A stretch of 38,326 nucleotides of DNA from Candidatus Bathyarchaeota archaeon. GTDB taxonomy: Archaea; Thermoproteota; Bathyarchaeia; Bathyarchaeales; Bathycorpusculaceae. Made by a program: the position numbers and the translations under genes. The stretch is from assembly GCA_003165195.1 (NCBI GenBank), contig PLSP01000045.1:1-38326 (forward strand). The letters run 5' to 3'. Numbering within the stretch: the first letter of the stretch is position 1; each line of letters starts with the position of its first letter. Shown piece after piece: positions 1 through 38,326 of this stretch. Under the pieces are notes generated by a model that saw nothing but the letters and a program-made list of their open reading frames with translations, searched no databases and was not told the origin of the DNA.

Positions 1-192
1 GCAACTGAAGGCATAAGAATAGAGCAGAACAAAGGCGCAGACGCTGGACAAGTCGTTATCCACCTCCACGTTCATATAATTCCCCTTAAGCCCTCTGCCC
101 AGTCCTTGCATGAACACAGTTTTCGAGCGGCTGAACAACTGGATAGGGATGCCGAAAAAATAAGACAGAAAATCACCTTGCACGAGTCGTAA
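1..192 (+). CDS. HIT-family protein, C-terminal fragment
   Basis: The window opens inside this gene, so it is missing from the ORF track. Frame 1 is open from base 1 to TAA at 190-192 and gives 63 residues. It carries the histidine triad HLHVHIIP preceded by GADAGQVV, which is the signature of HIT nucleotide hydrolases/transferases; the middle histidine is the family's catalytic nucleophile. A short charged helical tail follows. The substrate cannot be told from this fragment. Family members act on nucleoside phosphoramidates or dinucleoside polyphosphates in the cytoplasm. The N-terminal half lies outside the window. Confidence 0.88.
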   Translation, partial: ATEGIRIEQNKGADAGQVVIHLHVHIIPLKPSAQSLHEHSFRAAEQLDRDAEKIRQKITLHES

Positions 193-255
193 AAGGTAAG
201 TAAAATTGTATTTTGGTACCGCTATTGGTATCTAAGCCTCCACTATTGGGCACAT

Positions 256-265
256 GGTATAAAAG
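256..265 (+). promoter_or_regulatory. TATA box for the 280/307 gene
   Basis: The sequence ggtataaaag is a good archaeal TATA element. With the usual 25-27 nt spacing, transcription would start near 283-287. That is downstream of the ATG at 280 and upstream of the ATG at 307, so the promoter favours the later start. Confidence 0.55.
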
Positions 266-279
266 AGTGAAAAACAACA

Positions 280-657
280 ATGGCTATTATTACAAGCGGA
301 ATAAACATGACGGAACAACCAAACGAACCAGACCAAAACCAACCTGAAACACAAATTGAAAAACTTTTAATCGATGACACCTCCAACTTTCAATTCCATG
401 CCGCATATGTGGTTTATTCAGAAGCGTTTGACCATGTTGATGACGAGGAAGCGAAAGAGGAACTAAACCAGAACCTTGAAGATTTACAATCCAACAAAAT
501 TGGCTACGAAACCTTTTACTCCAACATTTCGCGCTTCAGAAAGCTCGACCAGCCCATGTCTAGGCAAGGTGGAAGATTTACCGTTGCCACTCAGCGCAAG
601 AGGGATTGGCGCATGAAGACACAGCGGCAAGAACGTATAAAAAGACACAAAAAATAA
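280..657 (+). CDS. small acidic/basic hypothetical protein
   Basis: Unrecognised protein of 125 residues from the first ATG, or 116 from the ATG at 307, which the TATA position supports. The N-terminal part is rich in N, Q, P and E and is probably disordered. The middle (about residues 35-90) is acidic and predicted helical, with the stretch DDEEAKEELNQNLEDL. The last 30 residues are strongly basic (RKRDWRMKTQRQERIKRHKK), suggesting nucleic-acid or ribosome contact. No signal peptide or membrane segment is seen. It stands alone between the HIT gene and the ECF gene. Function unknown. Confidence 0.6.
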   Translation: MAIITSGINMTEQPNEPDQNQPETQIEKLLIDDTSNFQFHAAYVVYSEAFDHVDDEEAKEELNQNLEDLQSNKIGYETFYSNISRFRKLDQPMSRQGGRFTVATQRKRDWRMKTQRQERIKRHKK

Positions 658-718
658 CATTGCAATCGCCTTTATTTATTTCAAAGTAGTGGTCTCGTTA
701 ATTCAAAGTTGAGTTTAC

Positions 719-738
719 ATGTTTAAACATGTTTAAAC
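719..738. promoter_or_regulatory. tandem palindromic operator candidate before the ECF/CoA operon
   Basis: Two head-to-tail copies of ATGTTTAAAC occupy 719-728 and 729-738. Bases 721-738 also form a perfect 18-bp palindrome, GTTTAAAC-AT-GTTTAAAC. A TATA-like element (agttttattta, 751-761) lies just downstream, followed by the ATG at 814. The site therefore sits directly upstream of the core promoter, which is typical of an archaeal activator or repressor site. The binding protein is unknown. Confidence 0.5.
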
Positions 739-813
739 GGTTCATAGGGAAGTTTTATTTATCAAAGGGAACTCTCAACAGCGTCAAACAAAACTAATTG
801 AGAAGTAAAAGTT

Positions 814-1548
814 ATGTTGAGACTGAAAACACTTGATGTTGCAGGGTTAGCATTAAACATAGCATTGTATGTTGCAGTAGGCTATATTTTCTACAGTTTA
901 ATCCCAATCTCGTATGGTGGAGTCCGGTTCTGGCCACCTGTCATTGTCCCAGCGGTTTTCGCAGTCGTGTTTGGTCCACTTGTCGGTGGAATCGGCGCTG
1001 CAGTTGGCATATTTATAAGCGATGCCATCTTTGGAAATAATCTGCTGCTAAGTTTAATGGCGGGCGTAACGAGCAACTTCGTTGCCTTCTTCCTTATTGG
1101 ATACATCGCCAAAAAGAAAATACGTTGGGCAACGCCCGTTGTTGCCTACGGCATTGCAACAGTATTGTTCATGTGGATAGGTTACACATACACGGGACTA
1201 GCGTTTTGGTACAAGATAGCTTTCATAAGTGTTGCCGCTGCTTGCTATATTATTTTCTTGGTTCCCGTAGTTTTCCTTCGAAATTCTCGGTGGCGTGGAT
1301 TTGAAGTAGGATCCATAATTGGCATGCTGCTCGGTGCCGCAATAATAGGCGTTACGGTGCCTGTTTTCACGCAACTTTTCACTCCTGCCGCCACACCTTT
1401 CACTGCACCCGTTGCTCTAACCACTTTCTTCTTTACTTTCTTCACTGAAATCCCCTTCGTAATCATCCTTTGCCCGCCCATAATCGCTGCAGTCTACGCA
1501 GCATTCCCAACGTTGTCGCGTAGAAACCAGAAAAGTGACGAGCAGTGA
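814..1548 (+). CDS. ECF-type transporter substrate-binding (S) component, probably vitamin/CoA precursor
   Basis: Integral membrane protein of 244 residues with about six hydrophobic segments and a basic C-terminal tail. The segment FGPLVGGIGAAVGIFISDAI is the glycine-rich helix plus acidic residue typical of S components of energy-coupling factor importers, which bind a vitamin in the membrane and need a shared ATPase/T module encoded elsewhere. The stop overlaps the GTG start of the pantoate kinase gene (GTGA), so the three genes to 2950 are probably one transcript. From that context I infer a pantothenate- or pantoate-related substrate, but the sequence does not show it directly. No ECF ATPase is present in the window. 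Confidence 0.6.
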   Translation: MLRLKTLDVAGLALNIALYVAVGYIFYSLIPISYGGVRFWPPVIVPAVFAVVFGPLVGGIGAAVGIFISDAIFGNNLLLSLMAGVTSNFVAFFLIGYIAKKKIRWATPVVAYGIATVLFMWIGYTYTGLAFWYKIAFISVAAACYIIFLVPVVFLRNSRWRGFEVGSIIGMLLGAAIIGVTVPVFTQLFTPAATPFTAPVALTTFFFTFFTEIPFVIILCPPIIAAVYAAFPTLSRRNQKSDEQ

Positions 1549-2474
1549 AAACAGCCAAAGCTTTTGCGCCAGCGGCCATTTCAAGTTTCTTTGAAATCTA
1601 CGACACTGAAGGCGGCAAACCAATAGTAGACTTGGAGCGGGTGGGTGCTAGAGGCGGTGGATTTGGACTTGAAAAAGGAGTTTTGACCGAGGTCAATATA
1701 GAGGAAGCCAAAACTTCGGGTATCTATGTTGCGATTAATGGAAAAAAAGCGCCTCAAGCTCAAACCACAAAAGCTATGGTGGATGCGTTAGTTGGAAACT
1801 TCGAAAGACCCTGTGTAGTTACCGTTAACCATAAAATTCAGGTTCCAATCGGTACGGGATTTGGTACAAGCGCAGGTGGTGCTTTGACTACTGGATTGGC
1901 GCTTAAAGAAGCGCTGGATTTGCCATTAACCTATAATCAAATAGGAAAAATAGCGCATGTGGCAGAGATTCGGTGTCAAACAGGTTTAGGCACGGTAAGC
2001 TCGTTGACGTCGACAGGCGGCTGCGTTTTGGTGCTTGAACCTGGAGCGCCGGGCACTTGCAAAATCGACCGCATACCCTTAGCCCCAGACTACATGGTAG
2101 TAGCTGGTTTTTTCCAATCAAACATGCCTAAGACTGTATTAACCGACCCAGAAAGACGACAAATAATCAACCGCCACGGCAAGAAAACGTTAGAAGCAAT
2201 AATAGCTGAGCCAACGTTGGAGAATTTTCTTGAACGCTGTTGGGAGTTTTCCAAAAACGCTGGGTTCGCAACAGAAAGAGTGCGCCAACTGGTCAGTTTA
2301 GCTAACAAGGTTGGTGCGGTGGGTGCCGCTCAGAACATGATTGGCGAAGCAGTGCACGCCGTCGTAAGGGCGGAAAACGCATCCAAGTTAGCAGAAGCTT
2401 TTAAGAGTGTTTTGCCCTCTGAAAATGTGATATTGAGCGGAATAGATTTTCAGGGCGCTAGGCTGATCGGATGA
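1545..2474 (+). CDS. pantoate kinase (GHMP kinase family)
   Basis: Protein of 309 residues matching the archaeal pantoate kinase family in length and motifs. It would phosphorylate pantoate to 4-phosphopantoate, the first archaeal-specific step of CoA synthesis, in the cytoplasm. The GHMP ATP-binding loop is visible as PIGTGFGTSAGGALTTGLAL around residues 102-121. The N-terminal segment AFAPAAISSFFEI fits the family's first motif. The GTG start overlaps the ECF gene stop, and the TGA overlaps the ATG of coaD. Linkage to PPAT supports a CoA-biosynthesis operon. Phosphopantothenate synthetase, the expected partner, is not in this window. Confidence 0.88.
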   Translation: MKTAKAFAPAAISSFFEIYDTEGGKPIVDLERVGARGGGFGLEKGVLTEVNIEEAKTSGIYVAINGKKAPQAQTTKAMVDALVGNFERPCVVTVNHKIQVPIGTGFGTSAGGALTTGLALKEALDLPLTYNQIGKIAHVAEIRCQTGLGTVSSLTSTGGCVLVLEPGAPGTCKIDRIPLAPDYMVVAGFFQSNMPKTVLTDPERRQIINRHGKKTLEAIIAEPTLENFLERCWEFSKNAGFATERVRQLVSLANKVGAVGAAQNMIGEAVHAVVRAENASKLAEAFKSVLPSENVILSGIDFQGARLIG

Positions 2475-2950
2475 AAAAATTCAGAAAGGTTGCGGTAGGT
2501 GGAACATTTGATGAATTGCATAGAGGACACAAAGCCCTTTTATGCAAAGCTTTTGAAGTCGGCGAAAAAGTCGTTCTAGGTTTGTCGTCAGATGAGTTTG
2601 TCGCAAAAATGGGTAAACCCCACATTACCGCTAGCTACGCTGAACGGTTTAGAGAGCTTGAGTTTTTTCTTGAGCAGAACGGTTTAACGGAAAGAGCTGA
2701 AATTGTCCCGTTAAGTGATTCCTTTGGGTTAACTGTTTCTGGTAAGGGATTGGATGCTTTGGTTGTTAGTAAAGAAACAGAGCTAAGAGCTAGCAAAATA
2801 AACGATATTCGGGCTAACGCTGGGCTGCCGACGCTGCAAATTGTGGCCGTGAAAATGGTTCCAGCCGAAAACTGTGCCCCAATCAGCACGACAAGGATAA
2901 GGAAAGGGGAAATCGACAGGGACGGTCACTTGCTCAAGAGCATCGAGTAA
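2471..2950 (+). CDS. coaD: phosphopantetheine adenylyltransferase, archaeal type
   Basis: Nucleotidyltransferase of 159 residues. It would join ATP and 4'-phosphopantetheine to give dephospho-CoA. The N-terminus VAVGGTFDELHRGHKALL contains the cytidylyltransferase-type motif (HRGH here) for ATP binding, and the C-terminal ISTTRIRKGEID is the second nucleotide-binding motif (ISxTxxR). Length and motifs match the archaeal/eukaryotic PPAT branch rather than bacterial CoaD. The start overlaps the pantoate kinase stop by ATGA, so translation is probably coupled. The end is only 3 bases from the convergent regulator gene. Confidence 0.9.
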   Translation: MKKFRKVAVGGTFDELHRGHKALLCKAFEVGEKVVLGLSSDEFVAKMGKPHITASYAERFRELEFFLEQNGLTERAEIVPLSDSFGLTVSGKGLDALVVSKETELRASKINDIRANAGLPTLQIVAVKMVPAENCAPISTTRIRKGEIDRDGHLLKSIE

Positions 2951-2953
2951 ACG

Positions 2954-3883
2954 TTAGAGTATTTCTCCCACTACGTTGATGGGTTTACGCATTAACGATG
3001 TCAAATCTTCGAGTCGTTCTCGGTCTAAGGTGACTAGCACAACTGTGGCCGGGCCAGCGGATTTGTTAATATCTAAGCCCTGCATCTCTGCAAGCTTTAT
3101 CTGTCTGCCAACGGCGTACGCCATTATCCTAGCTTCATCTGCGATACCTAAAGTGCCCGCTGCTGCAATATCATGAATATACTTTTTTTGGGACAGCTGT
3201 GTCACGTTTTTTAGGTCAGCTATTTCGCCTCTTGCTTCAGCTGCTATCACTTCGTTACCTACCTTTGGCTTGCCGATTGCAACAATTAGGTCGCCGGGGC
3301 ATGTTTTTCCCAGACGCAATTCATCTTCGTTTGCGAAGCCAATCACGGTTAATCCCGCGCCTGTCTGCACGGTTTCAAAGTTGTCTTCTGTGTTTTCCAT
3401 TATGACTTGGTTTGGGTCTAAACCAATTGTTCGGGCTTCGCGTTTAATTCCCTCAATTATTTCATTGCCTGTTGGCTCCTTCTCGACGCCTAATGTGACT
3501 GACAAACTTAAGGGAAACGCTCCCGTCGCGGTTACATCCATAAGGGCAACCCTTGCCAAGAACTTACCAAGCACGCGTCCATCTACTTTGACTTTATCCA
3601 TTACTTTTGGTCCGATGGCCCCCGAGGAAGTTGACCCTACAACAATGGCGTGTCCAGTTGGCACCCTTAGTATTGTAACATCACCTCTTCGGGTGTAGGT
3701 TATTTGGCTTGGTTTTACTTGAAAAGCCATGGGCCGCAGCATTGTCCCAACATTATCGATTAGGTGTAGATAGAGGGTTAGGGCTTGGCGCATGACTTCT
3801 GAGCGGGTGAGACTGTGTTTTTGAGCTAGTTTATCGATGTCTTGGGTAATCTTGTCAGGTAAGCGAACGTTGATAACTTTCAT
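2954..3883 (-). CDS. ribbon-helix-helix (CopG/NikR-like) regulator fused to a PurM/AIR-synthase-like domain
   Basis: Protein of 309 residues with two parts. Residues 1-45 (MKVINVRLPDKITQDIDKLA and following SLTRSEVMRQAL) are a clear ribbon-helix-helix DNA-binding domain. Residues ~60-305 resemble the PurM/AIR-synthase fold: GSTSSGAIGPKVMDKV, then LMDVTATGAFPL and EPTGNEIIEGI, which fit the nucleotide-binding and dimer regions of that superfamily. It is probably a one-component regulator that senses a phosphorylated or nucleotide ligand. It lies convergent to the CoA genes, with a 9-bp-spaced repeat over its own promoter. The first domain is certain; the second is assigned by motif only and the ligand is unknown. 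Confidence 0.72.
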   Translation of the reverse strand: MKVINVRLPDKITQDIDKLAQKHSLTRSEVMRQALTLYLHLIDNVGTMLRPMAFQVKPSQITYTRRGDVTILRVPTGHAIVVGSTSSGAIGPKVMDKVKVDGRVLGKFLARVALMDVTATGAFPLSLSVTLGVEKEPTGNEIIEGIKREARTIGLDPNQVIMENTEDNFETVQTGAGLTVIGFANEDELRLGKTCPGDLIVAIGKPKVGNEVIAAEARGEIADLKNVTQLSQKKYIHDIAAAGTLGIADEARIMAYAVGRQIKLAEMQGLDINKSAGPATVVLVTLDRERLEDLTSLMRKPINVVGEIL

Positions 3884-3885
3884 TT

Positions 3886-3912
3886 GAGTTACCTGTGTTA
3901 CATTTGTTATAC
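3886..3912 (-). promoter_or_regulatory. 9-bp-spaced direct repeats over the regulator promoter
   Basis: GTTAC at 3888, GTTAC at 3897 and GTTAT at 3906 lie in phase at 9-bp steps immediately upstream of the ribbon-helix-helix gene. On the minus strand the third copy overlaps the TATA-like element GTATAACAA. Regulators of this fold often bind tandem half sites, so autoregulation is plausible. Confidence 0.45.
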
Positions 3913-4063
3913 GGTGAAATCTCTTATCCCTTGCTCCCGTCGAGGCTGGAGTGGGCTAAATTAGTTGCTTAAAGAGCTATTTTGTGGAAAAATTCATTCT
4001 AAGCGGTTTAGCGCAAGTGTTATATGCATATTGAACCATAAAAAACGAGTCGAGGAGTCATCT

Positions 4064-5023
4064 TTGAATAAAAAAATCGTTGCTTTAACTTTAGTTTTAT
4101 TATTAACCACTATTTATGCAACTTCACTTTCAGTCTTACCTGCAAAAGCTCAAGGGACCGGCTGGCTTACTAGCTATGATATTTATGATGCAAATTCAAA
4201 TGAGCATCTTGCTTCATACAGCCCTTCCACAGGCAATCAATCTTTAGCGCCAATTGTGCCTGGAGCAGAAATTAAAGTAGTGTTTACCGTTGACGTTTTT
4301 ACGCCTGGCTCTGGGGACTTAAAGCTTGCAACCAGTTTACAAGCGCCCCCTCAAGGTCAATACTGGCAGTTGTCTAGTGGAAGCGCCTACACGTTAGGTA
4401 GCGATTTTAACCCTGATGCATCTCCCGCATCATTCAATTGGGTTCAAGGGACTTTCACCATGACCCTGATAGGGACAGTTCCAACTCCTTCAGGTTCCGC
4501 AACTCAAGCTTCACTTGCGGTTGTTACCCTCTATGGTCCAACGAGCGGGTTACCATTAGACTCTTTCACTGTACCAGAAATCAGTGCTGCTCTGACCCAG
4601 TTCCAAGTAATCTATAACGACAGAGTCAATCATGTGAAATCGCTTGAATCCCAAGGGGCAGCCCAGGGATACATTGACCTCTACAACAATGTTCTCAACC
4701 AGTCAGTAACTGAAGCCAACTCAGGAGATGTTACAAATGCCATTGCCCTGTTAAACAGCATGAATATCTCCAATGAACCCGTGTCACAGGCTTCCACGGT
4801 TGATATCTTGTTGCCGTTAGCCGGTGTATTTGCCGCTTTAGCTGTGGTCTTTGTTGTCATGTTCTTCCGTGTGAGAGGCAAAGTCAGCTACTTCCAACTT
4901 GTTGTAGAAGACCAAATCAAAGATCTCGAAGGCTTAACGCTGCGCGCCTCTAAAATTGATCGGGCCATGGCGTCAAACCTTGACTCTGTTAAAGATCGCC
5001 TCAAAAGATTGGTCGGGATGTGA
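4064..5023 (+). CDS. secreted protein with signal peptide and one C-terminal membrane anchor; partner of the tubulin-like protein
   Basis: The ORF track starts at 3965, but the better start is TTG 4064. It has cgagga 8 nt upstream and a TATA-like gttatatgc near 4019, and it begins directly with a signal peptide (NKKIVALTLVLLLTTIYATS, cleavage after about AKAQ). The mature ~215-residue outer domain is beta-rich and unrecognised, with a helical part before the membrane. A single transmembrane helix (PLAGVFAALAVVFVVMFF) is followed by a ~50-residue charged cytoplasmic tail predicted to be helical. The stop overlaps a GTG that probably starts the tubulin-like gene. I infer that the tail links filaments to the membrane. 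No enzymatic motif is seen. Confidence 0.7.
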   Translation: MNKKIVALTLVLLLTTIYATSLSVLPAKAQGTGWLTSYDIYDANSNEHLASYSPSTGNQSLAPIVPGAEIKVVFTVDVFTPGSGDLKLATSLQAPPQGQYWQLSSGSAYTLGSDFNPDASPASFNWVQGTFTMTLIGTVPTPSGSATQASLAVVTLYGPTSGLPLDSFTVPEISAALTQFQVIYNDRVNHVKSLESQGAAQGYIDLYNNVLNQSVTEANSGDVTNAIALLNSMNISNEPVSQASTVDILLPLAGVFAALAVVFVVMFFRVRGKVSYFQLVVEDQIKDLEGLTLRASKIDRAMASNLDSVKDRLKRLVGM

Positions 5024-7720
5024 TAGAATACGCGAATCTACCAAAACAGCGTACAACTGATTGGACTCGGCTCAGCCGGGACAAACATTGTAGAATCTTT
5101 CCTAAACAACAAAAAAACAAAAGAATTATTGGAAAATGACCTAACACGTCTTTCTCTTTTAGCCATCGATATCGCTGACCCCGAAATCAGAGCCTTGCAA
5201 GAATCTTACGCGCAAATACAGAAATCCATGATTAAAGGCGGCATCCCCGCGGAGAGAATGCGGGTAATAGCCCAGTCAGTAAAGTTTCCAACTGCAGAGG
5301 CAATGTTTGATTTCATCAACCAAAAATTCGCTGAGTACGTAATATGCGAAGGCTCCAAACTTGAAAAATTTGAACCTTGGCTGAGCTCAACGATGGCTAT
5401 TCCTCCTATGGCTGGCGGTGCAGGCAGAAGAAGAGCCCTAGCCAAAGCAATCTACGCCTTAAACTATTATCAACTTGGAATTATTCGAAACTGTATAAAC
5501 GCCTTCAAAGAACAAGCCCTTTCCTCGATCCTAACGCCAACAGTTGTTTTAGTTTACGGTTTAGGAGGCGGCACAGGAAGCGGTATATTTTTTGATTTTG
5601 CCAAACACCTGCGAAAAGTCCTCGGCTCAGGCGTTCCAATAATAGCATTCGTCGTAACCCCATGTGGAGGAGACGACCCGCCTGCAAAAGGGTGCTCGGC
5701 ATTTACCGCAATAAATGAGCTATCACTTTTGCTAAACAAAGATTACAACCAATATGTCATTGACCAATATGGCGAATGCTATCGCAACCCACTTAACGCA
5801 CTCATTTACCTTCCGCTGTTGCCTGCTTTCTCAAAAATCGGTAACATAGTTAATGCCCGTAGAGAAATGGACGACATGGTCGTAGACATGCTTTATGTTC
5901 TGATGGATTTCGACTTAGCTGACTTGCTGGGTGGAATTGGCACAGAAGTCGGACTGACAAATAACTCAGCACACACCTTGGGCATGATGAAAATCAATTA
6001 TCCAGTTGAAGAATACATCAACGCCTACAAGCTTCAATTTGAAGAATTGCAACTTTTGCAGGATTCCAGAAGAGAAAAACTGGACATTTTAGCTGAAATC
6101 GGCGATGTCATAAAAGTCGACTGGGATATCGCAACCGAATTGTTCAAGAGTTACTTGATCAAAACAGGGACATTTAACGAGGAGCAGTTCGATGAGAAAC
6201 TGAAGACCACCATCAACAGCAACCCACGGCTTGAAGAAGATTTAGCCCTGCACGTGAAAGGTGTGGAGATACAGGTTACAAATTGGACAACCGAGATAAT
6301 GAAATTTCTCTCCACGGTAAAATTAATGGGAAAAGCTGGGCCAATTGAAGACGCTATCATTAACTTGACACTCAAAAAAGAAGGCTCAAGAAAACTAGAC
6401 AACATAGAAGTCCTGCTTACCACACTCTCAAAAAACTACCTTGAATTCCGAGAACGGAAAGCTAACATTATGGAGCGGCTAAACCAACTAATTCCCAGCT
6501 CGCAAGTCTTCACGTTGCGGCAAAAGAAGCTCTTAGAGGACCTTGTGAACTTGGCTGAAATCGCTGAGAAATCGCTGGATCTAATGCAGTTTTACGATGA
6601 AACCCGTTATCTAACAGACGCTTTAATACGGTACTATGAAGTGCTGCCGGAGAGTCAAAAGGAACTGCAAGACCTGCGAGATATTCAATCGGAACTAGCA
6701 ACCGTCTACCTAATCATTCAGTTGATGCTTAGAAACCCAGTTGACGAGGCAAAAATGATTGATGAACACGCCACATACGTTAACGAAATAATGGCGCAAA
6801 GGATGCAAAAAAGAGGTGACTTCGACAATGAAGTCATGCGTGTCCAAGAGACTAAAAAACGTAAAGAATTCGATAAAGAAAAGATGGACAGGCAACTACG
6901 TAAGACCTTTGGCGGAAAACGTTACGCCAGAGAACAAATGCTCGATCTTGAGCGCGACCTAAAGAGAATAGAGCAGGAAGAAGCCTTCGCGCTAGATAAC
7001 CTTGACAAAGTAGACGCCACGATCCAGCTTTATGGCAGATTAGGCAAACGTTTTGAACTTGTCTCAGAATACCGCAAACGACTAAACAAAATAGTAGACA
7101 TCGACAGAGAGCACGAAGAAAAAATCGCTGAAATCACATCACCCAAACGTTACTACGAAAAATCCGCTGACCTAACCCAAGCCGAACAACAAAAAATCAT
7201 CTTCAAAATTCTGACCGAACAGGAAGAAAGCCTCACACGAGAAACCATTTTCCGAGACATCATGGACATGGACCACTTCAAAGATTACATGAAGAGCGTA
7301 GTACGCGTATTCAAAACACCAAGCGTCATGGGCTACAAATCGGACTACAAAACTGACTACATCTGGGTAACTGTGCAGTCGCCGCCGAACATGTGGACGG
7401 AAGACATGTCCCAGGAAGTTTACACGGCGCTAGCAGGGTATGTTACCAGCGAAGTTTCAAGAACCATTACCGTCAGGGTAACTGAATCGCGAGACGCATG
7501 GACAACCCGCGTTCTTGTGGTAGGCGGCAGAGGTAAACCAGAAGACATGGAAGCCTACGACGAAATGCAGCTGCTTTACAACAAATCAAACGACTTCGAA
7601 CGGCACCTATCAAGATCTTATCTGATTGAACACAACGTCTCAGCACGACAAATAATCAAGGATTTTAACGCCAACGGCACCGTTACAGAAACCAACGGCA
7701 ACCAAACAAACAAAAAATAG
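5020..7720 (+). CDS. large tubulin/FtsZ-superfamily GTPase with coiled-coil extension (Tubulin_2-like)
   Basis: A ~900-residue GTPase of the tubulin/FtsZ superfamily. Upstream of the track start (TTG 5129) the frame is open and encodes the first nucleotide loop, VQLIGLGSAGTN, so the track start is too late. Other loops follow in order (track numbering): T3-like PMAGGAGRRRALAKAIY (93-109), the signature GLGGGTGSG (144-152), and a T7-like catalytic segment MDFDLADLL (259-267). After the ~340-residue GTPase part comes a long charged coiled-coil region (~430-680) and a C-terminal globular domain with RVLVVGGRGK. The architecture resembles bacterial tubulin-like proteins of the Pfam Tubulin_2 type rather than FtsZ, CetZ or artubulin. 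No ATG/GTG/TTG exists in frame before the T1 loop. GTG 5020, overlapping the previous stop, becomes in frame if one A is removed from AAAA at 5043-5046. Polymerisation is inferred. Confidence 0.82.
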
Positions 7721-7723
7721 TTA

Positions 7724-7743
7724 AAGGAGCGTTTAAGCTCCTT
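7724..7743. terminator. hairpin between convergent genes
   Basis: AAGGAGC-GTTTAA-GCTCCTT is a perfect 7-bp stem with a 6-nt loop, placed between the two convergent stops (7720 and 7733). It could act as a terminator on both strands or stabilise 3' ends. The T-tract is weak. Confidence 0.4.
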
Positions 7744-8884
7744 CCAAAAGATTTTTCGTCATCGCTTGCCACTCTTCCTCTTTTATGGCACCTTTTTTGA
7801 TCGCGCTTGCCTTCAAACTCTTAGTTTTCATTTCATACTCGGAGAACATTTTTGAGGTGTCAAAGCCACCGATAAGTAATGCAACATCGATGCGGTCGCT
7901 TGTGTCTTCGGTGTAGACGGGTTCAGTTATGTAGATTGATTTCAGGTTGGCTTTTTCCTTGAACCACGTTGCTATTGCTAACTCGATTTTTCCTCGCGGC
8001 AGCTTGTCTTTGAGGCTTTCTGGCATACGTATGAGAACATAGAGCAAACCAGCGCTTGGTAAATCAAAGTTCAAAAGTGGCTTAAGCAACGCGGCTTCAA
8101 AGATATTTTCGAGTGATCCATAAATTTTCATACTTGCACCTGAAGCGAGCAATGCGGCAAACATTTTTGTGTTAAATGTTCTTGACAGCTCGGTCACTTC
8201 GTCTGCGAGGGACTCCTTAGACAACAACAAATCCACTAAGTAATTTACGATTAAATTGCCCTTCATCTGAGCTCCACTTCTGTCAACGCCCTCAAAGTTT
8301 TCCAAGCAATCCCTATCCAAAAGCAAAATCGTAGAGTCGTCAATGGAAACGCAGTTTCCAAGTGCTGCAAACGCATTAAAGTATGCATCCGAAGGCTGAA
8401 TTTTGGACGGCAAGATAGCCAGTGATAACGCGTTTTTGTTTGTCTCTTTGAACTTGGATATCAACGTCGGCAAAGAGGCGCTGCCAACTCCATCCCACAC
8501 TGAAGCCACAATGACTACACCGCGCAGCTTCTCGATAGGTTTTTGGCTGAGACTTTCAACAATGCTTTGATTCTGCGAAATATATGGCAATACGTTATAC
8601 CAAAAATGTGTGTTAACATTTGCATCTTCGAAACCTAAAACAAAATGAGGGTTATACCCTTTGGGAATCCACTGGTAAATCTCCTCGCTTGACTTGTCAA
8701 CAAAAATTGCGATGGTTTCCTGGGTTTTGCTATTTAGCTGTTTGAGGAGCAGTTTGATGGGGTATTCGCCGATGCAGACTATGGCTTGTTTAGGTTGAAG
8801 GGGCTTTAATGAATCAATGTGGGTCTTAACGCTTTCCAATACGTTAAAAGCTCCTTTGCCATCCGTCATTAGAGGTACCTGCAT
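7733..8884 (-). CDS. divergent FtsZ/tubulin-fold protein with degraded nucleotide-binding loops
   Basis: Protein of 383 residues with no signal or membrane segment. Its order of segments follows the FtsZ/tubulin fold. A first strand and loop (QAIVCIGEYPIK, 33-44) stands where GxGxxG would be. A strand and loop (VVIVASVWDGVGSASL, 123-138) stand where GGGTGTG would be. NALSLAILPSKIQPSDAYFNA (from 151) resembles the FtsZ segment after it, and IDDSTILLLDRDCL resembles the base-contacting strand. The C-terminal DRIDVALLIGGF resembles the FtsZ C-domain strand. The T1, T4 and T7 residues needed for GTP hydrolysis are missing. It is best read as a pseudo-GTPase partner, by motif order only. It is convergent with the tubulin gene and divergent (46 bp) from the polytopic gene. 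Confidence 0.6.
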   Translation of the reverse strand: MQVPLMTDGKGAFNVLESVKTHIDSLKPLQPKQAIVCIGEYPIKLLLKQLNSKTQETIAIFVDKSSEEIYQWIPKGYNPHFVLGFEDANVNTHFWYNVLPYISQNQSIVESLSQKPIEKLRGVVIVASVWDGVGSASLPTLISKFKETNKNALSLAILPSKIQPSDAYFNAFAALGNCVSIDDSTILLLDRDCLENFEGVDRSGAQMKGNLIVNYLVDLLLSKESLADEVTELSRTFNTKMFAALLASGASMKIYGSLENIFEAALLKPLLNFDLPSAGLLYVLIRMPESLKDKLPRGKIELAIATWFKEKANLKSIYITEPVYTEDTSDRIDVALLIGGFDTSKMFSEYEMKTKSLKASAIKKGAIKEEEWQAMTKNLLEGA

Positions 8885-8929
8885 AAGCTTTAAGAAGAGT
8901 TAGCTAAAATAAGGTTTTAGGTTGTTTGC

Positions 8930-11329
8930 TTGAAAAGGCCCTCTCTTAAAATTCCTAACCTCAAAGGATTTATTAAAAACAGCAAAGAAAAAGAGCAGCA
9001 ACAACGCAACCTTGAATCATCAACGTTGAAAATGCTCACTTTTGCAATCACACTTGTCGCCATGGCGCTCGGCATGTCTTTTCTGCCGCTGTTTCCCCAA
9101 CCGTTACCACTGCTTCTTGCCGTGTTGGTAGCGTTCATAACGTTGAAAGACCCTCGGTTCGGAATGCCGGTAGGCGGCGTCATAATCGGGTTAGGCTTAA
9201 TGTACCATTTATCGATCGCTCCGATTTACTTCATTTCCTACCTCGGAGCAGAACAGATACGCGTTGCATTTGTTTTCGTTTGGATGGCGTTGTTTGTTGC
9301 TTTGCCTGTAATTTTTCACCGCTTTAAAGCTGCCCTCGCAATCGACTTTGGTATATTGTCGGTAACCATGCTGTTCTTCGGCTCAACCTATTTTCTAGCT
9401 ATCCCGTTAATTATGGCTTCAGCAGTGTTCTTCAAAAAATACGTCAGTCTCTCAGTTGTTTACTACGCCTTAATATCTGTGCCTCTGATGATCTCCCAAT
9501 ACTACTTATTCACGGTTAAGCCAATTGTGCAGACTGACTGGTGGAATGTTGCAGGCTCAAGCCCCCCTGTATTCACTTCGCTTTCGCCTATCTTGTCCAA
9601 CATAAACTCGTCGATAAGCCAGTTCCGACTATATGATACATCCCAGTTTATCTACTCCATAACGGGGCAGCTTACATGGACACCTAACATACTGGGGCGC
9701 TCAATGGGGGCAGCTTTCTCCCAGTATCTTGACTCGCTTCCCGGCATATTCATGTTCATGGTTATCTTGGTTGGGCTTGCATCAACAGTCCTCTTCTTCA
9801 CGCAAATCCTAACCAAAGAAGGTTTTATCGGTAGCGGCGACAGGCTTTTCCCCTGCTTCGTAGCCACCATCACCGCAGCCATGTTTTTCATTTTCATAAG
9901 TGCCCTCCAGTATCCTTTGGCTTTCACAGCCGACGTCGGGCCCTCAACCATGGTCTTGGGCATTTTAGCGACGCTTTTCTTCACTCTGCCCGTAGCCTTC
10001 ATGGATTACACGCCCAAGCAGAGCGCAACAACCCCGATTGTGACTCAGAAGGCGCAGACACTTCTTGGCAAACTGCAGACGTTTGAGGCGCAGCTGAACA
10101 ACGTTAAAGCCAGCATCCCCGTAGTTGTAAGTTCCCCTGAAGGAAGGATGTTAGTCATCAAAGACTCACTTGAAGACACTTTAAAGAAATCCAAGGCTGA
10201 ATTTTATGAAACGGTTGAGTTAAACAGGAAATTTGATGAGTTACAACGTTTTGGTAAAGACATTGACAGTTTAGAGGGCGAACTAAACGCCATTCTCTCC
10301 GAGTACCAAGTATTTGTCACATGTGAATACTCTAACTGGGTTGGTAAACTCAAAGACAGCGGCTTAGAAATAAAAACCGCAAACAACATCGTCTTCCAAA
10401 AAGAAATGGCTCTTGACGCAAGAGTAGATGCCATCAAGCAAATCCTTGATGCTGGACGATCCCTCGCCATAGAGGTTGCCCAAATCGCCGAGCCAATCTA
10501 CGCTGTCATCAGACCTCTCTATGACCCTGCCCTTCCAGAGAAAAGCCGATCAATAGAGTTCACTATGCAAAAGCTTGAGCAAAAAGAGGCACCTTGGATA
10601 GCAATCGAAGCTCTCTACAATTCACTAAACAATTGGAAGCGTCAGTACGGCAAAGACATAGTGGCGTCGATGCAATATCTGAAAAACTCGCTTGTACCAA
10701 TAGCTAGCTTAAGCGGGGAAAATGAAGTTTTGCCGCCGATTTTTGGCTCGAAGTTGCCTAAAGTTCTTGATTACGCTAGAAAAGCTGAAGCTATGAAAAC
10801 CACAGGTGACAGAAAAGCTGAGGGCGACCAGCTAAACTTGGTAGACGTCATCTCGCTTAAAGATGACATCCAATCCTTCCTCGATATATCAGAAGACGTT
10901 TTGGGTATGCTTTACTCTCAAGTCGTTAGCGAAGAAGACGCACTTGACCGCCTGTTGCCCACCAAAGATTTCATCTGGGACAAAAACAGCACACTTCGCG
11001 AACGGTTGAAGAAGGCAACCGAAACTCTCTCGAACCCGTCTGGTTACCAAATCAACCAAATAATGCAGAATCTCCCCGGCTATCTCAACTATGTGGATGA
11101 GGCAGTGCAGACGCTGGCGGTTTACAACGAACGCAAAGAATTCCTGCTCAACTATCCCACTGCCGAAGCGGCCATTGAAGACCAACTGAAAAAGAAAAAG
11201 AGCCTCTCACCCCAAGACCTCCCTTTCCAAACAAGGTTTGCAGCCGAATATATGCGACTTTACTATACACAAAGGTTTGGCGACTTTAACTACGACAAAG
11301 AAAACATGCAACTAACAAAAAAGAATTAG
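8930..11329 (+). CDS. polytopic membrane protein with long helical cytoplasmic domain
   Basis: Protein of 799 residues starting at TTG 8930 with no ribosome-binding site, so probably leaderless; a basic N-terminus (KRPSLKIPNLKGFIKNSKEK) precedes the membrane. About eight to nine hydrophobic helices span 35-360, with an extracellular loop around 195-265. From ~370 to 799 the protein is soluble, charged and mostly helical, with several coiled-coil-like stretches (for example ILSEYQVF region and EDALDRLLPTKDF region). I do not recognise a family. Neighbours suggest it is the membrane scaffold of the tubulin-like system, its helical domain facing the filament. It shares a 46-bp divergent promoter region with the FtsZ-fold partner. 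Confidence 0.65.
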   Translation: MKRPSLKIPNLKGFIKNSKEKEQQQRNLESSTLKMLTFAITLVAMALGMSFLPLFPQPLPLLLAVLVAFITLKDPRFGMPVGGVIIGLGLMYHLSIAPIYFISYLGAEQIRVAFVFVWMALFVALPVIFHRFKAALAIDFGILSVTMLFFGSTYFLAIPLIMASAVFFKKYVSLSVVYYALISVPLMISQYYLFTVKPIVQTDWWNVAGSSPPVFTSLSPILSNINSSISQFRLYDTSQFIYSITGQLTWTPNILGRSMGAAFSQYLDSLPGIFMFMVILVGLASTVLFFTQILTKEGFIGSGDRLFPCFVATITAAMFFIFISALQYPLAFTADVGPSTMVLGILATLFFTLPVAFMDYTPKQSATTPIVTQKAQTLLGKLQTFEAQLNNVKASIPVVVSSPEGRMLVIKDSLEDTLKKSKAEFYETVELNRKFDELQRFGKDIDSLEGELNAILSEYQVFVTCEYSNWVGKLKDSGLEIKTANNIVFQKEMALDARVDAIKQILDAGRSLAIEVAQIAEPIYAVIRPLYDPALPEKSRSIEFTMQKLEQKEAPWIAIEALYNSLNNWKRQYGKDIVASMQYLKNSLVPIASLSGENEVLPPIFGSKLPKVLDYARKAEAMKTTGDRKAEGDQLNLVDVISLKDDIQSFLDISEDVLGMLYSQVVSEEDALDRLLPTKDFIWDKNSTLRERLKKATETLSNPSGYQINQIMQNLPGYLNYVDEAVQTLAVYNERKEFLLNYPTAEAAIEDQLKKKKSLSPQDLPFQTRFAAEYMRLYYTQRFGDFNYDKENMQLTKKN

Positions 11330-11458
11330 CTAAGATAATTTTATCTGAAGAATCAAGTCATTTCCAAATAAATGATTTCGAACGCAAAAAATGAGTGCAA
11401 CACTGTCTTTTTATAACTCAACCTACTCATATCAAACATAGTTTTCAGAGGAAAACCT

Positions 11459-12133
11459 ATGGCTTATTTTGTTGATCGAGTTGATGCTGGGAAACGTTTA
11501 GCCTCTGCAATGACTGACGTTAAGGGCAGAAACGCTGTTGTTTTGGCGATTCCCCGAGGTGGCGTAGTTGTAGGTTACCAGATTGCAATTGCGCTTAGAT
11601 TGCCGTTAGATGTGATCATTGCGCACAAGATAGGGGCACCCGGTAACCCAGAGTTGGCTATTGGCGCGGTCGCTGAGGATGGATCTATTTTTTTGGACAG
11701 TAAATTAGCTGCTTACACGGGGGCTGATGAATCGTTTATCCAGCAAGAGAGTGAAGACCAGAAAACCGAGATTCAACGTAGACTCAAAACCTATCGGCAA
11801 AACCAGGCACTATCACTTCTGGGCAAAGAAGTCATCATCGTAGATGATGGCATAGCAACGGGTGCAACTGTGAAAGCGGCTTTGGTTTCGGCTAAAAACA
11901 GAGGCGCAAAAACCGTGACTATCGCCGTCCCAGTGGGCCCTCCCTCAACCATCGAAGAACTAAAAAAACAGGGCGCTGACCGCGTGGTTTGCCTTTATAC
12001 GCCAGAATGGTTCCAGGCAATCGGGCAATTCTACAGCAATTTTGACCAAACCAGCGATGAAGAAGTCATTACATTATTGAAGCAGAGCAGGCAAAGAAGC
12101 GGAGGCAAACAGTCGGAGGCAGTTAGAGTATGA
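11459..12133 (+). CDS. phosphoribosyltransferase family protein (COG1926-like)
   Basis: Protein of 224 residues with the PRPP-binding motif VIIVDDGIATGATVKAAL, where the two aspartates and the T-G-A-T loop hold PRPP. The N-terminal VDRVDAGKRLASAM and the segment VLAIPRGGVVVGYQIA are typical of the predicted phosphoribosyltransferases found next to or fused with dienelactone-type hydrolases. The base or acceptor is unknown. Start ATG 11459 has agagga upstream and a TATA (tttttataa, about 11408) at correct distance. Its stop overlaps the next gene (ATGA), so the two are coupled. Confidence 0.82.
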   Translation: MAYFVDRVDAGKRLASAMTDVKGRNAVVLAIPRGGVVVGYQIAIALRLPLDVIIAHKIGAPGNPELAIGAVAEDGSIFLDSKLAAYTGADESFIQQESEDQKTEIQRRLKTYRQNQALSLLGKEVIIVDDGIATGATVKAALVSAKNRGAKTVTIAVPVGPPSTIEELKKQGADRVVCLYTPEWFQAIGQFYSNFDQTSDEEVITLLKQSRQRSGGKQSEAVRV

Positions 12134-12774
12134 TTGAGGCAGAAGTGAAGATTCCAGTAGGCAACGTTGTGATTGAAGGCAACTTGAACATACCTCATAA
12201 TGCACGAGGCTTGGTTTTGTTTGCTCATGGAAGCGGCAGCAGCAGGTTCAGCCCAAGAAACCAATACGTCTCAAAACAGTTCATCGACGCCCGCATCGGC
12301 ACCTTACTGTTTGATTTGCTAACAAGCGATGAGGAACAAGAGGACGAGGTAACAGCAGAGTACCGCTTCAATATTTCTTTGCTTGCTAAGCGTTTAATTG
12401 CTGCAACCGAGTGGCTCAAAAAAGACCTGCGTGCCAATAGGCTGTCATACGGTTATTTTGGGGCAAGCACAGGTGCCGCAGCAGCTTTGATTGCAGCTGC
12501 AAAACTTCCAGACGATATCTCGGCTGTGGTTTCGCGCGGGGGACGTCCTGATTTGGCAGCAGATAATCTTCCCAAAGTGGTTGCGCCAACGCTTCTCTTA
12601 GTTGGTGGCTTAGACATTGAGGTTATTGAGCTCAACAGGCAGGCGATGGCGCAGATGAGGGCGGAAAAAAAACTTGTAATAATCCCTGGCGCAACGCACC
12701 TCTTCGAGGAACCAGGCAAACTAGAAGAGGTCGCAAAAATCTCCGCTGACTGGTTTACACGATACCTGCGCTAA
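12130..12774 (+). CDS. alpha/beta hydrolase, dienelactone-hydrolase-like
   Basis: Cytoplasmic hydrolase of 214 residues. GLVLFAHGSGSSRFSPRN holds the oxyanion-side HG motif, GYFGASTGAAAAL is the nucleophile elbow (GxSxG, with Ser), LLLVGGLDIEVIEL carries the acid aspartate, and GATHLFEEPG the catalytic histidine. Overlap with the phosphoribosyltransferase stop indicates one transcript. In other genomes these two families occur fused, which supports a joint function, but the substrate is not known. Confidence 0.83.
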   Translation: MIEAEVKIPVGNVVIEGNLNIPHNARGLVLFAHGSGSSRFSPRNQYVSKQFIDARIGTLLFDLLTSDEEQEDEVTAEYRFNISLLAKRLIAATEWLKKDLRANRLSYGYFGASTGAAAALIAAAKLPDDISAVVSRGGRPDLAADNLPKVVAPTLLLVGGLDIEVIELNRQAMAQMRAEKKLVIIPGATHLFEEPGKLEEVAKISADWFTRYLR

Positions 12775-12794
12775 GTTGCTGAGCTTTGCGGTTT

Positions 12795-13226
12795 TTATTC
12801 GGCTTTGGCCTGTTTGTACATTTTAAAGAGAGTGTAGTTTTCAGCCATGTCAGCGGTGAAGAGGAAACTGAACGCTAAAATCTGGTTTAGCGGCGTGTTC
12901 ATGTTCACTTTATCTTTGGAGACTTTCAGTGGTTTGTCTTTGGAGGTTAGAATCACCGTTAGAAGGTCGCCGACTCCCAATTCGTCGCCAATTTTGTCTC
13001 CGTCCTCTGATTCTTGGTCGAGCGCTATGGCTGTTTTGTATGAGCCCCCATGGCCGAAGTCCACGATGAGGTATGGGTGCCCGTTTTGAACCATTGAGGA
13101 TACCGAGATTGAGGGCATACATTCTTTGCATTGTGTATTCAGCTCATTCATTTCTGTATCGCTCAACGGCACAGCTAGAACTTTATGTTTAATGTTAGAT
13201 TCATCTTTCACAGTAAAAAACTGCAT
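12795..13226 (-). CDS. hypothetical protein
   Basis: The ORF track uses TTG 13280 (161 residues). ATG 13226 gives a cleaner 143-residue protein beginning MQFFTVKDESNIKHKVLAVP. It has a beta-rich first part with CKEC around residue 38 of the short form, then a segment DLLTVILTSKDKPLKVSKDK that may form strands, and a hydrophobic helix near the C-terminus (LNQILAFSFLFTADMAENY). No family recognised. It faces the hydrolase gene tail-to-tail, with 20 bases between the stops. Confidence 0.55.
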   Translation of the reverse strand: MQFFTVKDESNIKHKVLAVPLSDTEMNELNTQCKECMPSISVSSMVQNGHPYLIVDFGHGGSYKTAIALDQESEDGDKIGDELGVGDLLTVILTSKDKPLKVSKDKVNMNTPLNQILAFSFLFTADMAENYTLFKMYKQAKAE

Positions 13227-13320
13227 AAAACCACAACATATTATTCTTCGTATGAAGCTATAACTTTTTCTGTTCGCCAAAGTGTTCGCTCAAACGGAAA
13301 ACTTTTGAGCTACTTTGCGG

Positions 13321-14073
13321 TTAAGATTTTTTTGCGCTATCCCAGTAGTAAAGGAACAGGTCTTTTGCCCAAATTCGAAACGCTGAATCCTTGCCTACAA
13401 AGCCTGAGTAATCTAGCCTTCCGCTGACACAGCGAAATCCCACAGCAGCCTCCTTTTCTGTAACCATGACAAAAACAGGTACATCCGTGCTGATGACTTT
13501 TACCTCAAAGTTCTTTGATGCAGAAGGCGGAATTTCGTAATTTGGTGAATGGACAACTGCTGGTCCAAGAAATCTGAATTGAACTCCAGCAGAGATCTTC
13601 TGGTTTATGAGGTTGTTTAGATTCTCTATTCCAGCGCTCTCGCCGATCCCCCATAGAAACTGCTCAGTTTCTTTGATCATGCATGAAATCAAATTTATGT
13701 TCTGTATAGGGTCCAACTGCAGGTTTGCATGAGATAGCGTCCCTATTCTATCTACAAACTGTGTGGGCAACTGCCAAACGTCATGGGTCGAAAAGTAGTC
13801 TTTATGACTGAAAATAAAATCAAAGGCCAACGTTTGATGGAGCACAAGTTTGCCAAACTCTGTAATTCCATAAGTTGTGTCTGGTTTCTTTTCAACAAGA
13901 AAAGTTTCGGTTAGACGTTGCATTTGCCGAAAAGCTTCGGTTTGTGTTAAATCCAACTGTCTTGCCATATCCTTTAATTTCCTGTTTTTTTGAGCTATTT
14001 CTCTTAGTATGCTTAACCTGCTTTCGCTAGCTAGCTCAAAAAACAACTTTTCAATTCCCTCTCGGCTCTCCAA
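13321..14073 (-). CDS. FilR1-type winged-helix transcriptional regulator
   Basis: Regulator of 250 residues. Residues ~5-75 (IEKLFFELASESRLSILREI then TQTEAFRQMQRL) form an ArsR-like winged helix. The rest matches the FilR1 middle/sensor domain (formerly DUF1724) found in methanogen regulator FilR1 and many archaeal relatives, ending AFRIWAKDLFLYYW. The TTG start has ggtgg upstream. The gene is divergent from the membrane protein at 14178, with an imperfect inverted repeat between them. It is closely related to the broken regulator at 14963-15708. Signal unknown. Confidence 0.8.
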   Translation of the reverse strand: MESREGIEKLFFELASESRLSILREIAQKNRKLKDMARQLDLTQTEAFRQMQRLTETFLVEKKPDTTYGITEFGKLVLHQTLAFDFIFSHKDYFSTHDVWQLPTQFVDRIGTLSHANLQLDPIQNINLISCMIKETEQFLWGIGESAGIENLNNLINQKISAGVQFRFLGPAVVHSPNYEIPPSASKNFEVKVISTDVPVFVMVTEKEAAVGFRCVSGRLDYSGFVGKDSAFRIWAKDLFLYYWDSAKKS

Positions 14074-14094
14074 CTATGCCACCAACACTATTTT

Positions 14095-14123
14095 CACAGA
14101 ATGTGTATTATTCACGTTTTGTG
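14095..14123. promoter_or_regulatory. inverted repeat in divergent FilR1 promoter region
   Basis: CACAGAATGTG (14095-14105) and CACGTTTTGTG (14113-14123) pair at 9 of 11 positions across a 7-bp AT spacer. The position between the regulator and the divergent membrane gene fits an operator. Confidence 0.4.
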
Positions 14124-14177
14124 CAAATAAAAATTATCGCCAACTAAAACGCATAATCTATCAAGGGGTAAATTAGA

Positions 14178-14828
14178 ATGAACGCAACTCGAGTAATCGT
14201 GTCCACCCTTGGGGTGTTAACAGGCATATCGGGCATAAACCACGGGTTTTTCGAAGCCCTCCAGGGAAACCATTCCACAGGAGGTTTCATTATAAATGCT
14301 GTAGGCAAAGGGAACAGCTGGACTGTTTGGAAAAACGGCGGCGAAGGAGCATTTACAGTTATCCCAAACTTCCTCTTAACGGGTATCCTTACCATAATTG
14401 TTGGCGCTTTATTGATTGGTTGGTCTATTGCCTTCATCCATAAAAAAAGAGGCAGCACAGTTTTTCTGCTAATCGCGTTGATGCTTTTTCTTTTAGGAGG
14501 AGGAGTTGCCCAAATTCCCTTTATCATTTTAACGTGGGCAGTTGCAACACGCATAAACAAGCCACTGAACTGGTGGAAAAAAGCTTTTTCAGCAGACTTT
14601 CGAAAATCGATAGCGAATAAGTGGGTAGGGTTGCTGATCGTTTCTTGTTTTATGGTTTTATTGGCTCTCGAACTTGCCATTTTCGGTTTTTTCCCATACG
14701 TAACTGACCTTAATCTGCTTCAACTAATTTGCTGGTCAAACCTTAGTGGTGGCGCAGTTATTCTTTTAATATCCATAATTGCAGGATTTGAATACGACAG
14801 TGAACATAAAGTTATTTCGAAGAGTTAA
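14178..14828 (+). CDS. small membrane protein, paralogue of the 16073 gene
   Basis: Integral membrane protein of 216 residues with about five hydrophobic helices. The first ~125 residues align with the protein at 16073: both begin MNxT, then LGV, HG, E-LQGN, an AxTVIPxF segment, GILTI and a GGGV turn. A second part of ~90 residues, with two more helices, is absent from the shorter paralogue. Start ATG 14178 follows aaggggt. The gene is divergent from a FilR1-type regulator, which probably controls it. Function unknown; no transport or enzyme motif seen. Confidence 0.65.
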   Translation: MNATRVIVSTLGVLTGISGINHGFFEALQGNHSTGGFIINAVGKGNSWTVWKNGGEGAFTVIPNFLLTGILTIIVGALLIGWSIAFIHKKRGSTVFLLIALMLFLLGGGVAQIPFIILTWAVATRINKPLNWWKKAFSADFRKSIANKWVGLLIVSCFMVLLALELAIFGFFPYVTDLNLLQLICWSNLSGGAVILLISIIAGFEYDSEHKVISKS

Positions 14829-14962
14829 AACAAACAAAATATCTTTGGTCGTTGCTTAATATCCCAGTTAGGTGAAGCTTAGTAATGGCTGTAGAAGTCT
14901 ATTGGTTTCAGGGAGAGGCAACTCACTTTGGGTGCTTTGGGAAAAATAACCGAATAAATCTC

Positions 14963-15708
14963 CTAAATTCTTTTGCCCTTTTCCCAGTAGTAAAGGAACA
15001 GATCTTTTACCCAGTTGAGGTATGCTGAGTCAGTGCCGAAAAAGCCAGCATAATCTGGTTTTCCTCCCACTTGGTAAAAACAGACGCCCGCTGCCTTTTC
15101 AGATATAGCGACTATTGCGGGAAGCTTAGATAAGCCTCTTAATTCAACGTTTTTTGGAGTCGGAGGCAAGCTTACCGTTGCTGGAAGACGCTGCGCAGAA
15201 ATGAGCATTTTGACTTGAATTCCCTCTTGGATGCGTTGATTCATTATTGAAGTCATTTGTCCCGGGATGGTGCCTTCGCCTATCCCCCATGCGAACTGCT
15301 TAGCTTCGGTGAACAACTGCGCACCCACATTCAAGTTATTAATCGTATCCATTCCCAACTCTGCACCCGAAAGCTCACCAAGTCTGTTTACAAATTGGTT
15401 GGGCAGGCGCATTAAATCATGCGTCAAGAAATACTGCTTATACTTGGAGATAAAATCTAAAGAGGTTGATATCTGAAGCACCAGTTGCCGTATTCTGCAA
15501 GAGTGAATGTCCCGTCAGGTTGCTTCTGGACCAGCGAAGCCGTGCTCAGCCTTTCCAGCTGCCTAAAAGCCTCAGTTGGAGTCACATCAAGTCGCCGGGC
15601 GATTTCCTGCATCTTGAGATTTTCTTTCTGCAACTCACGCAGTATGCAAAGTCGGTTTTCGCTTGCCAACTCAAAAAACAACTTTTCCAACCCATATTCT
15701 TCACCCAT
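14963..15708 (-). pseudogene. FilR1-type regulator, split by a one-base deletion
   Basis: Two ORFs (15457-15765 and 14963-15481) form one regulator like that at 13321. ATG 15708 aligns with the start of the intact paralogue (GLEKLFFELASENRLCILRE). The N-terminal frame is good through LAEYG, and then the other frame continues LVLQISTSLDF, as the paralogue does (TEFGKLVLHQT). Adding one base at about 15484/15485 (minus strand GGCAACTGG) restores a ~248-residue protein. The sensor part, including the terminal LNWVKDLFLYYW, is otherwise intact. It is either a recent pseudogene or a sequencing error at a short A run; the rest shows no decay. Confidence 0.72.
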
Positions 15709-15737
15709 CTTTTCCACCTTGCCTAAAGTTTGACTCC

Positions 15738-15757
15738 GATGCTTACTCCTTAGCATC
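15738..15757. promoter_or_regulatory. inverted repeat upstream of the 15813 operon
   Basis: GATGCT-TACTCCTT-AGCATC is a 6-bp inverted repeat with an 8-bp spacer between the broken FilR1 gene and the divergent operon. A TATA-like caaataaaac follows at about 15762. It does not resemble the repeat of the first module, so a shared operator is not shown. Confidence 0.3.
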
Positions 15758-15812
15758 TGCATCAAATAAAACTAATCATCACTCTCCGTAATAGTTTCTT
15801 CGAGGAAAGAAA

Positions 15813-16076
15813 ATGCAGAACAAAAGAGCCATCAAAGAACGCGTCTTTTCCGTCGAGCTCAAATCGAAAGGAAACCTAAAAAACGTCACCTTAACCAACG
15901 CCTCCATCGATAGCGTTCTCCTTGAAGGCACAATAGGCGAATTGGTTTACGCATCTTTCATGGAAGGTGTACTCTTAGAGGTTGTGGGCAAGAACGGCAT
16001 TATTCGAGTGGATCTCGGGGCGGAAGAAATCCAAAAACTAACAATAGACAACCGACTGGAAGCGAAAAAACAATGA
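15813..16076 (+). CDS. small hypothetical protein, first gene of the 15813-17834 operon
   Basis: Soluble protein of 87 residues, not recognised. The composition suggests a small all-beta domain: VFSVELKSKGNLKNVTLTNA, then SVLLEGTIGELVYASFMEG and VLLEVVGKNGIIRVDLGAEE, a pattern of alternating strands such as barrel or Sm-like proteins show. The ATG follows cgaggaaag, a good ribosome-binding site. Its stop overlaps the next ATG, so it is coupled to the membrane protein gene. Confidence 0.65.
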   Translation: MQNKRAIKERVFSVELKSKGNLKNVTLTNASIDSVLLEGTIGELVYASFMEGVLLEVVGKNGIIRVDLGAEEIQKLTIDNRLEAKKQ

Positions 16077-16483
16077 ACGGAACAAAAGCAGCAGCATCAA
16101 TTTTAGGGGTTGTTGGTCTTATGGGTGTGTCTCATGGACCGAGCGAAATTCTTCAAGGTAACGTGGTTCCAAAAGGAATTATGATAATGGCTTGGCCTCA
16201 ATTGACTTCTTCACCTCTAGCTGGAGAACCAGCAGTAACTGTCATACCTATTTTTATGGTAGCTGGAATCCTCACCATCACCATGGCGTGTATAGTCATA
16301 GCGTGGGCTGGAACTTGTCTGGAACGTAAGCAAGGTGGATTACTCCTGATATTGCTCTCGCTAGCGATGCTGACAGTCGGCGGAGGCGTTATTCCACCCC
16401 TGTTCGGCATCGCAGCTGGAAGCATTGCTGCAATAACGAACTTCAAAACAAGCGAACGTGACGTTGGAGCCATTAAACCATGA
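16073..16483 (+). CDS. small membrane protein, paralogue of the 14178 gene
   Basis: Membrane protein of 136 residues with three to four hydrophobic helices. It shares with the 14178 protein the N-terminal pattern LGVVGLMGVSHGPSEILQGN, the VTVIPIFMVAGILTI helix and a GGGV turn, in the same order. It starts within the stop of the 87-residue gene and ends within the start of the DUF4386-like gene, so all are co-translated. Function unknown. Confidence 0.65.
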   Translation: MNGTKAAASILGVVGLMGVSHGPSEILQGNVVPKGIMIMAWPQLTSSPLAGEPAVTVIPIFMVAGILTITMACIVIAWAGTCLERKQGGLLLILLSLAMLTVGGGVIPPLFGIAAGSIAAITNFKTSERDVGAIKP

Positions 16484-17268
16484 CAAAGCCACTTGCAGTC
16501 TTACAAACTGATACCGATTCGTGGAAGAGTCTCTATAAAGTCGGCGCGGTGGCCGCTTTGATTGCAGCGTTGGTGTTCAGAAGAAACCTAGGTGCAGCAG
16601 AAATCCCATTGGTCACTGGGATAACGCCGCCAGGCAATGTAGATGGATGGTTCACATTACTCCGTAACAATCCCCTTTTAGGGCTAACTTTGCTCAACTT
16701 TTTTGACATCGCCAACTACGCCTTAGTTGCTGTAATGTTTCTAGCACTATTCGTTGCCCTCAGACAAACCAGCAAAAGCTACACGTTGATCGCTGCAACT
16801 CTCAGTTTCCTAGGCGCTGGGATCTATATCGTTTCAAACTCAGCGCTCCCCATGCTCTCCCTTAGCAACCAATACGCCATAGCTTCTACAGATGCCCAGA
16901 AGTCAACTCTACTTTCAGCGGGGCAGGCAGTGCTTGCCAGCGGATTCAATCCAGGCGCAGTATATCAGAGCACAGGTTTCTATCTAAGTCTGCTGTTTGT
17001 GGCTACTGCGGGCGTGATAATATCTGCCGTAATGTTGCAAAGCCGAATTTTTAGCAAAACAACCGCTTATGTTGGGGTTGTTGCAGGTTCCTTGGATTTG
17101 ATCTATCTTGTCGGCTTAGTTTTCGTGCCGGCGGTCGATGTCCCTCTCTTGGGCATTATCTGTATATCCTCTGGAGGCTTATTCTTGATGATTTGGCATC
17201 TGCTAATAGGGTTAAAAATGTTCAAATTAGGTCGAAATTCAAAGGTCAACGGAGGTGTTAACGCATGA
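16480..17268 (+). CDS. DUF4386-like integral membrane protein
   Basis: Membrane protein of 262 residues with about six helices. The layout (YKVGAVAALIAALVF, then LLNFFDIANYALVAVMFLAL, a loop and GFYLSLLFVATAGVIISAVM) resembles the DUF4386 family of six-helix proteins of unknown function. It overlaps its neighbours by 4 bases on both sides. Family assignment is by pattern only. Confidence 0.6.
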   Translation: MTKPLAVLQTDTDSWKSLYKVGAVAALIAALVFRRNLGAAEIPLVTGITPPGNVDGWFTLLRNNPLLGLTLLNFFDIANYALVAVMFLALFVALRQTSKSYTLIAATLSFLGAGIYIVSNSALPMLSLSNQYAIASTDAQKSTLLSAGQAVLASGFNPGAVYQSTGFYLSLLFVATAGVIISAVMLQSRIFSKTTAYVGVVAGSLDLIYLVGLVFVPAVDVPLLGIICISSGGLFLMIWHLLIGLKMFKLGRNSKVNGGVNA

Positions 17269-17834
17269 GCAAAGCATTAATTGTTTATGGAACCCGTTAT
17301 GGAGCAGCTACAAGCACATCAGAAGAAATCGCAAATACACTTCGACAAAAAGGCATAGAAACTCAAGTAGTGAACGCCAAAGAGCAAAAAGTCAAAGACA
17401 TAGCCCAGTATGACCTAATCGTCGTTGGTAGCGGAATCCAAATTCATAGGTGGACAGGCGAGCCGGAGGATTTCCTTAAGAAACACCAAAAAGAACTTGC
17501 AATCAAAAAGTTGGCGCTTTTCGTCTGTTGCGGTTCGGCCACTGACAAAACTAAACCTGACGCAGCTGAGAAAGCAAGACGAAAATATCTTGAAGAAAAA
17601 GCCGCCAAGTATCATCTGCAGCCCGTCGCATTGGGTTTGTTCGGGGGCATCTACAACTACAATAACGTGCCCTGGTACGCTAAAAAAGCTATGGACATGG
17701 ACCGACCCAGAGTAGCAGCTGCGTATAAGGAAATCGAACCAGGAATCTATGACACAAGAGACCACAACGTCATCTACATATGGGCCGAGGAGATAGCTAA
17801 AATTATAAATTCAAACTTAACCGTGCATCCTTAA
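17265..17834 (+). CDS. flavodoxin-domain protein (HemG/flavodoxin_5-like)
   Basis: Protein of 189 residues. It opens with the FMN phosphate-binding loop KALIVYGTRYGAATSTSEEI and continues DLIVVGSGIQIHRWTGE, the pattern of menaquinone-dependent protoporphyrinogen oxidase-like flavodoxins. CCGSAT at ~91 and NVPWYAKKAMD near 140 fit the same group. It is the last gene of the coupled operon. As no heme genes are nearby, it is more likely a redox partner or detoxification protein than a heme enzyme. Confidence 0.78.
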   Translation: MSKALIVYGTRYGAATSTSEEIANTLRQKGIETQVVNAKEQKVKDIAQYDLIVVGSGIQIHRWTGEPEDFLKKHQKELAIKKLALFVCCGSATDKTKPDAAEKARRKYLEEKAAKYHLQPVALGLFGGIYNYNNVPWYAKKAMDMDRPRVAAAYKEIEPGIYDTRDHNVIYIWAEEIAKIINSNLTVHP

Positions 17835-17855
17835 CCGGCCCTGCCACAATCATTG

Positions 17856-17873
17856 TCCTTTTCTCTTTTTCTC
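17856..17873 (+). terminator. T-rich terminator after the flavodoxin gene
   Basis: The pyrimidine/T-rich run tccttttctctttttctc, 22 bases after the stop, is typical of archaeal oligo-T termination. Confidence 0.45.
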
Positions 17874-17974
17874 AATCGTGTCCGGTATATTGGTCTCTGC
17901 CAAGAGTACGAAATGAGTTCTTTCCGCTCCGTTGCGCATAAAACTTATAACATATTAACCGCTTCTTTTGGAAC

Positions 17975-18895
17975 TTGGTGCATAATGTGAAGCTTGGGAC
18001 ATTTACTTTTCAGCCCCAAAAGGCAGAGGGATTTGATTTTCATGTTCTACGAGTTAAACCAGAAACTGGGCTGAGGCTTCAGCCAGCCAAGGACATGTAT
18101 AGCAACATTGCGGTTTTCGCTGACAACGTTGCCGTCCGCGAGCACCCGGATTGGATTTCCCAGTCGCCGCTTGGTCCAGCAAAAATGGGCAACAACAACT
18201 TTAACATTTACTGGAACGTCGTTTGCGCGACTCAGCCTGAGCACCGGGCTGAGGAACTAGATTACATGGCGCAAGTTGATTGGCAATCCATGGGTGTATG
18301 GCTCAACAGCCAATACTTCGCCGACCACGACCATTGCACCTGCTCCCGCTGCAACGAACTCTACAAACGAAGCGGATTAGACTGGTTTGCTTGGCGAAGA
18401 AAAGAAGTTACAGGCTACATGGCACAGGTTCGCGAAAGAGTCAAAAAACAACTCGTTATGAGTATCCAGCCTGACCCCGTAACATCATACGAACGCTACG
18501 GCGTAGACTTTGACGACTTCGCCAAATTCACAGACCACTTCAACGTAGTCATGTTTAGCAAAAACTATGCAACCCCTTGGTATTGGGAGATGATTACCCG
18601 AGGCTTCAAGAAGCTTCTCAAAAAACCTTTCTATATCAGCCTCTACGTTTTCGGACCAGGCGACAACCTCGTAGATGTGCCAACAACCCAGGAGCTGCTG
18701 ACAGTTAGCGTCCGTTGTGCACGCGCAGGCGCCGATGGTTTTTTGTACCTAACAGATACCGCTAGCCAAATCACCGCGTTCCAAAAAGACGCTGTTAAAC
18801 AGGTGGACCTCATAAAGAAACTGCGAACGTTTGGCGGGCAGCCGGTTCAGGAATTTTTGGACAGGGTTGAGAACTGGAAAAAAGTGGTGGAATAA
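17975..18895 (+). CDS. predicted TIM-barrel, glycoside-hydrolase-like protein with a cysteine-rich loop
   Basis: Soluble protein of 306 residues. It carries a short loop DHCTCSRCNELYKRSG, a CxCxxC cluster seen in several TIM-barrel glycosidase-like families, where a bound metal or loop shapes the active site. Alternating strand/helix segments follow (KKQLVMSIQPD, FNVVMFSKNYATPWY, PFYISLYVFGPG, RCARAGADGFLYLTD), consistent with a barrel. No signal peptide is seen. A TATA (cttataaca, ~17944) places transcription near TTG 17975/GTG 17978, suggesting a leaderless mRNA. Substrate unknown; the family call is tentative. Confidence 0.5.
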   Translation: MVHNVKLGTFTFQPQKAEGFDFHVLRVKPETGLRLQPAKDMYSNIAVFADNVAVREHPDWISQSPLGPAKMGNNNFNIYWNVVCATQPEHRAEELDYMAQVDWQSMGVWLNSQYFADHDHCTCSRCNELYKRSGLDWFAWRRKEVTGYMAQVRERVKKQLVMSIQPDPVTSYERYGVDFDDFAKFTDHFNVVMFSKNYATPWYWEMITRGFKKLLKKPFYISLYVFGPGDNLVDVPTTQELLTVSVRCARAGADGFLYLTDTASQITAFQKDAVKQVDLIKKLRTFGGQPVQEFLDRVENWKKVVE

Positions 18896-18992
18896 GCAAA
18901 CAGGCAATTTTTAAACCTTAAAGCTTTTTCAAGTTGCCGTTACGTTTTTATCGAATCAGCCTAAACTATACCTAAAAGCCGGGAATGTTTGT

Positions 18993-19631
18993 TTGGATTT
19001 CGTTTCAGTCATTTCGGACTTAGTTAGGGCCATAATCGCGTTATTCATCATCGTTGACCCACTTGGCAACATTCCCATCTTTGTTGGCTTAACCGAGAAC
19101 GTTCCAGAAACCCAACGAAAAAGAATTTACAACACAGCCGTGCTTGTTGGGACTGTTTTACTTTTGGTTTTTGCGTTTACTGGACAGTTAATTCTCAACA
19201 TTTTCGGTTTGTCTATTTACAGCTTTGAAGTGGCAGGAGGCATCTTGCTGTTAATTATCGCAATCAGAATATTGATTTCTGGAACACGTGAGAGCACTTC
19301 TGAATCGCCAGAATCGATAGGTGCCGTGCCGATTGCTATTCCACTTCTTGTTGGACCCGGAGCTATAACTACTATAATTTTTGATCTCCAAGTGAACGAA
19401 CAAGTTTATGCAAATACCCTTCTTAACGGTGCATTGCTTGCAACTACTATAGCGATTTTGGCAGTGGTTGTGGTGATGGCGCTTACCTGGGTGATTCTCA
19501 GGTACATCGACGGCGTCTACAAGGTGCTGGGAAAAACAGGCTCATTGATTATTGCCAGAGTCATGGCTTTGCTTATCGCTGCTATAGCAGTTCAGTATAT
19601 TCTAACTGGTGTAACACACTTCGTTGTGTAA
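18993..19631 (+). CDS. MarC/UPF0056 family integral membrane protein
   Basis: Membrane protein of 212 residues with six helices. ALFIIVDPLGNIPIFVGLT in helix 1 and AIPLLVGPGAITTIIF in the middle are the paired DPxGNxP / GPGA motifs of the MarC family. The role of the family is unsettled; it was once linked to drug resistance, and some members are called NAAT transporters. The TTG start puts the first residues (DFVSVISDLVRAI) directly in a helix. It stands alone between the TIM-barrel protein and the cytochrome b5-like gene. Confidence 0.88.
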   Translation: MDFVSVISDLVRAIIALFIIVDPLGNIPIFVGLTENVPETQRKRIYNTAVLVGTVLLLVFAFTGQLILNIFGLSIYSFEVAGGILLLIIAIRILISGTRESTSESPESIGAVPIAIPLLVGPGAITTIIFDLQVNEQVYANTLLNGALLATTIAILAVVVVMALTWVILRYIDGVYKVLGKTGSLIIARVMALLIAAIAVQYILTGVTHFVV

Positions 19632-19741
19632 CCAAAACAGCCAAGTATTTGTTTGATTAGTTGGCGTCAATCGCAAGGGTTATAGCTTCCAAAACTCAAA
19701 TAGTAACTTTAGTATTTGATCATCTCAAGAGAGTGAAGTTT

Positions 19742-19984
19742 TTGGAGCAAAATCATAGTTTTACACTAGAAGAACTTAGCAGTTTTAATGGGAAAAACGG
19801 AAAACCAGCATACATCGGTTATAAAGGCAAGGTATACGACGTTACCGCCTCCTCGCAGTGGCTTGACGGCGACCACCTCGGGCATGAAGCAGGAGAGGAC
19901 CTAACCATGGCGATGGACATCGCACCGCACGGCGAGGAAGCAATCGAAAAAATGAAGGTAGTAGGCACCCTAACGGACACCTAA
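19742..19984 (+). CDS. cytochrome b5-like heme-binding domain protein
   Basis: The track starts at 19661, but TTG 19742 gives the usual single-domain length (80 residues) and has a purine-rich gagagtga upstream. The domain runs FTLEELSSFNGKNGKPAYIG, then KGKVYDVTASSQW, and DHLGHEAGEDLTMAMDIAPHG. The histidines in GHEAGEDLT and APHG sit where the family places its axial heme ligands. It is a small soluble electron carrier or ligand-binding protein; no partner reductase is nearby. Confidence 0.8.
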   Translation: MEQNHSFTLEELSSFNGKNGKPAYIGYKGKVYDVTASSQWLDGDHLGHEAGEDLTMAMDIAPHGEEAIEKMKVVGTLTDT

Positions 19985-20035
19985 CCAGCTTGATAGTGAG
20001 AGCGGCTTTATTTTTTCGGGAAAGGTTTAATTGAT

Positions 20036-20057
20036 CTGTAAACAGTACTGTTTACAG
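20036..20057. promoter_or_regulatory. perfect 22-bp palindromic operator of the RelBE-type pair
   Basis: The half site CTGTAAACAGT is followed directly by its exact reverse complement, ACTGTTTACAG. The site lies between a TATA-like ggtttaatt (~20025) and ATG 20062, over the expected transcription start. That is the classic position for autorepression by the ribbon-helix-helix antitoxin. Confidence 0.75.
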
Positions 20058-20061
20058 TGAT

Positions 20062-20283
20062 ATGATGGCTCAGGTTCAACTTAGACTACCTGAAAAAACT
20101 TTGCAAGAAATCGACCGTTGGGTGGCTGAAGGAAAATTCAAAAACAGAAGCGATGCCATAAAAACTATAATAAGCCTTTATGAAGAACGCGAAAAAACAC
20201 GCGAGTTCTACCAAATGTTGCTCAAACGTAGCCAGCAAGTCAAAGAGCACCCAGAAACGCTTGTACCTTTAGAGGAAGCATAG
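20062..20283 (+). CDS. ribbon-helix-helix antitoxin
   Basis: Protein of 73 residues. AQVQLRLPEKTLQEIDRWV is the beta strand and first helix and FKNRSDAIKTIISL the second helix of the CopG/ParD-type DNA-binding domain. The C-terminal tail (residues 45-73, EKTREFYQMLLKRSQQVK) would wrap the toxin. Two adjacent ATGs (20062, 20065) are possible. It is followed 5 bases later by the toxin gene and preceded by a perfect palindrome. Confidence 0.85.
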   Translation: MMAQVQLRLPEKTLQEIDRWVAEGKFKNRSDAIKTIISLYEEREKTREFYQMLLKRSQQVKEHPETLVPLEEA

Positions 20284-20288
20284 GCTGC

Positions 20289-20558
20289 TTGGTTTTCAAA
20301 GTTCTATTGCAAGTTAACGCGGCAAAGGCTCTTGGAAAACTCGATGAAGCAAACAGGTCAAGAATTAAAAAGGCACTTGAGGAACTTGCGGCTGACCCGT
20401 GGAAAACTGGGAAACCGCTACACCCCTCTGATTTTTGGAGCATTAGAGCTGGTGACTACCGAGCTGTTTATGAAATACACAAAGATCAAAACCAAATAAT
20501 AGTGCTGTTTATAGGTCACAGAAAAAACGTTTACGATGACTTCTCAAAAATTTATTAA
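20289..20558 (+). CDS. RelE/ParE-superfamily toxin
   Basis: Protein of 89 residues starting at TTG. The order VLLQVNAAKALGKL, then IKKALEELAADPWKTGKPL, IRAGDYRAVYEI and VLFIGHRKNVYDDF is the RelE fold, with the basic/aromatic residues (R, Y, H-R-x-x-V-Y) that cut ribosome-bound mRNA in RelE toxins. The IGHRKNVY end matches active RelE rather than gyrase-targeting ParE, though this is not certain. Confidence 0.85.
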   Translation: MVFKVLLQVNAAKALGKLDEANRSRIKKALEELAADPWKTGKPLHPSDFWSIRAGDYRAVYEIHKDQNQIIVLFIGHRKNVYDDFSKIY

Positions 20559-20582
20559 GATTAACGCCATGAGACGCCAAGG

Positions 20583-20831
20583 TTGCAGGTGACTTCTTTG
20601 ACTGCCGTTGTTCGAAGTGTCAAGATATTTGGATGCCTCAAAAACTTTCTCGAAAGCATGAAAATAGAAAACAAGGCGCTTCCCTGGAAGCAAACGACTG
20701 GAATGCGAGACAAGCTAATCCATGTCTACTTTGGAGTAGACGCAGAAACGCTATGGAAAGCAGCCACTCAAAATATTGCATCATTAAAGAAATCTATTCA
20801 ATTAATATTGAAAAAGCAAGAAAAGTTATAA
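20583..20831 (+). pseudogene. truncated HepT (DUF86) toxin remnant
   Basis: 82-residue ORF with the HepT core: PWKQTTGMRDKLIHVYFGVD includes the R-x4-H-x-Y active-site motif, and the following helix LWKAATQNIASLKKSIQLIL matches the family end. Full HepT proteins are about 110-140 residues. Here the first ~45 are missing, an in-frame stop (20562) lies just upstream, and no MNT nucleotidyltransferase partner is next to it. It begins close after the RelE gene. Most likely a decayed remnant, but a short functional protein cannot be excluded. Confidence 0.6.
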
Positions 20832-20856
20832 CGATGCATCCAAAAGAAGGCGAGGA

Positions 20857-21186
20857 AAGATCAGTAGCGGTGGACCACAACGGTTCGACGCCTAGACTCC
20901 GCCAGTCCCTTCAAGCCCTACGCTCTTACCCGCACCCCCTTGAGCGCACGACGTCCAAACTTAGGTTGCTCTCTCCCGAGCCTAGCCGGGTTCGCCTGGT
21001 GAACAATGAAGTAACTCCCCTACGGAAGTCACCCACAGACCGCCAGCCCCAAAGGACGGATAGTCAATGTTTCGGAAATGAAGATCCAAGCGGCCTTTGA
21101 CGCCTCATCCGCAGATGTCGGCCCGTCGTATAGAGGGTTTACGGTACAATGGACCCCTACCCCACCGCCTAAGATCCACCGCCGAA
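20857..21186 (-). ncRNA. archaeal signal recognition particle (7S/SRP) RNA
   Basis: On the minus strand the domain IV hairpin is clear: CACCAGGCGAACCCGG, then AGGCUC-GGGA-GAGAGCAACC, matching the SRP helix 8 with GNRA-type tetraloop, asymmetric AGCA loop and following GGACGUCGUGCG. The 5' Alu-side GGUGGGGUAGGGGUCC and GGGCCGACAUC also fit archaeal 7S RNA. The 5' stretch GAUC...GGCGGUGG pairs with the 3' CCACCGC...GAUC. Length is ~330 nt. Ends are approximate, set from the TATA at 21207-21214 and the closing helix. SRP RNA guides secretory proteins to the membrane. Confidence 0.9.
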
Positions 21187-21206
21187 ACATAGAGGCACAC
21201 AACAAT

Positions 21207-21214
21207 CTATAAAG
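21207..21214 (-). promoter_or_regulatory. TATA box of the SRP RNA gene
   Basis: CTTTATAG on the minus strand lies 21-27 bases upstream of the expected 5' end of the SRP RNA, the normal archaeal distance. Confidence 0.6.
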
Positions 21215-21389
21215 ACTTTCGCAGAAGCAAACAATTTCCGTGGGCTTCTTGGGAAGAAAACTGCTATGCTTTCGGCTGACTTGCTAAAAAAGCGTATTAT
21301 AGCAAAAGCATTTAAACAAAAAACATAAAGATAGGTTCAGTTGAGGAGCGCACCTTCACTTCTCAACATACTTTTAGGAGAAAGTAAAA

Positions 21390-24119
21390 ATGAGTTTTTT
21401 AAAAAATAAAAAAATAGCAATGATTTTCACCGTTTGCCTTATGCTTTCAATGTCTGTGGCACCGATGCTCATTCCCCAGGCTGGCGCTCATACACCGCCA
21501 ATTCAAATTCCAACACTTGCGTACATAAATGTGGGACCTAACCCTGTTGGGGTTGGCCAACAAGTTAACGTTGGCTTCTGGCTTAATCAGCCACCACCAG
21601 ACGCGGTCGGGCCATTCGGAGACAGATGGATGGGTATGACTGTAAAAGTCACTTCACCCAACGGAACTGTCACAACCTTAGGGCCATTTACATCCGACGA
21701 CACAGGAGGAACCCACACGAACTTTGTACCCAGCCAAACAGGCACGTATAGCTTCCAAATGTTCTATCCGGGACAAGTGTTAGCAGGTAACAACCCAAGC
21801 CCCGCATTAACTTCTGTAGCTGCTGCTTTCATTAACGACACATATATGGCTTCAAACAGTGTCATAGCGACACTCACGGTTCAATCGGCACCTGTAGGAG
21901 GACTTTCAGGTGCTCCGTTGCCGACAAATTACTGGACGACCCCAATAAACGCATTGAATGTCAACAATTGGTATGTCCTTGGCGGAGCCTCATTGTTCAC
22001 CAACGGCTATAGCACCAGCGGCGGAGGTCAATACAATGTTAGCTCAAACTATAACCCATACACAACAGCGCCAATGTCAGCTCACATTTTGTGGACTAAG
22101 CCTGAAGCATTCGGAGGCGTTCTAGGAGGACAATACGGCGGAACAACCACCTATGGTAACTATTACTCAACCTCGCAGTACGAAAAGAAATTCGACCAAA
22201 TAGTCATCAACGGCTATCTATACTACACTCAATTCCCTGGCAGTTCAACCACCCCAGTAGCCAACCTTTGCGTCGACCTATACAACGGGCAAGTCGTATG
22301 GTCAGATGACTCCACCAACTATGGCGGCGGTTCTCCAGCACAAACTGCATTAACTGCAACAGGCCTAGTTACGCCTTTCATTTACGGTCAAGTGCTTGAC
22401 TTCGTAGCACCTAACCAGTACGGAGGCTTAGCATACCTGTGGACTACTGGAACCCCCGCTGGAATCGTCTCGTCAGGAACCACATTTAACATGTTTGACG
22501 CTATGACTGGAAGATACATCTTAAGTATCGTCAACGGCACAGGCATGACTATGACTTTTGACAGCAGTGGAGACTTGGTCGGCTACTACCTCAACAATAC
22601 AGCAGGAACACAAATGATAGATGGCCCAATCAGTTCGGCTACTGGTCCCGCCAGAGTAGTGTCAACGATTAATGGACCTTCTCTAAATGAATGGAACTCA
22701 ACACAATGCATAATGGCAGGCGCATGGGCCGCATCAGCTTCAGGTTGGGAATGGAGACCCCCACAAAACGGACTCATCGACTTCTCACTCGGACTTATGT
22801 GGAGAACACCCGCAGTCACCAACATCTCAGGCGTTCCAATACCAGCTTACACAACCTCGCCAGGCGGAATACGATGTATCAACAGCGGAGTAATCGTTCT
22901 AGCAGCATTCGCTCCAGGCGGAGCATCTTACTTCCAAGCCGGATTCGGATGTTACTCAGGCTACGACATAAACACCGGACAACTTCTCTGGTCAGAAAAC
23001 ATTACAATGTATCCATATACTGAAAACGGCAACACAGGTTCCGGATCAGTAGGAGATGGAGTTTGGACAATACCCAGCCACCAAAACGGCGAAATCCAAG
23101 GCTACAGCCTAACAACAGGACAACTCCTGTGGACAGACAACCTTACACCATTCGATGCATACGACAGCGTTGGCGGTTACTTTGCAAATCTCGCAGGCAA
23201 CACACTTTACCTTGCAGGCTTCGGCGGCGACATTTGGTCAATAAACATGCTAAATGGCACAGTCAACTGGTACACAAACACAACTATGCTTATGGGCTCA
23301 AGCGCATACAATAGTCCCTATGGCGTATGGCCACTGTGGGGCTTCTCTCAAGGCGGCATAGCTGGCGGACTCTTGTTTGTTGAAGAAGGACACGAATACA
23401 GCCCACCACTATTCCTCGGAGCACAGCAACTAGCCATTAACACTACCAACGGAAAGCTTGTCTGGAGTGTAGATGCTTTCGATGTAGACAGCCATCCAGT
23501 AACTGCATACGGCGTTATGACGTCACTTAACGCATATGACAACCAAATTTATGCGTACGGACAAGGGCCTACTGCCACCACAATTAGCGCACCCCAAGTC
23601 GGAATTTCAACAGCCACTCCAATAACAATAACTGGAACAGTTATGGACATATCAGCCGGCGCAAAGCAAGACGCAGTCGCAGGAAACTTCCCGAACGGGT
23701 TACCAGCCATATCTGACGCCAGCATGAGCCAATTTATGGAAGCCGTTTACATGCAACAGCAGATGCCATCCAACATTACCGGCGTCCCAGTTACACTTAG
23801 CGTCCTTGACTCAAACGGCAATAACAGAGTAATTGGCACAACAACAACCAACAGCCTTGGAACCTACAGTTACACTTGGACACCTGATGTCTCAGGTAAC
23901 TACACTGTCTATGCAACATTCGCAGGATCAAACTCGTATTATCCATCCTCAGCCTCAACTGGTTTCTACGCAAGCACCCCAGCACAAACCGTAGCACCCG
24001 CCCCGCTAGCCAGCACACAACCCACTGGAATGTACATCGCTTTAGCAGCTGTTGCAATAATAATTGTGGTAGCTATAGTTGGCGTAGTATTATTCATAGC
24101 CATAAGAAAACGACCATAA
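21390..24119 (+). CDS. large surface protein with PQQ-like propeller repeats and C-terminal anchor
   Basis: Secreted protein of 909 residues. A signal peptide (KKIAMIFTVCLMLSMSVAPM) is followed by an Ig-like domain to ~160. A PQQ-type beta-propeller region (~220-720) has repeated blades ending in DxxxGxxxW: LYNGQVVWSD, DINTGQLLWSEN, LTTGQLLWTDN, NTTNGKLVWSVD. A second Ig-like domain (~790-870, TLSVLDSNGNNRVIGTTTT) precedes a Pro/Ala linker and a transmembrane helix (IALAAVAIIIVVAIVGVVLF) with a basic IRKRP end. It is rich in N, T, S, G and Y, as in glycosylated archaeal envelope proteins. The start follows taggagaaag, with a TATA-like catttaaac near 21308. PQQ residues are not shown; a structural role is likely. 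Confidence 0.8.
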   Translation: MSFLKNKKIAMIFTVCLMLSMSVAPMLIPQAGAHTPPIQIPTLAYINVGPNPVGVGQQVNVGFWLNQPPPDAVGPFGDRWMGMTVKVTSPNGTVTTLGPFTSDDTGGTHTNFVPSQTGTYSFQMFYPGQVLAGNNPSPALTSVAAAFINDTYMASNSVIATLTVQSAPVGGLSGAPLPTNYWTTPINALNVNNWYVLGGASLFTNGYSTSGGGQYNVSSNYNPYTTAPMSAHILWTKPEAFGGVLGGQYGGTTTYGNYYSTSQYEKKFDQIVINGYLYYTQFPGSSTTPVANLCVDLYNGQVVWSDDSTNYGGGSPAQTALTATGLVTPFIYGQVLDFVAPNQYGGLAYLWTTGTPAGIVSSGTTFNMFDAMTGRYILSIVNGTGMTMTFDSSGDLVGYYLNNTAGTQMIDGPISSATGPARVVSTINGPSLNEWNSTQCIMAGAWAASASGWEWRPPQNGLIDFSLGLMWRTPAVTNISGVPIPAYTTSPGGIRCINSGVIVLAAFAPGGASYFQAGFGCYSGYDINTGQLLWSENITMYPYTENGNTGSGSVGDGVWTIPSHQNGEIQGYSLTTGQLLWTDNLTPFDAYDSVGGYFANLAGNTLYLAGFGGDIWSINMLNGTVNWYTNTTMLMGSSAYNSPYGVWPLWGFSQGGIAGGLLFVEEGHEYSPPLFLGAQQLAINTTNGKLVWSVDAFDVDSHPVTAYGVMTSLNAYDNQIYAYGQGPTATTISAPQVGISTATPITITGTVMDISAGAKQDAVAGNFPNGLPAISDASMSQFMEAVYMQQQMPSNITGVPVTLSVLDSNGNNRVIGTTTTNSLGTYSYTWTPDVSGNYTVYATFAGSNSYYPSSASTGFYASTPAQTVAPAPLASTQPTGMYIALAAVAIIIVVAIVGVVLFIAIRKRP

Positions 24120-24147
24120 CACCAACAACAAAAAACTAACTCTTCCC

Positions 24148-24170
24148 TCTATTTTTTCTATTTTTTTATA
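24148..24170 (+). terminator. oligo-T terminator after the surface protein
   Basis: Two T runs (ctattttttctatttttttata) 30-50 bases after the stop form a strong archaeal termination signal. Confidence 0.55.
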
Positions 24171-24208
24171 CTTTAAGACTGTTTATTGGAGCTTTTTGTA
24201 AAGTACCG

Positions 24209-24727
24209 CTATTTTTTGGTTGCTGGTTGAGAATCCACGATTTCGGTTTTGCCGTTTTTTCTTATAACATGCAATTGAAAGTCATATTCTCTGCAATAGT
24301 TTTTGAAGTCTCTATAGTTTGCTTGGTTTGCTTGAAAATCTTCTTCGGTTACTATTTGGCAAATCCGCTTTAAACAACCCTTATGTGCCATAACATCTGG
24401 GACAACCCCGCCTACTTCTGAGGGTTTTTCCCAGCCTTCAGCGTTTGCCTTTACCAGCCAATTATCTTTCTTGAGATCTTCAGCAATAGTCCTAACGCAT
24501 ACATCATGAGAGTCTAGCGTGTCAGTTTTTTTCTTCGGGATGTCGCCAGCTTTTTGCTTGTTTTCAGGGTTTTGCTCAAAATTCTTTATCAATTCATCTA
24601 TTTCTTTTGCAGTTTTAGCTTTCAATGTGTATTCTCCTTTTGTCGCTTTGAATGTTCCATCTTTTTCATGAGATATAGTAAATCCACTGGTGTAATCTGT
24701 ATTTTTGCAAGATTCTTTTTTATTCAT
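24209..24727 (-). CDS. hypothetical protein with possible restriction-endonuclease-like fold
   Basis: Protein of 172 residues. The first ~75 residues are polar and probably loosely folded with a small beta element (GTFKATKGEYTLKAK). From ~80 the order helix (VCVRTIAEDLKKDNWLVK), then GGVVPDVMAHKG, a strand (RICQIVTEED) and a helix plus final strand (YDFQLHVIRKNG) resembles small archaeal PD-(D/E)xK nuclease-like domains. The usual lysine after the acidic pair is not obvious, so activity is doubtful. No mobile genes are adjacent. Confidence 0.5.
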   Translation of the reverse strand: MNKKESCKNTDYTSGFTISHEKDGTFKATKGEYTLKAKTAKEIDELIKNFEQNPENKQKAGDIPKKKTDTLDSHDVCVRTIAEDLKKDNWLVKANAEGWEKPSEVGGVVPDVMAHKGCLKRICQIVTEEDFQANQANYRDFKNYCREYDFQLHVIRKNGKTEIVDSQPATKK

Positions 24728-24930
24728 GCTTTATCCCCGTTTAAAACTTTTTCCACTGAACTATTACTGAGCGTTTTTTATAAGAACTGTCAAAGAGAAT
24801 AATGTTTCCCTTCTTGGCAGATAGCAATTCCCGCAAAAGGAAAAAGGAATTCCTAAATAATAGATTTGACATAGGCGCTTGGATTACGAGGACACTCAAT
24901 CAATAAAATATAACTGTGGGTGAAAGCAGA

Positions 24931-25458
24931 ATGTGCGCGAGATTCTTAACGAAGACTTATGTCCTTGTGGTTTTGGCGGTTTTTTTGGTTCTGGTGGTAA
25001 CCACTTACGCGCTTGCACAAGAGGCTTATTCGACCACCACGCCCTCAGCTGCAAACCAAACTCAGACGCAGATAAACAATATTCGTCAAACCGTGACGCC
25101 ATTAAGCATTTTTGTTAATAATTTTCTTGTAAGCATTCTAGCTATCGTTCCGATAGGCGGTCTCATTTTTTTTGGCAGAGTGTGGATTAACACTGGGCAA
25201 ACTATAGGCCAGTTGGCGTACTCTTACCATGTGTCTCCGCTGCTCTACGTAATCGGCGTTTACATTCCTGTAGGCACGATCGAAAACATGGCTTACTCAG
25301 TTATCCTTGCGGAAAGCCTTTTCTTAACATATGCAATGGCAAAAGGAACCTTCTTTGAACGCCTAAAATATCAAACATGGAAATCTCTAATACTCTATCT
25401 TGTCTTGTTGGCCATCGCCGCCACTGTCGAATCAACCTTAATTACTGGCCATCTATAA
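24931..25458 (+). CDS. SpoIIM/DUF95-like membrane protein
   Basis: ATG 24931 is preferred over the track's GTG 24916, because a TATA (aaaatataac, ~24905) would start transcription almost at the ATG, giving a leaderless mRNA. The 175-residue product has a signal or first helix (TYVLVVLAVFLVLVVTTYALA), a polar loop, and four more helices. NNFLVSILAIVPIGGLIFFG and GVYIPVGTIENMAYSVILAE match the NN-x-G and P-x-G-x-x-E pattern of the stage II sporulation protein M family. Archaeal members are of unknown function, possibly envelope-related. Confidence 0.62.
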   Translation: MCARFLTKTYVLVVLAVFLVLVVTTYALAQEAYSTTTPSAANQTQTQINNIRQTVTPLSIFVNNFLVSILAIVPIGGLIFFGRVWINTGQTIGQLAYSYHVSPLLYVIGVYIPVGTIENMAYSVILAESLFLTYAMAKGTFFERLKYQTWKSLILYLVLLAIAATVESTLITGHL

Positions 25459-25470
25459 CCAATCGTCAGG

Positions 25471-25599
25471 TTACTGCGTTTTCTGCTCTGCTTTTAGCTG
25501 CCGATTCTTTGTCCCCTCAGTTTTTTCTAGGGTCTGAGACCAGTTGGTAAAGCAGTCCCAGAGTAGGCTTGAATCCTTCTCTTTTTTGTTGGTGCTCAT
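25471..25599 (-). CDS. tiny ORF (42 residues) coupled to the dienelactone hydrolase gene
   Basis: Too short for the ORF track. Its ATG overlaps the hydrolase stop (ATGA), it reads STNKKEKDSSLLWDCFTNWS and ends in a polar QLKAEQKTQ. The product is charged, helical and has two tryptophans. Stop-start overlap suggests coupled translation, but I see no homologue by eye and it may be chance. Confidence 0.4.
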   Translation of the reverse strand: MSTNKKEKDSSLLWDCFTNWSQTLEKTEGTKNRQLKAEQKTQ

Positions 25600-26402
25600 T
25601 GGTTCGCCTTGAGGTATTTGTTGAAAAAAGCCAACGCTAACGTCCATGCGTCTTCGGCTGCAGCTTTGTTGTAGACAGGTCTTGTTTCGTTGAAAAAGGC
25701 ATGTTGCGTTCCTTGATAAATTTTTAGTTGAAAGGTTTTTTTGTGTGCAATCATGCTTTCGACTAAAGCTGAGACTCCGCAGGTTATCCTTTGGTCCTCC
25801 CCTGCGGAGATTCCGAAGACTGGTCCGCTTATTTTTGCTATTGCATCTAGTGGTTTTGGGTTTGCACCGTAGAAGGGAACCGCAGCCTTGAACGGGTACT
25901 CGGTTGCAAGTTGGTATGATAGGCCGCCGCCTAAGCAGAAGCCTGTTATGCCCAGGCTTTCAGGGTCGACGCTTTGGAGGGTTTTAATGTAGTCAACGCA
26001 GGAGAGCAAGTCTTTGGTCATTGCTTGTTCCGCGGTTTCTCGCCCTGTAAAAAAGAAATTTACGATTTTTCGGTCTTCTTCAGATAGGCTCGCTATCAGT
26101 TTTTGCATTTCTGCTGGGTCATTACGTTTTTCTGGAGGGAGCTTCCACATTTGTGTCATGCCCCTTTGGATGGCTTCTTCGGTTAGGTCTTTTTGTCGGC
26201 TGAAAAGGTGCGGGGCGACGGCGACGAAGCCTTGTTGGGCGTACCTGTCTGCGACGCCTTTGATTTGAGTGTTGAGTCCCCAGGCTTCATGGACGACGAT
26301 GATGGCGGGGTTGGGTGTTTTGGTTTTTGGAGCGGCAACATAGCATGTCATGACTGCGCCGTCAAAACATTTGAATTTTGAAGTTTCACTTGAAAATTCC
26401 AT
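25596..26402 (-). CDS. dienelactone hydrolase family protein
   Basis: The track begins at 26519, but ATG 26402 is the better start: a TATA (CTTATATAAT, 26431-26440) lies 30-35 bases upstream, and the 268-residue product begins with the family's first strand. AIIVVHEAWGLNTQIKG, the nucleophile elbow GITGFCLGGGLSY (Cys in place of Ser, as in true dienelactone hydrolases), GISAGEDQRI (acid) and GTQHAFFNETR (His) give the full triad. It would hydrolyse a lactone or ester in the cytoplasm; the natural substrate is unknown. Confidence 0.87.
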   Translation of the reverse strand: MEFSSETSKFKCFDGAVMTCYVAAPKTKTPNPAIIVVHEAWGLNTQIKGVADRYAQQGFVAVAPHLFSRQKDLTEEAIQRGMTQMWKLPPEKRNDPAEMQKLIASLSEEDRKIVNFFFTGRETAEQAMTKDLLSCVDYIKTLQSVDPESLGITGFCLGGGLSYQLATEYPFKAAVPFYGANPKPLDAIAKISGPVFGISAGEDQRITCGVSALVESMIAHKKTFQLKIYQGTQHAFFNETRPVYNKAAAEDAWTLALAFFNKYLKANQ

Positions 26403-26430
26403 AATGATCACTAATACCTTTTCTCGGGTT

Positions 26431-26440
26431 ATTATATAAG
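26431..26440 (-). promoter_or_regulatory. TATA box of the dienelactone hydrolase gene
   Basis: CTTATATAAT on the minus strand is a strong archaeal TATA element at the right distance from ATG 26402. It argues against the longer upstream ORF. Confidence 0.65.
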
Positions 26441-26820
26441 GGTAGTTTACAAACGCTTGTTTGTTTGCACTATTAGCCAGCTTTATGAACTCCTTTGAGG
26501 TGCACTTACAATGAATCATACGGAGGGTCCGGCAGGCTATTTTCGATGTTTATTCTAAAGCGTTTATCAAGACTTAAGCTATAATGCAAATAAATTATCT
26601 ATAGGAGGGATAGGGGTCTACTATTTGAAACGGTTTTCTAGCAACAAAAAGGCGGCCAAAGCATCGCCCTTTAACCCATGCAAGTGAAACGACGAGGGAG
26701 GATAGGGGTCTACATTTTACATGGGATTTCTATAGGTAAAATTGGCGCTGGCTGCGCTCTCTACGGGGTATGAGTCTAGTTTTTACAACAAGCTTCTATA
26801 GGTAAAAATGGGAACTATAT
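26441..26820. repeat. gene-free stretch with interleaved short repeats, downstream of trpA
   Basis: I see no gene in this stretch. It holds two copies of GATAGGGGTCTAC (26609-26621 and 26701-26713), two copies of TTCTATAGGTAAAA (26728-26741 and 26794-26807) and three copies of TCTATAGG (26598, 26729, 26795). The spacing is not regular enough for CRISPR. It may hold the trp terminator, a small RNA or repeated binding sites. Confidence 0.45.
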
Positions 26821-27636
26821 TCAAGCCTTAATTTTAGTGGCTACTTTTAGGGCTGAGGCGGCTGCTTGCAGTTCTTTTAGCATTGCATTAGTATTGTCTT
26901 TGTGTTTTTGGGTTAGGTTGATGAATGCGCTTCCGACGATGACGCCGTCTGCCCCTGCCCCGATAATTCGCGAAACGTGTCCTGGCTTGGAGACTCCAAA
27001 GCCCACTGCCAACGGAATCTTGGCCGCCGTGAAAGGCAGCACCCGTTTGACAAGGGCGATGGTTGAATCTGAAACATCTGTTTGGGTGCCTGTGACGCCG
27101 AAGTGGGAAACGAGATACAGAAAACCCGACGAACACTCAACAATCCGTTTGAGCCGCTCGTTGGAGGTGGATGGGGCGGCTAGAAAGATTGTGTCGACAC
27201 AAGTTTTGCTTGCCGCCTTTTTGTAGTCGCCTGCTTCTTCAATGGGCAAGTCGGGTACAATGACTCCGTCTAATAGGCACTCTTTTGCTAAAGCGAAGAA
27301 TTTGTCGAGGCCCATCCTGAACACTGGGTTGTAATATGTCATGACAGCGATAGGCACGTCATGCCGCAGGCGGATTTCCTTAGCAATTTCAAGAACCTTA
27401 ATGGGAGTTGTTCCAGCCCTTAGCGCCCGTACGCTCGCAGCCTGAATTGTAGGTCCATCGGCGATGGGGTCAGAGAACGGCAAGCCAAGCTCCAGAACGT
27501 CAACGCCACCTTTGATTAATGCATCAGCAATTTTGAGAGTTAAGTCCGGCGTTGGGTCTCCAGCGGTGATGTAGCCGACGAGGGCGCCGTTTCCATTTGC
27601 TTTGGCTTTTTGGAATGCAACCGATATTGAGCTCAT
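26821..27636 (-). CDS. trpA: tryptophan synthase alpha subunit
   Basis: TIM-barrel enzyme of 271 residues that cleaves indole-3-glycerol phosphate to indole and glyceraldehyde 3-phosphate, feeding Trp[21 protein letters not shown] contains the catalytic glutamate and the signature aspartate region, [12 protein letters not shown] the second, and [11 protein letters not shown] with [10 protein letters not shown] the phosphate-binding end. Length is normal. The start overlaps the trpB stop by 4 bases. Last gene of the operon. Confidence 0.95.
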
Positions 27637-28835
27637 ATTTTTACCCCGATGTAATCAGCTATGGTTTCCACGTCTTTGTCGCCTCGCCCTGACAAAGTTA
27701 CAACTATGGACTGCGTCTTTTCCATTTTAGGCGCCAGTTTCATCGCATAAGCTACCGCATGAGAGGACTCCAAAGCGGGTAGAATGCCTTCTTCTCTGGA
27801 TAGAGTAAGGAAAGCTTCTACTGCTTCCTTGTCGGTCGCTGAAACGTATTGTGCCCGCTTGAGTGTTTTCAGAAAAGAATGTTCGGGTCCAACGCCTGGG
27901 TAATCTAAGCCTGCAGATATGCTGTGGGTATTTTGGATTTGCCCATTACTATCCTGGAGAAAGTACGAGAACATTCCGTGGAATACCCCTTCGGAACCCG
28001 CAGATAATGTGGCAGCATGTTTGCCTGTTTCTATGCCTTCACCTGCAGCTTCCACACCATAAAGTTTGACTACAGAGTCATCTTCAAAAAAGTAAAATGT
28101 GCCCATTGCATTGCTTCCGCCGCCCACACAAGCAACCAACGCGTCAGGCAATCTGCCTTCTTTAGTTTGGAATTGCGTTTTGATTTCTTTACCTATAACA
28201 CTTTGAAAATCCCTAACAATCATCGGGTACGGGTGTGGACCCATTGTAGACCCAATCAAGTAATAGGTAGATTCAATGTTAGTTACCCAATCCCTAAAAG
28301 CCTCATTAATGGAGTCTTTGAGGGTTTTTGTGCCCGATTCCACAGGGTGCACTTCAGCGTTTAAAAGTTTCATACGGAACACGTTGAGGCGTTGACGTTC
28401 ACAGTCTTCCGTGCCCATAAATATTTCCGCTTTCAACCCTAAAGCTGCGCAAGCTATCGCGGTGGCTACACCATGCTGTCCAGCTCCAGTCTCAGCAATT
28501 ACACGCGTTTTGCCCATTCGTTTAGCGAGCAACGCCTGTCCGAGTGTGTTGTTGATTTTGTGTGCTCCGCCGTGGGCCAAATCTTCGCGTTTGAGGTAAA
28601 TTTTAGCCCCGCCCAGCTTACGCGTCAAATTCTCAGCGTAATACAACGGGGTCGGTCTGCCCACGAAATCTGCAAGGTAATAGTCGAGTTCTTTTTGGAA
28701 GCCGGGGTCTTTCCTTGCTTGGCCGTAGGCTTCTTCCAGCTCCCTGATTGCCTCCATAAGAACTTCAGGTACGAATCGGCCGCCGTATTTCCCGTATTTG
28801 CTGTCAACTGGGTAACTGCTTATTTTATTTTGCAT
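27633..28835 (-). CDS. trpB: tryptophan synthase beta subunit
   Basis: Pyridoxal-phosphate enzyme of 400 residues joining indole and serine to tryptophan. The PLP lysine lies in [18 protein letters not shown], followed by [12 protein letters not shown] and the phosphate loop GGGSNAMG. Length and the N-terminal [17 protein letters not shown] match the TrpB1 type that works with TrpA, not the standalone TrpB2 type. It overlaps trpC by 11 bases and trpA by 4. Confidence 0.96.
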
Positions 28836-29604
28836 TCACAAACTCCTTGACCTTCTGTTCAATATCGCTGCTTGACATTATGGCTGATCCGATAAGGAAA
28901 GCTCGTGCGCCAGCCTGTTTCAAAAACTCTATGTCTGCGGTTGTGTTGATGCCGCTTTCACTAACAACCAGTTTGCCGTTAGACCCGTTTTCAGCCAGAA
29001 TTCTCTTCGTCACGCCCAAATCAACCTTTAATGTGGATAGGTTGCGGTTGTTTATTCCAACCAAATCTGCGCCTGAAGTTACGGCAGAGCAAAACTCCGC
29101 TTTAGTGTGTGTTTCAAGCAGAACTTCAAGCCCCAACAGATGGGCTCCAAGTATCATTTCATCCACGCTTTTCTCGATGTAGCCTCTATCAAAGAGCGCT
29201 TGAATCAACAAAACAGCGTTTGCCCCCATCTTATAAGCCGACTGGATCTGCACCGGACTCACAATTATGTCTTTCATAAGAATAGGCAACTTCACTGCCC
29301 CTCGAGCCTGAGCTAACGCTTCAAGCGAACCGCTGAACTGCCTGGGTTCAGTTAACACAGATAACCCTGTTGCTCCGCCTCTTTGCATTGCCTTCGCAAT
29401 CTCGCCTGCATCAATGTTTGATCTTATGACGCCAGCGGATGGTGAAGCAGCTTTAATTTCACTTATAACAGGAGCTGCTTTGCAGTTTAGAATTGCCTGC
29501 TTTAAACTGACATGGATACGTTCTGAGGGTTGAGCTTGATCGTAATATTCGTCATCAACGTTTATTTGTGCTACCCGGGCCAGCACATCAAGATAATCAC
29601 GCAT
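28825..29604 (-). CDS. trpC: indole-3-glycerol-phosphate synthase
   Basis: The track starts at 29655, inside trpD; ATG 29604 ([13 protein letters not shown]) is a better start, overlaps the trpD end by a few bases and gives 259 residues, usual for the enzyme. [17 protein letters not shown] carries the catalytic lysine and SPS motif, LMKDIIV the second lysine, and [11 protein letters not shown] plus VSESGI the product-binding residues. It closes the indole ring. No fused phosphoribosylanthranilate isomerase domain is present. Confidence 0.94.
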
Positions 29605-30658
29605 ATTTCTCTTCAAACTCCTTAAGTTTAGACTCACTACCCCCCGAAGCCACAATTAAACCTTTAAGCTTACGGTAGGCAGCACCACTTATGATTGATT
29701 CACGAGCTAACTCCATACCCCCTTCAAAATCCTCAGCTCCCCCGCCAACAACAATTCCTGCAGCACTGTTAACAAGGGCAAACTCCACTTTGGGATCGTC
29801 GAGGGCAAGATTGCCGCTCACAATTCTGAAGAAAACTTCAGCGTTTTCCTGGGCGGCTGCCAACTTCAAATCTGCAATGGATGCTTTCTCTACTTTGAAA
29901 TCGCTTGGAGAAACCTCAAACTCTTGTACTTCGCCGTTCTTTAACCATGCAACAACGGTTTTTCCAACAGTTGACACCTCATCCAAACCATCTAAACCGT
30001 GGACAACCATGGCTTCTTCACAGCCCAAACGTTTCAAAGCATAAGCCAACGGCGCAGTCAACTTCTGGTCGTAAACTCCTAAGAGCTGCGCGTTTGCAGA
30101 TGCAGGGTTAGTTAATGGACCCAGAAGGTTGAAAACGGTGCGAATGCCAATTTCCCGTCTCGGTTCAGCCGCATACATCATTGCAGGATGAAAAGCTGGG
30201 GCAAACATGAAGCCGATGCCCACCGTCTCAATGATGCGCTCAACCTCTTTAGGCTGCAAATCTAAATTGAGCCCAAGCTTTTCCAGCACGTCGGCGCTTC
30301 CACTTTTGCTTGTAACCGCCCTGTTCCCATGCTTAGCAACTGCGACACCTGCGCCCGCAATCACGAATGCCGCTGCAGTGCTGACGTTGAAAGTTTTGAT
30401 TTTGTCTCCGCCCGTACCGCAAGTGTCAACAAGGCGGCTTTGCACATGGGGGTGGATTTTGATGCTGTGCTCGCGCATTACCGCGGCAAAAGCAATTAGT
30501 TCCTCAACAGCTTCGCCTTTCATTCGCAATGCTGTTAGAAAAGCCGCTGTCTGCGAGCTTGTTGCTTTACCTGAAATGACTTCACGCATGATTTCCCCTG
30601 ACTCATCGCTTGTTAAGCTGTTGCCTTCAATGAGTTTCTGTATGCCTTCCCGAATCAT
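29597..30658 (-). CDS. trpD: anthranilate phosphoribosyltransferase
   Basis: Enzyme of 353 residues that attaches phosphoribose from PRPP to anthranilate. DTCGTGGDKIKTFNVSTAAA is the glycine-rich PRPP loop, VAKHGNRAVTSKSGSADVLE the second signature, and residues GLDGLDEVSTVGKT the family segment. The start overlaps the trpG stop by 4 bases. Length is normal. Confidence 0.95.
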   Translation of the reverse strand: MIREGIQKLIEGNSLTSDESGEIMREVISGKATSSQTAAFLTALRMKGEAVEELIAFAAVMREHSIKIHPHVQSRLVDTCGTGGDKIKTFNVSTAAAFVIAGAGVAVAKHGNRAVTSKSGSADVLEKLGLNLDLQPKEVERIIETVGIGFMFAPAFHPAMMYAAEPRREIGIRTVFNLLGPLTNPASANAQLLGVYDQKLTAPLAYALKRLGCEEAMVVHGLDGLDEVSTVGKTVVAWLKNGEVQEFEVSPSDFKVEKASIADLKLAAAQENAEVFFRIVSGNLALDDPKVEFALVNSAAGIVVGGGAEDFEGGMELARESIISGAAYRKLKGLIVASGGSESKLKEFEEKYA

Positions 30659-31242
30659 GGCCGATTTCCATCCAAGAAGTTTTTAATTATAATTTTGCCG
30701 TCTTCGCAAAGAATCGACTCAGGGTGGAATTGGACGCCGTCAATTGGAAATTTGACATGCCTAACCGCCATAATTTCCCCGTCATCAATACATTCAGCAC
30801 TGATTTCAAGACACGACGGAACAGATGAGCGTTCTCCTGCTAGCGAGTGATACCGCGTAGCCGTGAAGGGATTGCGAACGCCTTTAAAGATGCCCTTTTG
30901 GTCATGTTCTATGGTGCAGGTTTTGCCGTGCATTAGACGCTTGGCATGGACGATTTTGCCGCCAAAAGCATGGATTATTCCCTGATGCCCCAGACAGACA
31001 CCTAAAGTGGGAATGGAAGGGCTCATTGTTTGAAGGATTTTTGTGCACACCCCGAAGTACTTTTCATCTTCAGGGGTACCTGGCCCCGGTGAGATAACTA
31101 TTCGGTCAGGATTTAGCAGCCTCAATTCTTCCAACGTTACTTTGTTGTTTCTGTAGACTATTGGTTCAGCGCCCAACTCGCCGATGTACTGTACTATGTT
31201 ATACACAAATGAGTCGTAGTTGTCAATCACAACAACCTTCAC
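30655..31242 (-). CDS. trpG: anthranilate synthase glutamine amidotransferase subunit
   Basis: Class I amidotransferase of 195 residues supplying ammonia to TrpE. The catalytic cysteine is in LGVCLGHQGI, the oxyanion strand is VISPGPGTPEDE, and the histidine and glutamate are in VQFHPESIL. The start overlaps the trpE stop by 4 bases, supporting tight co-translation. A para-aminobenzoate role (pabA) is possible, but the trp context favours TrpG. Confidence 0.94.
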   Translation of the reverse strand: MKVVVIDNYDSFVYNIVQYIGELGAEPIVYRNNKVTLEELRLLNPDRIVISPGPGTPEDEKYFGVCTKILQTMSPSIPTLGVCLGHQGIIHAFGGKIVHAKRLMHGKTCTIEHDQKGIFKGVRNPFTATRYHSLAGERSSVPSCLEISAECIDDGEIMAVRHVKFPIDGVQFHPESILCEDGKIIIKNFLDGNRP

Positions 31243-32646
31243 TTAGGCGCACCTCCAGCCATCTCCAGCGCCTTCATAAGCGCCCTTGCTTTGTGTTCCG
31301 TTTCAAACCACTCCTGCTCTGGTACAGAATCAGCTACGACGCCTCCGCCTGCTTGGATGTAGGCTTGGTTTTTGTCGGCGAAGAGAGTGCGGATGGTTAT
31401 GGCGAAGTCTGCGTTGCCATTGTAGGAAAAGTAGCCGACGGCTCCAGCATAGGGCCCACGCCTAGCAGGTTCCAACTCGTCAATTATCTCCATTGCCCGC
31501 ACCTTTGGGGCTCCAGAAACCGTTCCCGCAGGAAAAACAGCCCGCAGTGCATCGTAACTTTGAAGATTATCGCGAAGCTGCCCCACTACTCGAGAAACAA
31601 TGTGTTGCACATGACTGTACTGATGGACTTTCATGAATTCGGGAACATGAACACTTCCAAACTTAGAGATTCTGCCCACATCGTTTCGCGCTAAATCAAC
31701 AAGCATTACATGTTCAGCCCGTTCTTTTGGGTCGGCTAATAATTCAGCGACTAATCTGTCGTTTTCGACTGGATCTTGAGCAACCGGTCGGGTGCCTGCA
31801 ATTGGGAAGGTTTCAACCGTCCTATCTTCGACTCGGACAAGCATTTCTGGGCTTGCTCCAACGATTTGCCGCTCGTTGGACTTGTAAAAGAACATGTAGG
31901 GAGACGGGTTGATGGTTCTGAGCGCCTCATAGAATGGGACCAAATTGCCGTTTGTTTGGAACTGGAAGCGTTTAGAGGGAACAACTTGGAAGATGTCTCC
32001 AGCGGTTATGTATTCTTTTGCTTTTTGTACTGCTGCCTCATAGGTTTCTTTTCTTATGTTTACTTTGGGCTCAGTGTATGTTAACAATTCTTGGTCAATA
32101 GGCTGCTTCAGCAGGTGTTCAACCTCAGGTAGACGGTTTTCGCCGCGGTAATAGTAGTAGGCTTGTTTTTTTATATGGTTGAAAGCTAAGCCGTCATCAA
32201 ATATGCCCATTTCTAAGTCGGGAAAACCCAGTTCTGCTTTCCCATTCTCCGGTAGGCTTTCCCAGTAGTGAACAGCATCATAGGAAATATATCCGACTGC
32301 TCCGCCGACGAATCGAAATTCGCTGTTGGAAGAGGCTTGATCTTTGAGGAGGCGCTCTAAAATTTGGAGTGGGTCTTTTGTTTGCTCCGTGATTGTTTGT
32401 CCTGTTTGTTGATTTTGGATTTGGGCTATGCCGTTTTTTGTTTGGAGGGTTATTTTTGGGTCGAATCCAATAAACGAGTATTGGGCTAGTTTTTTTGGTC
32501 CTTCGATGGATTCTAAAAGATAGGTTGTTTGGTATTGTTTTTGGAGTTTTGAAAATATTTCGAGGGGTTGCTGTTGGAGCGAAATCTGTTGGATTTTTAG
32601 GGCGTCTGCTGATTTAGGTTTTGTTGTGCCAAAGGCGATTCCCCAT
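31239..32646 (-). CDS. trpE: anthranilate synthase component I, with start offset by one base
   Basis: Chorismate-using enzyme, first of the pathway. The track shows only the last 323 residues, from ATG 32210. The frame is open further upstream and encodes the TrpE N-terminal domain, including TTYLLESIEGPKKLAQYSFI (the feedback-site LLES) and FRFVGGAVGYISYD. The catalytic part has SPEMLVRVE, IAGTRP, DLARNDVGRI and GTVSGAPKVRAMEI. No ATG/GTG/TTG precedes the N-terminal domain in frame. ATG 32646, with AGGAG 8-9 bases upstream and a TATA at 32688-32694, fits perfectly if GGGG (32641-32644) is read as GGG, giving GIAFGTTKP and 468 residues. A one-base assembly error or recoding is likely. Confidence 0.88.
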
Positions 32647-32684
32647 TTGCTTCTGCTCCTTATGTTCTGAACCAGACTACAACG

Positions 32685-32696
32685 TACTATTTAAGG
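32685..32696 (-). promoter_or_regulatory. TATA box of the trp operon
   Basis: CCTTAAATAGTA on the minus strand would start transcription near 32665, about 20 bases before the AGGAG/ATG at 32646. It supports a trpE start at 32646 and transcription of all six trp genes from here. Confidence 0.6.
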
Positions 32697-32715
32697 CTTA
32701 TTTGTACAGAAACGT

Positions 32716-33045
32716 TCATTTAGGAGTTTTGAGCACCATATTCATCCAATCAAAATAAGCTTTCGAACCCTCAACAATCGGCAAAGCCAAAACCTCCGGC
32801 ACCTCATAACTATGCATGCCCCGAACATGCTCAACAACCTCCTCAAACAAATCAATCCGCGACTTCATAACAATCAAACATTCTTCAGCGTGGTCAATTT
32901 TGCCAAGCCAATAAAAAGAAGACGAAACAGAATTGATGATGTTTCCGCAGGCAATCAAGTGATTATCCAAAAGGGTCTGGGTTATTTTTTCCGCTTGCGC
33001 TTTATCTTTGGCAGTAACTAAAATTACTATGTAACTGTTTTTCAA
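32716..33045 (-). CDS. cutA: CutA1-like divalent-cation tolerance protein
   Basis: The second TTG (33045) has gggga at suitable spacing and is preferred to the TTG at 33060. Product of 109 residues with the CutA1 pattern: YIVILVTAKDKAQAEKITQT, LIACGNIIN (CxN region), FYWLGKIDHAEECLIVMKS, and the signature MHSYEVPEVLALPIVEG ending in YFDWM. The family forms trimers; its copper role is known mainly in E. coli and the archaeal function is uncertain. It sits just upstream of the trp promoter on the same strand. Confidence 0.9.
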   Translation of the reverse strand: MKNSYIVILVTAKDKAQAEKITQTLLDNHLIACGNIINSVSSSFYWLGKIDHAEECLIVMKSRIDLFEEVVEHVRGMHSYEVPEVLALPIVEGSKAYFDWMNMVLKTPK

Positions 33046-33198
33046 AGAACTTTTCCCCAAAATGTTGGTTTAAGCAAATAAATAAAGTCTTAGGCAATTT
33101 GGCCATGAGAAGTCTTGGATTTAGCGAAACATGATTTAAATTTGTGTTTCCTCTATGTGGTATAGAGATATGTTAGGTAAGTACTGGAGGGATGTCGT

Positions 33199-33699
33199 TT
33201 GATTGAAGAACAGCTTAAAGTGCTAAAAGGATTTAATGACGCAACTAAAGGCATGGATCTAAACGCGTTTTCGAAAAAACTCAATTTAACCACAGCTGAA
33301 ACCATAGAACAAATGAAACAGCTTGCAAAAGAAGGATTTCTGCAGAAAGTCGGTGGAGGATATGGAATAGCGCATAAAGGGAAAGCAGCGTTAAAGGCAC
33401 TTTTGCCTGTTCCTGAAGGGATGAGTTTCCAGTTCTACTGTGCGTTAACCCAGCCTATCCAGCTCTCGGCAGCCACGCTTAAAGAGTTTTATTTAGCTGT
33501 CAGGCAGGTCAGCTTAGAATCATTAGAGTTTCATCTCTACCGAAGCGACTTTGAAAACTGGGTAAGAGACGCAGGCAAAGACCCAGAGCTTGCGCATGAA
33601 ATTAGCCATCTCAGAGAAGACGAAATTAGAGGTGACGAATTAAGAACCGAGCTTCTAAAACTGCTTGATAATGCGTACAGCATCCGAGAACTTATCTAA
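33199..33699 (+). CDS. winged-helix plus DUF5752-type protein
   Basis: Protein of 166 residues starting at TTG with ggaggg 8 bases upstream and a TATA (gatttaaat, ~33134). Residues 1-70 form a small winged helix (FSKKLNLTTAETIEQMKQLA then GFLQKVGGGYGI). Residues ~75-166 match DUF5752: MSFQFYCALTQPIQLSAATL then FHLYRSDFENWVRD. The second domain occurs in several archaeal and bacterial proteins of unknown function. It may be a regulator; the target is unknown. Confidence 0.65.
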   Translation: MIEEQLKVLKGFNDATKGMDLNAFSKKLNLTTAETIEQMKQLAKEGFLQKVGGGYGIAHKGKAALKALLPVPEGMSFQFYCALTQPIQLSAATLKEFYLAVRQVSLESLEFHLYRSDFENWVRDAGKDPELAHEISHLREDEIRGDELRTELLKLLDNAYSIRELI

Positions 33700-33710
33700 C
33701 CAGCCCCTTC

Positions 33711-34160
33711 TTACTGGTTTAGCCTTTTCCACCATTCTGGAACTCTTGCATTTTCTCTACAGTCCCAAGAGTCAAATGGCTTAATGTCCAAAACGGGTGT
33801 ACCATCATAGGCGTCTAAGCCGCGTACAGTCAAGACGTTACTTTCAACCTTCAACAGTTCCACCAGTGTTAACCCAATTGGATTTGGACGCATGTTAGTT
33901 CTAAGGGAAAAGACCCCAAGCAGAGGCATATCCATGCGGCCTCTCGGATGGAACTTTAAACCACGCTGCTGATTGGCAACTTCGTGTAGCCAGAAAAGCA
34001 CAAACACATGAGAAAAACCCTCAACTCCATCTAAGCCTTCAATCAAATCGTTGTTTAGGATTATTTGGCAGGTTCTGGATTTGTCTTTAACTTCGTTGCC
34101 GACTGCTTCAGTTTTAACATAGCCTATGGGAGTTAACTCGATTTTTCGGTTAAAAAACAT
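33711..34160 (-). CDS. TrmO/TsaA-like SAM-dependent methyltransferase (UPF0066)
   Basis: Start ATG 34160 is chosen over 34226, because a TATA (CTTTAAATAG, ~34203) and gaggatgggg lie between the two and fit the later one. The 149-residue product has the family order IELTPIGYVKTEA, FSHVFVLFWLHEV, then FSLRTNMRPNPIGLTLVELL and LDAYDGTPVLDIKPF. In bacteria TrmO methylates t6A37 in threonine tRNA using SAM; the archaeal role is inferred. Confidence 0.85.
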   Translation of the reverse strand: MFFNRKIELTPIGYVKTEAVGNEVKDKSRTCQIILNNDLIEGLDGVEGFSHVFVLFWLHEVANQQRGLKFHPRGRMDMPLLGVFSLRTNMRPNPIGLTLVELLKVESNVLTVRGLDAYDGTPVLDIKPFDSWDCRENARVPEWWKRLNQ

Positions 34161-34262
34161 TCGGTCCCCATCCTCAACTTTCAGTGAGCGATAGAAACTA
34201 TTTAAAGATTCGATTGGGCGAGACATGCAAAAGTATTATTCTTTCCTAGAGAAGAGTCTATT

Positions 34263-34928
34263 ATGTTGCGTATTGGCCACAGGGGCGCTGGAGCTTATGT
34301 GCCCGAAAATACATTGGCTAGTTTTAAAAAAGCGCTGGAAATCGGTGTTAACGCTGTAGAGTTGGACGTAAGAAAAACTAAAGATGGACAGCTAGTTGTT
34401 ATTCACGATGCTGATGTTAAGAGAACAACGGATGGAGAAGGATTGGTTTGCGAGCTCACACTTGACCAAATCAAGGGTCTTTCATCTAATGGTGAAAAGG
34501 TTCCGACTTTAGAGGAAACGCTGGATTTTTTGGACAAGAAAATAAAGGTATTTGTTGAGCTAAAGGAAGCTGGTTATGAGGAGCAAGTGCTATCTTTAGT
34601 GTGCAAAAAGGGCTTGGAGAAAAATGTAGTTATCGTTTCTTTTCTCGAAGATGCTCTTAGAAAGGTACGGAAACTCGATGGAGACATTGAGACGGGGCTA
34701 ATTTACGCTAAACACAGCAATCCTCTCAAAGCAGCATTGGATTTGAAAGCTAACTACCTTCTTGCACTCTACCGATTTACTCACACCGCTACAGTTGAGA
34801 AAGCCCATCAGAACGGGTTAAAAGTGGTGGTTTGGACAATAAATAACCCCGAGGAAGCTGCTGAGTACGCTAAGAAGGGCGTGGACGGAATAGCTAGCGA
34901 TAAACCCGACATTCTTAACGACGTTTAG
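34263..34928 (+). CDS. glycerophosphodiester phosphodiesterase
   Basis: TIM-barrel phosphodiesterase of 221 residues. GHRGAGAYVPENTLASFKKA carries the two catalytic-site residues (H, R, E), VELDVRKTKDGQLVVIHDA the second metal site and histidine. No signal peptide, so cytoplasmic. It would split glycerophosphodiesters to glycerol phosphate and alcohol; in archaea substrates may be glycerol-1-phosphate lipids. A TATA (aagtattatt, 34231-34240) gives a near-leaderless start. Confidence 0.92.
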   Translation: MLRIGHRGAGAYVPENTLASFKKALEIGVNAVELDVRKTKDGQLVVIHDADVKRTTDGEGLVCELTLDQIKGLSSNGEKVPTLEETLDFLDKKIKVFVELKEAGYEEQVLSLVCKKGLEKNVVIVSFLEDALRKVRKLDGDIETGLIYAKHSNPLKAALDLKANYLLALYRFTHTATVEKAHQNGLKVVVWTINNPEEAAEYAKKGVDGIASDKPDILNDV

Positions 34929-35851
34929 TGAATATCCAACTGAGCATTAATAATCTGCATTATCTGTTCTGCATCCTCTTTACTCTCATCATTCAACGGG
35001 GTTAACTGAATTTCACCAGCAGATTTGACCCCGAAACCAAGTTCCGCTGCCCGCTTAAGCTGATCTTGGTCAAAAACTTCCGCTTCGCCGACTTTGCCTT
35101 TTGCTCCATGCAACTTAAGAATGGCTACTCCGACAGCGTCGATTGCTACTCGGTCTCGGCTTGCAAGCAAAAGGTTAGGCTCCACTAACTTGCCCTGCTC
35201 GGGACCGCCAGTTACGAAGGCTTTGATGCCGTCCATTAAAACAAAGTCCAAATTGTAGTTGCTGTTTATTTCGGCAATCATCTGCCGCTGGTAAGGCGAG
35301 CCATGGAGCTCCCACATGTAATCATACATTCCGCCTGGAACCTTTTTTGCCACTAAGCCTACTGAGTTTTTCATTGAAAGCGTAAAGTGTCCACCGAACC
35401 GATGGGTTTTAAGGCAGCAGGTTTGAACGACCTTGTCAGCGTCATGAAATAATTTTGCCAAATAGAAGCCTTTAATCCAATGGGTGCCTTCCCGCTCCAC
35501 TTTAAGCCAGTCTTCTTTTCCCACGTTATTTAAAACAACAGCTTTAAACCCCAGTTCCTGAGACAGAGCTAAAACGCCCATTTGCTCTAGTACTTCTTCA
35601 GTGTTGCCCATGCCGCTGCGTTCAGCCATCGTAATACCGCCTGCTCCAGCCGCCTTCAAAGATTCAATCAGAATCCTTAGCGTATCTATGTGTGTTGATG
35701 CTGGAAACGGATCAGCACTGTTATAGTTAGCTTTCAAAGCTACTTGCTTGCCAGCATAGTCTGAAAGGTCGAATTTTTTAAGTAACGAAGGGATACCTGT
35801 TGTGCGGTCTGTTGTTTTAAGAATAAAAACTTCACCTTTCGGGTTTGCCAT
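34925..35851 (-). CDS. DUF362 domain protein
   Basis: Soluble protein of 308 residues with the DUF362 pattern: VALKANYNSADPFPASTHID, AGGITMAERSG, KVVQTCCLKTHRFGGHFTLSMKN, and LDFVLMDGIKAFVTGGPEQG with AIDAVGVAIL. The family often carries ferredoxin domains; here none is fused, and the ligand is unknown. The C-terminal four bases overlap the GDPD gene end on the opposite strand. Confidence 0.83.
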   Translation of the reverse strand: MANPKGEVFILKTTDRTTGIPSLLKKFDLSDYAGKQVALKANYNSADPFPASTHIDTLRILIESLKAAGAGGITMAERSGMGNTEEVLEQMGVLALSQELGFKAVVLNNVGKEDWLKVEREGTHWIKGFYLAKLFHDADKVVQTCCLKTHRFGGHFTLSMKNSVGLVAKKVPGGMYDYMWELHGSPYQRQMIAEINSNYNLDFVLMDGIKAFVTGGPEQGKLVEPNLLLASRDRVAIDAVGVAILKLHGAKGKVGEAEVFDQDQLKRAAELGFGVKSAGEIQLTPLNDESKEDAEQIMQIINAQLDIH

Positions 35852-35930
35852 AAAAATTCTCCATTAAAGTTAAAGAGATCGTTTGTTATTAGTTTTTCAC
35901 TGCATCAAGCTGAAACAACAAACCGCAAGC

Positions 35931-35940
35931 TCTATATTAT
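35931..35940 (+). promoter_or_regulatory. TATA box before tRNA-Lys, within an inverted repeat
   Basis: tctatattat lies ~40 bases before the tRNA, so a short 5' leader is expected. It is bounded by TTCACTGCAT (35896-35905) and its exact reverse complement ATGCAGTGAA (35939-35948). Confidence 0.5.
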
Positions 35941-35974
35941 GCAGTGAAGCCATTTTTGAAAAGCAAGAAAGTGC

Positions 35975-36052
35975 GGGTCCGTAGCTCAGTCAGGCTAGAG
36001 CATCGGACTCTTAATCCGAGGGTCGCGGGTTCAATTCCCGTCGGACCCGCCA
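35975..36052 (+). tRNA. tRNA-Lys (anticodon CTT), CCA encoded
   Basis: The cloverleaf folds fully: acceptor GGGTCCG with CGGACCC, D-arm GCTC...GAGC, anticodon stem TCGGA/TCCGA around loop CTCTTAA with anticodon CTT (36010-36012), T-arm GCGGG-TTCAATT-CCCGT, discriminator G and an encoded CCA. No intron is seen. A body of 75 nt plus CCA. Confidence 0.97.
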
Positions 36053-36060
36053 AAATTCAA

Positions 36061-36990
36061 TTAAAGTTTCTGACGACTCGGTCGTTTCTGTATTTCATCC
36101 GAAGGGTTTCTTGGCATGTTAGGTTTGTTTTCAGTACTAAGGAGCTGCTTTAGGCGCCAGACAAGTACATCGCGGTCATTGGATTGTTGTAGCTTCCATA
36201 ATTCACGGTATTCTCTAAATTGTTGCCCTGAAATTTTGCCCTTTGACTGTAGTTCCCCTAACAGTTTTACAAAGCTTTGAAGGTCCAATTGCTCGTCGGT
36301 TATCGTTGCGTTTTTCTTTTCTTCAGCCGAGTGTTCAGTGTCTGGGGGAGGGTAGGTCTGGTATAAGAAACGGGTAAAATACAATGTATCCCAGCTATGA
36401 GTTAGGGGCAAACTGTTTTTGGCTTTAAGTAGCTCCGTGGAGTATTGCTCATATTCCTGTCCAAGCGAAAGGTACTTTGTTTGGGCAGCAAACGAGTCCG
36501 CTACACGATTATCGAAATGGCGCAGATGCTGATTACTGAAAATGGGCAGGACTGTGCCAGTTTCATAGTTAAAGCAATAGATGATTTTTTTGACAAGTTG
36601 CTTGTCTTGTCCTAAACCGCCTATTTTTTCCCAAGGTGCGTCCACTTTTTGTGCTAAAGACTTTCTGCTGTCTACTGCAATACGGAGTAGATTTTTGAAG
36701 TCTTGGATTTGAAGTCGAGTGTTACGATAAATGTTGCTGCTGTTAAGGGTTGGGTTACCGAAAGGCTTGAGGGATGCTTCTAACAGACGGAAGAACTCGC
36801 CGACCTCATCGGGGTTTAATTTGAACAGCTTATCGGGGTCCAACCACTCTATCGAGCGGAGGTTTTCTGTAAAAGGAAATTTCTGCCTAAATTCTCTTAA
36901 GCGACCAAACTCAATTTCAACTTCATGTTTAATTGAGCAGTTTTTATCGAAAGCATTTGCTTTCTCAAGCATTGAATTAATTCGAGACAT
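36061..36990 (-). CDS. hypothetical protein next to tRNA-Lys, possibly defence-related
   Basis: Protein of 309 residues, unrecognised. It is soluble, mostly helical, with FFRLLEASLKPFGNPTLNSS in the middle, then PWEKIGGLGQDKQLVKKIIYCF and GTVLPIFSNQHLRHF. These last segments faintly recall N-terminal parts of McrB-like restriction systems, but no ATPase or nuclease motif is present. The C-terminus is polar and basic. Its end lies 8 bases from the tRNA, a common place for integrated genes. No integrase or attachment repeat was found. Confidence 0.5.
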   Translation of the reverse strand: MSRINSMLEKANAFDKNCSIKHEVEIEFGRLREFRQKFPFTENLRSIEWLDPDKLFKLNPDEVGEFFRLLEASLKPFGNPTLNSSNIYRNTRLQIQDFKNLLRIAVDSRKSLAQKVDAPWEKIGGLGQDKQLVKKIIYCFNYETGTVLPIFSNQHLRHFDNRVADSFAAQTKYLSLGQEYEQYSTELLKAKNSLPLTHSWDTLYFTRFLYQTYPPPDTEHSAEEKKNATITDEQLDLQSFVKLLGELQSKGKISGQQFREYRELWKLQQSNDRDVLVWRLKQLLSTENKPNMPRNPSDEIQKRPSRQKL

Positions 36991-37091
36991 TTCGACCCTA
37001 CATGTATTCGTTAATCTGTGCTATTAAGCTTCAACAGTTTCAAACTTTTGGTGACTAAATAATGAGTTGCCTCGTTAAGTTTATCAGACAA

Positions 37092-37376
37092 TTAAGTTCT
37101 TTTTTCAACTGCCCGTCGAATGTTGTGCAGGAATAAGGGAATTATCCAAAGCATAAATCTCAACGGGATGCCATCGCCTACCGGTATCTTCCAAGTCCAA
37201 AAGAAAGGCAGTGCTGAGACAAAAAAGATTGCTGCACCGATTAACTGCGTGTTCCTCATAAGGGTGTAGTGCTTCATTATTTCACTAGGTTTATCTTTGT
37301 CAGCCAAAATTGATGTACCTAGAACTGCAAGAACCGTAAATAATCCTCCAAGGTCTAAAGCGTAGAGGATAGACAC
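37092..37376 (-). CDS. small membrane protein
   Basis: Protein of 94 residues with three hydrophobic helices (ALDLGGLFTVLAVLGTSILA, QLIGAAIFFVSALPFFWTW, PLRFMLWIIPLFLHNI) and a basic end VEKRT. No family recognised. It is a likely real gene by its regular membrane layout, with no evident partner. Confidence 0.5.
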   Translation of the reverse strand: MSILYALDLGGLFTVLAVLGTSILADKDKPSEIMKHYTLMRNTQLIGAAIFFVSALPFFWTWKIPVGDGIPLRFMLWIIPLFLHNIRRAVEKRT

Positions 37377-37533
37377 ATTCTGTGTCGATAACTTGCTGAA
37401 TATTAGCTAGTTGAAGAGAAATGGTTCAATAGATACCACGAAAAGAAGAAAGATGTTTAGGTAAACTGCACGTGAAGTTTCTATGCGTAAGTTTTGTCTT
37501 GCGCGGGTATATGGGTATTAGGCGCTGACCAGG

Positions 37534-37641
37534 ATGAGAAAGCTGAAAGCAAATTACAATGAGGTCGGAGAGAGAATTATGCGGGCTTTGGGTGTTGATC
37601 GCTCTGCCCTCGATGGGTCCCTTGAGAACTTTTTTGTGTGA
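37534..37641 (+). CDS. possible 35-residue small ORF
   Basis: Too short for the ORF track. It reads MRKLKANYNEVGERIMRALG and continues VDRSALDGSLENFFV. The composition looks protein-like (amphipathic helix, charged), but no ribosome-binding site or TATA is placed well. It could be a fragment of a lost gene. Confidence 0.22.
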   Translation: MRKLKANYNEVGERIMRALGVDRSALDGSLENFFV

Positions 37642-37655
37642 GTTGCAATATAGCG

Positions 37656-38045
37656 TTAGTGCAAAGTCAAACTTGCCGTTAGCACGATTAGTACGAACAC
37701 CGTGATGAGCACGTATTTGTAGTGTCTTTCCCCTGCGAAGTAGACGGCCGAAGTTATCGCTCGGATGTAGGGGGTTAAAATCAATATTATTAGCCCAAGC
37801 GTTATGAAAACAAGAGCATCTTGAGAAGCAAATGAATGTTGGAACACACTGACAGTGAAGACGAAAAAGTTCTGTCCCACAATGAAGACGCTTTTGTCTT
37901 GAGAAATCTGTACGTTTCCGTATTCGCCATAATACAGGACCATGCCTATGCCTATTAGGACTACGCTGGCGATGACCCCGATGATGAGCAGGTAGCTTAT
38001 GATTGTTTCCAAATTGGATTCGCCGCTGCCTAATACCGTGGTCAC
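37656..38045 (-). CDS. DUF1634 membrane protein
   Basis: Membrane protein of 129 residues with three helices: TIISYLLIIGVIASVVLIGIG near the N-terminus, ALVFITLGLIILILTPYIRA in the middle, and YVLITVFVLIVLTASLTLH at the end. The pattern matches DUF1634, a family regularly found next to TauE/SafE permeases, as here. Its start overlaps the permease stop by 4 bases. Probably an accessory subunit. Confidence 0.75.
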   Translation of the reverse strand: MTTVLGSGESNLETIISYLLIIGVIASVVLIGIGMVLYYGEYGNVQISQDKSVFIVGQNFFVFTVSVFQHSFASQDALVFITLGLIILILTPYIRAITSAVYFAGERHYKYVLITVFVLIVLTASLTLH

Positions 38046-38326
38046 AGAGACAGCACCCCCTTGTAAAGCATCTGAATTATCAACAACGTGACAATAATTA
38101 GGAACAGGATTCTGAGGTTTCGGTCGCGCACTTTATTTAGCAATCTTCCGCCGACTACTGCGCCAATTGTGACGCCAACCGCCATAGGCGCCATCAAGGT
38201 CACGTTGAGGAGCCCCGAGAAGAGGTAGACGCTGACGCCGGCCAAGGCAGTCATGCCGATGATGAATGTGCTTGTGGCGCTTGACACTTTAGCAGGCATT
38301 TTCAGAACCTTCTCGTGGACGATGAC
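38042..38326 (-). CDS. TauE/SafE-family permease, C-terminal part
   Basis: The frame is open through the window end, so the true start lies outside; the ATG at 38299 is internal. The visible 94 residues hold the family motif KMPAKVSSATSTFIIGMTAL, then APMAVGVTIGAVVGGRLLNK and a final helix pair. The family exports sulfite, sulfoacetate or related anions. It is coupled to the DUF1634 gene. Confidence 0.83.
   Translation of the reverse strand, partial: VIVHEKVLKMPAKVSSATSTFIIGMTALAGVSVYLFSGLLNVTLMAPMAVGVTIGAVVGGRLLNKVRDRNLRILFLIIVTLLIIQMLYKGVLSL

Follow-up and report, generated by a model that had tools for sequence, protein, structure and literature searches.

Among tubulin-type polymers, heteropolymers are known from alpha/beta tubulin and from bacterial BtubA/B. 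A further system was described by Makarova and Koonin (2010, PMC2875224), who proposed that the FtsZ-like protein FtsZl1 belongs to a membrane-remodelling system linked to von Willebrand A (vWA) proteins. In their account T6-H7 could not be identified in FtsZl1, and filament formation was left open. The literature searched yielded no later functional study of FtsZl1 proteins since 2010.

The window considered here is the whole 38,326-nt stretch analysed, from Candidatus Bathyarchaeota archaeon (GCA_003165195.1, contig PLSP01000045.1). Four adjoining genes, called SP, GTPase, Z2 and TM, occupy positions 4064-11329 (Table 1), just as a first-pass annotation of this DNA had placed them. With moderate confidence, the locus is read as encoding a membrane-attached tubulin-superfamily machine, in which GTPase and Z2 would work together with membrane anchors in membrane remodelling or cell shape. 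The kinship to FtsZ-like remodelling systems that was suggested early on is real, since GTPase is a member of FtsZl1/Tubulin_2; the partners differ.

Table 1. Features of the locus, in window coordinates
Feature	Position	Strand	Remarks
SP, signal-peptide single-pass membrane protein	4064..5023	+	319 aa; TTG start
GGGATGTGAT, Shine-Dalgarno-like	5015..5024	+	overlaps SP stop; 5 nt before ACG
ACG, putative GTPase start codon	5030..5032	+	
GTPase, FtsZl1/Tubulin_2 family	5030..7720	+	896 aa; Pfam
T1-type loop GLGSAGTN	5063..5086	+	residues 12-19; alignment A5
T4 signature loop GGGTGSG	5564..5584	+	residues 179-185; invariant in alignment A5
T7-like motif DFDLADL	5906..5926	+	residues 293-299; assigned by inspection, cf. 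FtsZ NVDFADV
Long helical arm of GTPase	6005..7138	+	residues 326-703; AlphaFold2 helices
C-terminal conserved region of GTPase	7145..7639	+	conservation
Z2, tubulin-fold protein with degenerate GTP loops	7733..8884	-	383 aa
Z2/TM intergenic region, divergent	8885..8929		45 bp
TM, polytopic protein	8930..11329	+	799 aa

Gene order and distribution

The local order is SP>GTPase>Z2<TM>, with Z2 convergent to GTPase. The divergent arrangement of Z2 and TM is as first described and is kept in families f1 and f14; only the reported spacing of 46 bp needs correction, by one base pair. The same order is found in the sampled f1 and f14 Bathyarchaeia loci with enough contig, with two exceptions: L051 has extra DNA ahead of Z2, and the divergent locus L043 reads SP>GTPase>TM, followed by a 346-aa gene whose identity as Z2 was not confirmed by comparison. 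The flanking genes differ among the loci and genera that share the order. In another class of the phylum (L108, L109), the operon is rearranged to SP>GTPase>TM>Z2, TM homologues included, with profile matches of 9e-31 for SP, 7e-217 for GTPase, 1.5e-7 for TM and 3.8e-6 for Z2. Lack of a conserved neighbourhood in related genomes had been named as grounds for abandoning the idea, and the neighbourhood recurs. Chance grouping is excluded because the set is conserved in about 20 other genomes.

Co-occurrence was assessed in 121 genomes of one phylum. SP, Z2 and TM are each present in 19 of them and, apart from one TM relic, are confined to genomes that carry GTPase (hypergeometric p about 3e-20, relatedness ignored). 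Weak Z2-profile matches in G027 and G032 overlap ordinary tubulin/FtsZ genes and are left out of these counts. One genome (G004) has GTPase without SP, Z2 or TM, and another (G028) has a relic of the system only. SP homologues account for 33 entries among the loci examined. A fifth family, of ~310 aa, largely tracks the system: it follows TM in several loci, is unlinked in the window's genome, and occurs in 20 genomes, of which 17 also carry GTPase. The view that these genes serve one machine is strengthened in that they stay together despite differing flanks and a reordered operon elsewhere, and in that the partners keep to GTPase genomes.

Patchy presence within the genus and family would also suit a defence or conflict module. 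The only PADLOC match, however, is a weak one of TM to an LmuB coiled coil, and the site is chromosomal, adjoining core metabolic genes. Plasmid occurrence is limited to remote Rhodococcus and Agrobacterium tubulin-like proteins, and the relic and conserved order fit ancient inheritance followed by loss. A defence role is the least probable of the explanations weighed here.

Distribution likewise bears on whether the machine divides cells in place of FtsZ in these archaea. The superfamily offers a precedent, and the window's genome has no match to canonical FtsZ. Such a substitution is nevertheless very unlikely: the system is missing from four of the nine sampled genomes of the genus, G028 manages with a relic, and canonical ftsZ is distributed independently, occurring alongside the system in G111 and without it in G090. 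Every sampled genome of the family carries Snf7-type (ESCRT-III/CdvB) proteins. With ftsZ independent of the system and ESCRT-III/CdvB widespread in the family, the system is probably accessory to division.

The four proteins

GTPase had been introduced as a tubulin/FtsZ-superfamily protein of ~900 residues, which agrees with its length and its matches to PF13809 Tubulin_2 (51.2 bits, E 1.5e-13, curated cut-off 27) and PF00091 (34 bits, E 4.9e-8). Both families are matched by 16 of 16 aligned orthologues. Rhodococcus tubulin-like proteins are 28-30% identical to residues 8-294 (best E 5e-19). The protein is not a canonical FtsZ, scoring only 11.9 bits against the FtsZ equivalog TIGR00065 (cut-off 295), and Pfam finds no FtsZ_C in it. 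Within the T1 loop, G12, L13, G14, G17 and N19 are invariant in alignment A5, as are D295 and D298 of the T7-like motif; the T4 signature aligns to FtsZ GGGTGTG in hhalign. The claim that GTPase has all GTP loops is borne out for T1, T4 and a T7-like motif only.

Conservation is highest in the GTPase core (0.68), followed by the C-terminal region (0.64) and the helical arm (0.49). The arm is modelled by AlphaFold2 with pLDDT mostly 75-90, except at about 430-500. In the C-terminal region, a beta-alpha-beta-beta arrangement is predicted near residues 776-833 with low model confidence, and hhalign gives no convincing alignment of this region to the C-domain of Bathyarchaeia FtsZ or of Z2. The core model, built with 13 close homologues, has a pLDDT of about 30. 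Because of this, its Foldseek matches, which are helical-bundle noise, were set aside.

Z2 had been described as a second FtsZ-fold-like protein with dead loops, and both parts of the description are upheld. It matches PF00091 weakly, its profile finds only tubulin-superfamily chains in the PDB (best the Asgard tubulin AtubB2 at 5.6e-6 and CetZ at 6.6e-6), and its hhalign alignment with FtsZ spans 221 columns. The AlphaFold2 model has a pLDDT of 72, with about 73-93 from residue 120 onwards and residues 43-119 poorly modelled. In Foldseek its best E is 1.6e-12, and the top 50 matches all belong to the tubulin superfamily (tubulin/FtsZ/CetZ/TubZ), with TM-scores of about 0.45-0.6. By structure and profile, Z2 has the tubulin/FtsZ fold, so that "tubulin-like" applies to both proteins. 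Intact T1 and T4 glycine loops are absent from Z2. The T1 position reads IGEYPIK, and the T4 position reads WDGVGSA in the window and EGVT(A/S)G or EGSSSG in f14, with only G132 invariant. Descent of Z2 as a degenerate copy of GTPase was considered and rejected: hhalign aligns the two over 77 columns only, around T4, and the matches of Z2 are to PF00091 and to CetZ/Asgard tubulins rather than to PF13809.

The remaining two proteins supply the membrane part. SP has, as first noted, a signal peptide, a single anchor and a cytoplasmic tail; prediction gives an ectodomain of ~215 aa, a transmembrane segment at about 248-268 and a tail of 51 aa. Conservation within SP is highest in this tail, where the mean pairwise identity is 0.57; in the ectodomain it is 0.35. 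TM was rightly called polytopic, with nine predicted transmembrane segments (about 35-360) and then a helix-rich domain of ~430 residues, cytoplasmic by prediction. No Pfam family scores above cut-off for TM, and its profile matches in the PDB are coiled-coil noise; the SP profile has no PDB matches. A fold comparison of all the proteins, proposed as a check, gave tubulin for Z2, an unusable core model for GTPase, and no informative PDB profile match for TM or SP. Judged from sequence, the signal peptide, transmembrane segments and conserved tail support the system being membrane-attached, as first suggested.

A polytopic TM beside an exported, sensor-like SP could instead form a transport, secretion or envelope-signalling complex. 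The tubulin-like proteins would then be a switch or static scaffold for TM, without dynamic filaments or remodelling. A role of this kind was proposed by a reviewer of the FtsZl1 paper, and the failure to identify T6-H7 there points the same way (PMC2875224). This reading is unlikely: TM is above cut-off for no transporter family, T1, T4 and the T7-like acidic motif of GTPase are kept and invariant across the alignment, and a second tubulin-fold protein suits assembly better than a switch.

The start codon of GTPase

One feature escaped the first-pass annotation. GTPase appears to start at ACG 5030, which is not a standard start codon. ACG stands at this place in 18 of 19 family-f1 loci, with ATG in L057, and the f14 orthologues have ATG or TTG at the same start position. 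Among 110 fourfold-degenerate columns of invariant residues, it is the only invariant codon. The nearby GGGATGTGAT contains GUGAU, complementary to the 16S anti-SD, and the element GG(G/A)ATGTGA, found in 19 of 19 family-f1 loci, may act as a Shine-Dalgarno sequence.

From the SP stop to the GTPase start there are 6 nt in the window and 4, 5 or 6 nt across f1 loci, and therefore the frame of GTPase relative to SP varies. A sequencing error or frameshift at the start is ruled out, since independent assemblies whose spacers differ also lack a standard start there. Readthrough or frameshifting from SP into GTPase as a common mechanism is also ruled out, given the changing frame between the two genes and the frequent double stops.

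It is very unlikely that ACG is not itself the start, the codon being changed to AUG by C-to-U mRNA editing, or translation beginning at an unrecognised site or entering from SP. The genomic ATG of L057 would suit editing, being the pattern known from edited plastid start codons; we know of no mRNA C-to-U editing in archaea. The variable gap and double stops speak against entry from SP. Initiation at TTG 5129, which ORF callers pick because the gene apparently starts at ACG, would remove the invariant T1 loop. Annotation from ATG, GTG or TTG would drop this GTP-binding loop in many family members. The conserved ACG is a rare testable case of a non-standard start preserved by evolution in archaea.

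Proposed mechanism and related systems

In the favoured model of a membrane-attached machine, the FtsZl1-type GTPase would bind GTP and assemble with Z2. Unable to bind GTP normally, Z2 may serve as partner, cap or nucleator. The SP tail and the TM helical domain would recruit the polymer to the inner membrane face, the SP ectodomain would extend to the envelope, and the ~310-aa protein would join in most carriers. By topology and analogy, GTP turnover would power local remodelling of the membrane, or work on cell shape, rather than obligatory cytokinesis. GTPase output may be coupled to SP via close re-initiation at the weak ACG, which probably holds the dose low.

A broader version is put forward tentatively. 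In it, an FtsZl1 GTPase would form an obligate mixed assembly with a pseudo-tubulin of another superfamily branch, and the assembly would have its own integral membrane anchors and a fifth subunit. Such a system would make up a prokaryotic cytoskeleton class of its own, older than the split between Bathyarchaeia and the other class, its dose set by the conserved ACG.

The GTPase family is already known (Makarova and Koonin 2010, PMC2875224); the literature searched yielded no account of the partner set with its pseudo-tubulin. The locus links an FtsZl1 protein to two integral membrane proteins and to another protein of tubulin fold as a constant partner, and co-assembly and tail-dependent membrane recruitment become directly testable. 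If the model is true, a membrane-linked tubulin-type apparatus is added to a mostly uncultured archaeal class with ESCRT-III-type proteins and sometimes FtsZ.

Like FtsZl1 (PMC2875224), GTPase has an N-terminal FtsZ-like domain with GGGTGSG and, by prediction, a long coiled-coil/helical extension, has membrane or exported neighbours, and coexists with ordinary division systems. FtsZl1 has an extended coiled coil and a mostly alpha-helical C-terminal domain; here the arm is predicted to be helical and the C-terminal part to contain strands, at low confidence. Unlike in the vWA/FtsZl1 system, no vWA, protein kinase, P-loop GTPase or OmpA-type gene is found among the neighbours scanned. The early remark that no vWA domain is seen holds for all scanned window proteins, and for this reason the locus is not filed as a vWA/FtsZl1 operon. 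Its constant partners SP, TM and Z2 are also not described in the main text of PMC2875224.

Another relative is the SSO1376-type crenarchaeal FtsZl1, to which loci L110 and L111 probably belong. There too a Tubulin_2 protein, of ~1,000 aa, adjoins a membrane protein, but the GTPase has transmembrane segments fused to its N-terminus, and no SP, Z2 or TM homologue adjoins.

Z2 shares its fold with CetZ, Asgard tubulins (AtubB2), OdinTubulin and FtsZ. Unlike these, it no longer has glycine-rich GTP loops and, where found, always accompanies an FtsZl1 GTPase. As with alpha/beta tubulin and BtubA/B, two tubulin-superfamily proteins are encoded or used together; here, in contrast, they match two families (Tubulin_2 and Tubulin/CetZ-like), only one of them looks like a working GTPase while the other is a pseudo-GTPase, and the locus also encodes dedicated membrane proteins. 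Finally, the proposed arrangement would resemble FtsZ with SepF/FtsA, in that a tubulin-like polymer is tethered to the membrane, whereas the anchors proposed here, distinct from SepF and FtsA, are themselves integral membrane proteins.

A conserved set of four genes

Four neighbouring genes, encoding a signal-peptide membrane protein (SP), an FtsZl1-family GTPase, a tubulin-fold protein (Z2) and a polytopic protein (TM), had been proposed in the first-pass annotation to form one machine, with a survey of related archaeal genomes for conserved order as a check. The order SP>GTPase>Z2<TM> recurs at the loci with enough contig in two families of Bathyarchaeia (f1, that of the window, and f14), and the flanking genes vary between genera. 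One locus, L051, has additional DNA between GTPase and Z2. In another class of the phylum, two genomes carry the same four families as a rearranged, co-directional operon, SP>GTPase>TM>Z2, adjoined by a PCNA-like gene. At L043, SP>GTPase>TM is followed by a gene of no assigned family.

The GTPase is present in 21 of 121 genomes of the class. SP, Z2 and TM each occur in 19 of these 21 and, save for a relic in G028, in none of the others; the chance probability is about 3e-20 if relatedness is ignored. The cases of missing partners involve contig ends, the divergent genome G059 and G004. Since the GTPase of G004 stands without SP, Z2 and TM, it can exist alone. In G028, just the C-terminal ~78 residues of TM remain, followed by a gene of a fifth family, which suggests a relic of a locus otherwise lost. 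Shared order under differing flanks, the rearranged operon and co-occurrence support a single unit within the one phylum searched.

The fifth family, a ~310-aa protein that matched no known family, is encoded directly 3' of TM at most f14 loci and in G063. In the window's genome, G000, its homologue (profile E 4e-32) is unlinked to the system. Within the genus, the family is found in 5/5 sampled genomes with the system and 0/4 without. Across the class, 17 of its 20 genomes also have the GTPase; the others are G028 and the incomplete drafts G062 and G101. Two genomes of the window's family, G084 and G099, have the system and lack the fifth protein. There are three matches in G102 and two adjacent ones in G111, one fused to a membrane protein.

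Features of the window and of related loci
Feature	Location	Strand	Remarks
SP	4064-5023	+	
GTPase	5030-7720	+	proposed start site 5030-5032
Z2	7733-8884	-	383 aa
TM	8930-11329	+	799 aa
One flank of the four genes			chromosomal set: ECF-type transporter, GHMP kinase, nucleotidyltransferase, ribbon-helix-helix protein
Other flank			phosphoribosyltransferase/hydrolase pair
SRP RNA, archaeal	20868-21181	-	Rfam RF01857, 139.6 bits
Tryptophan biosynthesis cluster	26821-32210	-	TrpA, PLP-dependent TrpB-like enzyme, TrpD-like and chorismate-binding proteins
tRNA-Lys (CTT)	35975-36052		
Fifth-family homologue	G000:C61:13475-14347 (L132:7473-8423)		
TM relic and fifth gene	L129, G028:C6, about 5420-6768		TM relic immediately before fifth gene
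GH5-domain gene (example)	L025:11865-13682		

The proteins and the start of the GTPase

In SP, a predicted signal peptide precedes an ectodomain, which a single predicted transmembrane segment links to a 51-aa cytoplasmic tail. Conservation peaks in this tail (mean pairwise identity 0.57, vs 0.35 in the ectodomain). TM combines nine hydrophobic segments with a helix-rich domain of ~430 aa, and matched no known family in Pfam or in a PDB profile search. Z2 had been described as a second FtsZ-fold-like protein with dead loops. Its profile matches exclusively tubulin-superfamily structures, its AlphaFold2 model is good from residue 120 onward, and Foldseek with this model retrieves tubulins, CetZ, FtsZ and TubZ. 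By profile and model, Z2 can be assigned a tubulin fold, and its GTP loops are indeed degenerate.

The GTPase, like its orthologues, matches Tubulin_2 (PF13809) and Tubulin (PF00091), scoring above both curated cut-offs, and aligns with Rhodococcus tubulin-like proteins over ~287 residues (28-30% identity). T1, T4 and a T7-like acidic motif are mostly invariant in an alignment with identities down to 31%. The AlphaFold2 model of the core failed; residues 326-703 form a long helical arm of fair confidence.

The window offers no ATG, GTG or TTG start ahead of the T1 loop, and an in-frame TAG lies at 5024. A standard ORF caller starts at TTG 5129, losing the T1 loop. The putative start site is ACG at 18 of 19 f1 loci and ATG at L057, and its distance from the SP stop is 4, 5 or 6 nt; at a few loci there is in addition an in-frame TTG or GTG further upstream. 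This ACG is the sole invariant codon among 110 fourfold-degenerate columns of invariant residues (17 full sequences), and f14 orthologues have ATG or TTG at the matching position. A conserved GGGATGTGA resembling a Shine-Dalgarno site overlaps the SP stop. Frameshifting or readthrough from SP is excluded as a common mechanism, because the frame relative to SP differs between loci. The sequence comparisons make initiation at ACG, aided by GGGATGTGA, the likeliest reading; such a start would tie the GTPase to SP and hold its level low. No archaeal ACG start was found in the literature searched, of which coverage was incomplete.

Genomic setting and cell division

The window spans all of C41, a contig in a draft Bathyarchaeia genome (completeness 95%, contamination 5.5%). 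Sequence comparison places this genome close to genomes of Candidatus Bathyarchaeota and Bathycorpusculum. The window lacks a gene that lies divergently upstream of SP at many f1 loci and whose product combines a GH5 cellulase domain (PF00150) with a signal-like N-terminus.

No canonical FtsZ was detected in G000. FtsZ is independent of the system, occurring with it in G111 and without it in G090. Every sampled genome of the window's family has Snf7-type proteins, and the system is missing from 4/9 sampled genomes of the genus, having probably been lost several times. On these grounds it was rejected as the division machine, and looks accessory to division.

Proposed mechanism and known systems

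Recruitment of the GTPase to the membrane may fall to the tail of SP together with the helical domain of TM, and Z2 could serve there as dead partner, cap or nucleator. The helical arm might space or bundle filaments, or contact TM. GTP turnover would power remodelling or shape change.

The GTPase is an FtsZl1 member. For that family, T6-H7 could not be located and filament formation was left open (Makarova & Koonin 2010, PMC2875224); a 2023 survey put Tubulin_2 proteins aside. L110 (G196) and L111 (G353) each encode a Tubulin_2 protein longer than 1,000 aa that carries transmembrane segments at its N-terminus, with another transmembrane protein encoded beside it; these are SSO1376-like, a separate and little-studied system. 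The vWA/FtsZl1 operon includes a vWA protein, whereas the neighbour proteins scanned here have none, as first noted for the locus; the present system is therefore distinct from that operon. A constant tubulin-fold partner for an FtsZl1 GTPase is a new element relative to the papers searched.

Follow-up and report, generated by a model that had tools for sequence, protein, structure and literature searches.

In this study, the most conserved neighbour of the FilR1-type regulators at an archaeal locus was found to be p87, a protein of 87 residues, rather than the membrane protein on which an earlier note on this DNA had centred. Sequence comparison establishes the pairing of regulator and p87, the redox bias of the genes behind p87, a conserved palindrome with an adjoining promoter-like box, and the placement of the two local regulators, FilA and FilB, in different subclades. 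The unit is real and recurs in archaea; the p87 partner and the cassette are new, and the regulator family is already known.

Results

Gene content of the locus

The window, that is, the whole stretch of 38,326 nucleotides that was analysed, is part of a draft archaeal genome assembly (contig 41), and all genes named in the earlier note are present in it. The features of the locus are as follows.

13321-14073, minus strand: FilA, a receiver-less FilR1-type winged helix-turn-helix (wHTH) regulator of 250 aa (HVO_A0261_N 37.6 bits, Pfam cut-off 35; FilR1_middle, PF08350, 32.8 bits, cut-off 27)
14095-14123, no strand: FilA/MemA palindrome, candidate operator; a 29-bp dyad with 11/14 complementary pairs
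14124-14138, plus strand: promoter box CAAATAAAAATTATC, putative BRE/TATA, common to FilR1/p87 loci (second-best window site for the class-1 position model; intergenic comparison)
14178-14828, plus strand: MemA, long form (216 aa) of a membrane protein family (homology to MemB and to solitary homologues)
14963-15708, minus strand: FilB, a FilR1-type regulator with a one-base frameshift near 15490 (pieces 15708-15457 and 15481-14963)
15738-15757, no strand: FilB/p87 palindrome GATGCTTACTCCTTAGCATC, candidate operator (sole exact pattern match in its own genome; best site of the upstream model)
15763-15777, plus strand: promoter box CAAATAAAACTAATC, putative BRE/TATA (found exactly 16 times across 91 genomes, with 11 of these sites at p87 loci)
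15813-16076, plus strand: p87, an 87-aa soluble partner protein of an undescribed family (23/26 homologues head-to-head with a FilR1-type gene)
16073-16483, plus strand: MemB, short form (136 aa) of the membrane protein family (48-57% identical to MemB of G015, G019 and G024)
16480-17268, plus strand: DUF4386 membrane protein (Pfam PF14329, 33.3 bits, cut-off 27.6), an insertion limited to the cassette of the window species
17265-17834, plus strand: flavodoxin (Flavodoxin_5, PF12724, 1.3e-23; distantly HemG-like), the final operon gene

Translational coupling is indicated by the ATGA overlap of p87 and MemB, and the genes for MemB, DUF4386 and flavodoxin are likewise coupled through 4-nt overlaps. 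Elsewhere in the window, two tubulin/FtsZ-like proteins (863 aa, Tubulin_2 7e-10; 383 aa, weak Tubulin) adjoin a 799-aa membrane protein at 5129-11329, an unusual cytoskeletal cluster. Inspection by eye also picked out a tryptophan biosynthesis cluster at 26821-32210 on the minus strand (trpA, B, C, D, G, E-like), and two small adjoining ORFs at 20062-20558 (73 and 89 aa) that resemble a ribbon-helix-helix antitoxin and a RelE-type partner.

Pairing of p87 with FilR1-type genes

The p87 profile matched 26 places in 20 of the 163 genomes of the order. Across the order p87 lies head-to-head with a FilR1-type gene at 23 of the 26 loci, which are related by descent, so that the counts are not independent trials; in G017 only the wHTH part of the regulator is involved, the gene being shortened to ~103 aa. 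The three exceptions comprise two loci without a regulator nearby (G018:C52, G008:C129) and one with the regulator one gene off on the same strand (G008:C100). One p87 match, in G030, holds a stop. In two distant Thermoproteota families (G196/L157 and G262/L158), a p87-like gene lies immediately downstream of a FilR1-like gene, or overlaps it, in the same orientation. The profile matches of these regulators are at 2e-13 and 2e-18, and their N-terminus is HVO_A0261_N-like, weakly so in G262. That adjacency is kept despite the altered gene order is the best evidence that p87 and the regulator work together.

No described family accounts for p87, as searches of Pfam, NCBIfam, PADLOC and PDB sequences returned no match; a plasmid search gave none either. 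Its structure model (pLDDT 71) has six strands and a C-terminal helix; a Foldseek search of the PDB with this model yielded 0 matches at E<=0.001, and the weak best fold matches include PH-like domains, which are often adaptors.

Redox genes behind p87

The intact unit, a FilR1-type regulator divergent to p87-MemB-flavodoxin, is found in three other species (G015/L034, G019/L035, G024/L036), and DUF4386 is missing from all three cassettes. The earlier note had proposed that the second module gained p87, DUF4386 and the flavodoxin; only DUF4386 is an extra in comparison with these relatives, and p87, the most conserved neighbour of the regulators, was not gained. The window flavodoxin (84.4 bits against the Flavodoxin_5 cut-off of 27) is 66-67% identical to the cassette flavodoxins of G015, G019 and G024, and its closest named relatives are in Candidatus Bathyarchaeota genomes.

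Flavodoxin-fold proteins are encoded behind p87 at 13 of the 23 loci (the window, G015, G019, G024, G063, G017, G083, G460, G174, G062, G031 twice, and G226), against a background of 111 Flavodoxin_5 matches in 13 genomes, or ~8.5 per genome. Two of the 13 (G174, G062) are fused to 4Fe-4S domains, and a ferredoxin cargo, a 4Fe-4S membrane protein, occurs at one further p87 locus (G000:C37). Genes that come after the unit in G262 encode ferritin-like, nitrate-reductase-gamma-like and Fe-S/CCG proteins. Four FilR1 relatives that lack p87 also oppose flavoproteins, namely two FMN reductases (G000:C2, G018:C19) or an FAD oxidoreductase (G015:C59, G031:C1). Taken together, the partners of the regulator family are flavodoxins, flavodoxin-ferredoxin fusions, ferredoxins, FMN reductases and FAD oxidoreductases, and the description of the locus as an uncharacterised redox cassette is borne out by this repeated arrangement. 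Other p87 cargo consists of an acyltransferase (G016) or proteins without a clear family (G029:C17, G027), and at two loci the next gene is hundreds of bases off and apparently unrelated (PurE-like in G059, a proteasome subunit in G029:C52); such non-redox or unrelated neighbours count against a redox unit. Control of redox genes is well supported by gene context.

The two consecutive FMN-reductase/flavodoxin-fold genes opposite a p87-less FilR1 relative form a second recurring cassette, seen in G000 and G018 (L128:4127-6429, L136:4376-6686).

It is possible, though on the unlikely side, that p87 is a small accessory of the electron-transfer cargo, such as a flavodoxin partner or a membrane adaptor, and adjoins the regulator merely as the first gene of the operon. 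Its translational coupling to MemB, the flavodoxin-fold cargo at 13/23 loci and the PH-like domains among its weak fold matches would suit such a role. However, p87 keeps its place next to the regulator even where an acyltransferase or unknown membrane proteins form the cargo, the surroundings of most flavodoxin homologues found elsewhere lack p87, and p87 shares the regulator's transcription direction in the two distant families.

Regulators and candidate operators

FilA and FilB are homologous (42% identity). FilA exceeds both Pfam cut-offs, and the pieces of FilB fall slightly below them (HVO_A0261_N 34.7 bits against 35; FilR1_middle 25.7 against 27). FilB is read in two frames, 15708-15457 for the wHTH and 15481-14963 for the C-terminal part, and is one base short near 15490 compared with its homologues; a sequencing error and a real mutation look alike here. 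The claim of two FilR1-type regulators thus holds for their homology, but the second is not an intact gene. Alignment places the likely start of FilB at the ATG at 15708, leaving a 104-nt intergenic region similar to that of relatives. A Pfam search found no match in FilA or FilB to the receiver domain that is C-terminal in Methanosaeta FilR1; because of this and the 250-aa length of FilA, both are FilR1-like regulators by sequence and not response regulators. The regulator and p87 alignments each lack a conserved cysteine, which speaks against a thiol switch in either protein. An anti-phage role was also considered and rejected, as the PADLOC matches were only generic wHTH matches to CARF/Csa3 models.

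The intergenic regions have in common CAAATAAAAnTAATC, directly 3' of the palindrome. The putative BRE/TATA box, CAAATAAAA(C/G)TAATC, mostly lies 38-42 nt upstream of the p87 start; the palindrome before it is GATGCTTA-N4-TAAGCATC-like at class-1 (flavodoxin) loci and another dyad at class-2 loci. Against the 16 box matches in 91 genomes, the reversed control gave 4. The box usually has one site per genome and the GATGCTTACTCCTTAGCATC palindrome pattern one exact site in its own genome; no genome-wide regulon was seen in the exact palindrome search of that genome or the box search of the 91 genomes. Sites this close to unique suggest that control is confined to the adjacent operon.

A class-1 position model was built from six other genomes with the window left out. 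It ranked the FilB/p87 intergenic region first (56.5) and the FilA/MemA intergenic region second (13.6), the next window site scoring 1.4; the FilA/MemA match falls in the box. An equally out-of-sample upstream model placed its best site at the FilB/p87 palindrome (31.2, next 9.5). The class-2 operator model did not recognise the dyad upstream of FilA, which has the box alone in common. The repeat at 14095-14123 reported in the earlier note is real: of 38,298 positions in the window, only 2 reach its 11/14 pairing.

That the second module is decaying, with FilB a pseudogene and regulation of the operon lost, appears doubtful. The frameshift in FilB would fit such decay, as would the shortened regulator of G017 and the stop in the G030 p87 match. 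Yet the FilB frame beyond the shift remains open for 172 aa and is 42-62% identical to relatives; the palindrome, box, p87, MemB and flavodoxin are all intact, and a single-base error in the draft assembly explains the frameshift equally well.

Membrane proteins and history of the two modules

MemA and MemB belong to one paralogous family, as had been proposed: their identity is 37% across 130 aa (E=5e-17), and 23 columns of the family alignment are invariant, among them those of the HG..E.LQGN and GGG signatures. No Pfam, NCBIfam, PADLOC or PDB sequence matched either protein, and the fold model of MemB (pLDDT 53) was too low for a fold search. Apart from DUF4386, the order of genes around MemB is the same in G015, G019 and G024. 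Along its full length MemA shares 37-38% identity with the solitary homologues of G063 and G026, which also have its C-terminal extension. At L037:6515-7688, the solitary long homologue of G063 precedes a flavodoxin gene of the same orientation and has no FilR1 gene with it, pointing to a link of membrane protein and flavodoxin that is independent of the regulator. A plasmid search with MemA gave a single match, a Chloroflexota protein (L156:3995-4612) that carries the Mem signature and matches the family profile, indicating that the family extends to bacteria; it is distant (tblastn E=0.09), and no flavodoxin adjoins it.

A maximum-likelihood tree places FilB among the flavodoxin-cassette regulators of other species (support 97/95) and FilA outside that group, joining the class-2 subclade with moderate support (84/82); this subclade is nested in a larger clade whose remaining members have p87. 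Given these positions and the likeness of MemA to solitary homologues, the modules are, on sequence grounds, two distinct paralogous lineages that lie next to each other, and p87 was probably lost from FilA/MemA. The view of a duplicated regulator/membrane-protein module is thus not upheld, since the regulators fall in different subclades, MemA is nearest in form to the solitary long homologues, and it is p87 that recurs as the partner. Although the two membrane proteins are related, their plain pairing with a regulator does not recur elsewhere; a FilR1 gene opposite a membrane protein without p87 was met in this window only. A local duplication whose second copy later gained p87, DUF4386 and the flavodoxin would account for two adjoining modules of one divergent layout whose regulators and membrane proteins are homologous, but is very improbable, as FilB is nearer to other species' regulators than to FilA (97/95), the long form of MemA is common to solitary homologues elsewhere, and p87-bearing loci are the common state.

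Discussion

We consider it probable that both regulators of the locus belong to an archaeal family controlling local flavin and iron-sulfur electron-transfer genes, with p87 as a modulator. The full unit would rather likely consist of a receiver-less FilR1-type regulator, a palindromic operator directly next to a box of BRE/TATA type, and a divergent p87 followed by redox cargo. A FilR1-type dimer may bind the palindrome through its wHTH, and its C-terminal domain may sense a redox-linked small molecule or protein; the absence of both a receiver domain and a conserved cysteine points to a ligand or protein signal. The regulator would then switch on the operon and adjust its own expression. Activation is a first guess, given that FilR1 of Methanosaeta binds the promoter of its own gene and stimulates its targets in an E. 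coli reporter (PMC3991700). p87 may bind the regulator as a modulator or feedback partner; it would not be strictly needed, because FilA, if functional, acts without it. The flavodoxin presumably carries electrons, with MemB as its possible membrane partner, and FilA/MemA would be a p87-less offshoot retaining the promoter box.

A more tentative proposal is that p87 is the first member of a new family of small co-regulators in archaea, forming with receiver-less FilR1-type factors a redox- or flavin-responsive pair that replaces the canonical kinase/receiver input of FilR1. The pair might be old, given its occurrence in distant Thermoproteota families with another gene order, and might move between electron-transfer operons.

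To our knowledge, redox-state sensing in Bathyarchaeia is poorly known, and none of the papers searched combined flavodoxin, Bathyarchaeia and a transcriptional regulator. The unit bears on the signal input of receiver-less FilR1-type (DUF1724) regulators; with a recurring partner, a defined candidate operator and redox cargo, this question can be tested in vitro with three small parts.

Among known systems, FilI/FilR1/FilR2 of Methanosaeta harundinacea (PMC3991700, PMC5847659) shares the wHTH and FilR1_middle (DUF1724) makeup, and own-promoter binding is known for its FilR1. However, Methanosaeta FilR1 is a 54 kDa protein with a receiver, whereas FilA has 250 aa and no receiver was found in it; here no kinase gene adjoins, the partner is p87 and the cargo a flavodoxin, in place of methanogenesis genes. 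MsrC and MsrX of Methanosarcina acetivorans also combine HTH and DUF1724 (PMC11784639), and MsrC, a related regulator, is linked to the heterodisulfide redox state (PMC11619418); they differ, by their descriptions rather than their sequences, in controlling methyltransferase genes and in that their descriptions mention no p87. TrmBL2 structures of the TrmB family are matched by the C-terminal part of the regulator profile (3e-8), but the N-terminal part matches the ArsR type, and the sugar-gene context of that family is absent here. Finally, the window flavodoxin matches the NCBIfam model of HemG, the menaquinone-dependent protoporphyrinogen IX dehydrogenase (E 1.1e-14), as well as Flavodoxin_5; at 54.7 bits against a cut-off of 142, HemG identity was rejected, and the protein is best described as a distantly HemG-like flavodoxin.
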